The notes beneath the pieces are model-generated. The model did not search any database and was not told the origin of the DNA. It worked only from the letters and a program-made list of their open reading frames with translations. The position numbers were made by a program, and so were the translations under genes. A stretch of 64,000 nt of DNA. Source: Flavivirga spongiicola. Lineage in GTDB: Bacteria; Bacteroidota; Bacteroidia; Flavobacteriales; Flavobacteriaceae. Below, piece by piece: positions 1 to 64,000 of this stretch. Every line of letters starts with the position of its first letter. The stretch's first letter is position 1. The stretch is from the NCBI RefSeq assembly GCF_030540825.1, contig NZ_JAUOEO010000001.1, forward strand, positions 1,895,001 through 1,959,000, read 5' to 3'.

Positions 1-1
1 T

Positions 2-730
2 TTTAATTCGGTTGAAGATGTTTCAAACAAAAACATTTTACTTTTTGGAACGGGAAAAATTGGCAGAAACACTTGTGAAAACCTTGTAAAACATACCGAA
101 AATGAACAAATCACTTTAATTAACAGAACTAAAGGCAAAGCAGAATTAATTGCCGGAAAGTTTGATTTGATCGTTAAGGATTATGCTAACTTACAGGAAG
201 AGATTAACAACTCTGATATTTTAATTGTTGCTACAGGAGCTCAACGCCCTACCATTGACAAGCATATTATTCAATCTGAAAGACCGCTTTTAATTTTAGA
301 TTTGTCGATTCCAAAAAACGTTGACGCCAATGTTGAAGAATTAGACAATGTCACCTTAGTTCATTTAGACGATTTATCTAAAATTACAGATAAAACTTTA
401 GAAGAAAGGAAAAAGCATATTCCTATTGCAGAATCTATTATAGAAGAAGTAAAAACAGAGTTTAATGGGTGGTTAGAAACCAGAAAGTTTGCCCCAACCA
501 TTAAAGCCTTAAAACATAAGCTTGCTAATTTTGCTGCCGCCGAATTAGAAACACAGCGCAAAAAAAATGCTGATTTCAATGAAGCACAAGCGGAATTAAT
601 TAGCAGCAACATCATTCAAAAAATAACCAATCATTTTGCGCATCATTTAAAAGATGACAATATTTCTACTGATGAGAGTCTAGAACTTATAAAAAAAGTG
701 TTTCAGCTAGAACCAACTACACATGTCTAA
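2..730 (+). CDS. hemA: Glutamyl-tRNA reductase, 3' part (5' end outside window)
   Basis: HemA reduces glutamyl-tRNA with NADPH to glutamate-1-semialdehyde, the first committed step of C5-type heme synthesis in the cytosol. The frame is open from the first bases of the window, so the start and the N-terminal catalytic domain lie upstream. Visible are the Rossmann loop GTGKIGR (visible codons 16-22) and, after WLETRKFAPTIKAL, the helical C-terminal dimerisation region. The stop overlaps the hemC start by 8 bases, which indicates translational coupling. Only about 242 residues are seen, against roughly 415 usual for the family. Identity is secure from motifs plus the adjacent hem genes. Confidence 0.93.
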   Translation, partial: FNSVEDVSNKNILLFGTGKIGRNTCENLVKHTENEQITLINRTKGKAELIAGKFDLIVKDYANLQEEINNSDILIVATGAQRPTIDKHIIQSERPLLILDLSIPKNVDANVEELDNVTLVHLDDLSKITDKTLEERKKHIPIAESIIEEVKTEFNGWLETRKFAPTIKALKHKLANFAAAELETQRKKNADFNEAQAELISSNIIQKITNHFAHHLKDDNISTDESLELIKKVFQLEPTTHV

Positions 731-2300
731 AACCATTAGAATTGGTACGCGCGATAGTGAATTAGCACTATGGCAGGCCAAAATAGTACAACAACAACTC
801 GAAAACCTAGGGTATAAAACACAATTAGTTCCTGTAAAATCTACTGGCGATTTAGTATTAGATAAGCCTTTGTACGAATTAGGAATTACTGGTATTTTTA
901 CCAGAACCTTAGATATTGCCATGTTAAATCATGACATTGATATTGCAGTTCATTCTCTAAAAGATGTGCCAACCGTTTTACCTAAAGGCATTATACAAGC
1001 AGCCGTATTAAAACGAGGCAATGTAAATGACACATTGGTATTTAAAAACAATGAAGAGTTTTTAGGTTCTAAAGAAGCTATTATAGCAACGGGAAGCCTG
1101 CGCAGGCGTGCCCAATGGCTCAATAGGTTTCCAACACATAAAATTGTTGATTTACGAGGCAATGTGAATTCGCGTTTACAAAAACTAGAAGATAATGCCC
1201 ATTGGAATGGTGCTATTTTTGCAGCTGCTGGTATTGGCCGTATCGGTATAAGACCCGAAGAAGCGATTAATTTAGATTGGATGATTCCTGCTCCAGCTCA
1301 AGGTGCTATTATGATAACAGCTTTAGAGGAAGATGATTTTGTCAAAACTGCCTGTGCTGAATTAAATCATGAAGAAACCGAAATTTGTACCACTATTGAA
1401 CGTGAGTTTTTAAATAAATTAGAAGGCGGTTGCACAGCTCCCATTGGCGCACTCGCTTATATTAAAAACGAAGAAATCAACTTTAAGGGCGTGTTACTAA
1501 GTACAGATGGCACTAAAAGAATTGATGTTACTCGCGTAAAAAAACTAGGCGAACATAATGACGTAGCAGCATTTTGTGCCGATTTCATTATAGAACGAGG
1601 AGGCAAGCGTTTAATGGATAGCATTAAGAAAGCTAATAAAAAAACAAACGTCTATTCAACAAAATCGTTCACAGAAGACCAACGACTTCTCTTTCATGAA
1701 AAAATAACTTCGGAAAGCACCGATTTCATAAAAATAAGCTTAAATAGAATCCATCCCAGGTTCTTGAAAAACGAAATTCGGAATATAATCATCACCAGTA
1801 AAAATGCAGTAGAATCTTTAATTACTAACTATTCTTCAACAGAATTGCAGTTTAAAAATATATATTGTGTTGGTAGACGCACGAAGCGTTTGGTAGAAAA
1901 CAGGATAGGTAAAGTAACGCATTTTGAAAAAAACGCAAAAAAGCTAGCAGAGTACTTAGTTGAGTATATGGAAGGCGCCGAAGTCACTTATTTTTGCAGC
2001 GATTTAAGGTTAGATGATTTACCTACTATTTTAACTGAAAACAATATAAAAGTAAATGAAGTAGAAGCTTACCAAACTAAGTTTGATGGTATAAAAGTAG
2101 ATGATTCTGTTGAATGTGTTATGTTTTACAGCCCATCGACCGTACAAAGTTTTGTGCAAAAAAATGACACAGATATTATTGCCTTTTGTATTGGAGATAC
2201 CACAGCAAAAGAAGCAAAAAAACATTTTAAAGATGTTAGAATAGCTAAAGTCCCAACCGTGGAGAGTGTGATTGAGTTGGTGAATGAACATTATGTATAA
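723..2300 (+). CDS. hemC: Fused hydroxymethylbilane synthase / uroporphyrinogen-III synthase
   Basis: This 525-residue protein appears to join two consecutive heme enzymes. Residues 1 to about 310 are HemC (porphobilinogen deaminase): IGTRDSELALWQA at the N-terminus, HSLKDVPT near 77-84, GSLRRRAQ, and the dipyrromethane-cofactor cysteine in GGCTAPIGA (Cys237). Residues from about 315 to 525 look like a HemD fold, which closes the linear tetrapyrrole to uroporphyrinogen III: NIIITSKNAVESL, then YFCSDLR and VMFYSPSTVQSF near the end. Free HemC is usually about 310 residues, so the extra 215 are the fused domain. HemD is poorly conserved, so that half rests on length, position and a few motifs. 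Start codon ATG overlaps the hemA stop. Confidence 0.92.
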   Translation: MSKTIRIGTRDSELALWQAKIVQQQLENLGYKTQLVPVKSTGDLVLDKPLYELGITGIFTRTLDIAMLNHDIDIAVHSLKDVPTVLPKGIIQAAVLKRGNVNDTLVFKNNEEFLGSKEAIIATGSLRRRAQWLNRFPTHKIVDLRGNVNSRLQKLEDNAHWNGAIFAAAGIGRIGIRPEEAINLDWMIPAPAQGAIMITALEEDDFVKTACAELNHEETEICTTIEREFLNKLEGGCTAPIGALAYIKNEEINFKGVLLSTDGTKRIDVTRVKKLGEHNDVAAFCADFIIERGGKRLMDSIKKANKKTNVYSTKSFTEDQRLLFHEKITSESTDFIKISLNRIHPRFLKNEIRNIIITSKNAVESLITNYSSTELQFKNIYCVGRRTKRLVENRIGKVTHFEKNAKKLAEYLVEYMEGAEVTYFCSDLRLDDLPTILTENNIKVNEVEAYQTKFDGIKVDDSVECVMFYSPSTVQSFVQKNDTDIIAFCIGDTTAKEAKKHFKDVRIAKVPTVESVIELVNEHYV

Positions 2301-2387
2301 TAGTTATTGGTTATTAGTTGTTGGTTACTGGTATTCTCTAGAAACCCCAAACAACAAATAACTAACAACTAACAACTAACAACTAGT
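2301..2387. repeat. Short tandem repeat with complementary arm between hemC and hemE
   Basis: The right half contains the 7-base unit AACTAAC three times plus a partial copy at 2360-2385. The left half, 2303-2330, is rich in the complementary TTAGTTGTTGGTTA pattern, so the spacer can fold into a long, imperfect, AU-rich hairpin directly before the hemE start. It may affect mRNA processing or stability between the two genes, but that is inference. Confidence 0.6.
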
Positions 2388-3416
2388 ATGATTAAAAACG
2401 ATTTATTTTTAAGAGCTTTAAAAGGAGAAACAGTTAATCGTCCACCCGTTTGGATGATGCGTCAAGCAGGGCGCTACCTACCAGAATTTATAGCCATTCG
2501 TGAGAAATACGATTTCTTCACACGTTGTAGAACACCTGAATTAGCTAGTGAAATCACCGTACAACCTATTCGACGTTACGGCATGGATGCTGCCATTTTA
2601 TTCAGTGATATTTTGGTTATTCCACAAGCTATGAATATCGAAGTACAAATGAAACCTAATTTTGGTCCATATTTACCAAATCCTGTACGTACTCAAAAGG
2701 ATGTTGATAATGTAATTGTTCCAGACGTCACAGTAGAATTAGACTATGTATATCAAGCCATAAAAGCTACGAAAGAATTACTTAATGATGATATTCCATT
2801 AATTGGGTTTGCAGGTTCACCATGGACTATTTTATGCTATTGTGTACAAGGTCAAGGAAGCAAAACCTTCGATAAGGCCAAAGAATTTTGTTTTACCAAC
2901 CCAATAGCCGCACACCAATTACTTCAAAAAATAACCGATACAACCATCGCTTATTTAAAAGAAAAAGTAAAAGCTGGTGTTAATGCCGTTCAAATATTTG
3001 ACTCTTGGGGAGGCATGTTATCACCTGTCGATTATCAAGAATTCTCCTGGCAATACATTAATCAAATTATTGAAGCTTTAAAGGATGATGCCCCGGTAAT
3101 TGCTTTTGGTAAAGGCTGCTGGTTTGCACTTGGCGATATGGCAAAAAGTAACGCCTCTGCTTTAGGTGTAGACTGGACCTGTTCACCAAGAAATGCACGT
3201 TATTTATCAGGCGGAAACATTACGCTTCAAGGTAATTTTGATCCCTCTCGTTTACTGTCACCTCCTTCAGAAATAAAGAAAATGGTACATCAAATGATTA
3301 ATGAATTTGGTAAAGACAAATACATCGTAAATCTAGGTCATGGGATTTTACCCAACATTCCGTTAGACCATGCCAAGGCATTTATAGATGCAGTGAAAGA
3401 ATATAGCCCCTCTTAA
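2388..3416 (+). CDS. hemE: Uroporphyrinogen decarboxylase
   Basis: HemE removes four carboxyl groups from uroporphyrinogen III to give coproporphyrinogen III in the cytosol, without a cofactor. The 342-residue length is normal. The signature [16 protein letters not shown] is at residues 18-33, and the conserved catalytic Asp lies in FSDILVIP (Asp74). GFAGSPWTI and the C-terminal [11 protein letters not shown] are also family hallmarks. It follows the HemC-HemD fusion in pathway order and begins 87 bases after it, immediately beyond a repetitive spacer. Very secure. Confidence 0.97.
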
Positions 3417-3524
3417 TCTCCCCTAAGGGGAGAAACTGCTATATAAGTAGATAACTTTAAATTTTAATAGTTTAATAAATTTTAATAGTTTAGGACGTAA
3501 TTAATTCCCTCTCCTCGGAGAGGG
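3417..3524. repeat. Two perfect GC-rich inverted repeats after hemE
   Basis: 3417-3433 is TCTCCCC-TAA-GGGGAGA, a 7-base-pair stem starting right after the hemE stop. 3507-3524 is CCCTCTCC-TC-GGAGAGGG, an 8-base-pair stem just before the next gene. Neither is followed by a T-run, so they are not clear terminators. They look like short dispersed palindromes of the type common in flavobacterial intergenic DNA. Confidence 0.6.
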
Positions 3525-3538
3525 CTGGGGAAAAGATT

Positions 3539-4294
3539 ATGATTAAAAACATAATATTAGGAATCAAAGCCTATTTTGGTGCTTTTAGTTTAATATCTAA
3601 ACTAAAACTTTGGAAATATTTTGCAATTCCTATGCTGATAAGTTTTGTAACTGCTATCCTTATTTTCACTACGGCTTATGGATTGTCTGATAATGTTGGT
3701 GCATTTATTTCAAAAATTTGGATTTGGGATTGGGGAAAAGAAACTTTTACAACCATTAGTTCTTTTATTGGAGGGCTCTTTATTATTGTTATCGGATTAA
3801 TCCTTTTTAAGCATATCATCATGGCACTATCTGCGCCATTTATGAGTCCGGTTTCCGAAAAAATAGAAGCATACTTAACAGGAAACACATCACACACGCA
3901 TAGAAAAACAACATTTTTACAACAACTTTGGCGCGGTATAAGAATTAATGGGAGAAATTTATTCATGGAGTTACTATTAACCATTCCTATACTGCTTTTA
4001 AAATTCATCCCTTTTGTCAATATATTTTCTACCATATTACTATTTTTAGTTCAAGCTTATTATGCTGGTTTTGGTAATATGGATTATACATTAGAGCGTC
4101 ATTTTAAATATCAAAAAAGCACTTCTTTTGTTAGAAAAAATCGCGGACTAGCCATCGGTAATGGTATTATATTTATCTTATTTTTATTGATCCCTGTTAT
4201 TGGTGTTATATTAGTATTACCATTATCTGTAACAGCAGCAACAACAAAAACAGTAGAAGTACTTCAATTAAAAACCACGCCACAAAATGCTTAA
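3539..4294 (+). CDS. EI24/CysZ-type multi-pass membrane protein
   Basis: The 251-residue protein is predominantly hydrophobic, with about five or six membrane segments (near 25-48, 75-100, 145-180, 207-232). The arrangement of KHIIMALSAPFMSPVSEKIE in the middle is the pattern of the EI24 (CysZ-like) family. Some CysZ members help sulfate uptake, but the role of the flavobacterial proteins is unknown to me. It sits inside the heme cluster and overlaps the following GNAT gene by 8 bases, so co-expression is likely. Family call moderately sure, function unassigned. Confidence 0.75.
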   Translation: MIKNIILGIKAYFGAFSLISKLKLWKYFAIPMLISFVTAILIFTTAYGLSDNVGAFISKIWIWDWGKETFTTISSFIGGLFIIVIGLILFKHIIMALSAPFMSPVSEKIEAYLTGNTSHTHRKTTFLQQLWRGIRINGRNLFMELLLTIPILLLKFIPFVNIFSTILLFLVQAYYAGFGNMDYTLERHFKYQKSTSFVRKNRGLAIGNGIIFILFLLIPVIGVILVLPLSVTAATTKTVEVLQLKTTPQNA

Positions 4295-4829
4295 GTTTAA
4301 TGCGTATAACATAGCACCTATTGAAATACAAGACGCCTGGAGTTTATGTAATTTTATTGTTGCAAATGAAGACCGATTAAAACGCTATTTTCCCAAAACA
4401 TTAGAACAAAATTTAACGCCCGATTTATCCAAATTCTTTGTCCAAAAAAAAGTAAAACAATTTAGTTTAAAAGAAGAATTATTATTTACAATCAAAAAAA
4501 ATGAATCTGGTGAATTAGTTGGTTTGGTTTATTTAAAAGAACTTGACTGGGATAAAAAGCAAGGTGAATTTGCCTATTGTATTGGATATCCTTTTGAAAG
4601 AAAAGGAATCATCACTAAATCTATTAATACATTATCAGAATATGCCTTTACAAACTTAGGCCTTGAGACGCTTCAAATCATTGCCCATAAAGACAATATA
4701 GCAAGCGTAAAAGTTGCTGAAAAATGTAATTTTATTTGGAAAAGAACCTTGAATAATGAGTTTACGCCATCTGGAGAAAAACCATTAAACATGGAATTAT
4801 ATGAATTATATAACGAAATAGAAATCTAA
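4287..4829 (+). CDS. GNAT family N-acetyltransferase (RimJ/RimL-like)
   Basis: A 180-residue protein with the RimJ/RimL-type acetyltransferase layout: an N-terminal stretch beginning with a substrate-side helix, GELVGLVYLKELDWDKKQGEFAYCIGYPFERKGIITKS over the acetyl-CoA-binding strand and loop, and LQIIAHKDNIASVKVAEKCNF near residues 130-150, the usual end of the fold. It probably acetylates an amino group of a protein or small molecule; the substrate cannot be read. It overlaps the EI24 gene by 8 bases and is followed one base later by the tautomerase gene, so it belongs to the heme-cluster operon. Confidence 0.85.
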   Translation: MLKFNAYNIAPIEIQDAWSLCNFIVANEDRLKRYFPKTLEQNLTPDLSKFFVQKKVKQFSLKEELLFTIKKNESGELVGLVYLKELDWDKKQGEFAYCIGYPFERKGIITKSINTLSEYAFTNLGLETLQIIAHKDNIASVKVAEKCNFIWKRTLNNEFTPSGEKPLNMELYELYNEIEI

Positions 4830-4830
4830 T

Positions 4831-5178
4831 ATGCCACATTTTGTAATTGATTGTTCAGAGAATATCTTAACATTACAACAACCCGATAAAATTGTGCAAG
4901 AAGTCCATAAATCTGCTTGTAGTACAGCATTGTTTGACGAAGCAGATATTAAAGTACGACTAAACCCTTTTAAAGAGCATTATTTAGTAGGCGGTGAAAC
5001 AGGCGACTTTATTCACGTTTTTGCAAATATCATGGAAGGCAGAACTACAGAACAAAAAACAAACCTTTCAAAACAAATTGTGACACAATTAAAAGCCTTG
5101 TTTCCTGCGGTTCCTTTTATTGCCATTAATATTAGAGATTTTGAAAAAGCTACATATTGCAATAAAGATATGGTCTAA
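4831..5178 (+). CDS. 5-carboxymethyl-2-hydroxymuconate isomerase-like tautomerase
   Basis: A 115-residue protein beginning MPHFVIDCSENI, the start typical of CHMI-type members of the tautomerase superfamily, where removal of Met exposes a catalytic Pro. The FIHVFANIMEGRTTEQK segment in the middle is also characteristic. Classical CHMI acts in homoprotocatechuate breakdown, but no other gene of that pathway is nearby, so the real substrate is probably different. It lies between the GNAT gene and hemF with gaps of only 1 and 2 bases, clearly in the same transcription unit. Confidence 0.8.
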   Translation: MPHFVIDCSENILTLQQPDKIVQEVHKSACSTALFDEADIKVRLNPFKEHYLVGGETGDFIHVFANIMEGRTTEQKTNLSKQIVTQLKALFPAVPFIAINIRDFEKATYCNKDMV

Positions 5179-5180
5179 AA

Positions 5181-6083
5181 ATGAAAGATAAATTTTTCCA
5201 ATACATACAGGGTTTACAAGACCGCATTACATCAAAACTTGAAGCCATTGATGGCAAAGCCACTTTTCAAGAAGACCTATGGAAACGACCCGAAGGCGGC
5301 GGCGGACGTACCCGAGTTATTGAAAACGGGCATGTTTTTGAAAAAGGCGGTGTGAATATTTCTGGGGTTCACGGTAAACTTCCAAAATCAATGCAAGCTT
5401 ATTTTAAAGTAGGTGATGTTGACTTTTTTGCCTGTGGATTAAGTTTGGTTTTACATCCCAAAAATCCCATGATTCCTACAGTTCATGCTAACTGGCGTTA
5501 TTTTGAAATGTATGATAAACAAGGGGAAATTATTGATAGTTGGTTTGGCGGCGGACAAGATTTAACACCTTATTATTTGTTTGAAGACGATGCGGTGCAT
5601 TTTCATCAAACCTGTAAAACGGCTTGCGACAAACACAATCCAGAATTTTATCCAAAACACAAAGCACGTTGTGACGAATATTTTTATAATGCACATCGTA
5701 ATGAAGGCAGAGGTATTGGTGGCTTATTTTTTGATTATTGTAAAGCTTCAGAAACCATGACCATGGAAAATTGGTATGACTTTGTAACCGAAGTTGGAGA
5801 CAGTTTCTTAGAAGCCTATATTCCCATTGTTGAAAAACGAAAAGCATTAGAATACACAGAGGCACAACGAAATTGGCAAGAAATTCGTCGTGGACGCTAT
5901 GTAGAATTTAATTTAGTACATGACAAAGGCACCCTTTTTGGGCTAAAAACCAACGGGCGTATAGAAAGTATTCTAATGAGTTTACCTCCTTATGTACAGT
6001 GGGTTTACGACCACCAACCTGAAGTTGGGAGTGAAGAAGAAAAATTAATAGAAGTTTTAAAAACACCAAAAAACTGGGTTTAA
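5181..6083 (+). CDS. hemF: Oxygen-dependent coproporphyrinogen III oxidase
   Basis: HemF oxidatively decarboxylates coproporphyrinogen III to protoporphyrinogen IX using O2. The 300-residue protein carries all family signatures: VHANWRYFE (residues 101-109, with the conserved His), WFGGGQDLTPYY (121-132), HRNEGRGIGGLFFD near 173-186, and RRGRYVEFNLVHDKGT followed by LFGLKTNGR near the C-terminus. Choice of HemF rather than the radical-SAM HemN at this position fits an aerobic lifestyle, although a separate HemN elsewhere cannot be excluded. Confidence 0.97.
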   Translation: MKDKFFQYIQGLQDRITSKLEAIDGKATFQEDLWKRPEGGGGRTRVIENGHVFEKGGVNISGVHGKLPKSMQAYFKVGDVDFFACGLSLVLHPKNPMIPTVHANWRYFEMYDKQGEIIDSWFGGGQDLTPYYLFEDDAVHFHQTCKTACDKHNPEFYPKHKARCDEYFYNAHRNEGRGIGGLFFDYCKASETMTMENWYDFVTEVGDSFLEAYIPIVEKRKALEYTEAQRNWQEIRRGRYVEFNLVHDKGTLFGLKTNGRIESILMSLPPYVQWVYDHQPEVGSEEEKLIEVLKTPKNWV

Positions 6084-6084
6084 T

Positions 6085-6858
6085 ATGTGGAAGCTATTTA
6101 AACGTGCCTTTTTAATTATAAATTGGAAAACATTTGTTATTACATTTTTATCGATAGCATCGACCGCTTTTTGTTTGCATTACCATATCAAAGCAGATTT
6201 TCCTTTAACACTTATAGGGACAGCCATCGTTTTTCCTATTGTGTTTTCTATAGGAGGCGCCTATAAACGCCGTGAAGCGGCATTAGATGAATACGGATCT
6301 ATTAAAGCCCATGGAAGATCCTTATACTTTGCTGTATCTCATTGGTTAGAAAACCCTCCTCAAGAACTTAAAACAGACATTAAAATACATCTTGAAAATC
6401 TGCTCAATTCTTGCACACAAGTATTTACAAACCCTGTTGATAAATTAGAGGAGACTGAAAAAGGCGTTTATCAAAATTTTCATAACCTTTCGGTGTTTAT
6501 AAAAAGCCTACGTGCTCATGGTTTACCTTCTGGTGAAGCTTCACGTTCCAATCAGTTTCTAAGTAAAATGATGATTTCCTTTGAACGAATAAAACATATT
6601 TACCAATATAGAACACCAAGAACTTTACGTACTTATAGTGACATTTTTATCGTTGTTCTGCCCATTATTTATGGCCCTCATTTTGCAGAAAACGTTACGA
6701 GTTATAACTACGGATTACAATATGCAGTCCCTGTACTATTCAGTGTTATTTTAGTTGCATTAGATAATATTCAATCACATTTAGAAAACCCTTTTGATCA
6801 GCAAGGGGAAGACGATGTAAATATTAATGTTAAAAAATTTATTAAGAATTTAGAATAA
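6085..6858 (+). CDS. Bestrophin-like membrane protein
   Basis: A 257-residue protein with membrane segments near 13-35, 42-57, 201-217 and 219-237, separated by a long soluble helical stretch containing SIKAHGRSLYFAVSHWLE. The C-terminal LDNIQSHLENPFDQQGEDDV matches the acidic 'NPF' signature of bestrophin-like proteins, which in better studied members form anion channels. It starts one base after hemF, so it is probably cotranscribed. Link to heme metabolism is unknown. Family call is fairly sure; ion selectivity cannot be read. Confidence 0.75.
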   Translation: MWKLFKRAFLIINWKTFVITFLSIASTAFCLHYHIKADFPLTLIGTAIVFPIVFSIGGAYKRREAALDEYGSIKAHGRSLYFAVSHWLENPPQELKTDIKIHLENLLNSCTQVFTNPVDKLEETEKGVYQNFHNLSVFIKSLRAHGLPSGEASRSNQFLSKMMISFERIKHIYQYRTPRTLRTYSDIFIVVLPIIYGPHFAENVTSYNYGLQYAVPVLFSVILVALDNIQSHLENPFDQQGEDDVNINVKKFIKNLE

Positions 6859-6903
6859 AAAGCCATTGACTATTTTTAAAACAATCAAAAAGTCAGATCT
6901 AGT

Positions 6904-7335
6904 ATGAATCATTTTGAAAAATTGGAGCGCATGTATCTTAATGCAAACTTAAATAAAGAAATTTATCAAAGCACAACCGTTAAGATTCAAAATGAAACAG
7001 CTCAGATTCAATTGACTATTGAGCCCAAATACTTCCATGCATTGGGAGCTATTCATGGATCAGTATATTTCAAACTTCTTGATGACGCGGCTTTTTTTGC
7101 CGTTAACTCTATAGTCAAAGATGCTTTCGTTCTTACAACAAATTTCAATATAAACCTTATAAGGCCTGCAAATAAAGGAATTATTACGGCTATTGGCAAA
7201 GTAAAATTCAAATCGAAAAACTTATTTATTGCAGAAAGCTCTTTAATTAATGATACTGGAAAAGAAATTGCTTTTGGTACAGGGCATTTTGCAAAAAGCA
7301 GAATAGCTTTAAACGAAGAAATAGGATATAAATAA
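6904..7335 (+). CDS. PaaI-type hotdog thioesterase
   Basis: A 143-residue single-hotdog protein. YFHALGAIHGSVYFKLLDDAAFFAVNS in the middle gives the HGG-like helix of PaaI thioesterases (here HGS), and the C-terminal half shows the usual beta-strands (TTNFNINLIRPANKGI, IAFGTGHFAKS). Such enzymes hydrolyse acyl- or aroyl-CoA. It is the last plus-strand gene before the convergent helicase, 45 bases after the bestrophin-like gene. The exact substrate is not visible. Confidence 0.82.
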   Translation: MNHFEKLERMYLNANLNKEIYQSTTVKIQNETAQIQLTIEPKYFHALGAIHGSVYFKLLDDAAFFAVNSIVKDAFVLTTNFNINLIRPANKGIITAIGKVKFKSKNLFIAESSLINDTGKEIAFGTGHFAKSRIALNEEIGYK

Positions 7336-7370
7336 AATAACACCCTCAAAATCGTTAGAAACTTAGGCTG

Positions 7371-10007
7371 CTATCTCCACACAACCACCTGCTTAGAAAC
7401 TTTTTTAAAGGCATTATAAACATGGAATAACCTTGCTTTCAATAATAGTTTCCTGCCTTCAACGTGTCTGGTATAAAACAACTTATTCCTTCCTAAATTA
7501 ATGCGCCAGTATTTTTGAAATACTAGTGCATTTGCTTTCTTGTCTCCAAAAATTTCTGGAACAGAATAAAAATTCTCAATATTTAAACGTCTTCTAAAAA
7601 GGTTTGTTTTTACAATTAAATATCTTGGCGATTTTACTGGTTCTATAATTTCACTCAAAGCGTTTGAAAACAGCGAATTTTCGAAAGGGTTACTCCCCAA
7701 TAAATCACAAACAATATCGCCATTATCAATACGTTTGGATTCAATTCTTATTGAGCTCATATCAGTAGTCATAAAACCTAATTCGAATAACGTATTAAGT
7801 ATGACTTCTCCCATCTTTTTAATTTTCTTATCGAGAAACCCATATCTCATATAAAGTGTCACCGCTTTGTATAACTTATAACCAAATGACACTAAAAGAG
7901 CTGTCAAAAAAGTATATAAAAAATACGTCATACCCCTACTTAAAACAACATGGGTGTTTTTTAAAATAAACTCTAAATAAAACAACAAAATTGTAAAAGA
8001 TAGCTCTGCAACAAAAAACCTTACAGCATCAAAATAATAAATTCGCTTCTGTTTTTTATAAGCGATTTCTCCTAAATGATAAATCTTGATTTCTTTCGTT
8101 AAATGTGTTCCTTTTACAATGGCATTATTCCATTTTTTTATAATATTATTTCTGTTGTTGGCATTTTTGAGTGTCTGTAAGTTTAAGGTTTCTACATCTT
8201 CTTCTAAAATCTGCTCTGGAAATTGTAAACGTTCAAAACTATTTTCAATATAAGGTCGGTTGCTATTAGAAACCCCGACAAAAGCCTCAAATCTTCGTCT
8301 TAAAATATCAACATCTCTACCTCCATTTAAAACAGTGCTATCTACACATGCAAGATGCCAAATATTGCCTGTTTTGTTTAACTGATCAGGGTCTTTTCTA
8401 ATAGCTCTTCCTCGCATTTGATTAGAAGACACAAACGAACCAACAAATGATGCTAAAATCAAACTGTTTATTGATGGCGCATCCCAACCTTCTCCCAATA
8501 AAGATTTTGTACCAACCAAAACTTTAATATCTCCATTTTCAAAAAGCTCAGTAATAATACTTACGATCGAATTTTTTGTTTTCTTTTTAGATCCTACCGT
8601 TAAAAAGGCATTATCTACTTGTAATGGCGTGAATGAAAAGTGATCACAATTCTCAATAAGATTAAAAGCCTCTAAAATGGCCTTATGAATGATAACCAAA
8701 CTTCCAGAAACCACTGCCAATGCTTCTTTATTTAAAAAATAGGCTCTTAAATACTGAAAAACAGGAATAACACCTATTTTATTAACGGTCTGAATTTTAT
8801 TATCATCAGTATTTAAAAACTCTTTTCTAATATAATCTGTTAAAACAACACATCTTAAATCACTATTCAAACTCTCATGTTCTGAAGCTACAATGCTAAC
8901 TATACTTTTAAGTTTACTTGGACTACTAGCTAAGGATTTATACAGTAACTCCTCGCCTATAAAATTTACTTTCCGCTTTTCGAATACATGTATCTTTCTT
9001 AACTCTTTTTCTAAACTTAAGAGGTATGGTTCGCTTTTTAACAACCGTTCCCTATCATCAACTAGTAAATTTTGAAACAAAACCTCTAACCATTCCAGTT
9101 CTAAGGTTGGGAACGTTATTGTTTCCTTTTTATTAAAACCGAGAATCTCCAGTTTATGCCTTTCAACGGCCACGCCGCATGCATTTAAAAAAATTAGAAT
9201 GGCTGAAAAATATTCAGCATTTGAATAAAGCTCCTCTAGGCAAGCCTCAGGTTGATTAAAAAATCGATGTTGCTTAATAAAAGAAACAAAGACATCATCA
9301 TTTAGCAATTTATCTTTAAAATCAGCAATTTTTTGTCTATACTCAACAATAAAATTAATCTCTAAGCCTTCCGGTTTGGAAAAATAAACAAAATCCTGAT
9401 GAGCACATAAATCCGCTTCTCTTACTAAATCCGGAACCGCAATTTCATCATCTATTTCACCGCAAAGCGTAAAATATTTTGAAACTTCCGTTCTATTACT
9501 ATCATAGGGAGGTGTTGCAGTTAATGCTACAACGAAAAAAGGATTATTATTTTTTAAATCAATCAAGCAATTCCACCATTCATTTTTTAAATGATGTGCT
9601 TCATCTAAAACAAGCGTCTTAATATTGTGTTCTTCAAAAAAAGAGTAATAGTCGTTTTTATCTTCGAATGTTTTATAAAAAGCATGCAAAGACTGGTAAG
9701 TCGCAAATGTAATATCATGAGGTGACTTTATATTAAAGGAATGCGATTCATACGCTTTGCTTTTGGTAAAAAAAGATTGTAATCTGTCTTCCCATTGATT
9801 TCTGATAGTAAGCGTTGGAGCAAGGACCAATGTTTTTTCACCTAGTCTTCTAATAATTTCGATGCCTAGAATTGTTTTTCCAGAACCAGGAGGCGCTATA
9901 ACGTGAAAATGGTTATCTGATATATGGCGATCAAAGTTTCTTAAAAGATTCGCCTGATAACTTCTCCAGGGAAAATTAAATTCTAAACGACCTAACGATT
10001 CATTCAA
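7371..10007 (-). CDS. SF2 DEAH-box helicase with two internal membrane segments
   Basis: An 878-residue protein with a superfamily 2 helicase core: Walker A PPGSGKT (39-45), DEAHH (135-139), TATP (163-166), and the late motifs GEGWDAPS and QMRGRAIR around 510-537. The architecture resembles the helicase subunit of type I/III restriction enzymes, without a nuclease motif that I can see. Unusually, residues about 660-706 contain two strongly hydrophobic stretches that look like membrane helices, followed by a roughly 170-residue positively charged C-terminal domain. It is transcribed against the heme genes and lies alone between the thioesterase and hemB. Function unknown; a DNA- or RNA-directed defence role is only one possibility. 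Confidence 0.85.
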   Translation of the reverse strand: MNESLGRLEFNFPWRSYQANLLRNFDRHISDNHFHVIAPPGSGKTILGIEIIRRLGEKTLVLAPTLTIRNQWEDRLQSFFTKSKAYESHSFNIKSPHDITFATYQSLHAFYKTFEDKNDYYSFFEEHNIKTLVLDEAHHLKNEWWNCLIDLKNNNPFFVVALTATPPYDSNRTEVSKYFTLCGEIDDEIAVPDLVREADLCAHQDFVYFSKPEGLEINFIVEYRQKIADFKDKLLNDDVFVSFIKQHRFFNQPEACLEELYSNAEYFSAILIFLNACGVAVERHKLEILGFNKKETITFPTLELEWLEVLFQNLLVDDRERLLKSEPYLLSLEKELRKIHVFEKRKVNFIGEELLYKSLASSPSKLKSIVSIVASEHESLNSDLRCVVLTDYIRKEFLNTDDNKIQTVNKIGVIPVFQYLRAYFLNKEALAVVSGSLVIIHKAILEAFNLIENCDHFSFTPLQVDNAFLTVGSKKKTKNSIVSIITELFENGDIKVLVGTKSLLGEGWDAPSINSLILASFVGSFVSSNQMRGRAIRKDPDQLNKTGNIWHLACVDSTVLNGGRDVDILRRRFEAFVGVSNSNRPYIENSFERLQFPEQILEEDVETLNLQTLKNANNRNNIIKKWNNAIVKGTHLTKEIKIYHLGEIAYKKQKRIYYFDAVRFFVAELSFTILLFYLEFILKNTHVVLSRGMTYFLYTFLTALLVSFGYKLYKAVTLYMRYGFLDKKIKKMGEVILNTLFELGFMTTDMSSIRIESKRIDNGDIVCDLLGSNPFENSLFSNALSEIIEPVKSPRYLIVKTNLFRRRLNIENFYSVPEIFGDKKANALVFQKYWRINLGRNKLFYTRHVEGRKLLLKARLFHVYNAFKKVSKQVVVWR

Positions 10008-10082
10008 TATAAACTAGGTTTTAATGATTAACTTTGCAACTGATAAAAATAACAATTATCAAGAATTTTATAGACATTAATT

Positions 10083-11075
10083 ATGTATCCATTAAAAAGA
10101 AATAGAAGACTAAGAACTAGCGAAGCTATCCGCTATTTAGTTCGTGAAACTATAATTACTCCAAATGATTTTTTGGTGCCATTATTTGTTGTTGAAGGTA
10201 AAGGCATTAAAGATGAAATTCCATCCATGCCAAACTATTTTCGCTATAGTTTAGATTTACTTGAAGGTGAAGTAAAAGAATTATGGAAACTGGGGTTAAA
10301 ATCGGTATTACTTTTTGTAAAAGTTCCAGATAATTTAAAAGACAATAAAGGTTCAGAAGCTTTAAATCCAAATGGATTAATGCAACGTGCTATTAAAACG
10401 GTTAAAAATATATGCCCGGAAATGGTTGTGATGACCGATGTTGCACTAGACCCATATTCGGCTTATGGGCATGATGGTATTATTGAAAACGGCCAAGTTT
10501 TAAATGATGAAACCGTTGATGTTTTAAGTGAAATGAGTGTATCTCATGCACAAGCAGGTGCCAATTTTGTTGCTCCTAGCGACATGATGGACGGTCGTAT
10601 CCTATCAATTCGTGAAGCTCTGGAAGATGAAGGTTTTATCAATACGGGCATCATGAGCTACTCTGCAAAATACGCTTCGGCATTTTACGGACCATTTCGA
10701 GATGCATTAGACTCTGCTCCAGTAGATTTAATTGATATTCCCAAGGACAAAAAAACCTATCAAATGGATTATGCTAATCGCTTTGAAGCTATCAGAGAAA
10801 CGGAAATGGATATAGATGAAGGTGCTGATATTATTATGGTTAAACCCGGGCTATGCTATTTGGATATTGTAAGAGAAATTAAAAATGAAGTTGATGTTCC
10901 CGTTGCCGTATATCAAGTTTCTGGTGAATATGCCATGCTAAAAGCTGCTGCTGAAAAAGGCTGGCTAGAACATGATGCTGTAATGATGGAACAAATTACT
11001 GCTATAAAACGTGCTGGCGCCGACATCATAGCCTCCTACTTTGCCAAAGATGTAGTTAAAATTTTAAATACTTAA
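10083..11075 (+). CDS. hemB: Delta-aminolevulinic acid dehydratase (porphobilinogen synthase)
   Basis: HemB condenses two 5-aminolevulinate molecules to porphobilinogen. The 330-residue protein has both Schiff-base lysines in their signatures, MSYSAKYAS (Lys196) and IIMVKPGLCYLD (Lys254). At residues 118-132 it reads TDVALDPYSAYGHDG: the aspartate-rich version that lacks the three zinc-binding cysteines of the E. coli enzyme, so it belongs to the Mg-type, zinc-independent class. It is separated from the rest of the cluster by the minus-strand helicase and has its own upstream region and downstream terminator. Confidence 0.97.
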   Translation: MYPLKRNRRLRTSEAIRYLVRETIITPNDFLVPLFVVEGKGIKDEIPSMPNYFRYSLDLLEGEVKELWKLGLKSVLLFVKVPDNLKDNKGSEALNPNGLMQRAIKTVKNICPEMVVMTDVALDPYSAYGHDGIIENGQVLNDETVDVLSEMSVSHAQAGANFVAPSDMMDGRILSIREALEDEGFINTGIMSYSAKYASAFYGPFRDALDSAPVDLIDIPKDKKTYQMDYANRFEAIRETEMDIDEGADIIMVKPGLCYLDIVREIKNEVDVPVAVYQVSGEYAMLKAAAEKGWLEHDAVMMEQITAIKRAGADIIASYFAKDVVKILNT

Positions 11076-11090
11076 TATCCTGATTAATTT

Positions 11091-11123
11091 GGCTTTAGCC
11101 TGTCTTGAGCGGAGTCAAAAGGC
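11091..11123. repeat. Dispersed repeat of the CTTGAGCG family
   Basis: Contains GTCTTGAGCGGAGTCAAAAGG inside weakly complementary ends (TTGGCTTT and AAAAGGCCAA). The same core recurs at 33201-33235, 48654-48695, 53871-53900 and in reverse orientation near 32347-32370. Confidence 0.6.
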
Positions 11124-11170
11124 CAAGTATAAACTAAAATAGAAGGCTTAGTAAAGATATTGTGGAATAA

Positions 11171-11219
11171 AAGAATAAACCGATCTACTAAATAGGGTAA
11201 ATTGGTTTATTCTTTTTTT
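11171..11219 (+). terminator. Rho-independent terminator after hemB
   Basis: AAGAATAAACC (11171-11181) pairs perfectly with GGTTTATTCTT (11204-11214) and runs straight into seven Ts. It lies 95 bases past the hemB stop. The remainder of the gap up to 11470 is AT-rich; apart from the dispersed repeat at 11091 I see nothing else in it. Confidence 0.75.
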
Positions 11220-11470
11220 GGGTTCTATTATGAGCTATTATTATTTAAACTTTATCATGAATTGACCATATAATTGAGAGTCCAAAATTTTAATATTTTT
11301 TTGTTTTTTTGGCTAAACACTCAACTTCTTCACTTTATTCGAGTTGTGATAAATACACCTCTTGTAATAAAAAAAACAACGTATCGGATAATATTGTATC
11401 AAAACAGGATAATTTAAAAAGAACTTAATAATTGTTTAGTTCATAATTTTACACCCAATAAATTACATTT

Positions 11471-12988
11471 ATGACAATTAAACTAACCATATTTTTCATT
11501 TTATTCATTCAAAGTGTTTTAAGTGCACAAATAAAGTGCAATGCATCAGAAGCGAATGCTAGGTTTTTAAAATACAATTCATCTAAACATAGTGATCATC
11601 AAAATTCAACAAAACCAAATAAATTTAGCTTCAATAATGGAGAAGAATCTTACCAAATCCCAGTGGTTTTCCATGTATATGGTACATCTTTTAATGGAAA
11701 AGAAGTAAATGATGCTTTAATACGTAATGCGCTAAACGATCTAAATAAAGATTTTAATGGTCTGAATGATGATTTTTCATCGGTAAACTCTAGGTTTTCA
11801 AGTATTAAAGCCACCATGGCTATTACTTTTAAATTAGCAAAAAAGGATCCAAATGGGAATGAAACAGCAGGTATTGTTTACCATTCTGTAAAAAACGGAT
11901 TTGGTAATGGATCTGGCAGTGATGCTGAAATTAAAGCTGATGCATGGGATAATTATAAGTATATGAATGTTTATATTCAAAATGATTTGTATGCTAATGG
12001 TGAAACCGACAATACTGGCGTAGCTTGGTTTCCTTTTACTGACATGTCTGATAATAATCTAGCTCGTGTTGTTTATAATGGTGCATTCTTATCTACAAAT
12101 ACAGATAAGGAATTGGCTTCTACTTTAACTCATGAGTTTGGTCATTGGTTAAACTTGTTTCATACTTTTGAGGATGGTTGTAATGGTACCGATCAAGTAG
12201 ATGATACGCCTAATGAAGATGGTCTACACAATCTTAAATGTTCGTCTGGAACAAATTGTAGTGGCGAATATGTAAATACAGAAAACTACATGGGATATAA
12301 TGGAGCATCAGGTTGCTATAAAATGTTTACTAAAGGTCAAGTAGATAGAATGCTTGCAGCTTTGGGACACCCTACAAGAGAAACTTTATGGCAAACTCAA
12401 AATTTGATTGATACTGGCTTAATAATTTCTGAAGTAGATAACAAAGCTCCCACTGTTGTAATTAATACCCCAGAGAACAATTCTAGTTTTGAAGAAGGTA
12501 CCACATTGGAGCTGATGGCAACCTTCTCAGACCCAAATGGTGACGATGATATTAAAAGAGTGGAATATTTTTATGATGACCTTTTAGTAAACACCGTTCA
12601 ATTTATGCCTTTTGAAAATACATTTACTAACTTACAGCTAGGAGAACACACGATAAAGGTTATCGTGTATGACTTTAGAGGGCTGTCAAACACTTCAGAA
12701 ATTACAATTACTGTAACCCCTAGAATTAACTACCCAGAAGTTACATGGATATCTTCAAACACTGTATACACACAGAGTAGTAATCAATTTGCAACTGGAA
12801 AGATAGTTAGACGAATTGAGATAAAAGCAATTGAAGATACTCATGATATTATTTTAAAAGGGACAGATTTTGAACAACAATACACAACTTCGCTTGAAGA
12901 AGTGTTAGTAATAGATAATTTGGCAAAAGGCACTTGGACAGTTGAAATACCTAGCTTAAACAAAAAAATATCTAAAACCCTAAATTGA
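11471..12988 (+). CDS. Secreted M43-family zinc metalloprotease with Ig-like domain
   Basis: A 505-residue exported protein. It starts with a signal peptide (hydrophobic segment 5-18, ending SAQ) and a propeptide-like stretch. The catalytic site is HEFGHWLNLFH (residues 221-231), the extended zinc motif of metzincins, and ENYMGYNG about 40 residues later supplies the Met-turn, which is the layout of the M43 (pappalysin/cytophagalysin) family. Residues about 330-415 resemble an Ig-like beta domain (DPNGDDDIKRVEYFYDD), and a further beta-rich C-terminal part of about 85 residues follows. I do not see an obvious type IX secretion C-terminal signal. The stop overlaps the next lipoprotein start by one base, indicating a two-gene operon. 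Confidence 0.9.
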   Translation: MTIKLTIFFILFIQSVLSAQIKCNASEANARFLKYNSSKHSDHQNSTKPNKFSFNNGEESYQIPVVFHVYGTSFNGKEVNDALIRNALNDLNKDFNGLNDDFSSVNSRFSSIKATMAITFKLAKKDPNGNETAGIVYHSVKNGFGNGSGSDAEIKADAWDNYKYMNVYIQNDLYANGETDNTGVAWFPFTDMSDNNLARVVYNGAFLSTNTDKELASTLTHEFGHWLNLFHTFEDGCNGTDQVDDTPNEDGLHNLKCSSGTNCSGEYVNTENYMGYNGASGCYKMFTKGQVDRMLAALGHPTRETLWQTQNLIDTGLIISEVDNKAPTVVINTPENNSSFEEGTTLELMATFSDPNGDDDIKRVEYFYDDLLVNTVQFMPFENTFTNLQLGEHTIKVIVYDFRGLSNTSEITITVTPRINYPEVTWISSNTVYTQSSNQFATGKIVRRIEIKAIEDTHDIILKGTDFEQQYTTSLEEVLVIDNLAKGTWTVEIPSLNKKISKTLN

Positions 12989-13395
12989 TGAAAAGACTAT
13001 TTATAATAACAGTTTTAATCATATTTATAACTGGTTCTTGTAGCAAGGATGATTCACAAGGGAATTTGGTTACTCCAACCTTAAAGTGGGAAGCAAATGC
13101 AATAACAGACAGTAAATTAGAAATCTCCATTACAATAACTTCTAGCGAAAGTTTGCCAGAAGGTAATCTTGAATTTAAAGTTGATGGTAATGTCCTTAAT
13201 ACATTCTCGGCAGAAAAAGGAACTAAAGTATTTACCACAAATTATGTTTTTAATGACACAGAAGCACATAATGCTTCTGTTGTTTATAATTTTGTCGATG
13301 ATATTATAAAACCAGTAAGTAAATCTATCAGTATAAAGAAGAGTATACAGGAGATTTTGCAGAAATCAACAAGAAACACCTGGGTAGATTTATGA
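12988..13395 (+). CDS. Lipoprotein coupled to the metalloprotease
   Basis: A 135-residue lipoprotein with a hydrophobic leader and lipobox ITGSC at about residue 18. The mature part is beta-rich (TLKWEANAITDSKLEISITI) and may be a small Ig-like domain. I chose the ATG at 12988, which shares a base with the protease stop (TGATG), over the TTG three bases upstream. Tight coupling suggests that it works with the protease at the outer membrane, perhaps as a partner or inhibitor; that is inference. The C-terminus lacks recognisable motifs. Confidence 0.75.
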   Translation: MKRLFIITVLIIFITGSCSKDDSQGNLVTPTLKWEANAITDSKLEISITITSSESLPEGNLEFKVDGNVLNTFSAEKGTKVFTTNYVFNDTEAHNASVVYNFVDDIIKPVSKSISIKKSIQEILQKSTRNTWVDL

Positions 13396-13466
13396 TATAA
13401 ATAATAATGAAATGCTCAACTTTACACTATTAAATTGAATAGTGTTTTTAACACAAATAGCTCATA

Positions 13467-14318
13467 ATGAAACCATTATCTTTCAAAATAGCAAAACCAA
13501 AAGACAAAATGTTTTTGTTTCAAGAAGATTGTGAGCTTATACTTTATGACAAATTTCATCATCATGAAGAAATTCAAATTAGTTATATACTTGAAGGGAG
13601 TGGCAGTCTAATTATAGGAAATTCAACAAATTATTATAAGAAAAATGATCTCTTTGTTATTGGAGCCAACCTCCCTCATGCTTTTAGAAGCAATCCCAAT
13701 AACAATTGTAAATCACATATGCTTTCTATTTTTTTTTCACCACATTCATTTGGTGAAGATTTTTTTAACCTTGAAGAGCTTAGGCTTTTAAAAACATTTT
13801 TTAAAAATTCTAAAAATGGATTCAAATTAATCTCAAATATTGATAAACTACGGCAACTTTTTTTAAAGTTCCATTATAACTCAGGTCTTAATCGCTTTTT
13901 ATTATTTTTCAAAGTTTTAAACTTAATATCAAAATCTAAAAGTGAGGTTTTATCATCTTCTATACATCAACAAGACCACGGAGATGAAGAAGGCAAACGC
14001 ATGAGAAATGTTATTGATTATACCCTAAACAATTACCAAGCTAATATTTCTCTAGATAGTGTTGCCTCAATTGCAGCAATGACCAAGAATGCGTTTTGCA
14101 ATTATTTTAAAAAAAGGACTAATAAAACCTATTTCACCTTCCTCAATGAATTGCGTATAGAGCATGCCTGTATGTTATTACTAGAAAGTGAAGAATCATC
14201 TATAGCAGAAATAGCATATAAATCTGGCTTTAAGAATATCTCATATTTTAATAGACAGTTTAAAGTCTTTAAAGACAAGCCACCTATTGAATATAAAACC
14301 GAAGTGTTATCAGCATAA
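13467..14318 (+). CDS. AraC-family transcriptional regulator
   Basis: A 283-residue regulator with an N-terminal cupin sensor (HHHEEIQISYILEGSGSLII, then IGANLPHAFRSN) and a C-terminal AraC double helix-turn-helix from about residue 180 (ISLDSVASIAAMTKNAFCNY and IAEIAYKSGFKNISYFNRQF, the classic AraC signature). Sitting between the protease pair and the susC/susD pair, on the same strand as both, it is the natural candidate regulator of one or both. The ligand is unknown. Confidence 0.92.
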   Translation: MKPLSFKIAKPKDKMFLFQEDCELILYDKFHHHEEIQISYILEGSGSLIIGNSTNYYKKNDLFVIGANLPHAFRSNPNNNCKSHMLSIFFSPHSFGEDFFNLEELRLLKTFFKNSKNGFKLISNIDKLRQLFLKFHYNSGLNRFLLFFKVLNLISKSKSEVLSSSIHQQDHGDEEGKRMRNVIDYTLNNYQANISLDSVASIAAMTKNAFCNYFKKRTNKTYFTFLNELRIEHACMLLLESEESSIAEIAYKSGFKNISYFNRQFKVFKDKPPIEYKTEVLSA

Positions 14319-14462
14319 ACTCGTTTCTCTATTTTTAAAAACGAAAATGGCACCTCTCTTTTTTTAACACAAATAGTTCTCTCAAAACCGTTCTATAATC
14401 TTTTAAATTAAACTAAATGTGCTGCATATTTAAGTAACTTATAATTAGTTAAATATACAGGG

Positions 14463-14483
14463 ATACTATTCGAGTAATAGTAT
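14463..14483. promoter_or_regulatory. Inverted repeat upstream of susC, possible operator
   Basis: ATACTATT-CGAGT-AATAGTAT is a perfect 8-base inverted repeat about 105 bases before the susC-like start codon, in the 269-base gap after the AraC gene. It could bind a dimeric regulator or form a short hairpin; no T-run follows. A Bacteroidota-type -7 element (CATTTTTG, near 14551) lies between it and the gene. Confidence 0.4.
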
Positions 14484-14587
14484 ATTAACATATAATGACA
14501 CAATTTTATTAAGGAGCGTGCTGTTGCTTTGTTTTAAAGACCTAATTAATCATTTTTGTTCGCATAACTAACTTAAAAAATAGGCGA

Positions 14588-17500
14588 ATGAAAACAAAAA
14601 ACAAATTATTAACGTTACTGTTATTGCTTGTAACCCATGTAATATTTTCTCAAGAGAAAACTATTTCGGGCTCAGTAGTATCGGCATCAGATAACCTATC
14701 GTTACCAGGTGTTAGTGTAATTATCAAGAATACAGCAAAAGGTGCTCAAACAGATTTTAATGGGGAATATAGTATCAATGTTCAGTCAGGACAAACACTG
14801 GTATTCTCATTCTTGGGAATGAAAACCCAAGAAGTGGTCGTAGGTAATAATACGACCATCAATATTGTATTGGAAGAAGATGCCTCTGTATTGAACGAGG
14901 TAGTTATCGAGGGCTATCGAACCGTGTCCAAAGAGAAATCTGTAATTTCAAGTGTACAGCTTACTTCTGAGGCATTGGAAGCCAGACCAAATGCAAGCTT
15001 TGTGCAATCGTTATCTGGTCAAGTTGCAGGATTGGACATACAAACCGGTAGTGGGCAACCAGGAGCCAATTCCTTGGTGCAAATAAGAGGGGTGAGTTCA
15101 ATAAATGGTAACACCGAGCCTCTTTTTTTAATGGACGGCATCCCTATTAATGAGGATAATTTTAGAAGTTTAAATCCTAACGATATAGAGTCTATTTCCG
15201 TTATTAAAGATGCAGCTGGGTCTTCTGTTTTTGGAAGCCGGGGAGCTAATGGTGTTATTGTTATCAAAACAAAGAGAGGAACAAAAAATTCACCTTTAAG
15301 AATCGCATATACCGGTACGCAAAGCTATTCCTTACTTCAAGACCATGATTATGATTTTATGTCGGCTCCAGAATATTTGCGTTTTGAACGTGATGTCATA
15401 GGAAGAGGAAGAGGGGTAGGTATGACTGATGCAGAAATTGATGCTACACCCACTACAAATTGGGAAGATGTATTTTTCAGGACGGGCACTACGCAAAACC
15501 ATACCTTGACATTTGCGCAAGGAGGTGAAAATACTTCCAGTTTTACATCTTTGGGCTATTTTAACCAAGAAGGGATTCTTAGAACTACAGGTTTAAAACG
15601 CTTTACTTTTAGAAATAACCTTACTGGAAGTTCTGATAATGGTAAATTTAACTACAATACAAGTTTTACGGCAAATTACTCCAAAAGTAATATCCCAACC
15701 GGTGTGGGTTCATTTGGGGTTACTACAAACTTGCTATACGGTGTAAATGCATCCCTTCCGTATATATCTACAGATGAATATATAGATGGAGCAACTTTGG
15801 CAAATCAAGGATTCTCTCTTGCTCTTACGCCAATTTATCTTTTAGATAGATTAAGACATTATGAGTTTCTTGAGGAAGAAGTTAAGGTTATAGCAGGGTT
15901 TTCTGCCGATTATGAATTGACTGAAAATTTAAAAGCAAAAATAAATATAGGTTTGGATTATGAACATACAACCGGTTATGAAGTAGTGCCTCCAAACGCT
16001 TATAGGGCGCTTGTTTTTGCTCAACCTGGAAATACAACCCCTGGTTTTCAAAGACAGGATACAGGAAGGAATTTTTCTTTTAACAACAATTTATCGTTAA
16101 ATTATAACAAATCCTTTGGTAAACATACCTTAGATGCTACACTTTTTTCAGAATACTTTAGAGCGTTCACCCGCGGGTTTGGTTATTTTGCAAGAGGTTT
16201 AAACCCTAGAAATTTTGCGCCAGGAGACGATAGCGCATTTATAAGTGATAATGGAGATAATGATTTCTTTGTAGACGATGCTAATGCGTTTAGACTTGAT
16301 GCGGGCTTATTCTCTTACTTTGGAAATATAGACTACGATTATGATAGTAAGTATGGAATCTCTGCTACAATAAGACGAGATGCTTCTTATAGATTTTCTG
16401 CAACAAACAGATGGGGAACTTTTTATTCTGTTGGTGCACGTTGGAATATCTCCAATGAAGACTTTATGCAGGATTCAGTGTTCAATGATTTAAAGTTAAG
16501 AGCATCATACGGTACTACTGGGAATCAAAGGATTAATGGTGGAACCTACTTCTCATCACCAGATTTATTCCAATCTTTTTATGCTACCAGTAGTAGTGGA
16601 TATGGTAATGCTAATTCATTATTCTTAAGTCAAATAGGAAATAATACGTTAAAATGGGAAGAAGTAACCCAAACAAACATAGGTATAGATTTTCAGGTAT
16701 TCAATAGGAGGTTGAGAGGTAGTTTGGATGTATATCATAAAAAAACTGAAGACTTATTTCAATTTAAACAGATATCAGCAATTAACGGAACCACGGGAAT
16801 TGATTCCAATGTGGGAGATGTAATTAACAAAGGTGTAGATTGGGCATTACATTATGATCTTATTAAGAAAAAAGACCTAAGTTTAACATTGAACTTTGTT
16901 GGCAACTATAATGACAATGAACTAAGTAACTTGCCATCTGAAACAGGTGAAATACTTGGTATAGGTAGAAATGGAGGCAAGATATTTGAGCAAAAACTAA
17001 TACGTTATGCAGGGATAAACCCTGGCAATGGTAATGCTTTGTTTTTTGATATTGATGGCAATTTAACAGAAAACCCAAACCCTGATACAGATGCTGTCTG
17101 GACAGGTAAAAATGCTACTCCAGATGCAACAGGAAGTTTTGGTTTTAATTTTAATTACAAAGGGTTTTATTTAGATACCCAGTGGAGTTACGTTATTGGA
17201 GTTGATAGGCGTGATATTATTTATTATGAGCTTATCAATAGCGGGTTTGCTCTTACTAATTTTCAATTGTCTAGGGACATACTAAATGCCTGGACCCCAG
17301 ATAACCGTATTACAGACATTCCTAGTATAACAGCAACCAATGGGACCTCATTTAGAGATACTAGTGACCGCTTTCTTAGTAGTTCAGATTATTTAAGGCT
17401 ACGTTTTTTAAATATCGGCTATAATTTTCCCAAAAAGCATTTAAAAGGTACTGGTATAACAAAGCTTAAGTTATATGGATCTGCTGAAAATTTAGTAACC

Positions 17501-17602
17501 TTTTCTGAATGGAGGGGATATGATTCCGAATCACGTGTTACTGAGACAAGACAATACCCCACTCCAAAAATATTATCATTTGGAATTGAAATAGGATTTT
17601 AA
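14588..17602 (+). CDS. SusC/RagA-like TonB-dependent outer-membrane transporter
   Basis: A 1004-residue outer-membrane protein. After a signal peptide (residues 1-21) comes the carboxypeptidase-like N-terminal domain (ISGSVVSASDNLSLPGVSVI), then a TonB-box region and the plug domain with the SusC hallmarks LNEVVIEGYRTV and VQIRGVSSINGNTEPLFLMDG, followed by IKDAAGSSVFGSRGANGVI. The rest is a beta-barrel ending in SFGIEIGF with a terminal aromatic residue. Together with SusD it imports oligomers across the outer membrane, energised by TonB. No glycoside hydrolase is nearby; the protease upstream suggests peptides as substrate, which is inference. Confidence 0.95.
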   Translation: MKTKNKLLTLLLLLVTHVIFSQEKTISGSVVSASDNLSLPGVSVIIKNTAKGAQTDFNGEYSINVQSGQTLVFSFLGMKTQEVVVGNNTTINIVLEEDASVLNEVVIEGYRTVSKEKSVISSVQLTSEALEARPNASFVQSLSGQVAGLDIQTGSGQPGANSLVQIRGVSSINGNTEPLFLMDGIPINEDNFRSLNPNDIESISVIKDAAGSSVFGSRGANGVIVIKTKRGTKNSPLRIAYTGTQSYSLLQDHDYDFMSAPEYLRFERDVIGRGRGVGMTDAEIDATPTTNWEDVFFRTGTTQNHTLTFAQGGENTSSFTSLGYFNQEGILRTTGLKRFTFRNNLTGSSDNGKFNYNTSFTANYSKSNIPTGVGSFGVTTNLLYGVNASLPYISTDEYIDGATLANQGFSLALTPIYLLDRLRHYEFLEEEVKVIAGFSADYELTENLKAKINIGLDYEHTTGYEVVPPNAYRALVFAQPGNTTPGFQRQDTGRNFSFNNNLSLNYNKSFGKHTLDATLFSEYFRAFTRGFGYFARGLNPRNFAPGDDSAFISDNGDNDFFVDDANAFRLDAGLFSYFGNIDYDYDSKYGISATIRRDASYRFSATNRWGTFYSVGARWNISNEDFMQDSVFNDLKLRASYGTTGNQRINGGTYFSSPDLFQSFYATSSSGYGNANSLFLSQIGNNTLKWEEVTQTNIGIDFQVFNRRLRGSLDVYHKKTEDLFQFKQISAINGTTGIDSNVGDVINKGVDWALHYDLIKKKDLSLTLNFVGNYNDNELSNLPSETGEILGIGRNGGKIFEQKLIRYAGINPGNGNALFFDIDGNLTENPNPDTDAVWTGKNATPDATGSFGFNFNYKGFYLDTQWSYVIGVDRRDIIYYELINSGFALTNFQLSRDILNAWTPDNRITDIPSITATNGTSFRDTSDRFLSSSDYLRLRFLNIGYNFPKKHLKGTGITKLKLYGSAENLVTFSEWRGYDSESRVTETRQYPTPKILSFGIEIGF

Positions 17603-17612
17603 AAAAAAAACA

Positions 17613-19118
17613 ATGAAGAAAATAATAAAATTTATATTTTGTTTGGCACTTTTTGCAGGTTGTGAAGATGCCATAGATATTGACCAAGTAGGTCGCATTA
17701 CTACTGATGTTGCCTTTCAAAACTTAAATGATTTAAGAGATGGCTTAATAGGAGTTTACACTAAATATGATCTAGTACAGGATATAGCACATTCATCAAC
17801 CTTTACAGATGAACTCTCTGTAGGGTTTATTAGTGGAGGACAAAGAGTAAATGATTACCAATTTATCTTAGATGCTACTTCTTTAGCGGCTTTCACATTT
17901 TGGCAAAGAAGTTACGAAGAAATAAATGAGGCTACGAGGTTAATTTTGGCTGCTGAATCTGTTTCTTTAGAAAGTGAAGAACAAGAAGATTATAACAACA
18001 TATTGGGGCAAGCCCACGCGCTTAGAGCATATTCTCACTTTAAATTGTTGTCTTATTATTCAACAGATTTAACCGATGACAATGCTTTGGGAGTTATCGC
18101 AGTAGATTTTGTACCATTAATAAGTGATGTTTTTCCTCGTAATACCAATGGAGAAGTATTTGCCTTAATAGAAGGCGATTTACAAAAAGCGGAAAGCTTA
18201 TTGCTAGAACAAAGCAATGCCACTTTTATATCTAAAGACTTTGTAACGGCGCTAAGGGCACGTATGGCTACTTATCGTGGACAATACAGCATGGCAGCTA
18301 CTTATGCACAACAATTGTTGGATAGATACCCTATTGCCTCTAGAGGACAATACACGAATATGTTTTTAGATGCAGATAATACAGAGATTATCTTTAAGTT
18401 GGAACGTACCAGAGGAGATATATTTGATCGTGCAGGTAATGGTGTATCAAATATGGCAAGTCAAAGTAGGGCTGGTGCTAAGTTTGCCTTTACCAATGAA
18501 ACAATTAATGGTGGTCCGTATTTTGAAATAGGAAGATCCTTGTTCAATTTATTTGACCAAGATGATATTAGGTTTGATGTTAATGTTGGGCCAGAGTCTA
18601 TAATTTCACCAGACTATCAAAATGCTGCAGATTTTGAAAATGAAGATATTTTGCTTGTTCATAAATATCCAGGATCTGAAACGCAGCCACTAATGAACGA
18701 TTTAAAAGTATTTAGATCTTCTGAAATGTTATTGATTTTGGCAGAAGCAGCAGCAGACGGTGGTAATATTAATGGAGCAGCTAATTCTACTTCAGCTTAT
18801 ATTAAACAACTGCGTGATGCTAGGTTTACTACGGTACAACCTTTGCCAACATATGCTAATGAAACAGAAGCTTTTGCAGCTATTTTAAACGAACGTCGTA
18901 TAGAATTGGCTTTTGAAGGGCATAGATTTCATGATTTGAAGCGTTTAGGTGTTCGTGCCAACCAAGATGTATTACGGGATCCTTTAGATTGTAATGCTAT
19001 TGGGGTTAATGGGGCATGCTCATTACCTGCCACTGACCACAGGTTCACATTGCCCATTCCACAGGCAGAATTGATTGCCAATCCTAATATACGTGAACAA
19101 CAAAACTCTGGCTATTAA
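17613..19118 (+). CDS. SusD/RagB-like substrate-binding lipoprotein
   Basis: A 501-residue lipoprotein with lipobox LFAGC (Cys17). The tetratricopeptide-like N-terminal part (ALRAYSHFKLLSYYS around 140) and the C-terminal IELAFEGHRFHDLKRLG near residue 430 are signatures of the RagB/SusD family. It caps the SusC channel from the outside and binds the substrate. It starts 10 bases after susC, the usual paired arrangement, and is followed after 17 bases by a third lipoprotein of the same operon. Confidence 0.95.
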   Translation: MKKIIKFIFCLALFAGCEDAIDIDQVGRITTDVAFQNLNDLRDGLIGVYTKYDLVQDIAHSSTFTDELSVGFISGGQRVNDYQFILDATSLAAFTFWQRSYEEINEATRLILAAESVSLESEEQEDYNNILGQAHALRAYSHFKLLSYYSTDLTDDNALGVIAVDFVPLISDVFPRNTNGEVFALIEGDLQKAESLLLEQSNATFISKDFVTALRARMATYRGQYSMAATYAQQLLDRYPIASRGQYTNMFLDADNTEIIFKLERTRGDIFDRAGNGVSNMASQSRAGAKFAFTNETINGGPYFEIGRSLFNLFDQDDIRFDVNVGPESIISPDYQNAADFENEDILLVHKYPGSETQPLMNDLKVFRSSEMLLILAEAAADGGNINGAANSTSAYIKQLRDARFTTVQPLPTYANETEAFAAILNERRIELAFEGHRFHDLKRLGVRANQDVLRDPLDCNAIGVNGACSLPATDHRFTLPIPQAELIANPNIREQQNSGY

Positions 19119-19135
19119 CCATAAAAAATTGTATC

Positions 19136-19960
19136 ATGAAAAAATTTATAGTAAATCTTATTATAGTATGTGTGCTATTAATATCCTGTGAAGAGGATAA
19201 AGCAATCTTTAATGAAAGTCAAACCTTCATATCATTTGAGCAAACCAATGTCGATCTTCCTGTTCTAATTGATGCAACAGGTTCTGTTGAGGTTTCAGTA
19301 ACTGTATCTAGTCTGAGTGAATCTGAGAGAAATATAGCGCTTACAATAGTAGAAGAAGAAACTACGGCAGGAGCAGATTCTTATACTGTAGGATCTGTGG
19401 TAATACCTGCAAATTCATATGAAGGAACACTTAAAATAGATGGAGTGGACAATAATGTTACTACTGATGCTAAAACTTTAGTATTAAAAGTTGACGCTAC
19501 TGAAGCTTTTGTGGGAGATAAAAATTTAACAGTCAATATTTTTGAAGTATGTCCAGTTGATATAACTTCTTTTGTAGGCATGTATCGTATTAAACAGACA
19601 ACTCCTTTCTTAATGGCTCCTTGGGGAGACGGAGGAACTGCATTTAGTGATGATGTAGTGGTCGAAGTTGTTGCTGAAAGTGAAACTCGAAGAAAGTTTA
19701 ATGTTGTCCTTACTCCTAAGTTTTGCGGTTGGAACCAAGTTGATTTTCTTTTTGACTTAGTTTGTAATAAAATAATCGTACCAACACAGAGTAATGCATG
19801 TAGTTGTGATAATGGAGAGGAATGGTTTCTTGCAGCCCAAACTCCTTCAGGTTATAATGTAAATGATGATAGTGAATTCACTTTAATATTTACAGAAGGC
19901 GCTCAAGGAGATTGCGATTATACTCCTGCACAAACATCTGTTACATTTACAAAACAATAG
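19136..19960 (+). CDS. SusE/F-position surface lipoprotein
   Basis: A 274-residue lipoprotein with lipobox LLISC (Cys18). Residues about 30-130 are a beta-sandwich rich in Val/Thr (VEVSVTVSSLSESERNIALT), similar to the N-terminal domain of DUF4843-type or Calx-beta-like proteins in Sus loci. The C-terminal part contains five cysteines (near CGWNQ, VCNK, ACSCDNGEE, GDCDY). It is the last gene before a strong terminator, so it completes the susC/susD operon, presumably as an auxiliary substrate-binding protein at the cell surface. The exact family is not certain. Confidence 0.75.
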   Translation: MKKFIVNLIIVCVLLISCEEDKAIFNESQTFISFEQTNVDLPVLIDATGSVEVSVTVSSLSESERNIALTIVEEETTAGADSYTVGSVVIPANSYEGTLKIDGVDNNVTTDAKTLVLKVDATEAFVGDKNLTVNIFEVCPVDITSFVGMYRIKQTTPFLMAPWGDGGTAFSDDVVVEVVAESETRRKFNVVLTPKFCGWNQVDFLFDLVCNKIIVPTQSNACSCDNGEEWFLAAQTPSGYNVNDDSEFTLIFTEGAQGDCDYTPAQTSVTFTKQ

Positions 19961-20022
19961 TTATTAAGTTAGTCAAATCCTGAAAACAATACGAAACACG
20001 GATTATTGAAGGATTAAAATTT

Positions 20023-20057
20023 AAGCTTAACGATTTTATAATCGTTAGGCTTTTTTT
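20023..20057 (+). terminator. Rho-independent terminator of the susC/susD operon
   Basis: AAGCTTAACGATT (20023-20035) pairs along 13 positions (one G-T) with AATCGTTAGGCTT (20040-20052) around the loop TTAT, leading into a run of seven Ts. Past it, up to the minus-strand gene ending at 20190, lies AT-rich DNA with TATACCATTT at 20078 and AGAAAATGATG, resembling the ends of the MITE-like element at 52129-52314. Confidence 0.9.
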
Positions 20058-20189
20058 ATTTGTATTATTTTCTTTTTATACCATTTCTTCTGTAAAAGAA
20101 AATGATGGTTTTAACCCTTGAAAACACCCATATAAAACCTGTTTTTATTGACTTTAAAGTCATGAATTCACCTACCGCCCTCTATCATT

Positions 20190-20909
20190 TTATTTAATCT
20201 CAGCAGTTAATAGTTCCTTCACATTTTCAATATCGACTTTATAATCATAAAATTTTGGAACGTCTATAACTGTAGTAATTGTATCATTTTTTAAGTTAAT
20301 AAATTTTAAAACGACCTTTTTATCTTCTGAAAATTTTGCCCCAACACTTACTTTGTTTTCCTTAATATTTCTTGTAACATTAAGTTTTTGTGCTTTCTTG
20401 TATTCTTTTAAATTCTCATCTTCATAGCTCAAAATTTTATCCGCTCGTTTCTCAATTTTCTCTTGCTTTTCTCGGGCTTTTTTTTCTATATTAATATGAT
20501 ATAAAGCAATAGTCCCTCCAATTAGAATAGCTATAGTTGCCAAAGCAACCCATCTTTTTGCTTTAATGATATCTTCTTTCAGACCTAAGACCAATTTTCC
20601 GTAAGCATTATTAATTTGTAATGGACTTCTTAAATCTAACTCTTCCAATTGTACACTTTGTCCGACGGAAATTTTAAACATCGCCAAAAAGAGAATAATG
20701 TATGGCAAAACAAAGGCTAAATAAATCTTAATATCAGTAGTCGAAGTCATTAAATTGGCAGACAAACCAATAAGCGTGTAGAATCCCAATAAGGCTTTTA
20801 AGTAAACACTATAATTTGTTAAATGTTTATTAAGATTAACAAATGTATTATTAACAGCATCTTGGCCCTTGGCAAGCCAAAAGCTATCAAAATCTTTTAA
20901 ATCTCCCAT
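20190..20909 (-). CDS. Membrane protein of unknown function with coiled coil
   Basis: A 239-residue protein I do not recognise. It has a soluble N-terminus, two membrane helices near 36-56 and 62-82, a third near 122-140, then a charged, probably coiled-coil stretch (EKKAREKQEKIEKRADK) and a C-terminal small domain with alternating hydrophobics (KVVLKFINLKNDTITTVIDV). It lies one base after the small cysteine protein gene (20911-21150) on the same strand, so the two form an operon. It converges on the susC/susD operon. Confidence 0.7.
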   Translation of the reverse strand: MGDLKDFDSFWLAKGQDAVNNTFVNLNKHLTNYSVYLKALLGFYTLIGLSANLMTSTTDIKIYLAFVLPYIILFLAMFKISVGQSVQLEELDLRSPLQINNAYGKLVLGLKEDIIKAKRWVALATIAILIGGTIALYHINIEKKAREKQEKIEKRADKILSYEDENLKEYKKAQKLNVTRNIKENKVSVGAKFSEDKKVVLKFINLKNDTITTVIDVPKFYDYKVDIENVKELLTAEIK

Positions 20910-20910
20910 A

Positions 20911-21150
20911 TTACTTCTTTTTTAAATATACTCTTTGGCTATGGCCACAAGCACATTTAATAACTATATAGTCATCAATCATGTTTGTTTTAGCTATTTC
21001 ATTATGTTTAGAGAGATTAAATTCTATTGCTCCAACTGGCCTGCTAACAACAGTATATATTGAAGAGATAATAACATTAAATGTTTCATTACACTCTTTT
21101 TTTGCACAAGTAACTTCTGCAAGCTCATAGGATGGTTTTTTGGTTGTCAT
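20911..21150 (-). CDS. Small putative zinc-ribbon protein
   Basis: A 79-residue protein with two cysteine pairs, TCAKKEC near the N-terminus and KCACGHSQ near the C-terminus, about 50 residues apart, which suggests a small zinc-ribbon fold. No further motif is recognised. It is the first gene of a two-gene minus-strand operon with the membrane protein at 20190-20909. Function unknown. Confidence 0.6.
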   Translation of the reverse strand: MTTKKPSYELAEVTCAKKECNETFNVIISSIYTVVSRPVGAIEFNLSKHNEIAKTNMIDDYIVIKCACGHSQRVYLKKK

Positions 21151-21279
21151 AAATTTGCTTTTTAAATTATGCTACTAAATCAAAAACTCAAGAGGGAAAA
21201 GACTATACCAACCAACAGTATTTACTTACACAATTTACAAAATAAATTTTAACTATTTTAGCAAATAAAATAATTTCTT

Positions 21280-21328
21280 GAAACGAATTATCCTCTCGGT
21301 AGAACCATAGAGGTATTTTACTCGTTTC
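21280..21328. repeat. Nested inverted repeat upstream of the CNNM gene
   Basis: GAAACGA (21280-21286) pairs with TCGTTTC (21322-21328), and inside it CCTCT pairs with AGAGG. It lies in the 355-base divergent gap between the zinc-ribbon gene and the CNNM/CBS gene. Farther on, ATTCCCGT (21372) and ACGGGAAT (21433) are also complementary. No clear promoter was identified here. Confidence 0.5.
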
Positions 21329-21433
21329 ATTTTGACTTTTTTAGTCAAAAATCGAAATTATATTATTTTAGATTCCCGTTTTATTCATTATGCAATATTT
21401 TATAATAATGGATTCATGAATCTTGCGATTTCA

Positions 21434-21495
21434 CGGGAATGATAATTTCAACGGAAACCTCGTGGCATAGCCTCAAGGAATTATTTTCGATTAAA
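21434..21495. repeat. Dispersed repeat family B, copy 1
   Basis: Begins CGGGAATGATAATTTCAACG and ends TTTTCGATTAAA just before the CNNM/CBS gene. The same sequence pattern, with the same spacing, occurs at 33237-33298 and, more diverged, at 52891-52946. Confidence 0.7.
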
Positions 21496-21505
21496 ACAAT
21501 TTTTA

Positions 21506-22576
21506 ATGAGCACATTAATTTTTTGGGCAACAATTTCCATTTTCTTTTCTTTTTTATGCTCTATACTTGAAGCCGTTCTATTAACTGTTACGCCAACATT
21601 TATAAACGTTAAAAAACAAGAAGGAAAAGAATATGCATTCACTTTAGAACGCTTGAAAAAAGATGTTGACAAGCCACTAATTGCCATACTCACTTTAAAT
21701 ACCATTGCACATACTCTGGGAGCTATGATGGTTGGTATTCAAGCAGAAAAACTACCCTATAAAATAGAGTTGGCAGGAATCAATACTGTTGGAGTTATTT
21801 CGGCTATTATGACTTTATTAATTTTAATTGCTTCAGAAATCATTCCAAAAACTATTGGGGCAACTTATTGGAAAAGCCTAGCTAATTTCACTTCAAAAGC
21901 ATTAATTGCTTTAATATTTCCTTTAAAATGGACAGGTATTTTATGGCTCTTACAACTCACCACCAAACTTATTGGAGGTAAAAGTCATGGAAGCGTTTTA
22001 AGTCGAGAAGATTTTCATGCCATGGCGGATATGGCTCATGAAGAAGGTGTGTTTCAAGAAAATGAAAGTAAAATCATCAAGAATTTATTGACTTTTAAGG
22101 AGGTTTTGGCAAAAGATATTATGACGCCTAGAACCGTTATGCTGGCAGTAGACCAAAATACAACTGTCGAAGATTTTTTTAATAAAAATATGAACCTTCG
22201 TTTTTCAAGAATTCCTATTTATTCAAACGATCCAGACAACATAAAAGGATTAGTACTTAAAGACGAAGTTTTTAAAGAAATGGCTCTAGACCATGGAGAT
22301 AAAAAACTAGCTGATTTAAAACGACATATTATTATTGTTAACCGAAGTTTACCCATTCCTAATCTGTTCGAGCAGTTGGTTGAAAGCAGAAATCATATGG
22401 CTTTGGTTGTTGACGAATATGGTTCTGTAAGTGGCTTAGTAACGATGGAAGATGTTATTGAAACACTCTTAGGCTTAGAAATTATGGATGAAAGTGATAA
22501 CGTTTCTGACCTTCAGCATCTTGCTCGTAAAAGCTGGGAAGCTAGAGCTAAAAAATTAGGTATTCTAGATGAATAA
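21506..22576 (+). CDS. CNNM (DUF21) domain plus CBS pair membrane protein
   Basis: A 356-residue protein of the CorC/TlyC 'hemolysin-like' group. Residues 1-150 hold three or four membrane helices of a DUF21/CNNM domain (IASEIIPKTIGATYW is typical). Residues about 195-325 are a CBS pair (DIMTPRTVMLAVD, RFSRIPIYSND, MALVVDEYGSVSGLVTMEDVIETLLG). The usual C-terminal CorC_HlyC domain is absent, as the protein stops 25 residues after the CBS pair. Such proteins are linked to Mg2+ or other divalent cation homeostasis; the call here is by family only. Followed 12 bases later by ogt. Confidence 0.9.
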   Translation: MSTLIFWATISIFFSFLCSILEAVLLTVTPTFINVKKQEGKEYAFTLERLKKDVDKPLIAILTLNTIAHTLGAMMVGIQAEKLPYKIELAGINTVGVISAIMTLLILIASEIIPKTIGATYWKSLANFTSKALIALIFPLKWTGILWLLQLTTKLIGGKSHGSVLSREDFHAMADMAHEEGVFQENESKIIKNLLTFKEVLAKDIMTPRTVMLAVDQNTTVEDFFNKNMNLRFSRIPIYSNDPDNIKGLVLKDEVFKEMALDHGDKKLADLKRHIIIVNRSLPIPNLFEQLVESRNHMALVVDEYGSVSGLVTMEDVIETLLGLEIMDESDNVSDLQHLARKSWEARAKKLGILDE

Positions 22577-22588
22577 ATATGAAAAATA

Positions 22589-23122
22589 ATGGAAACTTGC
22601 ATCATCCAATCACCTTTAGGTTACACAAAAATAGAAGGAGATATTAGTGGCATTATTTCTGTCAATGTCTTAAATAATAACATAGGTCTCTCCGAAGGAG
22701 AATCAAATAAATTGTCTTTCCTGCATAAGCAGGAATCCGAAGAAAAAGTAACCGACATCATCCCTGTAGAATTAGAAGATTGTGTGATTCAGCTTAAAGA
22801 ATATTTTGAAGGTAAGCGCAACGAATTCAATCTAAAATTGAATCCTCAAGGAACCGAATTTCAAAAAAGAGTCTGGAAACAACTTGAACAAATTCCTTAT
22901 GGCAAAACGCTTTCTTATTTAGAATTATCAAAACAACTAGGTGATGTAAAAGCCATTCGTGCTGTAGCAAACGCCAATGGAAAAAATCCGCTTTGGATTA
23001 TTGTGCCTTGCCATCGCGTTATAGGTAGCGATGGTAGTTTAACAGGGTATGCTGGCGGTTTACACCGTAAAAAATGGCTGTTAGAACACGAAAGTCCTTA
23101 TAAGCAGCAATCCCTTTTTTAA
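22589..23122 (+). CDS. ogt: Methylated-DNA--protein-cysteine methyltransferase
   Basis: A suicide repair enzyme that transfers the alkyl group from O6-alkylguanine in DNA to its own cysteine. The acceptor is in IVPCHRV (Cys141), and the helix-turn-helix part reads LGDVKAIRAVANANGKNPLW, as in the family. Length of 177 residues matches Ogt rather than the larger Ada. Start ATG at 22589 follows the CNNM/CBS gene by 12 bases, and the next gene follows by 2, so it is likely part of a short operon. Confidence 0.95.
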   Translation: METCIIQSPLGYTKIEGDISGIISVNVLNNNIGLSEGESNKLSFLHKQESEEKVTDIIPVELEDCVIQLKEYFEGKRNEFNLKLNPQGTEFQKRVWKQLEQIPYGKTLSYLELSKQLGDVKAIRAVANANGKNPLWIIVPCHRVIGSDGSLTGYAGGLHRKKWLLEHESPYKQQSLF

Positions 23123-23124
23123 AA

Positions 23125-23646
23125 ATGTACAGAACACTTACTAAAATCTTAAAAACCTTTTTAACGGACGCTCAAATCTATAAATATGGATTTAATTGGT
23201 CTCCTATGTATAGACGCACAACCGGTAAAATAATTGAGGTTTCAAGTAATTTATCATACGTTAAAATAACCATCCCATTAAGCATAAAAAATAAAAACTA
23301 CGTAGGTTCTATATTTGGAGGCAGTCTTTTTTCTGCCACCGATCCCATCTATATGATTCAACTTTTAAACATTTTAGGTGATGATTATGTCGTTTGGGAT
23401 AAAGATGCTACTATAAAATATAAACGTCCTGCTAAAGAAAATGTTTATGCAGAGTTCTCTTTTTCATCTCAAGAAATAGAAAATATTAAAACTCAAGTTG
23501 CTGAAAATGGTGAATTTAATCTAACAAAAATGGCCAATATAACAAACAAAGAAAATGTCGTTTTTGCTGAAGTCGTCAAAACCATTTATGTGGCAGACAA
23601 AACCTTCTATAAAGAAAAACGTAAGTTAAAAGCAATTAAAAAATAA
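23125..23646 (+). CDS. DUF4442 hotdog-fold protein
   Basis: A 173-residue protein of the hotdog superfamily. NYVGSIFGGSLFSATDPIYMIQL provides the glycine-rich hotdog helix and WDKDATIKYKRPAKENVYAEF the following strands, as in DUF4442 proteins related to PaaI thioesterases. The catalytic residues of PaaI are not obviously conserved, so whether it is an acyl-CoA thioesterase is open. It starts two bases after ogt. Confidence 0.8.
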   Translation: MYRTLTKILKTFLTDAQIYKYGFNWSPMYRRTTGKIIEVSSNLSYVKITIPLSIKNKNYVGSIFGGSLFSATDPIYMIQLLNILGDDYVVWDKDATIKYKRPAKENVYAEFSFSSQEIENIKTQVAENGEFNLTKMANITNKENVVFAEVVKTIYVADKTFYKEKRKLKAIKK

Positions 23647-23701
23647 GCTTGTTTTATTCGTATAGAATTTTCTTATCTTTAGTTTCAATAAACTTACTTA
23701 A

Positions 23702-26113
23702 ATGAAATTACTCAAATTCATGGTATCACTACTTCTAACAGTAGTGGTTTTTTATGCTTTTAACACAAAGCTTGGCCCTATACCTCCTATTGGCAAATTT
23801 CTAAGCCCGTCTCAGGGAATTTGGCAAAATGATAAAGATGAATCTATTACTGGTAATATTGAAATTGAAGGTCTTTCAGAAGATGTTACCATAAAATATG
23901 ATGAACAACTTATACCTCACATATTTGCTAAAAATGACATCGATTTATATAAAGCTCAAGGTTACATAACAGCAAAACATCGTTTATGGCAAATGGAATT
24001 TCAAACCTTTGCTGCTGCCGGAAGGTTATCCGAAATAATCGGGGAGAAAGCATTAAATTATGATAGAACTCAACGTAGGAAAGGCATGGTTTATGGAGCC
24101 GAAAAGAGCTTAGAAGTTGTTAAGACTGATGAAGAATCCCTAGCCTACTTGCAAGCATATAGTGATGGTGTCAATGCATTTATTAATGAATTAGATCCTA
24201 AAGATTATCCTGTGGAATATAAGCTTCTTGATTATAAACCAGAAGCATGGTCGATTGAAAAAACAATGCATTTATTAATGTATATGACCGATATGTTATG
24301 TGGTGGTGATTCAGATTTAGAATATACCAACGTACTAAGAAAATTAGGTCAGGAACGTTTTGATTTACTGTTTCCAGATTTTTTTGATATTAACGACCCT
24401 ATTATTCCAAAAGAAACAGACTGGAGCTTTGTTGATACAGAAATGAGTGAAATTCCTCAAAGCGAATTGCCCTTAGATTCTATTGCAGAAACTATGGAAA
24501 AACCACATCCTAACAACGGAAGTAATAATTGGGCTATTTCTGGTAGTAAATCGTATTCTGGCAACCCTATGTTGGCAAGTGACCCTCATTTGGGTCTTAA
24601 TTTGCCTTCTATCTGGTTCGTCATGCAATTATCTTCTCCAACTCAAAACACATATGGAGCAACACTTCCTGGTGCCTTAGGCATTATTATAGGGTTTAAT
24701 AATCACATTTCATGGGCGGTAACTAATGCCACCCGCGATGTTAAAGATTGGTATAAAATAGAATTTAAAGATGCAACCAGACAAGCTTATAAATATAACA
24801 ATCAATGGAAAGATACAGAGGTTAGGATAGAAGAAATAAAAATAAGAAATAAAGAAACATTTTTAGACTCAGTAATTTATACACATCATGGTCCAGTAAG
24901 TTATGACCATACTTTTAAGAGTGCTAATGAAAAAAAAGGTTATGCCATGAAATGGGCAGGGCATATAGGTCATAATTTTACACGATTATTTTATAAACTC
25001 AATAATGGAGAAAATTACGATGATTATTTAAATGCTATTTCCTCCCACGTTGCACCGGCTCAAAATTTTGCATTTGCCTCGAATGATGGAGATATCGCCA
25101 TATGGGTTCAGGGGCAGTTCCCTAATAAATGGAAAAATCAAGGTAAATTTTTAATGGATGGAAGTAATCCTAAACACGACTGGCAAGGTTTTATTCCTCA
25201 AGAATTTAACGCGCATATTAAAAACCCAGACCGAGGCTTTGTTAGTTCTGCCAATCAACATCCTGTTGATGCATCTTATCCTTTTTATGTCTTTAACGAT
25301 GGTTATGAAATTTATAGGAATAGAGTCATTAATGATTTCCTAGAATCGAAAGAAAAAATTTCAATTCAAGATTTTAAAGATCTACAAAACAACAACTTCA
25401 ATTTAAAAGCTTCAGAATTGCTTCCTCATATGATTGAACATTTAAATACGTCGCAATTAACGCCAGAAGAATTAGAGATTTTAAATACCATTAAAAGTTG
25501 GAACTTCTATAGTGAAACCGATCAAATAGCCCCTAGTATCTGGGATGCTTGGTGGACAAAATTATACCCTTTGGTATGGGACGAGTTCAATGTTGACAGT
25601 GTTGCTTTAGAAACACCTTTTACCTATCAAACAATAAATATGCTAAAAAACAATCCGAACGATTCATTTATGGACATAGTAGAAACACCAGAAAAAGAAA
25701 CAGCAAACGATTTGTTTTTAATAACCTTTAAAGAAGCTGTAAAAGAACTTACAGATTGGAAAGCGGAATACGGAAACTACAATTGGCAAGGATATAAGGG
25801 CACATTTGTTGGGCATTTACTTCAAGCACTACCTGCTTTTTCCAGACTGGATTTACCTATTGGTGGAGATCGTAATACAGTAAATGCGGCAGATGTAAAC
25901 CACGGCCCTTCATGGCGAATGATTGTAGAAATGAGCTCTCCTCCAAAAGCAATAGGAATATATCCAGGAGGGCAATCAGGTAACCCTGGCAGTAAATATT
26001 ACGATAACTTCATAGATAAATGGGCTATTGGGGAGTACTTCGATATATTATTTATGCAAAACCAAAATAATAACAATGGCATTATTGCTACTCAAACTTT
26101 AAAGTCAAAATGA
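23702..26113 (+). CDS. Penicillin acylase family N-terminal-nucleophile hydrolase
   Basis: An 803-residue exported or membrane-anchored (hydrophobic segment 5-22) precursor of the penicillin amidase family. These are cut autocatalytically into alpha and beta chains, the beta chain beginning with the nucleophile Ser. Here NNGSNNWAISG gives Ser274 as the expected cleavage point and new N-terminus, followed by ASDPHLGLNLPSIW. NATRDVKDWY and the C-terminal PGGQSGNPGSKYYDN are also typical. The enzymes cleave amides, including penicillin side chains or acyl-homoserine lactones; the natural substrate is not readable. Its end overlaps the next gene by 4 bases. Confidence 0.93.
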   Translation: MKLLKFMVSLLLTVVVFYAFNTKLGPIPPIGKFLSPSQGIWQNDKDESITGNIEIEGLSEDVTIKYDEQLIPHIFAKNDIDLYKAQGYITAKHRLWQMEFQTFAAAGRLSEIIGEKALNYDRTQRRKGMVYGAEKSLEVVKTDEESLAYLQAYSDGVNAFINELDPKDYPVEYKLLDYKPEAWSIEKTMHLLMYMTDMLCGGDSDLEYTNVLRKLGQERFDLLFPDFFDINDPIIPKETDWSFVDTEMSEIPQSELPLDSIAETMEKPHPNNGSNNWAISGSKSYSGNPMLASDPHLGLNLPSIWFVMQLSSPTQNTYGATLPGALGIIIGFNNHISWAVTNATRDVKDWYKIEFKDATRQAYKYNNQWKDTEVRIEEIKIRNKETFLDSVIYTHHGPVSYDHTFKSANEKKGYAMKWAGHIGHNFTRLFYKLNNGENYDDYLNAISSHVAPAQNFAFASNDGDIAIWVQGQFPNKWKNQGKFLMDGSNPKHDWQGFIPQEFNAHIKNPDRGFVSSANQHPVDASYPFYVFNDGYEIYRNRVINDFLESKEKISIQDFKDLQNNNFNLKASELLPHMIEHLNTSQLTPEELEILNTIKSWNFYSETDQIAPSIWDAWWTKLYPLVWDEFNVDSVALETPFTYQTINMLKNNPNDSFMDIVETPEKETANDLFLITFKEAVKELTDWKAEYGNYNWQGYKGTFVGHLLQALPAFSRLDLPIGGDRNTVNAADVNHGPSWRMIVEMSSPPKAIGIYPGGQSGNPGSKYYDNFIDKWAIGEYFDILFMQNQNNNNGIIATQTLKSK

Positions 26114-26469
26114 TGAAAAGAAATATTCTACATTTTATAGCAACTATTGTTTTTGCACTTATATTATCCATGTTTTTACCATGGTGGTCTGTAATGGTCG
26201 CTGCTTTTATTACAAGTCTGTTTTTTAGTTTAAAACGTAGTGCTGTTTTCTTCATTCCATTTTTAGCCATAGCTCTTTTATGGATAGTCCACTCTTTTTG
26301 GCTAAGCAATACCAACAATTTTATATTGGCCAATAAAATTGCCATATTATTACCCTTAAACGGAAACCCCTATTTGTTAATATCATTAACAGGATTTATT
26401 GGAGGACTTGCAGCTGGAGTAGCTGCCATTTTTGGAAAACAGTGTTCAGTTTTAGTAAAAAAGGATTAA
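26110..26469 (+). CDS. Small multi-pass membrane protein
   Basis: A 119-residue protein with about four hydrophobic segments (8-30, 32-43, 47-66, 84-110). I recognise no family. Its ATG overlaps the stop of the penicillin acylase gene by 4 bases (ATGA), so translation is coupled and it may serve that enzyme or simply share its promoter. Confidence 0.7.
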   Translation: MMKRNILHFIATIVFALILSMFLPWWSVMVAAFITSLFFSLKRSAVFFIPFLAIALLWIVHSFWLSNTNNFILANKIAILLPLNGNPYLLISLTGFIGGLAAGVAAIFGKQCSVLVKKD

Positions 26470-26563
26470 TTAATGATTTCTTAATATTTTGTTATTTAAC
26501 AATTAATTACATGACGGGAATAAAATTTTAATCTTTTTTTGACTGAACCTAAACTCATCAATT

Positions 26564-28765
26564 ATGAAAAAGCTATTATTTCTTTTCAGTTTTATATTTA
26601 TATCAAATATTTCTCTTGCTCAAAACTCAACGAATTTAGATTTTGAAATTGTTGAAAATGAAAAAGCTAAAAATTGGAAAGAAATGGGACAGGGGCAATA
26701 CAAAGTCCATTTCGACCAAAATATTAAACAACATGGTGAAACATCTGCCTCTATTGAAAGTATAGGTGAAACAGTTAATTTCAAAGCACTAGGTTATCAT
26801 ATCCCAGCAGATTTTGGTGGTAAAAAAATTAAACTTACCGGTTTTATAAAAACAGAGAATATTGTTAATGGATGGGCTGGGTTATGGATGCGCATAGACC
26901 CACAAGTTGCTTTTGATAACATGAAATCAAGAGGAATAAAAGGAACAACCGATTGGAAAAAATATGAAGTTGAACTTAATTTAAGCAATCAGGCTGAGAC
27001 TGTCGTTATTGGCGGACTATTAGTTGGATCAGGTAAAATGTGGGTTGATAATTTAGAAGTTACAATCGATGGATTTCCTTTAGATAAAGCACCACAAAAA
27101 AAACTAACCAAAGCTCAAAAAGACAAGGAATTTGATCAAGGCTCTCTAATAACCTTTTCAAATTTAGACAACAATCAGATTCAAAACCTCGATCTTTTAG
27201 GCCGTATCTGGGGGTTCTTAAAATACTATCACCCGGAAGTCGGAAAAGGAAATTACAATTGGGACTATGAATTGTTCAGAATACTTCCTAAGTATAAAGA
27301 TTCTAAAACAAATTTAGACAGAGATAATATACTTTCCAATTGGATTGAAGGTCTAGGAGAAGTAATAGTTTGTAAATCTTGTAAAGAGACCTCAGAAGAT
27401 GCTATTTTAAAGCCGGATTTAGACTGGATAAAAAACAGTAATATGTCGACTGCTTTAAAAGACAAATTACAATATATTCGAAAAAACAGGCACCAAGGAA
27501 ACCATTATTATATTGAGATGACTCCCAATGTAGGCAATCCAATATTTAAAAATGAAGGTTCATATAAAGACATGCCATATAAAGATACAGGTTTCAGGCT
27601 ATTAGCTTTATATAGATACTGGAATATGATACAGTATTTCTTCCCAAACAGGCACTTAATTGATAAAGATTGGAATACATGCTTAACAGAATATATTCCT
27701 CAATTTATTAACGTTAAAAATGATTTAGAATATGAATTAGCCTTTTTAAAGATTATAGCTGACATAAAAGATACTCATGCTAATTTATCGGGAGGAAAAT
27801 ATAAAATACAGGAACAGCGCGGAAAATTCTATCCGCCAATGCACGTTCGTTTTATCGAGAATAAATTAGTAGTTGATGCATATTTTAACGAAGAAACAAA
27901 AGCATCGATAGGTTTAGAGGTAGGAGACATTATTACTCATATTAATGGCAAACCTGTTAGTAAAATAGTAGAGAATATACATGATTTTTACCCTGCATCT
28001 AATCAGCCAACACGTTTACGAGATATTAGTTTTGATATCTTACGTTCTACAAATAACACCTTAGATATAAGTGTTAAGCGTGATGGAAAAGTTTTTGACA
28101 AAACACTCAAACTATTTGAACAAAAAGAAATAGAGGGTTATTACAGGTGGTATAAGCGAGAAAAAAATGGAAGTTCCTTTAAAATGTTAGATAATAATAT
28201 TGGCTACATTACTTTAAAAAATATTAAAAAAGAAGATGTTAAAGTTATAAGAAAAGACTTTAAAGACACCAAAGGAATTATTGTGGATATCCGTAACTAT
28301 CCATCAGCATTTATGCCCTTTACTTTAGGGTCATTCTTTACATCTAAATATGCTCCTTTTGTAAAGTTCACTAACGGAAGTGTTAATAATCCGGGAGCGT
28401 TTACTTATGGAAAAGATTTATCTATACCTCCAAAAGAGAAATTTTACAAAGGAAAAGTTGTGGTTTTAGTAAACGAAATATCTCAAAGTCAAGCAGAATA
28501 TACCGCTATGGCATTTAGAGCAGGAGATAACGTGACTCTTGTTGGAAGTACAACGGCAGGAGCGGATGGCAATGTTTCACGCATTTCACTACCAGGTGGG
28601 TTAATGACCATGATTTCTGGAATTGGCGTATATTATCCCGATGGTACCGAAACTCAACGTATTGGAATCGTACCTGATATTGAAGTTTTACCAACGGTAA
28701 AAGGTATCAAAGAAGGTAGGGATGAAATCTTGGAAAAAGCTATAGAAATTATCAACAAAGATTAA
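26564..28765 (+). CDS. S41 family peptidase with N-terminal CBM-like domain
   Basis: A 733-residue secreted protease (signal peptide ending SLAQN). Residues about 25-170 are a beta-sandwich resembling a carbohydrate-binding or jelly-roll domain (YHIPADFGGKKIKLTGFI). Residues about 430-510 are PDZ-like (ASIGLEVGDIITHINGKPV). The S41 core follows, with NEISQSQAEYTAMAFRAG giving the nucleophile Ser642 and GIVPDIEV at the end. C-terminal processing peptidases of this group degrade periplasmic or cell-surface proteins. It has its own upstream gap of 94 bases and is followed six bases later by the exonuclease gene. Confidence 0.9.
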   Translation: MKKLLFLFSFIFISNISLAQNSTNLDFEIVENEKAKNWKEMGQGQYKVHFDQNIKQHGETSASIESIGETVNFKALGYHIPADFGGKKIKLTGFIKTENIVNGWAGLWMRIDPQVAFDNMKSRGIKGTTDWKKYEVELNLSNQAETVVIGGLLVGSGKMWVDNLEVTIDGFPLDKAPQKKLTKAQKDKEFDQGSLITFSNLDNNQIQNLDLLGRIWGFLKYYHPEVGKGNYNWDYELFRILPKYKDSKTNLDRDNILSNWIEGLGEVIVCKSCKETSEDAILKPDLDWIKNSNMSTALKDKLQYIRKNRHQGNHYYIEMTPNVGNPIFKNEGSYKDMPYKDTGFRLLALYRYWNMIQYFFPNRHLIDKDWNTCLTEYIPQFINVKNDLEYELAFLKIIADIKDTHANLSGGKYKIQEQRGKFYPPMHVRFIENKLVVDAYFNEETKASIGLEVGDIITHINGKPVSKIVENIHDFYPASNQPTRLRDISFDILRSTNNTLDISVKRDGKVFDKTLKLFEQKEIEGYYRWYKREKNGSSFKMLDNNIGYITLKNIKKEDVKVIRKDFKDTKGIIVDIRNYPSAFMPFTLGSFFTSKYAPFVKFTNGSVNNPGAFTYGKDLSIPPKEKFYKGKVVVLVNEISQSQAEYTAMAFRAGDNVTLVGSTTAGADGNVSRISLPGGLMTMISGIGVYYPDGTETQRIGIVPDIEVLPTVKGIKEGRDEILEKAIEIINKD

Positions 28766-28771
28766 TTAACC

Positions 28772-29485
28772 ATGATAAGTAAACTTAATTTAGAAAACAT
28801 TCTATTTCTGGATATTGAAACCGTTCCTGAAACACAGCATTTTTCTGAGTTGAATGAAGACAAGCAAGCCCTTTGGGAGAAAAAATCTCAATACCAACGC
28901 AAAGATGAATTTACTGCCGAAGCATTTTACGATCGCGCAGGTATTTGGGCTGAATTTGGAAAAATAGTCTGTATCTCGGTTGGGTATTTTAATATTTTAA
29001 ATGACGTACGCACCTTTAGAGTCACTTCATTTTACGGTGATGAAATTAAAATTTTAAAAGATTTTAAAAACTTATTGATATCGCATTTTAGTGAAACAAA
29101 ACATCTGCTCTGTGCGCATAATGGTAAAGAATTTGATTTTCCTTACATAGCACGCCGCATGATAATTAATAATATTGAGTTACCTTATAAGCTAAACCTC
29201 TTTGGAAAAAAACCTTGGGAAGTACCACATTTGGATACCTTAGAATTATGGAAATTTGGAGATTACAAAAGCTATACATCATTAAAATTATTAACTCATG
29301 TTTTAGGAATTCCATCCCCAAAAGATGATATTGATGGCAGCGAAGTGTATCACGTATATTATGAAGAAAATGACATTGATAGAATTATTGTTTATTGCGA
29401 AAAAGACACTATTGCTGTGGCCCAAATATTCTTAAGATTACGCGGTGACGACCTATTAATTGATGATGAAATTATTTATATCTAA
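28772..29485 (+). CDS. DnaQ-fold 3'-5' exonuclease (PolB-like)
   Basis: A 237-residue protein with the DEDD exonuclease motifs in order: FLDIETVPE (ExoI, Asp and Glu near 15-17), CAHNGKEFDFPYIARRM (ExoII) and VYCEKDTIAVAQIF (ExoIII, YxxxD type). It matches the stand-alone exonucleases related to the proofreading domain of family B DNA polymerases. It probably degrades single-stranded or RNA-linked DNA in repair; the exact substrate is unknown. Its stop overlaps the next start by one base (TAATG). Confidence 0.9.
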   Translation: MISKLNLENILFLDIETVPETQHFSELNEDKQALWEKKSQYQRKDEFTAEAFYDRAGIWAEFGKIVCISVGYFNILNDVRTFRVTSFYGDEIKILKDFKNLLISHFSETKHLLCAHNGKEFDFPYIARRMIINNIELPYKLNLFGKKPWEVPHLDTLELWKFGDYKSYTSLKLLTHVLGIPSPKDDIDGSEVYHVYYEENDIDRIIVYCEKDTIAVAQIFLRLRGDDLLIDDEIIYI

Positions 29486-31164
29486 TGCAGAAAAACACTA
29501 TTTTAAATATCAAAGACCTTTCCATTTCATTTGGGAAAAATGAAGTGATCCATAATATCTCCTATCACCTAAATAAAAATGAAATATTAGGCATTGTGGG
29601 AGAATCGGGTTCTGGAAAATCAGTATCTTCTTTAGCTATTTTGGGTTTGCTGCCAAAAAGGATTTCAAAAATCACTTCTGGAAGTATTAATTATAATAAC
29701 GAAGATTTAACCACACTTGCTTCAAAAACGTTTCAAAAAATTCGAGGAAAAAAAATTGCCATGATTTTTCAAGAACCTATGAGTTCTTTAAATCCCTCAA
29801 TGTCCTGCGGTAAACAAGTTCAGGAAATTTTATTACAACATATCAAACTATCTAAACCAGAAGCAAAAAAAGAAACTATTTTATTATTCGAAAAAGTAAA
29901 ACTCCCAGACGCTGAAAGAGTGTATAGTTCTTATCCGCATGAGATTTCCGGCGGACAGAAACAACGTGTTATGATAGCCATGGCAATTGCTTGTAAACCT
30001 GATATTTTAATTGCAGACGAACCTACCACAGCACTCGATGTTACCGTTCAAAAAGAAATTATTGAATTATTAAAAGCATTACAAGTTGAAACAAAAATGA
30101 GTATTATTTTCATTACTCATGATTTGGCTTTAATTTCTGAAATAGCAGATAGAGTTTTGGTTATGTACAAAGGAGACATTGTTGAACAAGGAGGTGTTTC
30201 AACTATTTTTAAAACACCTAAACACGTTTATACAAAAGCACTTATTAACTCACGTCCATCATTGGATACGCGGCTAAAAACATTACCAACCATTGATGAT
30301 TATCTAAATGGTACAACTTCAAACGAAGTTATCACCACTGAGCAACGGAAGCTTCAACACGAAAAATTGTACAACAATGCACCTTTACTAGAAGTTATAA
30401 ACGTTGAAAAAGAATATATCTCTAAATCAGGCTGGTTTACTAAACCGCAATCATTTAAGGCGGTAAACGATATTAGTTTTAAGTTGTATGAAGGAGAGAC
30501 ATTAGGCTTAGTAGGAGAATCCGGTTGCGGCAAATCTACATTAGGAAATGCCATCCTTCAACTAGATAAAGCAACAGCTGGGCACATACTATATAAAGGT
30601 ATTGATATTACAAGACTATCTCATTCTGAAATTAAAAAGCTTCGGAAAGACATTCAAATTATTTTTCAGGATCCATACTCATCATTAAACCCTAGAATCC
30701 CTGTTGGTGAAGCTATTATAGAACCTATGATGGTTCACAACCTTTTTAATTCGGACAGTGAACGAAAAGAAAAAGCTATAGATATTTTAAACCGCGTTGG
30801 TTTATCTGAAGACTATTTTAATCGTTATCCACATGAATTTTCTGGAGGACAAAGACAACGTATCGGAATCGCAAGAACAATAGCATTACAACCCAAATTA
30901 ATTGTGTGTGATGAATCCGTTTCTGCATTAGATATTTCTGTTCAAGCACAAGTTTTAAACCTCTTAAACGAGCTTAAAGAAACTTTTGGTTTTACCTATA
31001 TTTTTATTTCACATGACTTGGCTGTGGTAAAATATATGTCTGACCAATTATTGGTAATGAATCAAGGTAAAATAGAAGAATTGGATGATGCAGATGCTAT
31101 CTATAATGCACCAAAAAAAGAATATACTAAGAAATTAATTGAAGCCATACCCAAAGGGTTATAG
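29485..31164 (+). CDS. Dual-ATPase subunit of an oligopeptide-type ABC transporter
   Basis: A 559-residue protein with two complete ABC ATPase domains in tandem. Domain 1: Walker A GESGSGKS (about 36-43), signature SGGQKQR, Walker [13 protein letters not shown]. Domain 2: GESGCGKST (about 345-353), [22 protein letters not shown]. The linker contains the oligopeptide-transporter C-terminal motif. This is the fused DppD-DppF or YejF/GsiA arrangement for import of peptides or related nutrients. No permease or binding protein gene is adjacent, so partners must be elsewhere. Translationally coupled to the exonuclease. Confidence 0.93.
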
Positions 31165-31576
31165 CATAAATATTTTTTTCGTTAAGTATAGTAGACTTTT
31201 TAAAAATCGTAAATTCTCTTTAAGTGTTTCCTTAAATTTACTTTCATTTAATGTAGGTTGTTCAGGTAGATTTGTTGCAAATTTCATAAGTTTTCAATTT
31301 ATGGTAGATTTGGGGAAATCTATATTAGTTTGATAATTTTGGGGACAGCTAATATGTAACATTTTTTCAATTAATCAGATTAAAAACATAAAAAATCGAT
31401 GAAGTGCATTTATTTTTAACATTTTCATCGATAATCAAAGTAAATTAAACGGTATTTCATACAACACAACAATAAATTTAATGAAATATTTATAGCTACT
31501 AAGAAGGGCAAAACGGTATAAGATGCTAGAACCAGAATAGTATCTTCAACCTCATCTAGACAAGTTATGGAGTATT
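31165..31576. other. Gene-poor spacer after the ABC gene
   Basis: No convincing gene. A 42-codon minus-strand frame (31159-31287, beginning MKFATNLPEQPTLNE) overlaps the end of the ABC gene and is only a weak candidate. ATCGATGAA (31395-31403) and TTCATCGAT (31424-31432) form a perfect 9-base inverted repeat. The rest is AT-rich. Confidence 0.4.
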
Positions 31577-31620
31577 AAAAAAGGGGAAGAAGAATAAAAC
31601 TTAGTTTAATTCACCCCTTT
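31577..31620 (-). terminator. Terminator of the CoA-transferase operon
   Basis: Read on the minus strand, AAAGGGG pairs with CCCCTTT and, inside, GAATTAAAC pairs with GTTTTATTC, then a T-run follows. It begins 8 bases after the stop of the beta-subunit gene. Confidence 0.8.
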
Positions 31621-31627
31621 ACTTGGC

Positions 31628-32284
31628 CTATAAGATATCCATTTCAGGAATTTCGCCATCAACAATTAGAGTACCTTCGGTGGCATTTTTTATATCTTCT
31701 ATAGAAATACCTGGTGCACGTTCTAATAACTTAAAACCTTTATCTGTTACTTCAATCACCGCCATATTAGTTACTATTTTTTTTACACAGCCTACACCGG
31801 TTAATGGTAATGAACATTGCTTTAAAAGCTTAGATTCACCTCTTTTATTCGTATGCATCATAGCAACTATAATATTTTCAGCACTGGCAACTAAATCCAT
31901 AGCACCTCCCATGCCTTTTACCATTTTACCTGGAATTTTCCAATTGGCTATATCACCATTTTCCGCAACTTCCATAGCTCCCAAAATAGTTAGGTCTACA
32001 TGCTGTCCACGTATCATAGAGAAACTCATAGCCGAATCAAAAAAGCTCGCTCCCGGCAATGTCGTTATTGTTTGCTTTCCTGCATTTATTACATCGGCAT
32101 CTTCTTCACCCTCAAACGGAAATGGTCCCATACCCAAAACGCCATTTTCGCTTTGAAACTCCACTTCTATATCACTTCTTACATAATTTGCAACCAAAGT
32201 TGGTATCCCTATCCCTAGGTTTACATAATAGCCGTCTTTTACTTCTTTTGCTATTCGCTTTGCAATTCCTGTTTTATCTAACAT
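31628..32284 (-). CDS. scoB: 3-oxoacid CoA-transferase, subunit B
   Basis: The beta subunit of succinyl-CoA:3-ketoacid (or acetoacetate) CoA-transferase, 218 residues. The catalytic glutamate is in SENGVLGMG (Glu46), preceded by NLGIGIPTLVANY. The enzyme activates acetoacetate or other 3-oxoacids with CoA from succinyl-CoA. The alpha subunit is encoded directly upstream on the same strand, separated by a 111-base spacer filled with dispersed repeats. Whether the main substrate is acetoacetate or a beta-keto acid of aromatic breakdown cannot be told. Confidence 0.93.
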   Translation of the reverse strand: MLDKTGIAKRIAKEVKDGYYVNLGIGIPTLVANYVRSDIEVEFQSENGVLGMGPFPFEGEEDADVINAGKQTITTLPGASFFDSAMSFSMIRGQHVDLTILGAMEVAENGDIANWKIPGKMVKGMGGAMDLVASAENIIVAMMHTNKRGESKLLKQCSLPLTGVGCVKKIVTNMAVIEVTDKGFKLLERAPGISIEDIKNATEGTLIVDGEIPEMDIL

Positions 32285-32290
32285 AATTTT

Positions 32291-32370
32291 GTCATTCCTG
32301 CGAAGGCAGGAATCTTTTTAATTGAAATTAATTATTTAATGTAGCCCTTACACTTCGACTGCGCTCAGTG
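32291..32370. repeat. Dispersed hairpin repeats between the CoA-transferase subunits
   Basis: 32294-32313 is ATTCCTGC-GAAG-GCAGGAAT, a perfect stem also present at 49674-49693. 32347-32370 contains ACACT-TCGACTGCGCTC-AGTGT followed by GTGACA, a reverse-orientation member of the CTTGAGCG family. Confidence 0.7.
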
Positions 32371-32395
32371 TGACAAGCAAGAATGACAGATACTA

Positions 32396-33097
32396 TCAGC
32401 TTCGTTGCCTCACCGTTCGTTGTTCTATTCTTTTCTCATATTTTTCTCCCTGAAAAATACGTTGCACAAAAATTCCGGGGATATGAATTTGGTTAGGATC
32501 TAAAGCTCCTAAAGGCACTAACTCTTCAACTTCTGCCACCGTTATTTTTGCACCACCACACATATTAGGATTAAAATTCCTGGAAGTACCTTTAAAAACC
32601 AAGTTGCCAGCAGCATCACCTTTCCAAGCTTTTACAAACGCAAAATCGGCTTTAAAAGCATGTTCTAACACATACATTTTTCCATCAAAATGTCTAGTTT
32701 CTTTTCCTTCAGCCACTTCAGTTCCATAACCTGCAGGCGTATAAACAGCTGGAAAACCAGCTTGAGCAGCTCGGCAACGCTCCGCTAAAGTTCCCTGAGG
32801 AATAAGTTCTACATCCAATTCACCCGATAGCATTTGACGTTCAAATTCGTCATTCTCCCCCACATAAGATGAGACCATTTTCTTTATTTGCCTTTTTTGA
32901 AGAAGTAAACCCAATCCAAAATCATCAACTCCGGCATTATTAGATATACATGTTAATCCTTTTACACCAAGTTTTACCAATTCTGAAATAGCATTTTCTG
33001 GAATACCACTAAGTCCAAAACCTCCAAGCATAAGTGTCATGTTATCGGATACTCCTTTTAGGGCATCTTGAACATTAGCGACCTTTTTATTAATCAT
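32396..33097 (-). CDS. scoA: 3-oxoacid CoA-transferase, subunit A
   Basis: The alpha subunit, 233 residues, starting [16 protein letters not shown]. The family motif [13 protein letters not shown] (about 22-34) forms part of the CoA site, and [29 protein letters not shown] is also conserved. It pairs with the beta subunit downstream to form the CoA-transferase. The gene begins a two-gene operon; no regulator is adjacent. Confidence 0.93.
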
Positions 33098-33200
33098 TCT
33101 TATTAAATTTTTACTGCATAAATTTACATATAAATGAATTATTTTTAAAATAATTACACAATAACTTATTTTTCAATAAAAACAAATGAGTTTATTTAGA

Positions 33201-33298
33201 TTTTCACTGAAGTTTATCTTGAGCGAAGACGAAAATCGGGAATGACAATTTCAAAGGAAGCCCTGAGACTTGATCTTGAGAAATTCTCTTCGATTAAA
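33201..33298. repeat. CTTGAGCG repeat fused to dispersed repeat family B, copy 2
   Basis: 33201-33235 has TTTTC and GAAAA ends around TTTATCTTGAGCGAAGACG. It is followed directly by CGGGAATGACAATTTCAAAG through TTCGATTAAA (33237-33298), the second copy of the family B repeat seen at 21434. Confidence 0.7.
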
Positions 33299-33374
33299 TG
33301 TTAAGTATAGAATTTTGTTTGTTGAAAAAAGACTAAAAATCCATCCCAGAGATCCCATGTACACACACATATTT

Positions 33375-33525
33375 TTGAAAAAAACACAAATTTACACGAA
33401 TCTATTCCCTTATGGTTACGTAGTAATGGACTAAACATGAACACAAATCACCAAGTCTGTACAGACTTGAAATCTGTCGATAGGCAGATTAAATTAGTAA
33501 AAATTTGTGTAATTCGTGTCTAACT
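33375..33525. repeat. Palindrome-rich spacer upstream of the CoA-transferase operon
   Basis: AAGTCTGTACAGACTT (33453-33468) is a perfect 16-base palindrome. CACAAATTTACACGAAT near 33385 is related to the reverse complement of AAATTTGTGTAATTCGTG near 33500-33520, giving a larger imperfect inverted repeat. With the repeats at 33201-33298, this accounts for most of the 468-base gap; no gene is seen in it. Confidence 0.5.
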
Positions 33526-33565
33526 TTATTGATATTATACAAGTGTCAAATTAAGAATATATCTA

Positions 33566-35884
33566 TTAAAATCCATCTAAATCTTCAGGGGTATCATCAA
33601 TAGCCTTAGAAACTTCAGAGCAATCTACGTTTATAGATAAGTTTACCGGTTCTTCAAATGGCTCTTTAGAGATATTTAATGTTTCATCTGCATAACAACT
33701 TTTCATATATAGTCCCCAAATAGGTAATGCCATAGAAGCACCTGATCCATAAGTTCCGGATCTAAAGTGTACCGCTCTATTTTCTGCACCTACCCAAATA
33801 CCTGTCACTAAATTAGGTACCATACCCATAAACCAACCATCACTTTGATTTTGAGTCGTTCCTGTCTTTCCTGCAATAGGGTTTTTAAACCCGTAAGGGT
33901 AACCAGTAACTATTTTTTTATACACTGGTTTACTGGCTGCAGAAGTATGTTTTAACCTTGATCCGGAACCACCTTCTGTAACACCTTCCATAAGTTTTAC
34001 TGCTACATAAGCTGTTTCCTCACTTAAAACATCACGTCTTTCTGGTTTAAATTGATATAAAATAGTGCCGTTTTTATCTGCAATGGTAGTTACCATGACA
34101 GGTTTTGTATAAACTCCTTTGTTGGCAAACGTAGCATACGCACCTACCATTTCGTAGACACTTATTTCTGAAACTCCTAAAGCTATAGATGGTACTGCGG
34201 GTATATCAGATTCAATTCCCAAGGTTTTAACTAAATCTACAACAGGTTGCGGTCCCACTTTATCAATTAACCTTGCTGTTATCGTATTTACAGAATTTGC
34301 TAAAGCATTCTTTAACGTTCTGGCACCACCATAATCATTGCTCCCATTAGAGTTATCAGGACACCATTTTTTTGAGTTTCCATGTTTATCTTTTTCTATA
34401 CAAAATGGTGTATCTGGAAATTTATCACAAGGCGAATAATGCAGCTGATCTATTGCTGTTGCATAAACAAAAGGCTTAAATGTAGAGCCTACTTGTCGTT
34501 TTCCTTGTTTTACCATATCGTACTGAAAATGTCTGTAATTCATACCACCTACCCATGCTTTTACGTGACCAGTTAATGGATCCATAGACATCATTCCTGG
34601 TTTTAAAAACGATTTATAGTATCGCATAGAATCCATAGGTTTCATAATAGTATCCATCTCAGAAGGCTTACCATTTTCCCATTTAAAAACAGTCATTTTG
34701 GTTGGCTTATCAAATGATGCTTCAATCTCGGTATCGGATTTACCTGCTTTTTTTAATATTCGCCATCGCTCACTTTGCTTCATGGAACGTTTCATTAAAG
34801 CATCAATTTCTTTTTTATCCAGTTCTAAAAATGGTGCTGTCGGATTACGTTTAGGAGTATTTTGGTTAAAAAACTCAGCTTGCAACCTAGACATATGTTG
34901 CTGTACTGCTTCTTCCGCATATTGTTGCATACGCGAATCTACGGTGGTATAAATTTTTAATCCGTCTTTATTAATGTTATACTTTGTACCATCTGGTTTT
35001 GGGTTTTTCTTAACCCAATTTTTCATAAAGCCTCGTAAATACTCTCGAAAATAAGTAGCGATTCCATCTCGATGAGACTCAGGGGAAAAATTTAAATCTA
35101 ATTCTGTTTTTTGCAATGAATCCTTAACTTTTTCAGTAATATATTCATACTTATACATTTGTGCTAACACTACATTACGTCTATTTCTTGTTAACTCAGG
35201 ACGTATTATTGGGTTAAATAAAGATGAGTTTTTAAACATCCCCACTAACATGGCTGATTCTTTTAAATCTAAATCTTTGGGTTCTTTACCAAAATAAATA
35301 CGTGCTGCACTTCTAATTCCATCAGCACTATTTAAAAAGTCATAAATATTAAAGTACTGAGCTATAATTTCTTCTTTGGTATATTGACGTTCTAATCGTA
35401 TAGAGATAACCCATTCTTTTATCTTTTGAGTATATTTATCCCATCCTTTGGATCTAACTCCAACAAATAATTGGCGTGCTAATTGTTGGGAAATAGTACT
35501 AGCCCCTCCTTTTTTTCCTAAAAAGAAAAACGCTCTTAAAGTTCCCCTTGGATCTATACCGGAATGCTCTTTAAATCGTACATCTTCTGTCGCAATCAAC
35601 GCATCTATTAAATTTTGTGGCAACTCGTCATAACTAACAGGCGTTCTATTATCATCTAGGTAGAATTTGCCTAAGGTTTTTCCATCAGAAGAAATGATTT
35701 CGGTTGCCAGATGCGTTTTAGGGTTCTCTAATTGTGTGTGATCCGGCATTTTACCAAAAGCACCCCATGAAGCTAATAAAAAAATAAGAATTACCAGAAA
35801 TACGCCTCCGATAAATACAATCCAAAACCAACGGATATATTTTGAAAAACCCTGAGTTGTTATTGCTTGATTTTTTTTTGCCAT
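33566..35884 (-). CDS. Class A penicillin-binding protein 1A, copy 2
   Basis: A 772-residue bifunctional murein synthase. A single N-terminal membrane anchor (about 19-42) is followed by the GT51 glycosyltransferase domain (EDVRFKEHSGIDPRGTLRA, GGASTISQQLARQLF) and the transpeptidase domain with SxxK in GSTFKPFVY, SVN in NSVNTITARLID and KTG in KTGTTQNQSDGW. It is very similar along its whole length to the adjacent gene at 36130-38460, from which it is separated by 245 bases that include a gldH relic. This is therefore a product of tandem duplication, with both copies intact. Confidence 0.95.
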   Translation of the reverse strand: MAKKNQAITTQGFSKYIRWFWIVFIGGVFLVILIFLLASWGAFGKMPDHTQLENPKTHLATEIISSDGKTLGKFYLDDNRTPVSYDELPQNLIDALIATEDVRFKEHSGIDPRGTLRAFFFLGKKGGASTISQQLARQLFVGVRSKGWDKYTQKIKEWVISIRLERQYTKEEIIAQYFNIYDFLNSADGIRSAARIYFGKEPKDLDLKESAMLVGMFKNSSLFNPIIRPELTRNRRNVVLAQMYKYEYITEKVKDSLQKTELDLNFSPESHRDGIATYFREYLRGFMKNWVKKNPKPDGTKYNINKDGLKIYTTVDSRMQQYAEEAVQQHMSRLQAEFFNQNTPKRNPTAPFLELDKKEIDALMKRSMKQSERWRILKKAGKSDTEIEASFDKPTKMTVFKWENGKPSEMDTIMKPMDSMRYYKSFLKPGMMSMDPLTGHVKAWVGGMNYRHFQYDMVKQGKRQVGSTFKPFVYATAIDQLHYSPCDKFPDTPFCIEKDKHGNSKKWCPDNSNGSNDYGGARTLKNALANSVNTITARLIDKVGPQPVVDLVKTLGIESDIPAVPSIALGVSEISVYEMVGAYATFANKGVYTKPVMVTTIADKNGTILYQFKPERRDVLSEETAYVAVKLMEGVTEGGSGSRLKHTSAASKPVYKKIVTGYPYGFKNPIAGKTGTTQNQSDGWFMGMVPNLVTGIWVGAENRAVHFRSGTYGSGASMALPIWGLYMKSCYADETLNISKEPFEEPVNLSINVDCSEVSKAIDDTPEDLDGF

Positions 35885-35936
35885 TAAACTTTTAAGGTTA
35901 AATATTTACTAGATACAATTCTGAGAAATTTCAGAA

Positions 35937-36011
35937 TTATTGGGAACTTCGTTTATTTTCGGGTTTTTCAATTCTAAAACCAACACCTGCGGTAGCTTCG
36001 GGCTCAACAAC
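35937..36011 (-). pseudogene. Relic of a second gldH (C-terminal 24 codons)
   Basis: On the minus strand these bases read VVEPEATAGVGFRIEKPENK and then RSSQ and a stop. The intact GldH ends VIELEGITDIGFRIEKPEKN. The match continues over 20 residues, and an in-frame TGA immediately precedes it. The rest of the gene is missing, so this is the remaining end of a gldH copy that was duplicated together with the PBP gene. Confidence 0.8.
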
Positions 36012-36129
36012 TCAAGCTAGCACTCTTTGTAGCGAATGCTGTAAAAACTTCACAAACTGTGCTCACACTAAACATAAAATCTTACCTGATTTACTTAGAT
36101 ACGTCTTTCTTATTCCTTAAACACATTTA

Positions 36130-38460
36130 TTAAAAACCACCTAAATCATCAGGAATTTCATCACCTTGATCATCATCTATAGCCTTTGAGGCTTTAGAAC
36201 AATCTACGTTTATAGATAAGTTTACCGGTTCTTCAAATGCTTCTTTAGAAATATTTAATGTTTTATCAGCATAACAGCTTTTCATGTACAACCCCCAGAT
36301 TGGTAATGCCATAGCAGCGCCTTGTCCATAAGTTATGGTTCTAAAATGTGTAGCTCTATCTTCTGCTCCTACCCAAACACCAGTAACTAAATTAGGCACC
36401 ATACCCATAAACCAACCATCACTTTGATTTTGAGTCGTCCCTGTCTTTCCTGCTATAGGATTAGTAAACCCATAAGGATAACCTGTAATGATTTCTTTAT
36501 AGTCTGATCTGCTAGCTGCGTAGGTATGTCTTAACCTTGTTCCAGAACCACCTTGTGTAACACCTTCCATAAGTTTTACTGTGACATAAGCGGTTTCTTC
36601 GCTTAAAACATCACGCGTTACTGGTTTAAATTGATATAAAATAGTTCCATTTTTATCTTCTATAGTAGTAACCATTACGGGTTTTGTATATACACCTTTG
36701 TTAGCAAATGCAGCATATGCACCAACCATTTCGTAGACACTTATATCCGGAGTCCCTAAAGCAATCGATGGCACTGCAGGTATTTCAGACTCAATGCCCA
36801 ATTTCTTTGCTAAATCCACCACAGGTTGCGGTCCCACTTTATCAATCAATCTGGCTGTTATGGTATTTACAGAATTTGCTAAAGCATTTTTTAAAGTTCT
36901 GGTGCCTCCATAATCATCTTCACCACCAGAGTTTTTTGGACACCACTCTTCTGGATTACCATATTTTTCTTTTTCTATACAAAAAGGAGTATCCGGAAAT
37001 TCATCACAAGGTGAATAGTGTAATTGATCAATTGCTGCTGTGTAAACAAGAGGTTTAAATGTAGAGCCTATTTGACGCTTTCCTTGTTTTACCATGTCGT
37101 ACTGAAAATGTCTGTAGTTCATACCGCCTACCCATGCTTTTACGTGACCCGTTAAAGGATCCATAGACATCATACCTGGTTTTAAAAACGATTTATAATA
37201 TCGCATGGAATCTATAGGTTTCATAATAGTATCTACCTCTGAAGCTTTACCTTCTTTCCATTCAAAAACAGTCATTTTGGTTGGCTCATGAAAAGACGCC
37301 TCAATCTCTTTATCAGACTTTCCAGCCTTCTTTAGTATTCTCCATCGCTCACCTTGCCTCATGGAACGGTTCATTAAAGCTTTTATTTCTTTTCTGTCCA
37401 ACTCTAAAAACGGTGCCGTTGGGTTCCTTTTGGGTGTGTTTTGATTAAAAAACTCAGCTTGTAACCTAGGCATATGCTGTTGCACGGCTGCTTCTGCGTA
37501 TCGCTGCATACGAGAATCGATAGTCGTATAAATTTTTAAACCATCATTGTATAAATTGTATTTAGTACCATCTGGTTTTGGGTTTTTCTTAATCCAATCT
37601 TTCATAAAACCATCTAAATAGCCTCTAAAATAGGTAGCAATACCATCACGGTGTGATTGTGGCGTATAACGTAAATCTAGCTCTCTTTTTTGAAGTGAAT
37701 CTTTGACAGCTTCATTAATATAATCGTAGTTTTCCAGTTGATGCAAAACAACATTACGTCTGTTTTTAACGCCTACAGGGTTTCTTCTTGGATTATACAA
37801 TGAAGAATTTTTAAACATTCCAACCAACATAGCAGATTCTTTCAAATCTAATTCACCTGGCTCTTTATCAAAATAAATGGCAGCCGCACTACGAATACCA
37901 TCCGCATTGTTACCAAAATCATAAATATTAAAATATTGAGCTATAATTTCTTCTTTGGTATATTGGCGTTCTAAACGAATGGCTATAATCCACTCTTTTA
38001 CTTTTTGAGTAATCCTTCCTATGGTGCTTCGAGATGCTACACCGGTAAATAATTGTTTTGCCAGTTGTTGCGATATGGTACTGGCTCCTCCACCTGAGCC
38101 TAACATAACAATGGCTCTAAGTGTTCCTCTGGCATCTATACCGGCATGATCATGAAAACGCGCATCTTCTGTAGCAATTAATGCATCTATTAAATTTTGT
38201 GGCAGCTCATTATAACCAACTGGCGTCCTATTATCATTTAAATAAAATTTGCCTAAGGTTTTTCCATCAGATGAAATAATTTCAGTTGCTAAATGGGTTT
38301 TGGGATTTTCTAATACGGTGTGATCTGGTAAATCCCCAAAAATAGATGTGAATAAAAATATAAGCAATACTGAAAGTATCCCTCCTAAAAATAACATCCA
38401 AAACCAACGGATGTATTTTGAAAAATTTTGAGTTGTTGTTTCTTGCTTTTTTTTTGCCAT
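36130..38460 (-). CDS. Class A penicillin-binding protein 1A, copy 1
   Basis: A 776-residue bifunctional peptidoglycan glycosyltransferase/transpeptidase in the inner membrane. Motifs are the anchor at about 19-40, EDARFHDHAGIDARGTLRA and GGASTISQQLAKQLF in the GT51 domain, and GSTFKPLVY, NSVNTITARLID and KTGTTQNQSDGW in the transpeptidase domain. It lies directly downstream of gldH in the same direction, 71 bases apart. The C-terminal tail (DDDQGDEIPDDLGGF) is acidic and slightly longer than in copy 2. Confidence 0.95.
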   Translation of the reverse strand: MAKKKQETTTQNFSKYIRWFWMLFLGGILSVLLIFLFTSIFGDLPDHTVLENPKTHLATEIISSDGKTLGKFYLNDNRTPVGYNELPQNLIDALIATEDARFHDHAGIDARGTLRAIVMLGSGGGASTISQQLAKQLFTGVASRSTIGRITQKVKEWIIAIRLERQYTKEEIIAQYFNIYDFGNNADGIRSAAAIYFDKEPGELDLKESAMLVGMFKNSSLYNPRRNPVGVKNRRNVVLHQLENYDYINEAVKDSLQKRELDLRYTPQSHRDGIATYFRGYLDGFMKDWIKKNPKPDGTKYNLYNDGLKIYTTIDSRMQRYAEAAVQQHMPRLQAEFFNQNTPKRNPTAPFLELDRKEIKALMNRSMRQGERWRILKKAGKSDKEIEASFHEPTKMTVFEWKEGKASEVDTIMKPIDSMRYYKSFLKPGMMSMDPLTGHVKAWVGGMNYRHFQYDMVKQGKRQIGSTFKPLVYTAAIDQLHYSPCDEFPDTPFCIEKEKYGNPEEWCPKNSGGEDDYGGTRTLKNALANSVNTITARLIDKVGPQPVVDLAKKLGIESEIPAVPSIALGTPDISVYEMVGAYAAFANKGVYTKPVMVTTIEDKNGTILYQFKPVTRDVLSEETAYVTVKLMEGVTQGGSGTRLRHTYAASRSDYKEIITGYPYGFTNPIAGKTGTTQNQSDGWFMGMVPNLVTGVWVGAEDRATHFRTITYGQGAAMALPIWGLYMKSCYADKTLNISKEAFEEPVNLSINVDCSKASKAIDDDQGDEIPDDLGGF

Positions 38461-38531
38461 TTAATTCTACCTATAAAATACATCTCGATACAATTTCGTA
38501 AAACAAAATCACTAGATGTGACAATTACTAT

Positions 38532-39026
38532 TTAATTCTTTTCTGGTTTTTCAATTCTAAAACCAATGTCTGTAATACCCTCAAGTTCTATAACGCCATT
38601 AACTTTTCCGTTTTCTCGCATAGCTTGTTGTATCTTAACCGTATAATCTCCTTTTTCTTTAAAAACGACTTGTTCTTTATACCAAAGCTTATTTTCTTTA
38701 ACTCCCGTAAAACCAGTACCTAAAAGTTTTCCACTAGGGTCTGCCATTCTATACTCCAATGTGTCTTTAATCGTTTTACCATGTGGAAAATTCATTTCAA
38801 CAATTAAAAACAAGTTGTTGTATTTATAATCACTTGTATTTCTTAAGTTAACAAATAGATTGTACGCATTCGTAGAATCCGGAGGACTAACTTTAAAGCT
38901 AATTATAGAATCTTTATGCCATTTATTAGGAACCGATTTATAGGTATCGAAAACGCGATTAGAATCGCAAGACACAAATACTAAAGAAGAAATTAAAAGA
39001 AATAATAATACACTATTTTGCTGCAT
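38532..39026 (-). CDS. gldH: Gliding motility lipoprotein GldH
   Basis: A 164-residue lipoprotein with lipobox VFVSC (Cys20), followed by the GldH pattern DSNRVFDTYKSVPNKWHKD and, near the middle, NFPHGKTIKDTLEYRMADPSG. GldH is required for gliding and chitin use in Flavobacterium johnsoniae, linked to the type IX secretion machinery at the outer membrane. The start codon overlaps the end of ricT by 14 bases, and PBP1A follows; this ricT-gldH-PBP order is the expected flavobacterial arrangement. It is strong evidence for the taxonomic placement. Confidence 0.92.
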   Translation of the reverse strand: MQQNSVLLFLLISSLVFVSCDSNRVFDTYKSVPNKWHKDSIISFKVSPPDSTNAYNLFVNLRNTSDYKYNNLFLIVEMNFPHGKTIKDTLEYRMADPSGKLLGTGFTGVKENKLWYKEQVVFKEKGDYTVKIQQAMRENGKVNGVIELEGITDIGFRIEKPEKN

Positions 39027-40206
39027 TTTTATTGTTTTGAGGTTTTCTTTTCTTTTTATTGTTCCTATTGTTTTTATTGTTTCTTCTCTTATTATTTTTA
39101 CGTTTATTATTCGATTTTGGACTATCGAAACGCGTTAAACTATCTTGACCTACAACGTTTTCAAACTCAGCTTTAGTATCTTCTACCAATTCTGAAGCGT
39201 ATTCTTCAAGGCTAGCTATTTTTTCATTTTTCTTGTTTAATTCGATAATTTCATTGGCTTGTCTTGTTGTTATTTTATGCCAATGATTCCATTCTCCTTC
39301 ATAGGCATACCACATGTGTCCTTTAAAAATATCCGTTTTTTGACATACTGCAGTGCCTTTTTCTGTATGTAATTTTGCGTCTGTTTTAGGGAAACTTTTT
39401 AAGGCATCAAGATACGTATCAAGCTCATAATTTAAACAGCACTTTAATTTACCACATTGTCCTGCTAATTTTTGAGGGTTTAATGATAGCTGTTGGTATC
39501 TTGCTGCCGATGTACTTACTGATCGGAAATCCGTTAACCATGTTGAGCAGCATAGCTCACGACCACACGACCCTATGCCCCCTAACCTTGAAGCTTCTTG
39601 GCGAAACCCAACTTGCTTCATTTCTATGCGCGTTCTAAACTCGCGAGCAAAAACTTTTATAAGCTCTCTAAAATCAACACGCTCTTCGGCTGTATAGTAA
39701 AAAGTAGCTTTGCTGGCATCTCCCTGAAACTCGATATCTGAAATTTTCATTTGCAATTTCAAATCGATTGCAAACTGACGCGCCCTTACCTTCATAGGCT
39801 CTTCCTTATCTCGGGCTGACGACCAAATATCAATATCCTTTTGGCTTGCTTTTCGGTAAACTTTTAAAGCCTCGTCTTCATTATCTGATATATTTTTACG
39901 TTTCATCTGAACGCGTACAAGTTCTCCTGCAAGAGTAATCATACCAATATCATGACCCGCTTTTGCCTGTGTAGCTACAATATCTCCAATGCCAAGTGTT
40001 AAGTTTTCTGTATTCTTGTAATACTCTTTTCTACCATTTTTATAACGTACCTCAACCCAATTAAATGGTTTTTCACCATTAGGTAATGACATGTTTGCTA
40101 ACCAATCGAAAACAGTTAACTTATTACAACTATCTGTACCACAAGTACCATTATTTTTACAGCCTTTAGGTTGGCCATCTTTAGTTGAGCAGCTTGCGCA
40201 AGCCAT
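39013..40206 (-). CDS. ricT: PSP1-domain protein RicT
   Basis: A 397-residue cytosolic protein with the PSP1 domain. The N-terminus carries a cysteine cluster (C3, C6, C16, C22, C27) and the core has RLGGIGSCGRELCC and LAGQCGKLKCCLNYE, the cysteines that in Bacillus help the RicT/RicA/RicF complex hold Fe-S clusters and assist RNase Y in mRNA maturation. The C-terminal 45 residues are Asn/Lys/Arg-rich and probably bind nucleic acid. It overlaps gldH by 14 bases. Whether RicA and RicF partners exist in this organism is unknown. Confidence 0.88.
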   Translation of the reverse strand: MACASCSTKDGQPKGCKNNGTCGTDSCNKLTVFDWLANMSLPNGEKPFNWVEVRYKNGRKEYYKNTENLTLGIGDIVATQAKAGHDIGMITLAGELVRVQMKRKNISDNEDEALKVYRKASQKDIDIWSSARDKEEPMKVRARQFAIDLKLQMKISDIEFQGDASKATFYYTAEERVDFRELIKVFAREFRTRIEMKQVGFRQEASRLGGIGSCGRELCCSTWLTDFRSVSTSAARYQQLSLNPQKLAGQCGKLKCCLNYELDTYLDALKSFPKTDAKLHTEKGTAVCQKTDIFKGHMWYAYEGEWNHWHKITTRQANEIIELNKKNEKIASLEEYASELVEDTKAEFENVVGQDSLTRFDSPKSNNKRKNNKRRNNKNNRNNKKKRKPQNNKNAAK

Positions 40207-40320
40207 ATACGTTATATATTGAATTCGCTAATAATTAGATTATTACGAATGAAGATTAATAATTTTTTTGAAATGTAAAGATATGATTATTATGTTGACT
40301 TTAAAAAGCTATAAATTTAT

Positions 40321-40551
40321 TTAAATATTCTTTACACTAATTATGTTTACAGGACATGCTTTAGATGCTTTATCACATGCATCAAAAATAATATCGTCAT
40401 TAGACTTTACGGTAAAGAACCCTTTTTTATCTTTTGAATGTAAAAGAACCGACTTGCCATCTTTCTTGGACATTTGAAATTGATCAGGAGCTAACTCCAC
40501 ACAGTAATTGCAGCCTATACACTTATTACGTTGTAATGTAATAACTACCAT
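40321..40551 (-). CDS. Ferredoxin of the trhO-trhP operon
   Basis: A 76-residue soluble ferredoxin. KCIGCNYCVE near the N-terminus and CDKASKACPVN near the C-terminus give the four cysteine ligands for one [4Fe-4S] cluster (a three-iron cluster is possible if one is not used). It is the third gene of the operon after trhO and trhP; trhP and this gene share one base, so translation is coupled. Its probable role is electron transfer to the TrhP reaction, which is inference from position. Confidence 0.88.
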   Translation of the reverse strand: MVVITLQRNKCIGCNYCVELAPDQFQMSKKDGKSVLLHSKDKKGFFTVKSNDDIIFDACDKASKACPVNIISVKNI

Positions 40552-41795
40552 TAGGCCTCTACTTTATTCTCCACAATTTTATATAATTTATCTGAGGGTC
40601 TTATTCTAAAATCTAATGGTATGGTTATCGTATCACCTTTGGAGCCTGCTGTTAGTTTTTCATCGTTTACTAACATCTCATTGACTTCCATTTCTCTTGC
40701 TCCTGTTGTAGGCCCTGTTATTAAAATGGTATCTCCGATAGAAATGTCATAAGCGTCAATTTTAAACTCACCTATTTTAGCCTTCGTATAAAAGTGTACA
40801 CCTTTACCAATATATACCTTTTTTTGCGTAGCATGAGACCCTGACCCCTTACTCCATTCTCCTAATTTCTGTCCTAAATAATAACCATTCCAAAATCCGC
40901 GGTTATACACCTTTTCTAATGCTTGCATCCAGGAAACAACCTTTTCTTTATTATAGGTTTTATTCTCAAGACTATCAATGGCATCTCTATAACACTTTAT
41001 AACTCTGGCAACATATTCCGGAGCTCTGCCTCGCCCTTCAATTTTTAATACTTTAATGCCAGATTCTGCTACTTGGTCTAAAATATCTATGGTACATAAG
41101 TCTTTAGGAGACATGATATATTCATTATCCAATGCCATTTCAAAACCAGTTTCCTGATCGATAACAGTATATTTTTTTCTGCAATTTTGTTTGCAAGCAC
41201 CTCTATTTGCTGATGAATTTTGAGAATGTAAACTCATATAACACTTGCCTGAAACAGCCATACAAAGAGCACCGTGTCCAAATACCTCAATTTCAATTAG
41301 TTTACCTGAAGGACCCTTTATTTGTTCTTTTTCAATGGCTTCGGTTATTTTTTTTATCTGGCGTAAACTTAATTCTCTACTTAATACCATCGTATCTGCA
41401 AAGAGTGCATAAAACTTAACCGTTTCAATATTGGTAATATTAATTTGTGTTGAGATATGCACTTCTAAACCAATTTCCCGGGCACAAGCTATTACAGCTT
41501 GATCCATGGCTATTACAGCGGTTATATCTGCTTCTTTTGCCTTATTTACCAATGTTTTTACAATGGATAAATCATGATCGTAAATAATGGTATTTAATGT
41601 TAAATACGTTCTTACATTTTTTGCTTTACATCGCTTTGATATTTCAGGTAAATCATCCAAAGTGAAGTTTATAGATGCCCTGGCTCTCATATTTAACTGT
41701 TCAACACCAAAATATATAGAGTCCGCTCCATTATCTAAAGCTGCTTGAAGCGATTCAAAATTTCCTGCAGGAGCCATTAATTCTATTTGTTGCAT
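40551..41795 (-). CDS. trhP: U32-family tRNA 5-hydroxyuridine synthesis protein TrhP
   Basis: A 414-residue member of the U32 'peptidase' family, opening with ELMAPAGNFESLQAALDNGAD. Cys178, Cys185, Cys201 and Cys234 have the spacing of the [4Fe-4S] ligands known in other U32 proteins such as UbiU. EGRGRAPEYVARVIKCYRDA near 254-273 is typical of the YegQ/TrhP group, which makes ho5U at tRNA position 34 together with prephenate, without oxygen. Length agrees with TrhP and not with RlhA (about 650). It lies between trhO and the ferredoxin gene on the same strand, one base from each. Confidence 0.87.
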   Translation of the reverse strand: MQQIELMAPAGNFESLQAALDNGADSIYFGVEQLNMRARASINFTLDDLPEISKRCKAKNVRTYLTLNTIIYDHDLSIVKTLVNKAKEADITAVIAMDQAVIACAREIGLEVHISTQINITNIETVKFYALFADTMVLSRELSLRQIKKITEAIEKEQIKGPSGKLIEIEVFGHGALCMAVSGKCYMSLHSQNSSANRGACKQNCRKKYTVIDQETGFEMALDNEYIMSPKDLCTIDILDQVAESGIKVLKIEGRGRAPEYVARVIKCYRDAIDSLENKTYNKEKVVSWMQALEKVYNRGFWNGYYLGQKLGEWSKGSGSHATQKKVYIGKGVHFYTKAKIGEFKIDAYDISIGDTILITGPTTGAREMEVNEMLVNDEKLTAGSKGDTITIPLDFRIRPSDKLYKIVENKVEA

Positions 41796-41796
41796 A

Positions 41797-42825
41797 TTAT
41801 TTGAATTTTAAAGCTTCAGACCTTCCTTTTTTGAAAATATCGTTACTGTTTCCTTGTCCTTTGCGCAGTTTCTTTTGTTCTTCAAAAGGCAGTCTATTTA
41901 TTTCCATACATTCAGTAGAACAGCAATTTTCCATAGCTTCTTTACAAGAATCGCATTGAATAAATAGTAAATGACAAGCAGCATTTGCACAATTAGTATG
42001 CACATCAAATGGATTTCCACATTGGTGGCAATTAGCGATCACGTCTTCACTAATACGTTCTGCTCTTCGATCGTCAAACACAAAATTTTGTCCCAAAAAT
42101 TTATTTTCCAGATTTTCTTCTTTTATTTGTCTGGTATACTCAATAATACCACCTTCTAATTGATACACATTTTTAAAGCCTTTATGCCTAAAATAGGCAC
42201 TTGCCTTTTCACAACGAATGCCTCCTGTGCAATACATAACGAGGTTTTTATCTTCCTTGTGGGCCTTTAAATCGTCTTCAATAATATCTAAAGATTCTCT
42301 AAAGGTATCTACATCCGGTGTTACGGCATTTTTAAAATGCCCGATCTCACTTTCGTAATGGTTACGCATATCTACCAAAACCGTTTTTTCGTCTTCTATA
42401 AGATTATTAAACTGTTCTGCTCCTACATGAACGCCTTTATTGGTAACATCAAATGTATCGTCATTTAAACCATCCGCAACAATTTTGCTACGCACCTTTA
42501 CTTTTAGCTTTAAAAACGATTTATTATCTTGTTCTACCGCTATATTTAATCGGATATCTTTTAAAAATGAAATCGTATCTAAATGTGTTTTAAATTCATT
42601 AAAACGGTCGGCAGGTAATGATAGTTGACCATTAATTCCTTCGTGAGCGACATAGATTCTACCTAAAACATCTAATGCGTTCCAAGTGATAAACAAATGA
42701 TCTCTAAAAATTTGTGGATTGCCAATTTTGGCATATTGGTAAAAAGAAAGTGTTAATCGATTTTTTCCAGTTTTATCAATTAATTCGGCTCTTTCTTTTG
42801 CGCTTAGTTTATTGTACAGTTGCAT
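41797..42825 (-). CDS. trhO: Oxygen-dependent tRNA U34 hydroxylase TrhO (rhodanese-like)
   Basis: A 342-residue protein of the YceA/TrhO family, which uses O2 to hydroxylate U34 of certain tRNAs. The N-terminal part resembles a ferredoxin-like or acylphosphatase domain (FRDHLFITWNALDVLGRIYVA). A rhodanese domain follows, with VMYCTGGIRCEKASAYF (Cys199 and Cys205). The C-terminus has a zinc-binding-like Cys/His cluster (CHQCGNPF, CDSC, CCSTEC). It begins the operon with trhP and a ferredoxin. Confidence 0.9.
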   Translation of the reverse strand: MQLYNKLSAKERAELIDKTGKNRLTLSFYQYAKIGNPQIFRDHLFITWNALDVLGRIYVAHEGINGQLSLPADRFNEFKTHLDTISFLKDIRLNIAVEQDNKSFLKLKVKVRSKIVADGLNDDTFDVTNKGVHVGAEQFNNLIEDEKTVLVDMRNHYESEIGHFKNAVTPDVDTFRESLDIIEDDLKAHKEDKNLVMYCTGGIRCEKASAYFRHKGFKNVYQLEGGIIEYTRQIKEENLENKFLGQNFVFDDRRAERISEDVIANCHQCGNPFDVHTNCANAACHLLFIQCDSCKEAMENCCSTECMEINRLPFEEQKKLRKGQGNSNDIFKKGRSEALKFK

Positions 42826-42988
42826 GCTATACTAATTTATAAGGTTAAAGATTATTTTTAAAGTGCAAAAATACAATTTTAACCAGAAGTGAGAAAGTAA
42901 AATTTTCTGGGGCAAGCTTTGAGGTATCAATCTTATAACCTTACAATTTAGTAAGTTCCAAAGTAAGTCTTAAAGTATTCGCCTTGAG

Positions 42989-43009
42989 ATCCCGCTGAAA
43001 AAGCGGGAT
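42989..43009. terminator. Hairpin in the trhO-recA gap
   Basis: ATCCCGCT-GAAAA-AGCGGGAT is a perfect 8-base-pair stem. No long T-run follows on either strand, so termination is uncertain. Confidence 0.45.
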
Positions 43010-43073
43010 TAGTTCAACCATCTATTTTCAATGCATTGCTATGCAATTTTCCAAAATAGGGTTTCACTAATAA

Positions 43074-43106
43074 AAAAAGCACTTTATTAAACATAAAGTG
43101 CTTTTT
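43074..43106 (-). terminator. Strong bidirectional-looking terminator hairpin
   Basis: AAAAAGCACTTTAT (43074-43087) pairs perfectly with ATAAAGTGCTTTTT (43093-43106) around TAAAC. It lies between two divergent genes, so it must end a transcript coming from inside the gap; the small reading frame at 43112-43256 ends six bases before it on the minus strand. Confidence 0.8.
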
Positions 43107-43111
43107 CTTGA

Positions 43112-43256
43112 CTAATCCGTGATTAATAATACTTTAATTTTTCCTAAAGAATATGTCACGGTTTTAGCCACCATCGGCTTTACAGTTACTGTTTATAATA
43201 ACAGTGACTGAAACACCTAATGCGTTTATTAAAATTGTTTGTTTGAAAAATTTCAT
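43112..43256 (-). pseudogene. Small gene, apparently frameshifted
   Basis: On the minus strand an ATG at 43256 opens MKFFKQTILINALGVSVTVI, which then meets a stop after 30 codons. Shifting frame by one base in the run ATAAAC continues as TVTVKPMVAKTVTYSLGKIK and ends VLLITD-stop at 43112. Removing one A would restore a 47-residue peptide. The frame is followed at once by the terminator at 43074-43106. Either a decayed small gene, a sequencing error, or a short unit with a translational shift. I do not recognise the product. Confidence 0.5.
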
Positions 43257-43634
43257 TTAATTCTTTTTCATAGCAAAATTTTCCACTTTAATTAGTAGAT
43301 GCAAAATGTGAAAAAAGGTTGCGTGATAAAATTGTATTATGACAAAATTATAACATTTTAATACATAAAAACTAAGAAAGGATTATGTAAAATATGAATC
43401 ATCTATTAGCTTATAGACTATCTGAAAAAACCATTAAACTTCATAATGAGATTGCATCCTAAACATCCAAATATTTAAGATAAATTTTATCAGTAGTATA
43501 AGTTAGTCTGGAAGGTTTCTCTTTAGTTTTAAATTGAATCTTTAAGTTACAGTGTATGAAATTCCTTTGGGAGTGTGCTGTCATTATAGAATCTTTTTTC
43601 TCTTTTATTTCTAAATTTATGTTGAAAACTATTA

Positions 43635-43665
43635 TTGTGTCATGATAAAAGATGTAGTATTTTAG
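43635..43665 (+). promoter_or_regulatory. recA: Possible recA promoter
   Basis: TTG (43635-43637) and TATTTTAG (43658-43665, close to the TAnnTTTG -7 box of Bacteroidota) are 20 bases apart and 30 bases upstream of the recA start. Weak by itself; I see no SOS-type operator. The preceding part of the gap, 43260-43620, shows nothing convincing. Confidence 0.35.
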
Positions 43666-43695
43666 CAAGCACAACTAGAGAAAAAAAAATTATAA

Positions 43696-44694
43696 ATGAG
43701 CAGCGAAAAAGAAGCTAAATTAAAGGCACTTAAACTTACCCTAGATAAATTAGATAAAGCATACGGAAAGGGAACCGTAATGAAAATGAGCGATGCAGCA
43801 GTACAGGATGTAGAAGCTATTTCATCAGGTTCTTTAGGTTTAGACATTGCTTTAGGCGTTGGTGGTTATCCACGTGGGCGTGTTATAGAAATTTATGGTC
43901 CGGAATCCTCTGGAAAAACCACACTTACTTTACATGCTATTGCTGAAGCTCAAAAAGCTGGTGGTATTGCTGCTTTTATAGATGCTGAGCATGCTTTTGA
44001 TAGGTTTTATGCCGAAAAACTTGGGGTAGATATTGATAACTTAATTATATCTCAACCAGATAATGGAGAACAAGCACTTGAGATTACCGATAATTTAATT
44101 CGCTCAGGAGCTATTGATATTGTGGTTATTGATTCTGTGGCAGCATTAACACCTAAAAGTGAAATTGAAGGTGAAATGGGAGACTCCAAAATGGGTTTAC
44201 ATGCTCGTTTAATGTCTCAAGCTTTAAGAAAACTTACTGCATCTATTAGTAAAACCAATTGTACCGTTATATTCATTAACCAATTACGTGAAAAAATTGG
44301 TGTTATGTTTGGTAACCCTGAAACAACAACAGGTGGAAATGCTTTAAAATTCTACGCTTCTGTTAGATTAGATATAAGACGTTCTACTCAAATCAAAGAA
44401 ACCGATGGGACAGTCGCAGGGAACAAAACCCGAGTAAAAGTGGTTAAAAATAAAGTAGCCCCTCCTTTTAAAATGGCAGAATTTGATATTATGTATGGAG
44501 AAGGAGTTTCTAAAGTAGGTGAAATATTAGATCTTGCTGTTGAGCATGAAATTGTAAAGAAAAGTGGTTCCTGGTTTAGTTACGATGATACCAAACTAGG
44601 GCAAGGGCGGGATGCTGTAAAAGCGCTCATTAAAGACAACCCCGAGCTGATGGACGAACTCGAAGGAAAAGTTAGAAAACTTGTAGCAGAATAG
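43696..44694 (+). CDS. recA: Recombinase RecA
   Basis: RecA forms filaments on single-stranded DNA and drives homologous recombination and the SOS response. The 332-residue protein has Walker [10 protein letters not shown] (68-76), [11 protein letters not shown] (Walker B), the loop [13 protein letters not shown], and [21 protein letters not shown]. The C-terminus is short and slightly acidic. The product is complete and normal in length; it lies alone with its own upstream region and terminator. Confidence 0.98.
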
Positions 44695-44697
44695 TTT

Positions 44698-44724
44698 AAA
44701 AATCCCGTTAATTCGGGATTTTTT
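44698..44724 (+). terminator. Terminator of recA
   Basis: AAAAATCCCG (44698-44707) pairs with CGGGATTTTTT (44714-) around TTAATT and ends in a T-run, 4 bases after the recA stop. Confidence 0.9.
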
Positions 44725-44800
44725 AATTTTATACGCAACCTTTTTATTGCTGACGCATCTACAAAGAGCAAACATTTACTTAACCCTAAATTTATTTGCT

Positions 44801-45211
44801 ATGAAAAAGTTTTTTATTCTTTGTTTTACGGCGCTATTATTTGCCTCATGTAGTATTGATGATGATGGACCAAATTTTGGTCTTGAAATTTTACCAGTTG
44901 AGAGTGTTGAGATTCCTGATACATTTACTTTAGGAGAAACATACCCAATTACCATTTCTTATTTTAGACCCTCAACATGTCATACCTTTAAAGAGTTTTA
45001 TTATTTAAAAGAAAATAATGTGCGTACTGTTGCCCCAATAAACTATGATTTTGTGAGGAATGATTGTGAAACACTAGAAAATGAATTGGTAGAAGCAACT
45101 TTTAACTTTATAGTAACAAGTAATGGCTCTTATATTTTTAAATTCTGGCAAGGTGAAGACACCGATGGAGAAGATCAGTTTTTAACAATTGAAGTGCCTG
45201 TAGTAGACTAA
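44801..45211 (+). CDS. Lipoprotein of unknown function
   Basis: A 136-residue lipoprotein with lipobox LFASC (Cys17), then SIDDDGPNFG and a beta-rich body with two cysteines (STCHTF and NDCETL) that may form a disulfide. I chose the ATG at 44801, whose product begins directly with a signal peptide, over an upstream ATG at 44747. It lies 24 bases before the sigma factor gene on the same strand. Function unknown. Confidence 0.7.
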   Translation: MKKFFILCFTALLFASCSIDDDGPNFGLEILPVESVEIPDTFTLGETYPITISYFRPSTCHTFKEFYYLKENNVRTVAPINYDFVRNDCETLENELVEATFNFIVTSNGSYIFKFWQGEDTDGEDQFLTIEVPVVD

Positions 45212-45235
45212 AAAAATTAAGTATTCATTTAATAC

Positions 45236-45787
45236 GTGTTTAATTTGAGTTTAAGCCAACTCATAGAAAGTTGTAAAATTGATGATACTAAAGCACAAGG
45301 AGAATTATATAAGCTCTTTTCGAGCAAGCTCTTCTCTGTATGCTTAAAGTATTCGCGAAACCGTACCGAAGCAGAAGATAATCTGCAAGATGCGTTTTTA
45401 ACAATTTTCAAAAAAATTGGACAGTATAAGAGTAAGGGTTCTTTTGAAGGTTGGTTAAAACGCATTACTATAAATACGGTATTGCAACGATACAGAAACG
45501 AAAAGGTTTTTGATATTATAAATGAAAATATAATTGAAGATGTTGAATTAGAAGTTGATGAAGATACTGTATCCATCGATTATCTTTTACAAATTATTCA
45601 AGAATTACCGGACAGGTACAGATTGGTTTTTAACTTGTATGTATTGGATGGTTATTCACATAAAGATATAGCAGGGATGCTGGATATAAATATAGGGACT
45701 TCAAAATCTAATTTGGCTCGTGCCAGACAAAGTTTGAAGGAAACTATTGAAAATTACAAGACAATACAAAGTTTACAATCATTATAA
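45236..45787 (+). CDS. ECF-type RNA polymerase sigma factor
   Basis: A 183-residue ECF sigma factor starting with GTG at 45236. Region 2 reads LFSVCLKYSRNRTEAEDNLQDAFLTIFKKI, and region 4, near 130-175, has LPDRYRLVFNLYVLDGYSHKDIAGMLDINIGTSKSNLARAR. Its TAATG junction shares one base with the next gene, so the two are translationally coupled, the usual arrangement of an ECF sigma factor and its anti-sigma partner. Confidence 0.93.
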   Translation: MFNLSLSQLIESCKIDDTKAQGELYKLFSSKLFSVCLKYSRNRTEAEDNLQDAFLTIFKKIGQYKSKGSFEGWLKRITINTVLQRYRNEKVFDIINENIIEDVELEVDEDTVSIDYLLQIIQELPDRYRLVFNLYVLDGYSHKDIAGMLDINIGTSKSNLARARQSLKETIENYKTIQSLQSL

Positions 45788-47433
45788 TGAGTGATAAAAA
45801 ACATATAGACAGATTGTTTCAGGAGAGTTTTAAAGATTTTGAAGCGATACCTAGTGATGCCGTTTGGGAAAATATAGAAGCTAAACTTAACCAAAAAAAG
45901 AAAAAACGCCGTGTTATTCCTATTTGGTGGCGCTATGCAGGTGCTGCTGCGCTATTATTACTTTTATTAACTATTGGTGGTGTTTATTTTAATAATGCCG
46001 ATAAAATCCCAACCAATGAAATATCTGATATAGAAGCTACAACACCTTCAAATTCTGAAAAAGATAATCCTACTAATTTGGATAAGGCAAAAGATGATGT
46101 TATTGCTGACACTGATTCTAATGAAAATGAAAGCTTAGATGATACACCTCAACAAAATAAAACAAACCTTCCCTCTAACAAAATAACCCCTTCAAAAGAA
46201 TCGTCCATTGCAGAAACACCTGCTTCAAATAATAATGAGCGAGAAGAAGCATCTAGCGTTTCCATTAACAAAGGACAAAATACGATCAACAAGTTATTAA
46301 ATACTAAAAGCAGTCATGTCGTTGCAAAGAATCTTGAAGAAAAAAGTGATAACGATAAAATCCCTAATAAATCAAAAAACAACCATGTTATTGCGGATAA
46401 TTCTGAAGAAAAGAAAAATACTGATAAACTTCAAAATACAATAAAAAATAGTTCTGCCATTACTTCAGATTCGGGTTCTGAAAAAAAGAATCAGGCAATC
46501 CAACAAAATAAATCATCATTAATCAATAAAGAACGAGCAAAAGAAGTCATTGACAACGCTTCAAAAAATAATAATGCCATTGCAGAAGTCAAAAATGAAA
46601 ATAAAGAAACTGCGACTAATGATAAAACAGAAAAAAACAGCCTTACAATAGAAGAAGCCATAGACAAAACAAAAGATATAGTTGAAGAAGAGAAAGATTC
46701 AAACAGGTGGAGTATTGCCCCAAATGCTGCGCCTGTTTACTTTAATACTTTAGGCGAAGGTTCTTCAATAGACCCTCAATTCAATAATAATTCTAAGAGT
46801 GGCGAACTTAATATGAGTTATGGTATTTCTGCTAGCTATGCCATTAACAAAAAACTAAGTGTTCGTTCTGGTGTTCATAGGGTTAATTTAGGCTATAACA
46901 CTAACAATGTAGTTGCTTTTCAAACTGTAGGTGTCTCTTCAAGTAGTCGTTCACTTCAAAATGTCAATGCTGTTAAGAAAAATAATACTAGCAACACTCC
47001 AGATAATGTCTCTCTTGTTAGCGCTGAAAGCTTTAACGCAAATGACATTCCTGAAGCGTTTTCAACATCAAAGACCTCTATTAATCAAGATTTAGGTTAT
47101 ATCGAAATTCCTTTAGAGATTCAATATGCGCTTTCAAACAAAAAATTAGGAGTCAATCTTATTGGAGGATTTAGCTCATTCTTTCTAAGTAACAATAAAA
47201 TATTTTCTGAATCTGAAGGTGGTACAAGAACACTTTTAGGTAAAGCGAATAATATAAATAAAGTAAGTTATAGTGCTAATTTTGGATTAGGGTTAAATTA
47301 TCAGGTATCTAAAAAGATAGACTTGAATTTAGAGCCTATGTTTAAATATCAAATTAACACATTTAATAATACATCTGGCGATTTTAAACCTTTCTTTATA
47401 GGGGTTTATACCGGATTCGCCATTAAATTCTAG
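45787..47433 (+). CDS. Probable dual-membrane-spanning anti-sigma protein with outer-membrane barrel
   Basis: A 548-residue protein coupled to the upstream sigma factor. Residues 1-45 are a small cytosolic part (FQESFKDFEAIPSDAVWENI, the usual anti-sigma-like opening), followed by one membrane helix at about 46-68. A long Asn/Lys/Ser/Glu-rich linker runs to about 305. From about 306 (RWSIAPNAAPVYFN) the rest is beta-rich with the alternating pattern of an outer-membrane barrel (VSYSANFGLGLNYQVSKKI) ending in phenylalanine. The layout fits the trans-envelope anti-sigma factors reported from Bacteroides, in which one protein joins both membranes. Assignment is by architecture only. Confidence 0.75.
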   Translation: MSDKKHIDRLFQESFKDFEAIPSDAVWENIEAKLNQKKKKRRVIPIWWRYAGAAALLLLLLTIGGVYFNNADKIPTNEISDIEATTPSNSEKDNPTNLDKAKDDVIADTDSNENESLDDTPQQNKTNLPSNKITPSKESSIAETPASNNNEREEASSVSINKGQNTINKLLNTKSSHVVAKNLEEKSDNDKIPNKSKNNHVIADNSEEKKNTDKLQNTIKNSSAITSDSGSEKKNQAIQQNKSSLINKERAKEVIDNASKNNNAIAEVKNENKETATNDKTEKNSLTIEEAIDKTKDIVEEEKDSNRWSIAPNAAPVYFNTLGEGSSIDPQFNNNSKSGELNMSYGISASYAINKKLSVRSGVHRVNLGYNTNNVVAFQTVGVSSSSRSLQNVNAVKKNNTSNTPDNVSLVSAESFNANDIPEAFSTSKTSINQDLGYIEIPLEIQYALSNKKLGVNLIGGFSSFFLSNNKIFSESEGGTRTLLGKANNINKVSYSANFGLGLNYQVSKKIDLNLEPMFKYQINTFNNTSGDFKPFFIGVYTGFAIKF

Positions 47434-47486
47434 GTTTTTGGTTAGATCTGGATATTGATTTTCATTAAGCTCGAAAATCAATATCG

Positions 47487-47519
47487 AAAAAAAACTGCTC
47501 ATCCCCTGAGCAGTTTTTT
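47487..47519. terminator. Bidirectional terminator between convergent genes
   Basis: AAAAACTGCTCA and TGAGCAGTTTTT form a perfect stem around TCCCC, with A-run on one side and T-run on the other, serving the plus-strand sigma operon and the minus-strand plsC; the plsC stop codon lies within it. Confidence 0.9.
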
Positions 47520-48264
47520 ATTTATTAAAAACCTGTAATTGTTTCAAGATAATATGTCTAGCCTTTTCATTTAAAGATTTTGTATCGTCGGTCACTAAGT
47601 TTTCTGTAGATAAAAATTTATGAACCTTAACGCGCATTCTTCCTGGGCTACCACTAAAAAATGTATATGAAAATCGTTTTTTATTATCAGCAAAAGTTAA
47701 TGGCACTATAGGTATTTGATGGTTTATCGCCAATCTAAAAGCACCGTCTTTAAAGGTGTCTAATTCTATATGTTCTTCTGGAACACCTCCTTCTGGAAAA
47801 ATACAAATACTTAAGCCGGATTGTAATCTGCGTTGTGCCCTTAAAAAAACACCCTGCCTACTTTTAGGAGAATTTCTGTCGACCAAAATGCAAGTACGTT
47901 TATAAAAAAAACCGAAAAGCGGAATTTTAGTAAGTTCCTTTTTTCCAACAAATACAAATGGGTTTTTAACCGAAACCAGCATAAGCATGATATCCACCAT
48001 TGAAGTATGGTTGGCGATAAACATATAGCTCTTATCTTTTTCGGGCGTTTGTTCTCGATCAATACGATAGCCAAACCCCATACCAATTAAAATTATTTTT
48101 GCCCAAACTCTGGCAATCTTAAAAAAGAAGGGATACCATGATTCTTTTAAAATAGAAATTAAAAGCACTGGAAACATAATTAGTATTGGCAACCCTACCA
48201 GTATGTAAAACCAGATACGATATAATACCCAGAAAATGTATTTGAAAATTATCATAAGCTTCAA
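47518..48264 (-). CDS. plsC: 1-acyl-sn-glycerol-3-phosphate acyltransferase
   Basis: PlsC makes phosphatidic acid from lysophosphatidate in phospholipid synthesis at the inner membrane. The 248-residue protein has membrane segments near 8-40, the acyltransferase motif NHTSMVD (His86 and Asp91), KKELTKIPLFGF and FPEGG (156-160). The frame ends in the shared terminator. It is a stand-alone gene with no tight neighbour. Confidence 0.92.
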   Translation of the reverse strand: MKLMIIFKYIFWVLYRIWFYILVGLPILIMFPVLLISILKESWYPFFFKIARVWAKIILIGMGFGYRIDREQTPEKDKSYMFIANHTSMVDIMLMLVSVKNPFVFVGKKELTKIPLFGFFYKRTCILVDRNSPKSRQGVFLRAQRRLQSGLSICIFPEGGVPEEHIELDTFKDGAFRLAINHQIPIVPLTFADNKKRFSYTFFSGSPGRMRVKVHKFLSTENLVTDDTKSLNEKARHIILKQLQVFNK

Positions 48265-48320
48265 AAATACTATTATAAATTGATTATATTTAGATCATAA
48301 TAACTTAAAACAAATAAATC

Positions 48321-48563
48321 ATGAGTTTACTGTATGCACTTTTAATTGGAGGTATTGCTGGCTGGTTAGCTGGAAAATTAATGAAAGGTGGCGGTTTTGG
48401 GCTAATTTTTAATATTGTAATTGGTATTATAGGTGGCGTTGTTGGTAATTGGCTTTTTCAAAAACTTAATATTACCTTAATGAGTGGTATTGTTGGTGAT
48501 ATTTTAACAGGAGCCATTGGCGCTTCGGTCATATTATTTGTCGCAGGTTTATTTAAAAAATAA
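48321..48563 (+). CDS. GlsB/YeaQ/YmgE family small membrane protein
   Basis: An 80-residue, very hydrophobic, glycine-rich protein with the pattern of the transglycosylase-associated (GlsB/YeaQ/YmgE) family: GGIAGWLAGKLMKGGGFG, then IVIGIIGGVVGNWLF and TGAIGASVILFVAGLF. Members are stress-linked inner-membrane proteins of unclear function. A terminator follows directly. Confidence 0.9.
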   Translation: MSLLYALLIGGIAGWLAGKLMKGGGFGLIFNIVIGIIGGVVGNWLFQKLNITLMSGIVGDILTGAIGASVILFVAGLFKK

Positions 48564-48579
48564 AATTCCCATATTTTAT

Positions 48580-48606
48580 AAAAAAGCGGTATTAACCGCT
48601 TTTTTT
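48580..48606 (+). terminator. Terminator after the GlsB-like gene
   Basis: AAAAAGCGGT-ATTA-ACCGCTTTTT, perfect stem and T-run, 17 bases past the stop. Confidence 0.9.
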
Positions 48607-48653
48607 ATTGTTAAACAAATACGTATTTTCGCGGTGTTATTTAATTAAAAAGA

Positions 48654-48695
48654 TTTCCGCTGAAGTTTATCTTGAGCGGAGCCGAAAGGCGGAAA
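48654..48695. repeat. CTTGAGCG-family hairpin just before trpS
   Basis: TTTCCGC (48654-48660) and GCGGAAA (48689-48695) enclose TTTATCTTGAGCGGAGCCG, so this copy is a clear stem-loop. It ends six bases before the trpS start and probably lies in its leader mRNA. Confidence 0.75.
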
Positions 48696-48701
48696 GTACA
48701 C

Positions 48702-49670
48702 ATGGCAAGAATACTTACAGGCATACAAAGTACCGGGACACCACATTTAGGAAATATTTTAGGAGCTATTATGCCGGCTATTGAGATGGCTAATACTCCT
48801 GAAAATGATTCTTATTTATTTATCGCAAATATGCATACTTTAACTCAAATTAAAGATGCCGAAACATTACGATTTAACACGTATTCTACAGCGGCTACTT
48901 GGTTAGCTTTTGGTTTAGATATAGAAAAAACAGTGTTTTACAGACAAAGTGACGTTCCGCAAGTTACTGAGCTAACTTGGTATTTAAGCTGTTTCTTTCC
49001 TTACCAGCGTTTAACATTAGCACATAGTTTTAAGGATAAAGCCGACAGGTTAGAGGACGTGAACTCTGGTTTATTTACTTACCCAATGCTTATGGCTGCG
49101 GACATTTTGTTATATGATGCTGAAATTATTCCAGTTGGAAAAGATCAGCTACAACATATCGAAATGACACGTGATGTTGCCTCTCGTTTTCATGCCAAAG
49201 TTGGCGAAACGTTTGTATTACCAGAAGGGAAAATACAAGAAAACACAAAGCTTATTCCTGGAACCGACGGTGAAAAAATGAGTAAGAGTAGAAATAATAT
49301 TATCAATATTTTTTTAGATGATAAAAAACTACGCAAGCAAATAATGACTATTCAAACAGATAGTACGCCATTGGAAGAACCAAAAGATTGGGAAACCTGT
49401 AATTGCTTTGCTATTTATAATTTGTTGGCTAATGACAAGCAAATTGAATCCATGAAAGCTAATTACGAAAATGGCGGTTATGGTTATGGGCATGCCAAAC
49501 AAGCTTTGTTCGAATTAATTGTTGAAAAATTTGCTACACAACGTGAACGCTATAACTACTACATGGATAACCTTAACGAGGTTGACAAAGCCTTAACTTT
49601 AGGTGCTGAAAAAGCAAAAGTAGTAGCCGATACTGTTTTAAATCGTGTTAGGGAGAAGGTTGGGTATTAA
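48702..49670 (+). CDS. trpS: Tryptophanyl-tRNA synthetase
   Basis: The enzyme charges tRNA-Trp. From the ATG at 48702 it is 322 residues long. The class I HIGH motif is in STGTPHLGN (10-18) and the KMSKS motif in GEKMSKSRNN (about 190-199). An in-frame ATG 30 bases upstream would add MSGAERRKVH, but these codons fall in the dispersed repeat, so the ATG at 48702 is the real start. Normal length; single gene. Confidence 0.97.
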   Translation: MARILTGIQSTGTPHLGNILGAIMPAIEMANTPENDSYLFIANMHTLTQIKDAETLRFNTYSTAATWLAFGLDIEKTVFYRQSDVPQVTELTWYLSCFFPYQRLTLAHSFKDKADRLEDVNSGLFTYPMLMAADILLYDAEIIPVGKDQLQHIEMTRDVASRFHAKVGETFVLPEGKIQENTKLIPGTDGEKMSKSRNNIINIFLDDKKLRKQIMTIQTDSTPLEEPKDWETCNCFAIYNLLANDKQIESMKANYENGGYGYGHAKQALFELIVEKFATQRERYNYYMDNLNEVDKALTLGAEKAKVVADTVLNRVREKVGY

Positions 49671-49673
49671 CAA

Positions 49674-49693
49674 ATTCCTGCGAAGGCAGGAAT
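49674..49693. repeat. Dispersed ATTCCTGC hairpin
   Basis: ATTCCTGC-GAAG-GCAGGAAT, identical to the one at 32294-32313, four bases after the trpS stop. Confidence 0.8.
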
Positions 49694-49776
49694 CTTATTA
49701 ATTAGATTATACCTGAAAAAACAGATCTTTTTGCAGTTTTTATTATCAAAACAAAAGGTATGTTCAACGTGTCTTT

Positions 49777-49860
49777 TGTCATTCCGAACGAGGAACGAGG
49801 AGGAATCTCATCCTTCTGAGATGTCTCGTTGCTCATGCTTCGCTCTCCGCAGACATGACA
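49777..49860. repeat. Dispersed element with TGTCAT/ATGACA ends, copy 1
   Basis: The 84-base unit begins TGTCATTCCGAACG and ends GCAGACATGACA, with complementary termini TGTCAT/ATGACA. It contains GAGGAATCTCAT and TGAGATGTCTC. A larger, related copy lies at 53778-53925. Rest of this 282-base gap: a partial ATTCCT hairpin near 49931. Confidence 0.75.
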
Positions 49861-49952
49861 AAGCGCTATTTATCAGAAACATAAATACTATTTGCCCATT
49901 GAAATTAATATCGAGTTCATGTTATTTAATAAGATTCCTCCATTCGCAGGAA

Positions 49953-51056
49953 TTAAACAACCTCAAATAACTTACCGGGCAAAGGTCTAATCACTCCTTT
50001 AAGCTCCATGTTAAGCAATACACTTGCTGCTTTAAAAATAGGCATCTTGCAATGAATGGCAATCACATCCAGTTGTTGTTTTTCGTTTTCTTTTAAATAC
50101 GCATAGATTATTTTTTCTATAGGGTCCAATTCAACAAACAATTGTTTTTGTATGGCTGGTTTTTTGTCTTCTTTTAATTGCCAATTGAGCATATAAGGAA
50201 CATCTAAAGACGTCGTAAGCATGTGTGCTTTTTGATGTTTTATTAAATTATTACACCCCATACTCTGAGTATCTGTGGTCCTTCCCGGAACGGCAAACAC
50301 ATCTCTATTATAAGAATTTGCAATATCTGCAGTAACCAGACTTCCACCTTTTTCAGCAGATTCTATAACTATGGTCGCCTCACTTAAACCTGCAATGATT
50401 CTATTTCTTTTTAAAAAGTTATTTCTATCAAATGTGTCACTACTCCAAAAATCGGTAAAAAAGCCCCCATTTTTCTCCATATCGACCATATACTTTTTAT
50501 GCACTTTGGGATAAACTTGATTCAACCCATGCGCTAAACAACCTATGGTTTGTAAATTGTATTTAATAGCTGCTTTATGTGCTGTAATATCCGTTCCATA
50601 GGCAAAACCGGAAACAATAATGGGATTATAAGGTGCCAGCGTTTCTACCAATGATTCACAAAACGCTATGCCGCTAGTTGTTATTTTTCGAGCGCCCACA
50701 ATACTAATAATATGCTGTTGTTTTAAATTAATATGCCCCGATTGAAATAATAAAATCGGTCCATCAATACAATGCTTTAATTTTTCAGGATAACTTTCCT
50801 CCATAAAATAAGACACTTTAATGTCGTTCGATTTTATAAAGTCCATTTCTTTTTCGGCAGCCTTTAAATGATCTGTTTTAAAAAAGTCCTTTAAAACAAG
50901 ACTCCCTATGCCATCAATTTTAAGCAGGTTTTGTTTTTTTTCCTTTAAAACGGCTTCGGCAGTACCGCAATGCGAGATAAGTCGTTTAGCAGTTATATCG
51001 CCTATATTTGGTACATGTTGTAAAGCTAAAGTATAAAGCAAATCATTTTCTGTCAT
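49953..51056 (-). CDS. dprA: DNA processing protein DprA
   Basis: DprA protects incoming single-stranded DNA during natural transformation and loads RecA on it. The 367-residue protein has an N-terminal helix-hairpin-helix region (VPNIGDITAKRLISHCG), the Rossmann-like core with IVGARKITTSGIAFCE and VSGFAYGTDITAHKAAI, RNRIIAGLSEATIVIESAEKGG, and a C-terminal winged-helix-like domain. The organism may be transformable. It is oriented opposite to trpS, alone on its strand here. Confidence 0.95.
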   Translation of the reverse strand: MTENDLLYTLALQHVPNIGDITAKRLISHCGTAEAVLKEKKQNLLKIDGIGSLVLKDFFKTDHLKAAEKEMDFIKSNDIKVSYFMEESYPEKLKHCIDGPILLFQSGHINLKQQHIISIVGARKITTSGIAFCESLVETLAPYNPIIVSGFAYGTDITAHKAAIKYNLQTIGCLAHGLNQVYPKVHKKYMVDMEKNGGFFTDFWSSDTFDRNNFLKRNRIIAGLSEATIVIESAEKGGSLVTADIANSYNRDVFAVPGRTTDTQSMGCNNLIKHQKAHMLTTSLDVPYMLNWQLKEDKKPAIQKQLFVELDPIEKIIYAYLKENEKQQLDVIAIHCKMPIFKAASVLLNMELKGVIRPLPGKLFEVV

Positions 51057-51160
51057 TCTATATCATTGATTTTTAAGCTGCAATAAAAGAATTTTTATAC
51101 TGTTAATAAATACTTGTGGCTAAATTTTATATGAAAGCATAATTTTTTAACTTTGTTTTT

Positions 51161-52096
51161 ATGCAATTAGAAACCTACATAAGCGATTTACTATATAGAT
51201 ATGAGTGTGTTACCATTCCTGAGTTTGGTGCTTTTTTAACACAACGTGTATCTGCAACCATTCACGAAAGCACTAATGCTTTTTATCCGCCTAACAAAAT
51301 GCTGTCATTTAATGAGCAAATTCAAAAAAATGATGGTTTGTTGGCGCATTATATTGCCGATGTAGAAAAAATCCCTTTTGAAGTTGCCAATAAAAAAATT
51401 GCAAAACGAGTAAAAACATTAAAAGCTTACTTAACACAAGGGGAAACACTTACTTTTAAAAATATTGGAGACATTGTTTTTAATAGTGAAGGTAAAATTT
51501 TGTTTGAACCTTCTAATCACCTTAACTATTTAACAGATGCCTTTGGGCTGTCTCAATTTGTATCCCCAACAGTCACCCGAGAGGTTTACAAAGAAGAGGT
51601 TGAAAGCATTGAAAAAGTAATTCCTATTACTGTTACTCCAGAAAAGCGCAAAACCAGACCATATTTAAAATATGCAGCCATTGCTGTAATTGCCTTAACG
51701 CTTGGTGGTTTTGCAGGATCTAATTATTATGTAAATCAAATCGAGCAACATAATCAATTAGCACAAGAGGAAGCATCACAACAATTAGACGCTAAAATAC
51801 AACAAGCAACATTTAATTTAAATCCGTTTCCAGCCATTACTCTAAATGTTAATAAGCAAACTGGTAATTATCATATTATTGCCGGTGCTTTTAGAATTGA
51901 GGAAAATTGTGATAAAAAAATAAAACAACTTAAAGCAGCCGGTTTTAGTGCCCGAAAAATTGGTGTTAATAAGTATGGTTTACATCAGGTTGTTTATGCC
52001 AGTTACGAAGATAGATTAGAAGCTTTGGAAGCCTTAAGAACCATCAAGAGAACGCATAATAAAGACGCTTGGTTAGATGTTAGAAAACTAGATTAG
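51161..52096 (+). CDS. HU-like domain and SPOR domain membrane protein
   Basis: A 311-residue protein of Bacteroidota type. Residues 1-125 resemble the HU/CCDC81-like DNA-binding folds (YECVTIPEFGAFLTQRVSA; LTFKNIGDIVFNSEGKILF), one membrane helix lies at about 170-187, and the periplasmic C-terminus (about 232-308) is a SPOR domain (YHIIAGAFRIEENCDKKIKQ), which binds bare glycan strands of peptidoglycan. It may connect the cell wall or septum with a cytosolic partner. Family known by name, function not established. Confidence 0.85.
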   Translation: MQLETYISDLLYRYECVTIPEFGAFLTQRVSATIHESTNAFYPPNKMLSFNEQIQKNDGLLAHYIADVEKIPFEVANKKIAKRVKTLKAYLTQGETLTFKNIGDIVFNSEGKILFEPSNHLNYLTDAFGLSQFVSPTVTREVYKEEVESIEKVIPITVTPEKRKTRPYLKYAAIAVIALTLGGFAGSNYYVNQIEQHNQLAQEEASQQLDAKIQQATFNLNPFPAITLNVNKQTGNYHIIAGAFRIEENCDKKIKQLKAAGFSARKIGVNKYGLHQVVYASYEDRLEALEALRTIKRTHNKDAWLDVRKLD

Positions 52097-52128
52097 TTTT
52101 TACAAATTCACTCATATTTTACTGCTTT

Positions 52129-52314
52129 ATACCATTTTATGCTTGAATTTTCCGTAATAAAACGCCCTTTTTCCCTTTCTATTTCAAAATAAAAAACAAC
52201 CGTAACTATTGCTATGCTTGATACCCAGTCAAGCTGAGTACATGTTTTTATTATTCATAATAAAGAAAAAAATCATCATTTTCTTTTTCGGAAAATTCAA
52301 ACATAAAATGGTAT
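52129..52314. mobile_element. MITE-like element with 26-base terminal inverted repeats
   Basis: The left end (52129-52154) starts ATACCATTTTATGCTTGAAT and the right end (52289-52314) is its reverse complement with a single mismatch. The 186-base unit encodes no protein and contains an internal hairpin, GCTTGA-TACCCAG-TCAAGC near 52215. This is the form of a non-autonomous miniature inverted-repeat element. It fills most of the gap before the thioesterase gene. No matching transposase is in the window. Confidence 0.75.
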
Positions 52315-52351
52315 TAATACTTAACTTTGCCGCATCATTAAATTTATTGTG

Positions 52352-52861
52352 ATGCAAGCAAAAACTCCCGAACAATCGAGAACCATACTCACCGATGTGG
52401 TCTTACCTGGTGAAACCAACCCATTAAATAACTTATTTGGTGGCGAACTACTAGCGCGAATGGATCGCGCGGCAAGTATTGCTGCAAGACGCCATTCAAG
52501 ACGTATTGTGGTAACTGCTTCTGTGAATCATGTCGCTTTTAATAGAGCCGTTCCTTTAGGAAGTGTCGTAACTGTTGAAGCTAAGGTGTCTCGTGCTTTT
52601 AAGACCTCTATGGAGGTGTTTATGGATGTCTGGGTAGAAGATAGAGAGTCTGGTGATAAAGCGAAAGCAAATGAAGCTATTTATACCTTTGTGGCGGTAG
52701 ATGAAACAGGGCGCCCTATTGCAATTCCTGAAGTCATTCCAGAAACCGATTTAGAAAAAGAACGCTTTGATGCTGCATTGCGCCGTAAACAATTAAGTTT
52801 ATTATTAGCCGGGAAAATAAAACCAAATGAGGCTACAGAATTAAAAGCACTTTTTGAATAA
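52352..52861 (+). CDS. Acyl-CoA thioesterase (YciA/hotdog type)
   Basis: A 169-residue cytosolic thioesterase that hydrolyses acyl-CoA. It has the hotdog pattern NNLFGGELLARMDRAASIAARRH, with the catalytic Asp in the LARMDR helix, and TASVNHVAFNRAVPLGSVV. I take the ATG at 52352; a GTG three bases earlier is in frame. The preceding 250 bases carry only the MITE-like element. Substrate chain length cannot be read. Confidence 0.92.
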   Translation: MQAKTPEQSRTILTDVVLPGETNPLNNLFGGELLARMDRAASIAARRHSRRIVVTASVNHVAFNRAVPLGSVVTVEAKVSRAFKTSMEVFMDVWVEDRESGDKAKANEAIYTFVAVDETGRPIAIPEVIPETDLEKERFDAALRRKQLSLLLAGKIKPNEATELKALFE

Positions 52862-52890
52862 ATAAAATATTTCGCACAGTGAAGGTGTAT

Positions 52891-52946
52891 GGCAATTTCA
52901 ATTGAAATCCCTAGGCAAAACCTTGAGGGATTTCTTCCCGATTAAA
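52891..52946. repeat. Dispersed repeat family B, copy 3
   Basis: Begins GGCAATTTCAATTGAAATCC, has CTTGAGGGATTTCTTC and ends CCCGATTAAA; a diverged member of the 21434 and 33237 family. Confidence 0.6.
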
Positions 52947-52995
52947 CTTTTTGCTTTGTAGAAAGTCTTATAGTAGAATTTAATCTTAAAAAGCT

Positions 52996-53214
52996 ATGAG
53001 ACTATTTATTATTTTATTTTTCGTTTTATGCACGATGAGCTTATCATCTTGTGTTACCCGTACCCATGTTGTTACTAAACCTGCAAAGGTCGTTGTTGTA
53101 AAAAAAGCCCCTAGGCATTACAAAATTGTAAAAGTTAAAGGGAAACGTTATTACTTTTGGAATGGAAATCACTATAAGAAAACAAGAAAAGGCTACGTGA
53201 TTGTGAGAGTATAA
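52996..53214 (+). CDS. Small basic lipoprotein
   Basis: A 72-residue lipoprotein with lipobox LSSC (Cys19), followed by a Val/Lys-rich mature part ending RYYFWNGNHYKKTRKGYVIV. The 'YFWNGxxYxxxxxGYVIV' pattern is common in small Bacteroidota surface lipoproteins of unknown role. It stands alone after the thioesterase gene, just before the accessory region. Confidence 0.7.
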   Translation: MRLFIILFFVLCTMSLSSCVTRTHVVTKPAKVVVVKKAPRHYKIVKVKGKRYYFWNGNHYKKTRKGYVIVRV

Positions 53215-53777
53215 CAAATTTAGCTGAGATTTATATTCGGAATCTGTGTGTTATCAGAATAAAATAAACCTGTCGTTCAGATCACTCCAACTGTGCTCGG
53301 TATAGAATATAGCGAACCTGCCTATGGCAGCTACGGTGTACCCACAAATTAATAAACAATAAGAGTACCATGATCTTTTTACCATTGCCGCAAACCAAAA
53401 AGGTCTAGGCTTACCAGAATCCTGTAGAAAATGCTACGGAGGTCCCAGCCACAGATAAAAAGAACTCGCCATATGACCTTTCTTTGTTTGCCCTTTTATT
53501 TGCCATAATTACTGGTCCACCGATAATCCAATATCAAGCTCAAACAGCTTTTTATCTCAAAGCCCTCGTGCTGACTCCTTGATTTTTGACAGAACCCTGG
53601 ATAGGCCACAGTCCCAACCTCCATGGTCTTTCTTTTTTTAGTGCGGCCAGGTCCCTCTGCCCGTTGTCAGGAAAAGGCCATTGGGCTGTCCGACCTTTCG
53701 GAAGGATAGAGCACAAAAGCTTCGGAGACGAAGTTTTGGGCTTGGTTCTTTTCAAGCGATAGCGTGAGAAGAAACCT

Positions 53778-53925
53778 TGTCATTCCGAACGCTATCAAAA
53801 ACAAAATATATTTTGTTTGAAGATATAAAGCGAAGCTTTTGAGGAGGAATCTCATCATATTGAGATGTCTCAAGTTTATCTTGAGCGTAGTCGAAAGGCT
53901 CACCCTTCGCTCTGTCGGCATGACA
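53778..53925. repeat. Dispersed element with TGTCAT/ATGACA ends, copy 2
   Basis: Starts TGTCATTCCGAACGCTATC and ends GTCGGCATGACA, 148 bases against 84 in copy 1 at 49777. It shares GAGGAATCTCAT and TGAGATGTCTC, and has an inserted CTTGAGCG-family unit at 53871-53900. Confidence 0.7.
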
Positions 53926-54000
53926 AACAACTGTATTTCAATTGATTAATTTGATTTTTTTCAATAAAACTTACGTCCAACTCGGGTTAAAATAAAAACT

Positions 54001-54151
54001 TATGTAAGGTTCCCTTTTGCTAGAAAAATGTTAGTTAGAGATATTATTGCTTTTTCAAAGCAAACAGAGAGATTAAATTTTTCACAATAAAGAAGACTAC
54101 AACGAGAGCTTACTGGCTCTATCTAAAGAACAAAAGGGAATCACTTACATA
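54001..54151. repeat. Imperfect inverted repeat bordering about 110 bases
   Basis: TATGTAAGGTTCCCTTTTG (54001-54019) against CAAAAGGGAATCACTTACATA (54131-54151); one arm is the reverse complement of the other apart from two inserted and one changed base. It ends 8 bases before the stop of the sigma-like gene. Might be the ends of a small element; no coding capacity inside. Confidence 0.5.
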
Positions 54152-54158
54152 CTGAATT

Positions 54159-54431
54159 TTATTTGTGCGGGGGCTCATAATGTTCTGTAACCTTATAGTG
54201 TTTACTTTTTAAAAAATGAAGACATTCATTTTTTACCGTCTTATAAAAAACCCCTGTTACATGGTCTTTGTTTTGAAAAGTGATTTTATCTTCCCATGCT
54301 TTAACAAATACTTCCTCAACAACATCTTTTGAGAATTCCCAATCGTTGAGGTATTTGTAAGCAAACACACTTAGTTGTGGGTACAAGCTCTCAAAAAGCT
54401 TTTTATAATTATTTAATGTAAGTTCATTCAT
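54159..54431 (-). CDS. Truncated sigma-70 region 2 protein
   Basis: A 90-residue protein that matches only the N-terminal half of an ECF sigma factor: LYPQLSVFAYKYLNDWEFSKDVVEEVFVKAWED and GVFYKTVKNECLHFLKSKH. Region 4, needed to bind the -35 element, is missing. It may be a remnant or a natural short regulator. Its start overlaps the 54428-54760 gene by 4 bases, so the pair is cotranscribed. No anti-sigma partner is seen. Confidence 0.7.
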   Translation of the reverse strand: MNELTLNNYKKLFESLYPQLSVFAYKYLNDWEFSKDVVEEVFVKAWEDKITFQNKDHVTGVFYKTVKNECLHFLKSKHYKVTEHYEPPHK

Positions 54432-54760
54432 TTATTACTATTTACTACGTCGTTTATTTTAATACACGATTCTATATTTTCAATAATCATATGTGCTGGA
54501 ATCAATGCTCTGTTGTTAAAATATGCGGCAGGGAAAAACGCAAAGAACCCGTCAAACTCTTTTCTTGACAAAAGATTTGTTCCGGTATTATAGCCCTCAT
54601 GAGCATGGATAATGCCAATAACCCTTAGCCCTGTTTTACAATGGTTTTTAACGGCATACGTTAGCTCAGTTTTATCCAATAAGACCATTAATGTGGCTAT
54701 AAGGGCATAGTGTGGTAGTATAAAACTATCTGGTAATGTATAGGTTTCTGTTTTTTCCAT
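54428..54760 (-). CDS. Unrecognised 110-residue protein
   Basis: A protein with mixed composition (DSFILPHYALIATLMVLLDK, then GYNTGTNLLSRKEFDGFFAF). No known motif or clear membrane segment apart from one moderately hydrophobic stretch near 15-28. It overlaps the truncated sigma gene by 4 bases and precedes it, forming a two-gene minus-strand operon that starts just beside the structured region at 54861. Function unknown. Confidence 0.6.
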   Translation of the reverse strand: MEKTETYTLPDSFILPHYALIATLMVLLDKTELTYAVKNHCKTGLRVIGIIHAHEGYNTGTNLLSRKEFDGFFAFFPAAYFNNRALIPAHMIIENIESCIKINDVVNSNK

Positions 54761-54860
54761 AGAATTTAATGCTATTAGTTAGTAACATTTTAAGTTTAGT
54801 TCCTTAAAAAGAGATATCACCTCTCCAAAGCCTATAATGTGTGAAAACAAAAAAGGCGCG

Positions 54861-54990
54861 GAACTCAACTTACCACGTTAGAGGTACTGGTATACCCAAC
54901 CACGATAAGAGAGCCCACGCCCGGGTACGTGAGCCAATCTACTTATCATCTCGTGGTTTTAAAAATTACCAGTTTTCTAACATGAGATTC
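54861..54990. ncRNA. Long nested hairpin, candidate structured RNA
   Basis: Complementary blocks occur in strict nested order: GTTAGA (54877-54882) with TCTAAC (54976-54981), ACTGGTA (54886-54892) with TACCAGT (54967-54973), AACCACGA (54898-54905) with TCGTGGTT (54951-54958), TAAG with CTTA, and CACG with CGTG around CCCGGGTA. CTCA and TGAG close the outside. It spans about 130 bases with small internal loops. On the minus strand it would lead into a run of seven Ts near 54854, suggesting transcription in that direction. It is not a tRNA. It could be an RNA gene, a leader, or a DNA cruciform for recombination. Confidence 0.5.
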
Positions 54991-55132
54991 AAAGCAATTG
55001 CTTCAATATTTTAAAAGAAGAATCGCAAAAATATGTATTTCTGGAGCTAATATATAAAAAAAGGCAATCATTCGCTAACGCGAACAGTTAATTTTTGATT
55101 ATTCGCTTGATTTGGGTGAATTGTAAATAACG

Positions 55133-55447
55133 ATGAGTAAACACAAGAACAAAAAAAGTAAGGATGAATTAAATAAGGCAAACGCTTTAGTAAATAGATA
55201 TTTGTGCAACTTTATTGCTAATAAGTTCTTGCAAACATTTCATGATCAAGATGGAAATGTGATTTCTCAGAACAAATATGCAAGCTCATGTGGCTTATCT
55301 TCGTCTACTCTCAGTAAATTAAAGAGCTCTGAAGGTTATGATATACCAATGGCAACCATTTACAATATTTGTAGACAGGAGAGGTATTCTTTGAAAAGCT
55401 TATTTGAAGAGTTTGAAAAAAATTATGGAGTGAACATACCGCTTTAG
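55133..55447 (+). CDS. Small helix-turn-helix protein
   Basis: A 104-residue, charged protein. ISQNKYASSCGLSSSTLSKLK in the middle is a helix-turn-helix of the XRE type, followed by YDIPMATIYNICRQERYSLK as a further helical part. It probably represses or activates a nearby promoter. It precedes the ParA operon by 271 AT-rich bases (no gene in that gap), and follows the structured region, so it is the probable regulator of the accessory region. Confidence 0.75.
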   Translation: MSKHKNKKSKDELNKANALVNRYLCNFIANKFLQTFHDQDGNVISQNKYASSCGLSSSTLSKLKSSEGYDIPMATIYNICRQERYSLKSLFEEFEKNYGVNIPL

Positions 55448-55718
55448 GTGCTAATTTTATTGTACTTTTCTGTGATATAAACTCCTAAGAGCTAAACCAC
55501 TAATAAAAGGAAAATATTAGATAAATTTGGTTTATTTATAATAGGAATAAACGCAATATTATGTTTATACAATAGTTGTAGTTAATAGCTCAAAAAAGCT
55601 AAATACTAAAGAAAATAACTTTTAATTATATAAAATTCATAAATTACCTTCTTAAAAATGAAATGGATTTATACATCCTAATTAATTACAATAAAAAATT
55701 TAAAAATATTAAATAAAG

Positions 55719-56549
55719 ATGAGTGTTATAAGTCTAATAAATATGAAAGGGGGCGTAGGTAAAACAACTCTCGCTATAAATATTGCTGATTGTCTTGCAT
55801 CACGTCATGACAAAAAAGTACTTATATTAGATGTTGATCCACAATTTAACTGCACTCAAAGTTTAATGCAACCAAAAGCCTATGTCAAACACTTAGAAAA
55901 GGAAAAGGATACTATTGTAAATGTTTTTGATCGAGTAAAACGCGCAGTAGCCAAGACAGTTGATGGAATCGGAGAGTTAAAAAGCAAAAAAATAGATAAA
56001 ATAGAACCAATTGAAATTCGAAAAAATCTTTTTTTATTGCCTGGTAATTTAGAGCTTTACAGAATGGAAATGTCCCCGGGAGAAGGTAGAGAGTATAAAT
56101 TATCTAGGTTCATTGAAGCAATAAAAAAGAAGATTGATATCGATATTACAATAATCGATACCCCGCCAACTCCTTCAATATGGATGACTAGTGCCTTATT
56201 AGCATCTGATAATTACATCATTCCAGTAAAACCCGATCCAATGAGTTTTACCGGAATTGATCTACTCGAAAGTATTATTGAAGATAAAAGGGACAATCTT
56301 AATATAAAAATTAAATGCCTAGGATTAGTACTCACAATGGTTGAAACCGGCACTAAAGTACATAAAGGTGTTCTTGGGATAATTTCAAAAAGCAAGAAAT
56401 GGAGAGCCTTAAAATTTAACAAAGAAATACCTAAACGGACCCAAATAGCACGCGAACAATTAAATCAGAAATTTATCTTAGATAATTCTGATGAGAGTGC
56501 GAAAATTGCCCTTACGGGTCTAGTAAATGAAATTTTAGCAAAATTATAA
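55719..56549 (+). CDS. ParA-family ATPase
   Basis: A 276-residue ParA/MinD-type ATPase: deviant Walker A KGGVGKTT (10-17), Walker A-prime LDVDPQ (37-42), Walker B IIDTPP (145-150) and PVKPDPMSFTGIDLLESII. The 50-residue stretch between A-prime and the next core strand (about 51-105) is an insert. It begins a three-gene unit with the following two proteins; no ParB and no replication gene is near, so ordinary plasmid partition is not evident. It could localise a complex, as in element maintenance, or belong to a defence or mobile-element function. Confidence 0.9.
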   Translation: MSVISLINMKGGVGKTTLAINIADCLASRHDKKVLILDVDPQFNCTQSLMQPKAYVKHLEKEKDTIVNVFDRVKRAVAKTVDGIGELKSKKIDKIEPIEIRKNLFLLPGNLELYRMEMSPGEGREYKLSRFIEAIKKKIDIDITIIDTPPTPSIWMTSALLASDNYIIPVKPDPMSFTGIDLLESIIEDKRDNLNIKIKCLGLVLTMVETGTKVHKGVLGIISKSKKWRALKFNKEIPKRTQIAREQLNQKFILDNSDESAKIALTGLVNEILAKL

Positions 56550-56567
56550 ATCAATTATTTGCGAGAA

Positions 56568-57053
56568 ATGAATGATAACGAAATAAAAAAAATATTTAAC
56601 TTTCTAGAAGAGCTATCTTGGGTTTTTAAATCGCATAAAAATGTAGATTTGAATGATTTTCTAAATGAAATTAGAATCAATCAAAATATTAGAAACTCAA
56701 TAATGCATGGTACAATTAACGAAAGTAGATTAAGCGAAAAAGATCGCTTAATTGGTATTTTACCTAAATTATTAAACGACAAGAAACTATTTTCCAGAAA
56801 TTCAGATTTAATAGACTTTGCGGAATCTACTTTCAATATTAGCATTTCAAGACCTGAAAAGAGATCTAGATATGAAATTATTGGATTGGTAATAATAGAA
56901 ATTTTAGAACTTAAAAATAATAGAGTCCTCGATATTACTGATGCGATACAATCACTTACTAGTAATACGAAATTTAAAACTATGCTTAAGAAGAAAAAGA
57001 ACAGCCCAAACTTTTCATGGAATGAAGCAATTAGAGAAATTACAAATCAATAA
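56568..57053 (+). CDS. Unrecognised partner protein 1 of the ParA operon
   Basis: A 161-residue protein, mostly helical and charged (NEIKKIFNFLEELSWVFKS; ISISRPEKRSRYEIIGLVII). I recognise no family. I chose the ATG at 56568 over an in-frame TTG at 56559. It follows parA by 18 bases, and its stop shares one base with the next start. Its steady position suggests a dedicated role with the ATPase, perhaps as the adaptor that ParB proteins normally provide. That is inference. Confidence 0.75.
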   Translation: MNDNEIKKIFNFLEELSWVFKSHKNVDLNDFLNEIRINQNIRNSIMHGTINESRLSEKDRLIGILPKLLNDKKLFSRNSDLIDFAESTFNISISRPEKRSRYEIIGLVIIEILELKNNRVLDITDAIQSLTSNTKFKTMLKKKKNSPNFSWNEAIREITNQ

Positions 57054-57778
57054 TGTCAAGAGAAGTTAGTAAAGATTTCGAAGAATTTATAACATTTTTA
57101 AAAAACTATAAACTCAAAAAAGTTTTTAAAAATGATGAAGTGATTAAGAATTTAAGAAAAATTCACAAAAAATATTATTCTTATTTAACTCTAATAAGTG
57201 AATTGGAATCACTTGTCGACGATACCAAATTAAAGCCAGAAATAAAAAAAATTCAATTCACATATATCGTTGAATCATCTTCTGATATTCTCTCAGCAGT
57301 ATTTCATTCTATAAACGGATCATATAAGTCAGCAAGAATGATGTTAAGGAGTTCAATAGAGACCTTTTTTAAGGGATTTTGCGAACAAGATATTGAAGGT
57401 ATATTAGAAGAAAAGAGGATTTTCGTAATATTCGATTCTATCAAAGAAATAGATTATTTCAAAAAAGAGCCGCAAAAAACAATGCTGAATTCTTGCTTAT
57501 CCGAATATGGAGATTTATGCAAAGATACCCATACTGCAAAAGCAATAAACATGCAAAAACTAACTGCTTTTAAATATTTTCCGAGTTATGATGACAATCA
57601 AATGAATGATATAAGCAAGAGAATATTAAAGCTTATACAGGTTTATCTATTCTTAATCTGTAATAGACACAATTCTCATTTTCAGCAAATGCATCATAGA
57701 AATAAAGCTAACATTATTTTAAGTATAAAAAAGTCGTTAAAACCGATTATTTTAAATAATATAGATTATAAAGGTTAG
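57053..57778 (+). CDS. Unrecognised partner protein 2 of the ParA operon
   Basis: A 241-residue, largely helical protein. The stretch SYKSARMMLRSSIETFFKGF (about 98-117) resembles the signature of helical HEPN-like or DUF5677-type proteins, but the RNase motif RxxxxH is not convincing here (NRHNSHF and MHHR occur near 202-214). It is translationally coupled to the gene before it (TAATG) and ends the operon. Any toxic or RNA-cutting activity is speculation. Confidence 0.7.
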   Translation: MSREVSKDFEEFITFLKNYKLKKVFKNDEVIKNLRKIHKKYYSYLTLISELESLVDDTKLKPEIKKIQFTYIVESSSDILSAVFHSINGSYKSARMMLRSSIETFFKGFCEQDIEGILEEKRIFVIFDSIKEIDYFKKEPQKTMLNSCLSEYGDLCKDTHTAKAINMQKLTAFKYFPSYDDNQMNDISKRILKLIQVYLFLICNRHNSHFQQMHHRNKANIILSIKKSLKPIILNNIDYKG

Positions 57779-57805
57779 GCATTTCAGTCACTACTAACTA
57801 CCCCC

Positions 57806-57902
57806 TAGTGCCGAGTGTGAGTGATAAAAAGAAAAAAGTTTTTACAGAAATGCAGAAGCTTTTCTAGATTATTTTCATTGACATTTGTAGACGCTTACCG
57901 CC
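57806..57902. repeat. Left direct repeat flanking the integrase relic
   Basis: GTGCCGAGTGTGAG, then AAAAAAGTTTTTACAGAAATG, GAAGCTTTTC, ATTATTTTCATTGACATTTG and CGCTTACCGCC occur in the same order and spacing as in 58098-58200. Imperfect hairpin around TTTTTACAG. Confidence 0.65.
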
Positions 57903-57920
57903 ACTAGTTTTGAAAACTAG
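57903..57920. promoter_or_regulatory. 17-base palindrome at the integrase relic
   Basis: CTAGTTTT-G-AAAACTAG, perfect inverted repeat (57904-57920), just after the left direct repeat. May be a recombinase or regulator binding site. Confidence 0.4.
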
Positions 57921-57931
57921 AGGTAGCAGAG

Positions 57932-58043
57932 GTAGATTTAAGGCAAATACAAATACTTTTAGGTCATGGTTCTAGTAAAAGGCAGAAATATTACTCGTGT
58001 AGCTACAAATACTTTCAAAACAATTAAAAACCCATTAGATTAG
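57932..58043 (+). pseudogene. Remnant of a tyrosine recombinase C-terminus
   Basis: VDLRQIQILLGHGSSKR in frame 57932-57982 is the end of a phage/XerD-type integrase (motif LLGHGSS). A frameshift then leads to ITRVATNTFKTIKNPLD-stop ending at 58043, the usual 'YTHV...NPLD' tail, with the catalytic tyrosine region degraded. Nothing upstream of it is left, so it is a dead fragment. It shows that an integrase once sat here and marks this as the edge of an accessory element. Confidence 0.8.
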
Positions 58044-58097
58044 TGGTCTCCCCCGCTGTTCCATAGTATGCCCCGGCTAGGATTTCCTTGTGGCGTA

Positions 58098-58200
58098 CCG
58101 AGGAAGTTTTAAGTGTAAGGAGGAAAAAAAGAAAGCTTTTACAGAGACGTAAAAGCTTTTTTAAATTATTTTTTATTGGTATTTGCTTAGGCTTACCACA
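58098..58200. repeat. Right direct repeat flanking the integrase relic
   Basis: Second copy of the 57806 repeat. Here AAAGCTTTTAC-AGAGA-CGTAAAAGCTTT is a perfect 11-base-pair hairpin followed by Ts. Before it, 58064-58096 has CCGCTGTTCCATAGTATG and CCCCGGCTAGGATTTCC, which recur at 59014 and near 62081. Confidence 0.65.
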
Positions 58201-58356
58201 GTAGACTCAACTGATTTAAAAATTAAGAAATACTTCTGTTAAAATTTAGAAATTGTTCTGTTAATAATGGTTAAAAACGTTAAAGCTATTATAAACACAA
58301 TCCTACAAACACAAAAAACATTTGATTTGTTTTAAATAATCAAAAAATTTAAAACA

Positions 58357-58911
58357 ATGAAAAAACTATTACTAGTAACAGCCATCAGCATTTTGGGATT
58401 AGCACATATTAACGCACAAGACGTTGAATTCGGAATTAAAGGCGGTTTAAACTTTGCTACAGTTATTGGAGACAATACCTCAAAAGATCAAACTGTAACC
58501 GCTTTTAATTTTGGAGCCATGGCTGAAATTAAAATTTCAGACAAATTCTCTTTGCAACCCGAATTAATGTATTCCGGACAAGGGTATGATACAAACATTG
58601 ATTCTGAGGGTATTATAGCACTAAACTATTTGAATATTCCATTAATAGCAAAGTACTATGTTACAAAAAGGTTGAGCCTTGAAGCAGGACCTCAAATTGG
58701 TTTTTTACTTTCTACTAAAGGAGGCACTGAAGATTATAAAGATCTTTTTAAAACAACAGATTTTGGTGTGAATTTCGGTCTTGGCTATAAATTGGATAAT
58801 GGTCTTAATTTTGGAGTACGTTATGTTTTAGGTTTATCTAATATTAACGATGTGGGTGGTGTGACAAATAAAAATGGAGTATTACAATTAAATGTTGGCT
58901 ACTTCTTTTAA
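58357..58911 (+). CDS. Outer-membrane beta-barrel protein (PorT-like)
   Basis: A 184-residue protein with a signal peptide ending NAQDVEF and a beta-barrel body, FGIKGGLNFATVIGD, then FSLQPELMYSGQGY and FGVRYVLGLSNIND, ending in VGYFF with the terminal phenylalanine of outer-membrane barrels. It belongs to the small porin-family (PorT/outer membrane beta-barrel) group. No partner is adjacent. Confidence 0.85.
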   Translation: MKKLLLVTAISILGLAHINAQDVEFGIKGGLNFATVIGDNTSKDQTVTAFNFGAMAEIKISDKFSLQPELMYSGQGYDTNIDSEGIIALNYLNIPLIAKYYVTKRLSLEAGPQIGFLLSTKGGTEDYKDLFKTTDFGVNFGLGYKLDNGLNFGVRYVLGLSNINDVGGVTNKNGVLQLNVGYFF

Positions 58912-59217
58912 GGCTTAATAATTTTCAATATTATAACACTTTAATAACAGAATTAAAAAATCCTAACCCTGCAAAAGTCGCACTGAATAACAGAACAATT
59001 GATTTTCGCGGAATCCTCGCTGTTTCATAGAATGTGGGGGTTCTTTCTTTTTTTAAATATGCTCCTTTTACAACCAGAAACAATCAGTTTAAGCTCTTTT
59101 TTGACAAAAACCTTGATTCCTATACAGAATAAAAACAACTTCTTTTTTTTTGAATAAATAAGACAGGGTTAATATACGGACTCACGTTGGCAACAACTAA
59201 GACAAAGAAACCCATAA
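58912..59217. other. Spacer with ACGTTGGCAACAACT motif
   Basis: Contains CCTCGCTGTTTCATAGAATG (59014), similar to 58064, and CACGTTGGCAACAACT (59182) about 35 bases before the next gene. No gene seen. Confidence 0.4.
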
Positions 59218-59409
59218 ATGAACACTATGACAATAACAAAATTGCAGCGATTAACATCTTTCTGTAGAATTATAATTTTCACTACAATAACTGTCCTGCT
59301 ATTTAGCTGTAGTGATGACAACGAAAATGAAAATAATTTAAATCAATCAACGAGTAAATTATATGCTATTGAGGGAGTAGGAAGTCATTTGAAAATTGTA
59401 GAAGTGTGA
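59218..59409 (+). CDS. Short or truncated lipoprotein
   Basis: A 63-residue product with an atypical N-terminus and lipobox LLFSC (Cys31), ending soon after the start of a domain (LYAIEGVGSHLKIVEV-stop). The end looks abrupt, as though a longer lipoprotein had been cut off; what follows is repeat DNA. It may be a pseudogene. The lipobox is the main evidence for a real origin. Confidence 0.5.
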   Translation: MNTMTITKLQRLTSFCRIIIFTTITVLLFSCSDDNENENNLNQSTSKLYAIEGVGSHLKIVEV

Positions 59410-59440
59410 ATATTTATTAAAAATAGCGGTTACCAACTTC

Positions 59441-59565
59441 CTATAAAATTAATTGCTAGTACAAGTCTACTTACGAAAATCTTTGCGGATTTTCTATTCG
59501 GTTTGTATTTGCTAAATTAGGCGCTTAAAACACGCAACAAACCATAAACACGTTGACAATAATTA
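59441..59565. repeat. Palindromic cassette-like spacer
   Basis: GAAAATC-TTTGC-GGATTTTC (59475-59494) is a perfect stem, and GGTTTGT pairs with ACAAACC across it (about 59501 and 59536). The spacer ends CACGTTGACAATAA just before the next gene. Confidence 0.6.
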
Positions 59566-59579
59566 AAGAAAAGACTAAA

Positions 59580-60071
59580 ATGAAAAAACTGAACTTAATA
59601 TTAAACTTATTATTATTAACTTTTATTATTTCTGGATGTAAATCGGAAGATGACAATGTAACTTCTGAGGAAAAAAATGAAATACTCATTTTTGGTTGGT
59701 TTGCTGATTCAAGTTGTTCAGGTGATTGTTCAACTATATATAAAATAGAGAATGAAAAAGTTTATAAGGATATTGATTATAATTATCCTGAAAACACTTT
59801 TTTTGAAGGTAACTTTCAACTGATGACTAATGCAGATTATCAAGATTTTAAAAACCTAATAGCTGAATTACCTAATGAAATATTTAATGAGCCTAATGGC
59901 TATTTAGATTGTACTGATTGTACAGATGTTAATGGTGGATTTTATTTAGAACTTCAAAATGATGATGGTTTTCATAAATCTTGGCGTTTTCGTAATGCAT
60001 TATATCCCGATTATATGAAAAATTATCGAAGTTTGTTAGTAGATAAAATAGCGGAATTAAACAGTTTGTAA
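59580..60071 (+). CDS. Lipoprotein of unknown function
   Basis: A 163-residue lipoprotein with lipobox IISGC (Cys19), then an acidic, beta-rich body with four cysteines in CSGDCS and LDCTDCTD that may form disulfides. I chose ATG at 59580, where a signal peptide begins at once; a TTG at 59553 is in frame but lies in the repeat. Function unknown. It is one unit of the small-gene array. Confidence 0.65.
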   Translation: MKKLNLILNLLLLTFIISGCKSEDDNVTSEEKNEILIFGWFADSSCSGDCSTIYKIENEKVYKDIDYNYPENTFFEGNFQLMTNADYQDFKNLIAELPNEIFNEPNGYLDCTDCTDVNGGFYLELQNDDGFHKSWRFRNALYPDYMKNYRSLLVDKIAELNSL

Positions 60072-60205
60072 TCATTATAGATATCAAGTATAACAATGAA
60101 TGAAGGTTAAAATGCTTATTTACAAACCCCGCCAAATATATTACACGATAGCGAAATGATCTTTTTTAGCTTTTAAGAATGACAAATTAAAAACAACATA
60201 TAAAA

Positions 60206-60250
60206 ATGTGGCTAAGTGCTAATCCGAAAATTTGTACTTTTAAATACGCT
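60206..60250. repeat. Repeat GGCTAAGTGCTAATCCG, copy 1
   Basis: ATGTGGCTAAGTGCTAATCC and TTTGTACTTTTAAATACGC; the same pattern stands at 62042-62081. Just upstream of the 60305 gene. Confidence 0.6.
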
Positions 60251-60304
60251 ACGTTTCATACACAAAACCGGTATACAATATCGGAAAAACCTGCAATTAA
60301 TAAA

Positions 60305-60970
60305 ATGAATCCCTTTTGGATTAAAGTTTTGGGACTATTTGGAATAGTTGGCGGATTGATTTTATTCGCTGGAGATATGCTTTTGTATTATGACCCAATT
60401 AGTACGAGTTTTAAAACAAATATGGGTAATGCTTCTGACTTTAGAATTATTGCAAGTGGAGTTTGTGCCTTATTTGCAACTTGGTTTTATATGATTGGAT
60501 TAGGTCAAATATATTATGCATTTAAAACGACAAAACCGATTTTTAGAAATGGCGTATTGATTTTTTTCGGAAGTATCTTAATAGCATTTGGAATAGTTCA
60601 CGGAGCTTTTCTTGCTATCGCTACAACTGCGAAACTGGCGACTGAACATAATCTTGATATAAACGAGGCCGTTTCACTTTCTGAAAAAATAAACAAAACC
60701 TTGAGATTATTCGTTTATCCAATTGTTGGTGTTTTATCCATTCTTTTTATTAGTCAAGTTTGGAAGAGAAAAACTTTATATCCGAGATGGATTATTATTT
60801 TTTTCCCATTAATCCCGCTTTTAATTGAAGATTTGGTCTGTAAATATTTACCTGATAACATTTGGATTGTAATCAAAGGAGGTTACTTAAATCTAATTTT
60901 GGTTGTCTTTTTTACTGCATCTACGATTGCGCTATGGAATATTAAAAAGTTTAGAAATAATACTAAATAA
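60305..60970 (+). CDS. Multi-pass membrane protein of unknown function
   Basis: A 221-residue protein with about six or seven hydrophobic helices (for example near 5-26, 47-66, 78-98, 137-157, 165-179, 192-212). I do not recognise the family with certainty. The ATG at 60305 (MNPFWIK) is taken as start, since the upstream in-frame codons from 60206 fall in the dispersed repeat. It is a stand-alone unit of the array. Confidence 0.65.
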   Translation: MNPFWIKVLGLFGIVGGLILFAGDMLLYYDPISTSFKTNMGNASDFRIIASGVCALFATWFYMIGLGQIYYAFKTTKPIFRNGVLIFFGSILIAFGIVHGAFLAIATTAKLATEHNLDINEAVSLSEKINKTLRLFVYPIVGVLSILFISQVWKRKTLYPRWIIIFFPLIPLLIEDLVCKYLPDNIWIVIKGGYLNLILVVFFTASTIALWNIKKFRNNTK

Positions 60971-61042
60971 AGCACAGCATACAACAACCTGTCCATATGC
61001 AGTAACGTTAGGCTATAATTTTAATATCTAAACACAAAGAGC

Positions 61043-61942
61043 ATGAGAAAATACACTTTTACAATTCTACTATTAGCAACTATATCTCAACTGTCTGCTC
61101 AGAATAAAATTAATTGGCAATTACATGAAAGTGAAGAAAATGATGCTGTAATTTATAAAACTTCGAAAGTATACATTCACTTTGACAGAGCTAATTTTTT
61201 ACAACTATTCGGGTCAATTTTCGTAGCATTTGATAAATTGGAAACTATGAAAGGTGAAAAATTAGAATCGGTCAAAAAAACATATTCTTTTGCAAAAGAA
61301 TATGCAATACCTATTCCAATTATTGATTCCGTCACTTATGAAAACGATGATACCTTACGGATAATAAAAAAAATGATTAAAGAAGATCTGGGTGCTTATA
61401 TGTTTTTTAACAAGAAAGTAAAAGTATTTGACTTGAAGGGGAATAGACACATGGTTATTCAAAGACAAACAATAGATACTAATTCGAAGGATAAAAAGTA
61501 CGCCTACTACCTATTCCGAGATGAAGATTCTTTTTATACTAACGAAACAACTTTTGCGCCAATTGAATTTAATTATGGAGGAATTATTGAGGAAGACATC
61601 ATTATAGAAGAAGAAGAAACGATAAAAAAAGATTCTGCCAAAGAGACTGATTTTGATGAGATTTTTACAATTGTTGAAAAATATCCGGAATTTGCAAAAG
61701 GACAAAAGGCATTTTATAAAAAGCTACGTTATAAATCTACATCCATAAAAGGAAAGGTTTTCGTCCAGTTTGTGATTGATAAAGATGGCAATGTAATTGA
61801 TCCCAAAATTTTAAGAAGCCTTTCTCCAGAATGTGATGAACAAGCTTTGAAAATAATCAAATCAATGCCAAAATGGATTCCTGGTGAACATTTAGGACAA
61901 AAAGTAGCTGTTCAACTTATCTATCCAATAATTTTTGAATGA
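61043..61942 (+). CDS. TonB C-terminal-domain protein
   Basis: A 299-residue exported protein with a signal peptide (to about SAQ, residue 20), a long region of unknown fold, an acidic stretch (EEDIIIEEEE near 190), and a C-terminal TonB domain (about 220-299): IKGKVFVQFVIDKDGNVIDPKILRSL and MPKWIPGEHLGQKVAVQLIYPI. TonB domains normally link the inner membrane to outer-membrane transporters, but this protein has no N-terminal membrane anchor, so it is probably a periplasmic or surface variant. Preceded by an AACGTTAGGC motif. Confidence 0.85.
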   Translation: MRKYTFTILLLATISQLSAQNKINWQLHESEENDAVIYKTSKVYIHFDRANFLQLFGSIFVAFDKLETMKGEKLESVKKTYSFAKEYAIPIPIIDSVTYENDDTLRIIKKMIKEDLGAYMFFNKKVKVFDLKGNRHMVIQRQTIDTNSKDKKYAYYLFRDEDSFYTNETTFAPIEFNYGGIIEEDIIIEEEETIKKDSAKETDFDEIFTIVEKYPEFAKGQKAFYKKLRYKSTSIKGKVFVQFVIDKDGNVIDPKILRSLSPECDEQALKIIKSMPKWIPGEHLGQKVAVQLIYPIIFE

Positions 61943-61990
61943 ATAGGCAACATTCCCTATCCCAAAACTGGCAGATTTTAATAAAGTCCC

Positions 61991-62045
61991 CCAAATTTAC
62001 AATTTGACGGCTGAAATAAATATAATGATAAAATTGTAAATTTGG
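61991..62045. repeat. Perfect 15-base inverted repeat
   Basis: CCAAATTTACAATTT (61991-62005) and AAATTGTAAATTTGG (62031-62045), 25-base loop. First of two hairpins in this gap. Confidence 0.75.
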
Positions 62046-62138
62046 CTGAGTGTTAAACCGAAAAGTAAGTGCATTTTAATCCCCGGCTACCGCTAGGATT
62101 TCCTAGTGGAGGTAGGAGTAAGCAAAATAAAATGCACT
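62042..62138. repeat. Repeat GGCTGAGTGTTAA, copy 2, with nested hairpin
   Basis: AGTGCATTTTA (62068-62078) pairs with TAAAATGCACT (62128-62138). Inside it CTACC pairs with GGTAG and CTAGG with CCTAG. Begins with the repeat of 60206; shares CCCCGGCT and AGGATTTCCT with 58076. Confidence 0.7.
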
Positions 62139-62195
62139 GGTGTGTTTATCCCTACGTTGTACTTCATTATAACTATACTAAAAAATTAATAAAAC

Positions 62196-62876
62196 ATGAA
62201 ACGTATTATTACAGCATTAGTTTTTACAGGAATTTTGATTTCTTGTAATTCATCAGACAAAACCAAAGCCCCTATACAAGAATCCTCTATAACGGAAACT
62301 GCAACAGATAGTAAATCAAATGATATCAATAAACAATTAAAGACTATTGATACTGATGAAGATTTAATTGCAACAGCATTAATGGCTGCTCCCGAAGAAA
62401 GCAGATCGAAATGTAAAGTTATTGGATATAATATGGCAGGTGAATTTGTGACGATGAGAGAAGGAGATAATGAATTTATTGTTCTTGCTGATAATCCTAA
62501 TCAGGATGGGTTTAATGCCGCATGCTATCATAAAGATCTTGAACCTTTTATGGCGAGAGGACGAGCCTTAAGAGCAGAAGGAAAGACAGGACAAGAAGTC
62601 TTTGCTATCCGTGAAGCAGAAATGAAATCAGGTCAACTTAAAATAACTCCTGGATCGACTTTGCACATTTACTACGGGGCAAAAACAATGTATAACCCTG
62701 AAACGTCAAAAGTTGAAGGTGCTCAACTCCGCTATGTGGTATATATGCCTTGGGCTACATCAAAATCTACCGGCTTGCCAGAAGTCCCATATGCTCCAAA
62801 TCATCCTTGGATTATGAATCCCGGAACACATAGAGCGCACATTATGATTTCACCTTTACCTGCAGATAGAGAGTAG
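62196..62876 (+). CDS. Lipoprotein of unknown function
   Basis: A 226-residue lipoprotein with lipobox ILISC (Cys16) and an Asp/Ser/Thr-rich linker. From about residue 60 it has a globular domain with GYNMAGEFVTMREGDNEFIV, a conserved-looking NAACYHKDLEPFMARGRALR and the C-terminal PYAPNHPWIMNPGTHRAHIM, rich in His. The His-rich end may bind a metal. No family I can name. Confidence 0.7.
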   Translation: MKRIITALVFTGILISCNSSDKTKAPIQESSITETATDSKSNDINKQLKTIDTDEDLIATALMAAPEESRSKCKVIGYNMAGEFVTMREGDNEFIVLADNPNQDGFNAACYHKDLEPFMARGRALRAEGKTGQEVFAIREAEMKSGQLKITPGSTLHIYYGAKTMYNPETSKVEGAQLRYVVYMPWATSKSTGLPEVPYAPNHPWIMNPGTHRAHIMISPLPADRE

Positions 62877-62999
62877 CCTTAATGAGGAATTAAATGCTGA
62901 TAGAAACAGAATTAAAAAAGAGGAAATAACGAAAGCATACACAAAACGTTAACATGCATTAAGTATCGTAAAGGGACATAGTTTACACGTTTTAGGTAG

Positions 63000-63023
63000 T
63001 CATTTGAGATAAAAATCAAATGA
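63000..63023. repeat. Inverted repeat in the spacer before the DUF2721 gene
   Basis: TCATTTGA-GATAAAAA-TCAAATGA, perfect 8-base stem. The 254-base gap also carries AACGTTAACATGC at 62945 and nothing else recognisable. Confidence 0.55.
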
Positions 63024-63130
63024 ATGTGCCCTGGAAAAAATCTTCTTTTATACCAAAAAATCCAGTGTAAAAATCACTCGATTATAAAATGGAATTAATA
63101 ATTTAGTTTTTTATACAAAACCTATTATTC

Positions 63131-63526
63131 ATGGAAGAACTTACCTTAACAACTCCTGCTCTATTGTTTTCAGCAATATCTTTAATTATGTTAGCTTACA
63201 CCAATAGATTTTTGGCTTATGCAGCTATAATACGGAACTTGCACGATAAATATCAAAGAGAAAAGGATTCCGTTTTAATAGCTCAAATTAAAAATATAAA
63301 ACACCGCTTATATTTAACCCGTTCTATGCAAATTTTTGGCATTACCAGTTTGTTATTTTGTGTACTTACTATGTTCTTAATTTACATACAGCAGCATACT
63401 ATTGCGGTTTGGATATTTGGTTTAGCACTTATTTTATTAATACTTTCTTTGGCTTTTTTAATTTGGGAAATTCAAATTTCAGTTAAAGCTTTAGAGCACC
63501 ATATTAATGATATTGAGAATAGATAA
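63131..63526 (+). CDS. DUF2721 family membrane protein
   Basis: A 131-residue protein with three hydrophobic segments (about 9-28, 67-87, 92-113) and the opening TLTTPALLFSAISLIMLAYTNRFLAYA with RNLHDKYQREKD, a pattern of the DUF2721 family. Unknown function. Single gene. Confidence 0.8.
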   Translation: MEELTLTTPALLFSAISLIMLAYTNRFLAYAAIIRNLHDKYQREKDSVLIAQIKNIKHRLYLTRSMQIFGITSLLFCVLTMFLIYIQQHTIAVWIFGLALILLILSLAFLIWEIQISVKALEHHINDIENR

Positions 63527-63660
63527 GCTCATTTTATTTAGGCGTTAACATCAACTCTGAAAAAAACTCAATCAAATTTAAAGTATAGCAAGAAACGGAT
63601 TTTTTAAAAACTAAATCCTTTCGAAATTTGTGTCGTTAATAAAATCGAACGAACAAAAAC

Positions 63661-64000
63661 ATGGAAATTAAAAACTGTACAATTAAAGACATTGATGAAA
63701 TTTTTAGACTTTATAAAATGGCATCAGACTATCAAAAGACAAAGAAAAAAGTGGTAGTATGGCCAAATTTCAAAAGAGAACTTGTCGAAACTGAAATTAA
63801 CGAAAATCGACAATGGAAAATGATAATCGATGGTGAAATTGCCTGCCTATGGGCAATTACTTTCGAAGACGAACAAATTTGGGAAGAAAAAAATAAAGAT
63901 AGTGCCATTTACATTCATAGAATTACGACCAATTCGAATTTTAGGGGAAATCGTTTTGTTGCAAAAATTGTAGAGTGGGCTAAGGAATATGCTAAATTAA
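63661..64000 (+). CDS. GNAT N-acetyltransferase, 5' part (runs off window)
   Basis: From ATG at 63661 the frame stays open to the window end, 113 codons. The start MEIKNCTIKDIDEIFRLYKM and the region IHRITTNSNFRGNRFVAKIVEWAKEYAK are typical of GNAT acetyltransferases: strand beta-4, then the acetyl-CoA loop RGNRF, then a helix. The C-terminal part is outside. Substrate unknown. Confidence 0.85.
   Translation, partial: MEIKNCTIKDIDEIFRLYKMASDYQKTKKKVVVWPNFKRELVETEINENRQWKMIIDGEIACLWAITFEDEQIWEEKNKDSAIYIHRITTNSNFRGNRFVAKIVEWAKEYAKL

Follow-up and report, generated by a model that had tools for sequence, protein, structure and literature searches.

Three genes of Flavivirga spongiicola, encoding a ParA-type ATPase and two helical proteins (P2 and P3), make up a cassette (positions 55719-57778, these three genes only) in the 64,000-nucleotide stretch of DNA that was analysed here and is referred to as the window. 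The three genes form one jointly inherited unit. The cassette is a mobile accessory: in distant bacteria, a plasmid, prophages and defence islands were all found to carry it. Judged from sequence and genomic placement, the best explanation, to which we assign a probability of roughly one half, would be that the three genes form a mobile module directed at invading genetic elements, in all likelihood phages. The preliminary description of this DNA had left partition-like, defence-like and element-maintenance readings side by side; sequence does not decide between defence, partition and addiction, and our leaning is toward defence.

Cassette genes and surrounding DNA

The ATPase had initially been described as intact, and both of the motifs named for it were found (Table 1), as was the TAATG junction between the last two genes. 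The window ParA matches the ParA-like family PHROG 164 (2.4e-49), and the solved structures nearest to its family profile are of ParA type (8ray, 7.7e-25; 2oze, Orf delta', 1e-23). By motif and family matches, the protein carries the deviant Walker A of ParABS-type ATPases. Among the relatives, Walker A reads KGGVAKT in two Bacillota copies, the ParA ORF of locus L010 begins past the Walker A motif with its N-terminus missing, and that of L008 is broken across two frames. Two more ParA-like genes, adjacent to each other, are present in the genome of the window, and only one P2 copy was found in this genome by P2 profile search.

ParA/MinD ATPases position many cargoes, and the cassette could by this token serve to position other cargo, for example the DNA complex of the element itself, and take no part in conflict. 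We consider this very unlikely, given that no fourth gene was seen by eye beside the triad in all loci and that the distribution is patchy, with placement in defence islands.

The G+C content is 0.29 across the cassette stretch, the minimum of the window, and the following 57-62 kb is also at approximately 0.30. No Rfam match was detected at E 0.1 in window positions 53000-58400. Downstream of the cassette, an integrase-like relic is flanked by direct repeats that may be old element ends, and a further segment resembles an interspersed repeat. Upstream, the 110-aa gene adjoining a piece of an ECF sigma factor matched no family; a relative of this gene is present in the sister genome G002.

Table 1. 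Features of the window and of related loci, with the genes found beside the cassette.
Feature or locus	Position	Strand	Remarks
ParA-type ATPase	55719-56549	+	276 aa; KGGVGKTT Walker A, IIDTPP Walker B; AAA_31, 8.7e-37
P2, helical partner	56559-57053	+	164 aa from TTG, or 161 aa from ATG 56568; motif KRSRxExIG
P3, helical protein, candidate effector	57053-57778	+	241 aa; HEPN-like fold predicted at approximately residues 55-209
TAATG junction	57051-57055		Common to P2 end and P3 start (ORF reading)
HTH gene	55133-55447		104 aa; outside the unit
ECF sigma factor piece	54159-54431	-	90 aa, region 2 alone; Sigma70_r2, 3e-8; TIGR02985, 65 bits against a cut-off of 126.4
Integrase-like relic	~57.95-58.04 kb		LLGHGSSKRQKYY in one frame, ITRVATNTFKTIKNPLD up to a stop in another; assigned by eye
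Imperfect direct repeats, 49 nt (82%)	57827-57875; 58124-58172		297 nt apart, flanking the relic
Recurring segment, ~108 nt	59442-59549		75-84% identity; once in L052, three places in L053
Two neighbouring ParA-like genes	G000:C1:3421722-3423696		254 and 372 aa; genome of the window
L017 (E. coli)			Type I RM with DarTG adjoining
darT and darG	L017:5539-7259		Inside the type I restriction cluster adjoining the E. coli cassette
L011			PDC-S69 164 nt downstream, then type I RM
L015			Type I REase (REase_I) 123 nt upstream
L013 (Paenibacillus), DRT reverse transcriptase	L013:6893-8539	same as cassette	RT_UG13b, 3.8e-132; 102 nt upstream
L009			PDC-S26 and N6-methylase piece around the cassette
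L064			Type II methylase (MTase_II) 4.2 kb away
L067			Prophage-like; between integrase and S24 repressor
L065			Prophage-like; beside endolysin and apparent tail genes
L016			Prophage-like; beside IrrE peptidase; cassette also in an IMG/VR contig
L014, L066			Serine recombinases nearby
L008 (Plesiomonas plasmid p11184)			Triad directly after rep
L010, L012, L068			No defence, phage, recombinase or plasmid genes seen by eye
L017, L075, L076 (E. coli)			Beside type I RM-DarTG cluster and GTPase/Ag43 island
L073 (E. coli)			Beside GTPase/Ag43 genes; RM cluster absent within the 9 kb examined
L071, L072 (E. coli)			Lambdoid-like prophage; nearly the same element
L074 (E. coli S19-141)			P2-like prophage, inverted; between tail fibre assembly and tail sheath genes

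The HTH gene belongs to the host site

The HTH gene upstream and the 271-bp gap that follows it were considered as part of the operon and rejected. In the sister genome G002, the HTH gene (88% amino acid identity) and its upstream neighbour were found at the same place with the cassette missing. Following the same host genes, this genome contains DNA that aligns to window positions 54458-55446 with 77% identity; the alignment ends at the HTH stop, with unrelated genes next. No HTH relative was detected at E 1 at cassette loci other than that of the window, in a check that covered the loci recovered with P3. Since the sister genome has the HTH gene without the cassette and the other cassette loci examined lack it, the gene is taken as host background, and the regulator that had been proposed as the cassette's own is withdrawn. 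The site itself is variable: in seven relatives inspected, the DNA after the shared host genes was unlike the window. Within a kinship sample of 60 genomes, P3 was found only in that of the window, the 59 without it including 11 other members of the genus.

The three genes recur as one unit

ParA, P2 and the third gene were found in this order at all 15 other loci recovered with P2 or P3, a recurrence that is more than chance. Eight of these loci were identified by P3 profile, the Plesiomonas plasmid and an E. coli chromosome that is stored with plasmid records by P3 protein, and five remote loci by P2 profile. At L064 and L067 the third protein fell short of E 1 with the P3 profile and was taken as P3 by position, length and the common R/E/Y/H residues; at L065, P3 runs off the contig end. 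In every one of the 13 complete cassettes, comprising that of the window and those of 12 other loci (L008, L010 and L065 were excluded as incomplete), gene junctions ranged from -26 to +9 nt, with starts as chosen. The pairwise distances of the three proteins were also correlated (Mantel rho 0.841, 0.830 and 0.817), with none of 2000 permutations as high. Persistence of the triad across unrelated genomes and inside variable islands had been named at the outset as supporting evidence, and it was observed.

Hosts of the loci found by P3 profile were Mucilaginibacter, two Deltaproteobacteria MAGs, an Alteromonadaceae MAG, Paenibacillus, Calidifontibacillus, a Lachnospiraceae MAG and Blautia. P2 homologues numbered 192 at E 0.001, and Pseudomonas, Brevibacillus and Flavobacterium were also among the names returned by P2 search. 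When small genome samples were searched with the P2 profile, 2 of 395, 3 of 391, 1 of 369 and 3 of 398 genomes were positive, the seed genome being counted in each. Three weak P2 matches (G753, 5e-7; G775, 1e-6; G1592, 7e-9) were accepted because ParA and the third gene flank them.

P2 and P3 are helical proteins of families with unassigned function

Window P2 matches PHROG 12497 (3e-19) and window P3 matches PHROG 12265 (1.8e-32), both of unassigned function. Neither protein gave anything above a cut-off in Pfam or NCBIfam, and their profiles found no credible match among solved structures by sequence (best E 0.82 for P2 and 0.57 for P3). The AlphaFold2 model of P2 is all helical (pLDDT 84.5, pTM 0.62). 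The predicted structure of P3 is confident and helical, and its top fold match is a HEPN domain at a score within the usual helical-bundle range; HEPN structures that matched the model with moderate score were 2hsb (AF0298), 3o10 (sacsin), 1wol, 1o3u and 4nqf.

Only R99, E103, Y152 and H160 are unchanged in all 43 P3 sequences. The Ex3[KR] motif of HEPN proteins, as described in PMC3710099, is present as E103-K107, with E103 kept in 43 of 43 sequences and position 107 occupied by K in 40, R in 2 and S in 1. The Rx4-6H motif of HEPN proteins is missing in window P3, in which no arginine lies 5-7 residues before H160; the histidine is instead preceded by Y152 (Y152-x7-H160) and in the model closes a long helix, with R99 on another helix. 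A weak HEPN/DUF5677 likeness had been suggested for P3, and it gained some ground: sub-threshold matches to DUF5677 (PF18928; E 0.0035-0.018) that cover the RxxxE helix were detected in three of six other P3 proteins, alongside the moderate HEPN fold matches, with no DUF5677 match in the window's own P3.

These properties may also be read as those of a toxin-antitoxin-like addiction module carried for element stability, with P3 as toxin, P2 as antitoxin and ParA as regulator or ATP-dependent switch. The genes are small, adjacent and often overlapping, the predicted P3 fold is HEPN-like, and copies of the cassette occur in islands and prophages as well as on a plasmid. Three genes including an ATPase would nevertheless be an unusual layout, no antitoxin DNA-binding domain was seen in P2 by Pfam or NCBIfam, and the mechanism overlaps that of the defence reading; we regard an addiction module as unlikely.

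Cassettes adjoin defence genes or lie in prophages

Restriction or defence neighbours were found at 6 of the 15 loci, prophage-like surroundings at 3, serine recombinases at 2, a plasmid at 1 and none of these at 3, with 20 neighbouring proteins compared to profiles and the rest judged by eye (Table 1). In Paenibacillus, the DRT reverse transcriptase and the cassette are possibly co-transcribed. In 3 of 12 genomes an N6-methylase gene lay no more than 8 kb from the cassette, compared to an expectation of 0.205 (Poisson P 0.0012; for 5 kb 0.0004 and for 10 kb 0.0022), a control that covers one gene family in a small and non-random sample with genome sizes partly rounded. The association with defence islands and prophage cargo by which anti-phage systems are recognised was observed for the cassette, likewise in a small, non-random sample.

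An ORF of L016 (11155-12153) appeared integrase-like by eye and was set aside, as Pfam gave nothing at 1e-5. No match was found when P3, P2 and a P2 from Pseudomonas were compared to phage records by tblastn (50,697 records for the window proteins). Of five scans of viral contigs, three returned one and the same contig, which carries the L016 cassette, and two returned nothing. The sources of PHROG 12497 and 12265 may be prophages or too diverged for tblastn from the window proteins.

The cassette was detected by megablast in 133 of 5426 E. coli genomes, each record's best place being at least 99% identical and one genome having two places. Seven of these E. coli places were examined with annotation, and at least three kinds were distinguished: a restriction/DarTG island, a lambdoid prophage and a P2-like prophage. 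In the E. coli copy, the reading frames of all three genes are open and fit within 2.0 kb; the annotations of its proteins are 'ParA family protein' and 'hypothetical protein'. The position of the S19-141 cassette, with tail fibre assembly on one side and tail sheath on the other, is what we take to be that of fun. The second defence-enriched locus of P2-like phages is reported to hold fun (Vassallo 2022, PMC9519451).

Partition as an alternative

The genomic placement and the ATPase also bear on a second reading, in which the cassette is an unusual partition or maintenance system of plasmids and prophages, P2 and/or P3 stand in place of ParB, and chromosomal copies are remnants of integrated elements. 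ParA is intact, its nearest solved structures are partition-type ATPases, the triad follows rep on plasmid p11184, and for several P3 relatives the longest contig is only 4.8-6.0 kb. The partition reading is also kept alive by a putative plasmid partitioning system that approximately one quarter of P2-like phages carry at the other P2 hotspot, its make-up not being stated there (Rousset 2022, PMC9122126).

A ParABS system would be expected to have a centromere. When 500-bp flanks were searched for 10-mers in at least three copies, none was found at 12 of 13 loci, the exception being upstream of L068 (the downstream flank of L008 was only 70 bp). By contrast, repeated 10-mers, with reverse complements and hairpins included, were above most of 200 shuffles in several flanks, most of all upstream of L068; the count was matched by 1 of 200 shuffles downstream of the E. 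coli cassette and by 3 of 200 upstream of L009. These repeats speak for partition, and the lack of triplicated 10-mers at 12 loci against it. Further against it, a plasmid rep gene was identified at only 1 of 15 loci (neighbours partly profiled, otherwise judged by eye), chromosomal islands and integrated prophages need no partition, and neither P2 nor P3 matches ParB or another known centromere-binding family in Pfam, NCBIfam or PHROGs. The early remark that replication and phage genes are lacking does not extend to relatives, which adjoin rep or lie in prophages. On balance, a partition system is possible and in our view doubtful.

Model for a ParA-based defence module

Returning to defence, ParA would form an ATP-dependent dimer on DNA and monitor the state of the DNA, with P2 coupling ParA to P3. 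Invader DNA, or its replication/partition complex, would disturb the ATP cycle of ParA, and P3 would then be released or activated. P3 may attack RNA or another nucleotide-bearing target via R99/E103/Y152/H160, by which growth or the invader would be stopped. The exact steps are considered less likely than a role against mobile elements as such. Tentatively, the cassette might be the first ParA-based immune system, in which P2 signals to a HEPN-fold effector with a new R/E/Y/H active site and in which the organisation or partitioning of foreign DNA, and not its sequence or modification, is sensed.

ParA ATPases are known so far for moving plasmids, chromosomes and protein cargo. If the cassette serves defence, an intact ParA and a HEPN-like protein that travel with restriction systems, DRT and prophages would represent a new sensing principle in bacterial immunity; the alternative would be a partition system without ParB.

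Comparison with known systems

Compared to systems described in PADLOC (PADLOC-DB of 2023), the cassette gave P-loop or marginal matches only. No literature on the triad was found by title or abstract start among the best matches listed, although a supplementary table entry may exist; the DefensePredictor paper (PMC13092281) does not contain 'ParA' in its main text, and PMC9519451 does not contain it as a whole word. PHROGs already has clusters for both the P2 and the P3 family and the genes are already in databases, and the system itself is probably undescribed.

The defence loci of P2-like prophages (fun; old/tin) resemble the setting of one E. coli cassette, that of the P2-like prophage in S19-141. 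Many systems occupy such loci, and published descriptions of these loci, in the portions available, do not name the ParA-P2-P3 triad. DUF5677 is approached by half of the six other P3 proteins, all below the family cut-off, and not by window P3. With the HEPN superfamily, P3 would share the predicted helical fold, the Ex3[KR] motif and an invariant histidine, and it differs in having Y152-x7-H160 in place of Rx4-6H and an invariant R99 on another helix. ParABS and delta-omega ATPases (8ray ParA, 2oze Orf delta', Soj) are like the cassette ParA in sequence, including KGGVGKT, DxDPQ and IIDTPP; the cassette differs in that a recognised ParB or omega homologue is replaced by two conserved helical partners and that any centromere is putative only. 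The MinD/ParA-like domains of vWA-MoxR-VMAP conflict systems likewise place a ParA-like NTPase in a conflict setting; these domains are predicted to be inactive (PMC7159879) and lie in large multi-domain systems, whereas the cassette ATPase has intact motifs and unrelated partners.
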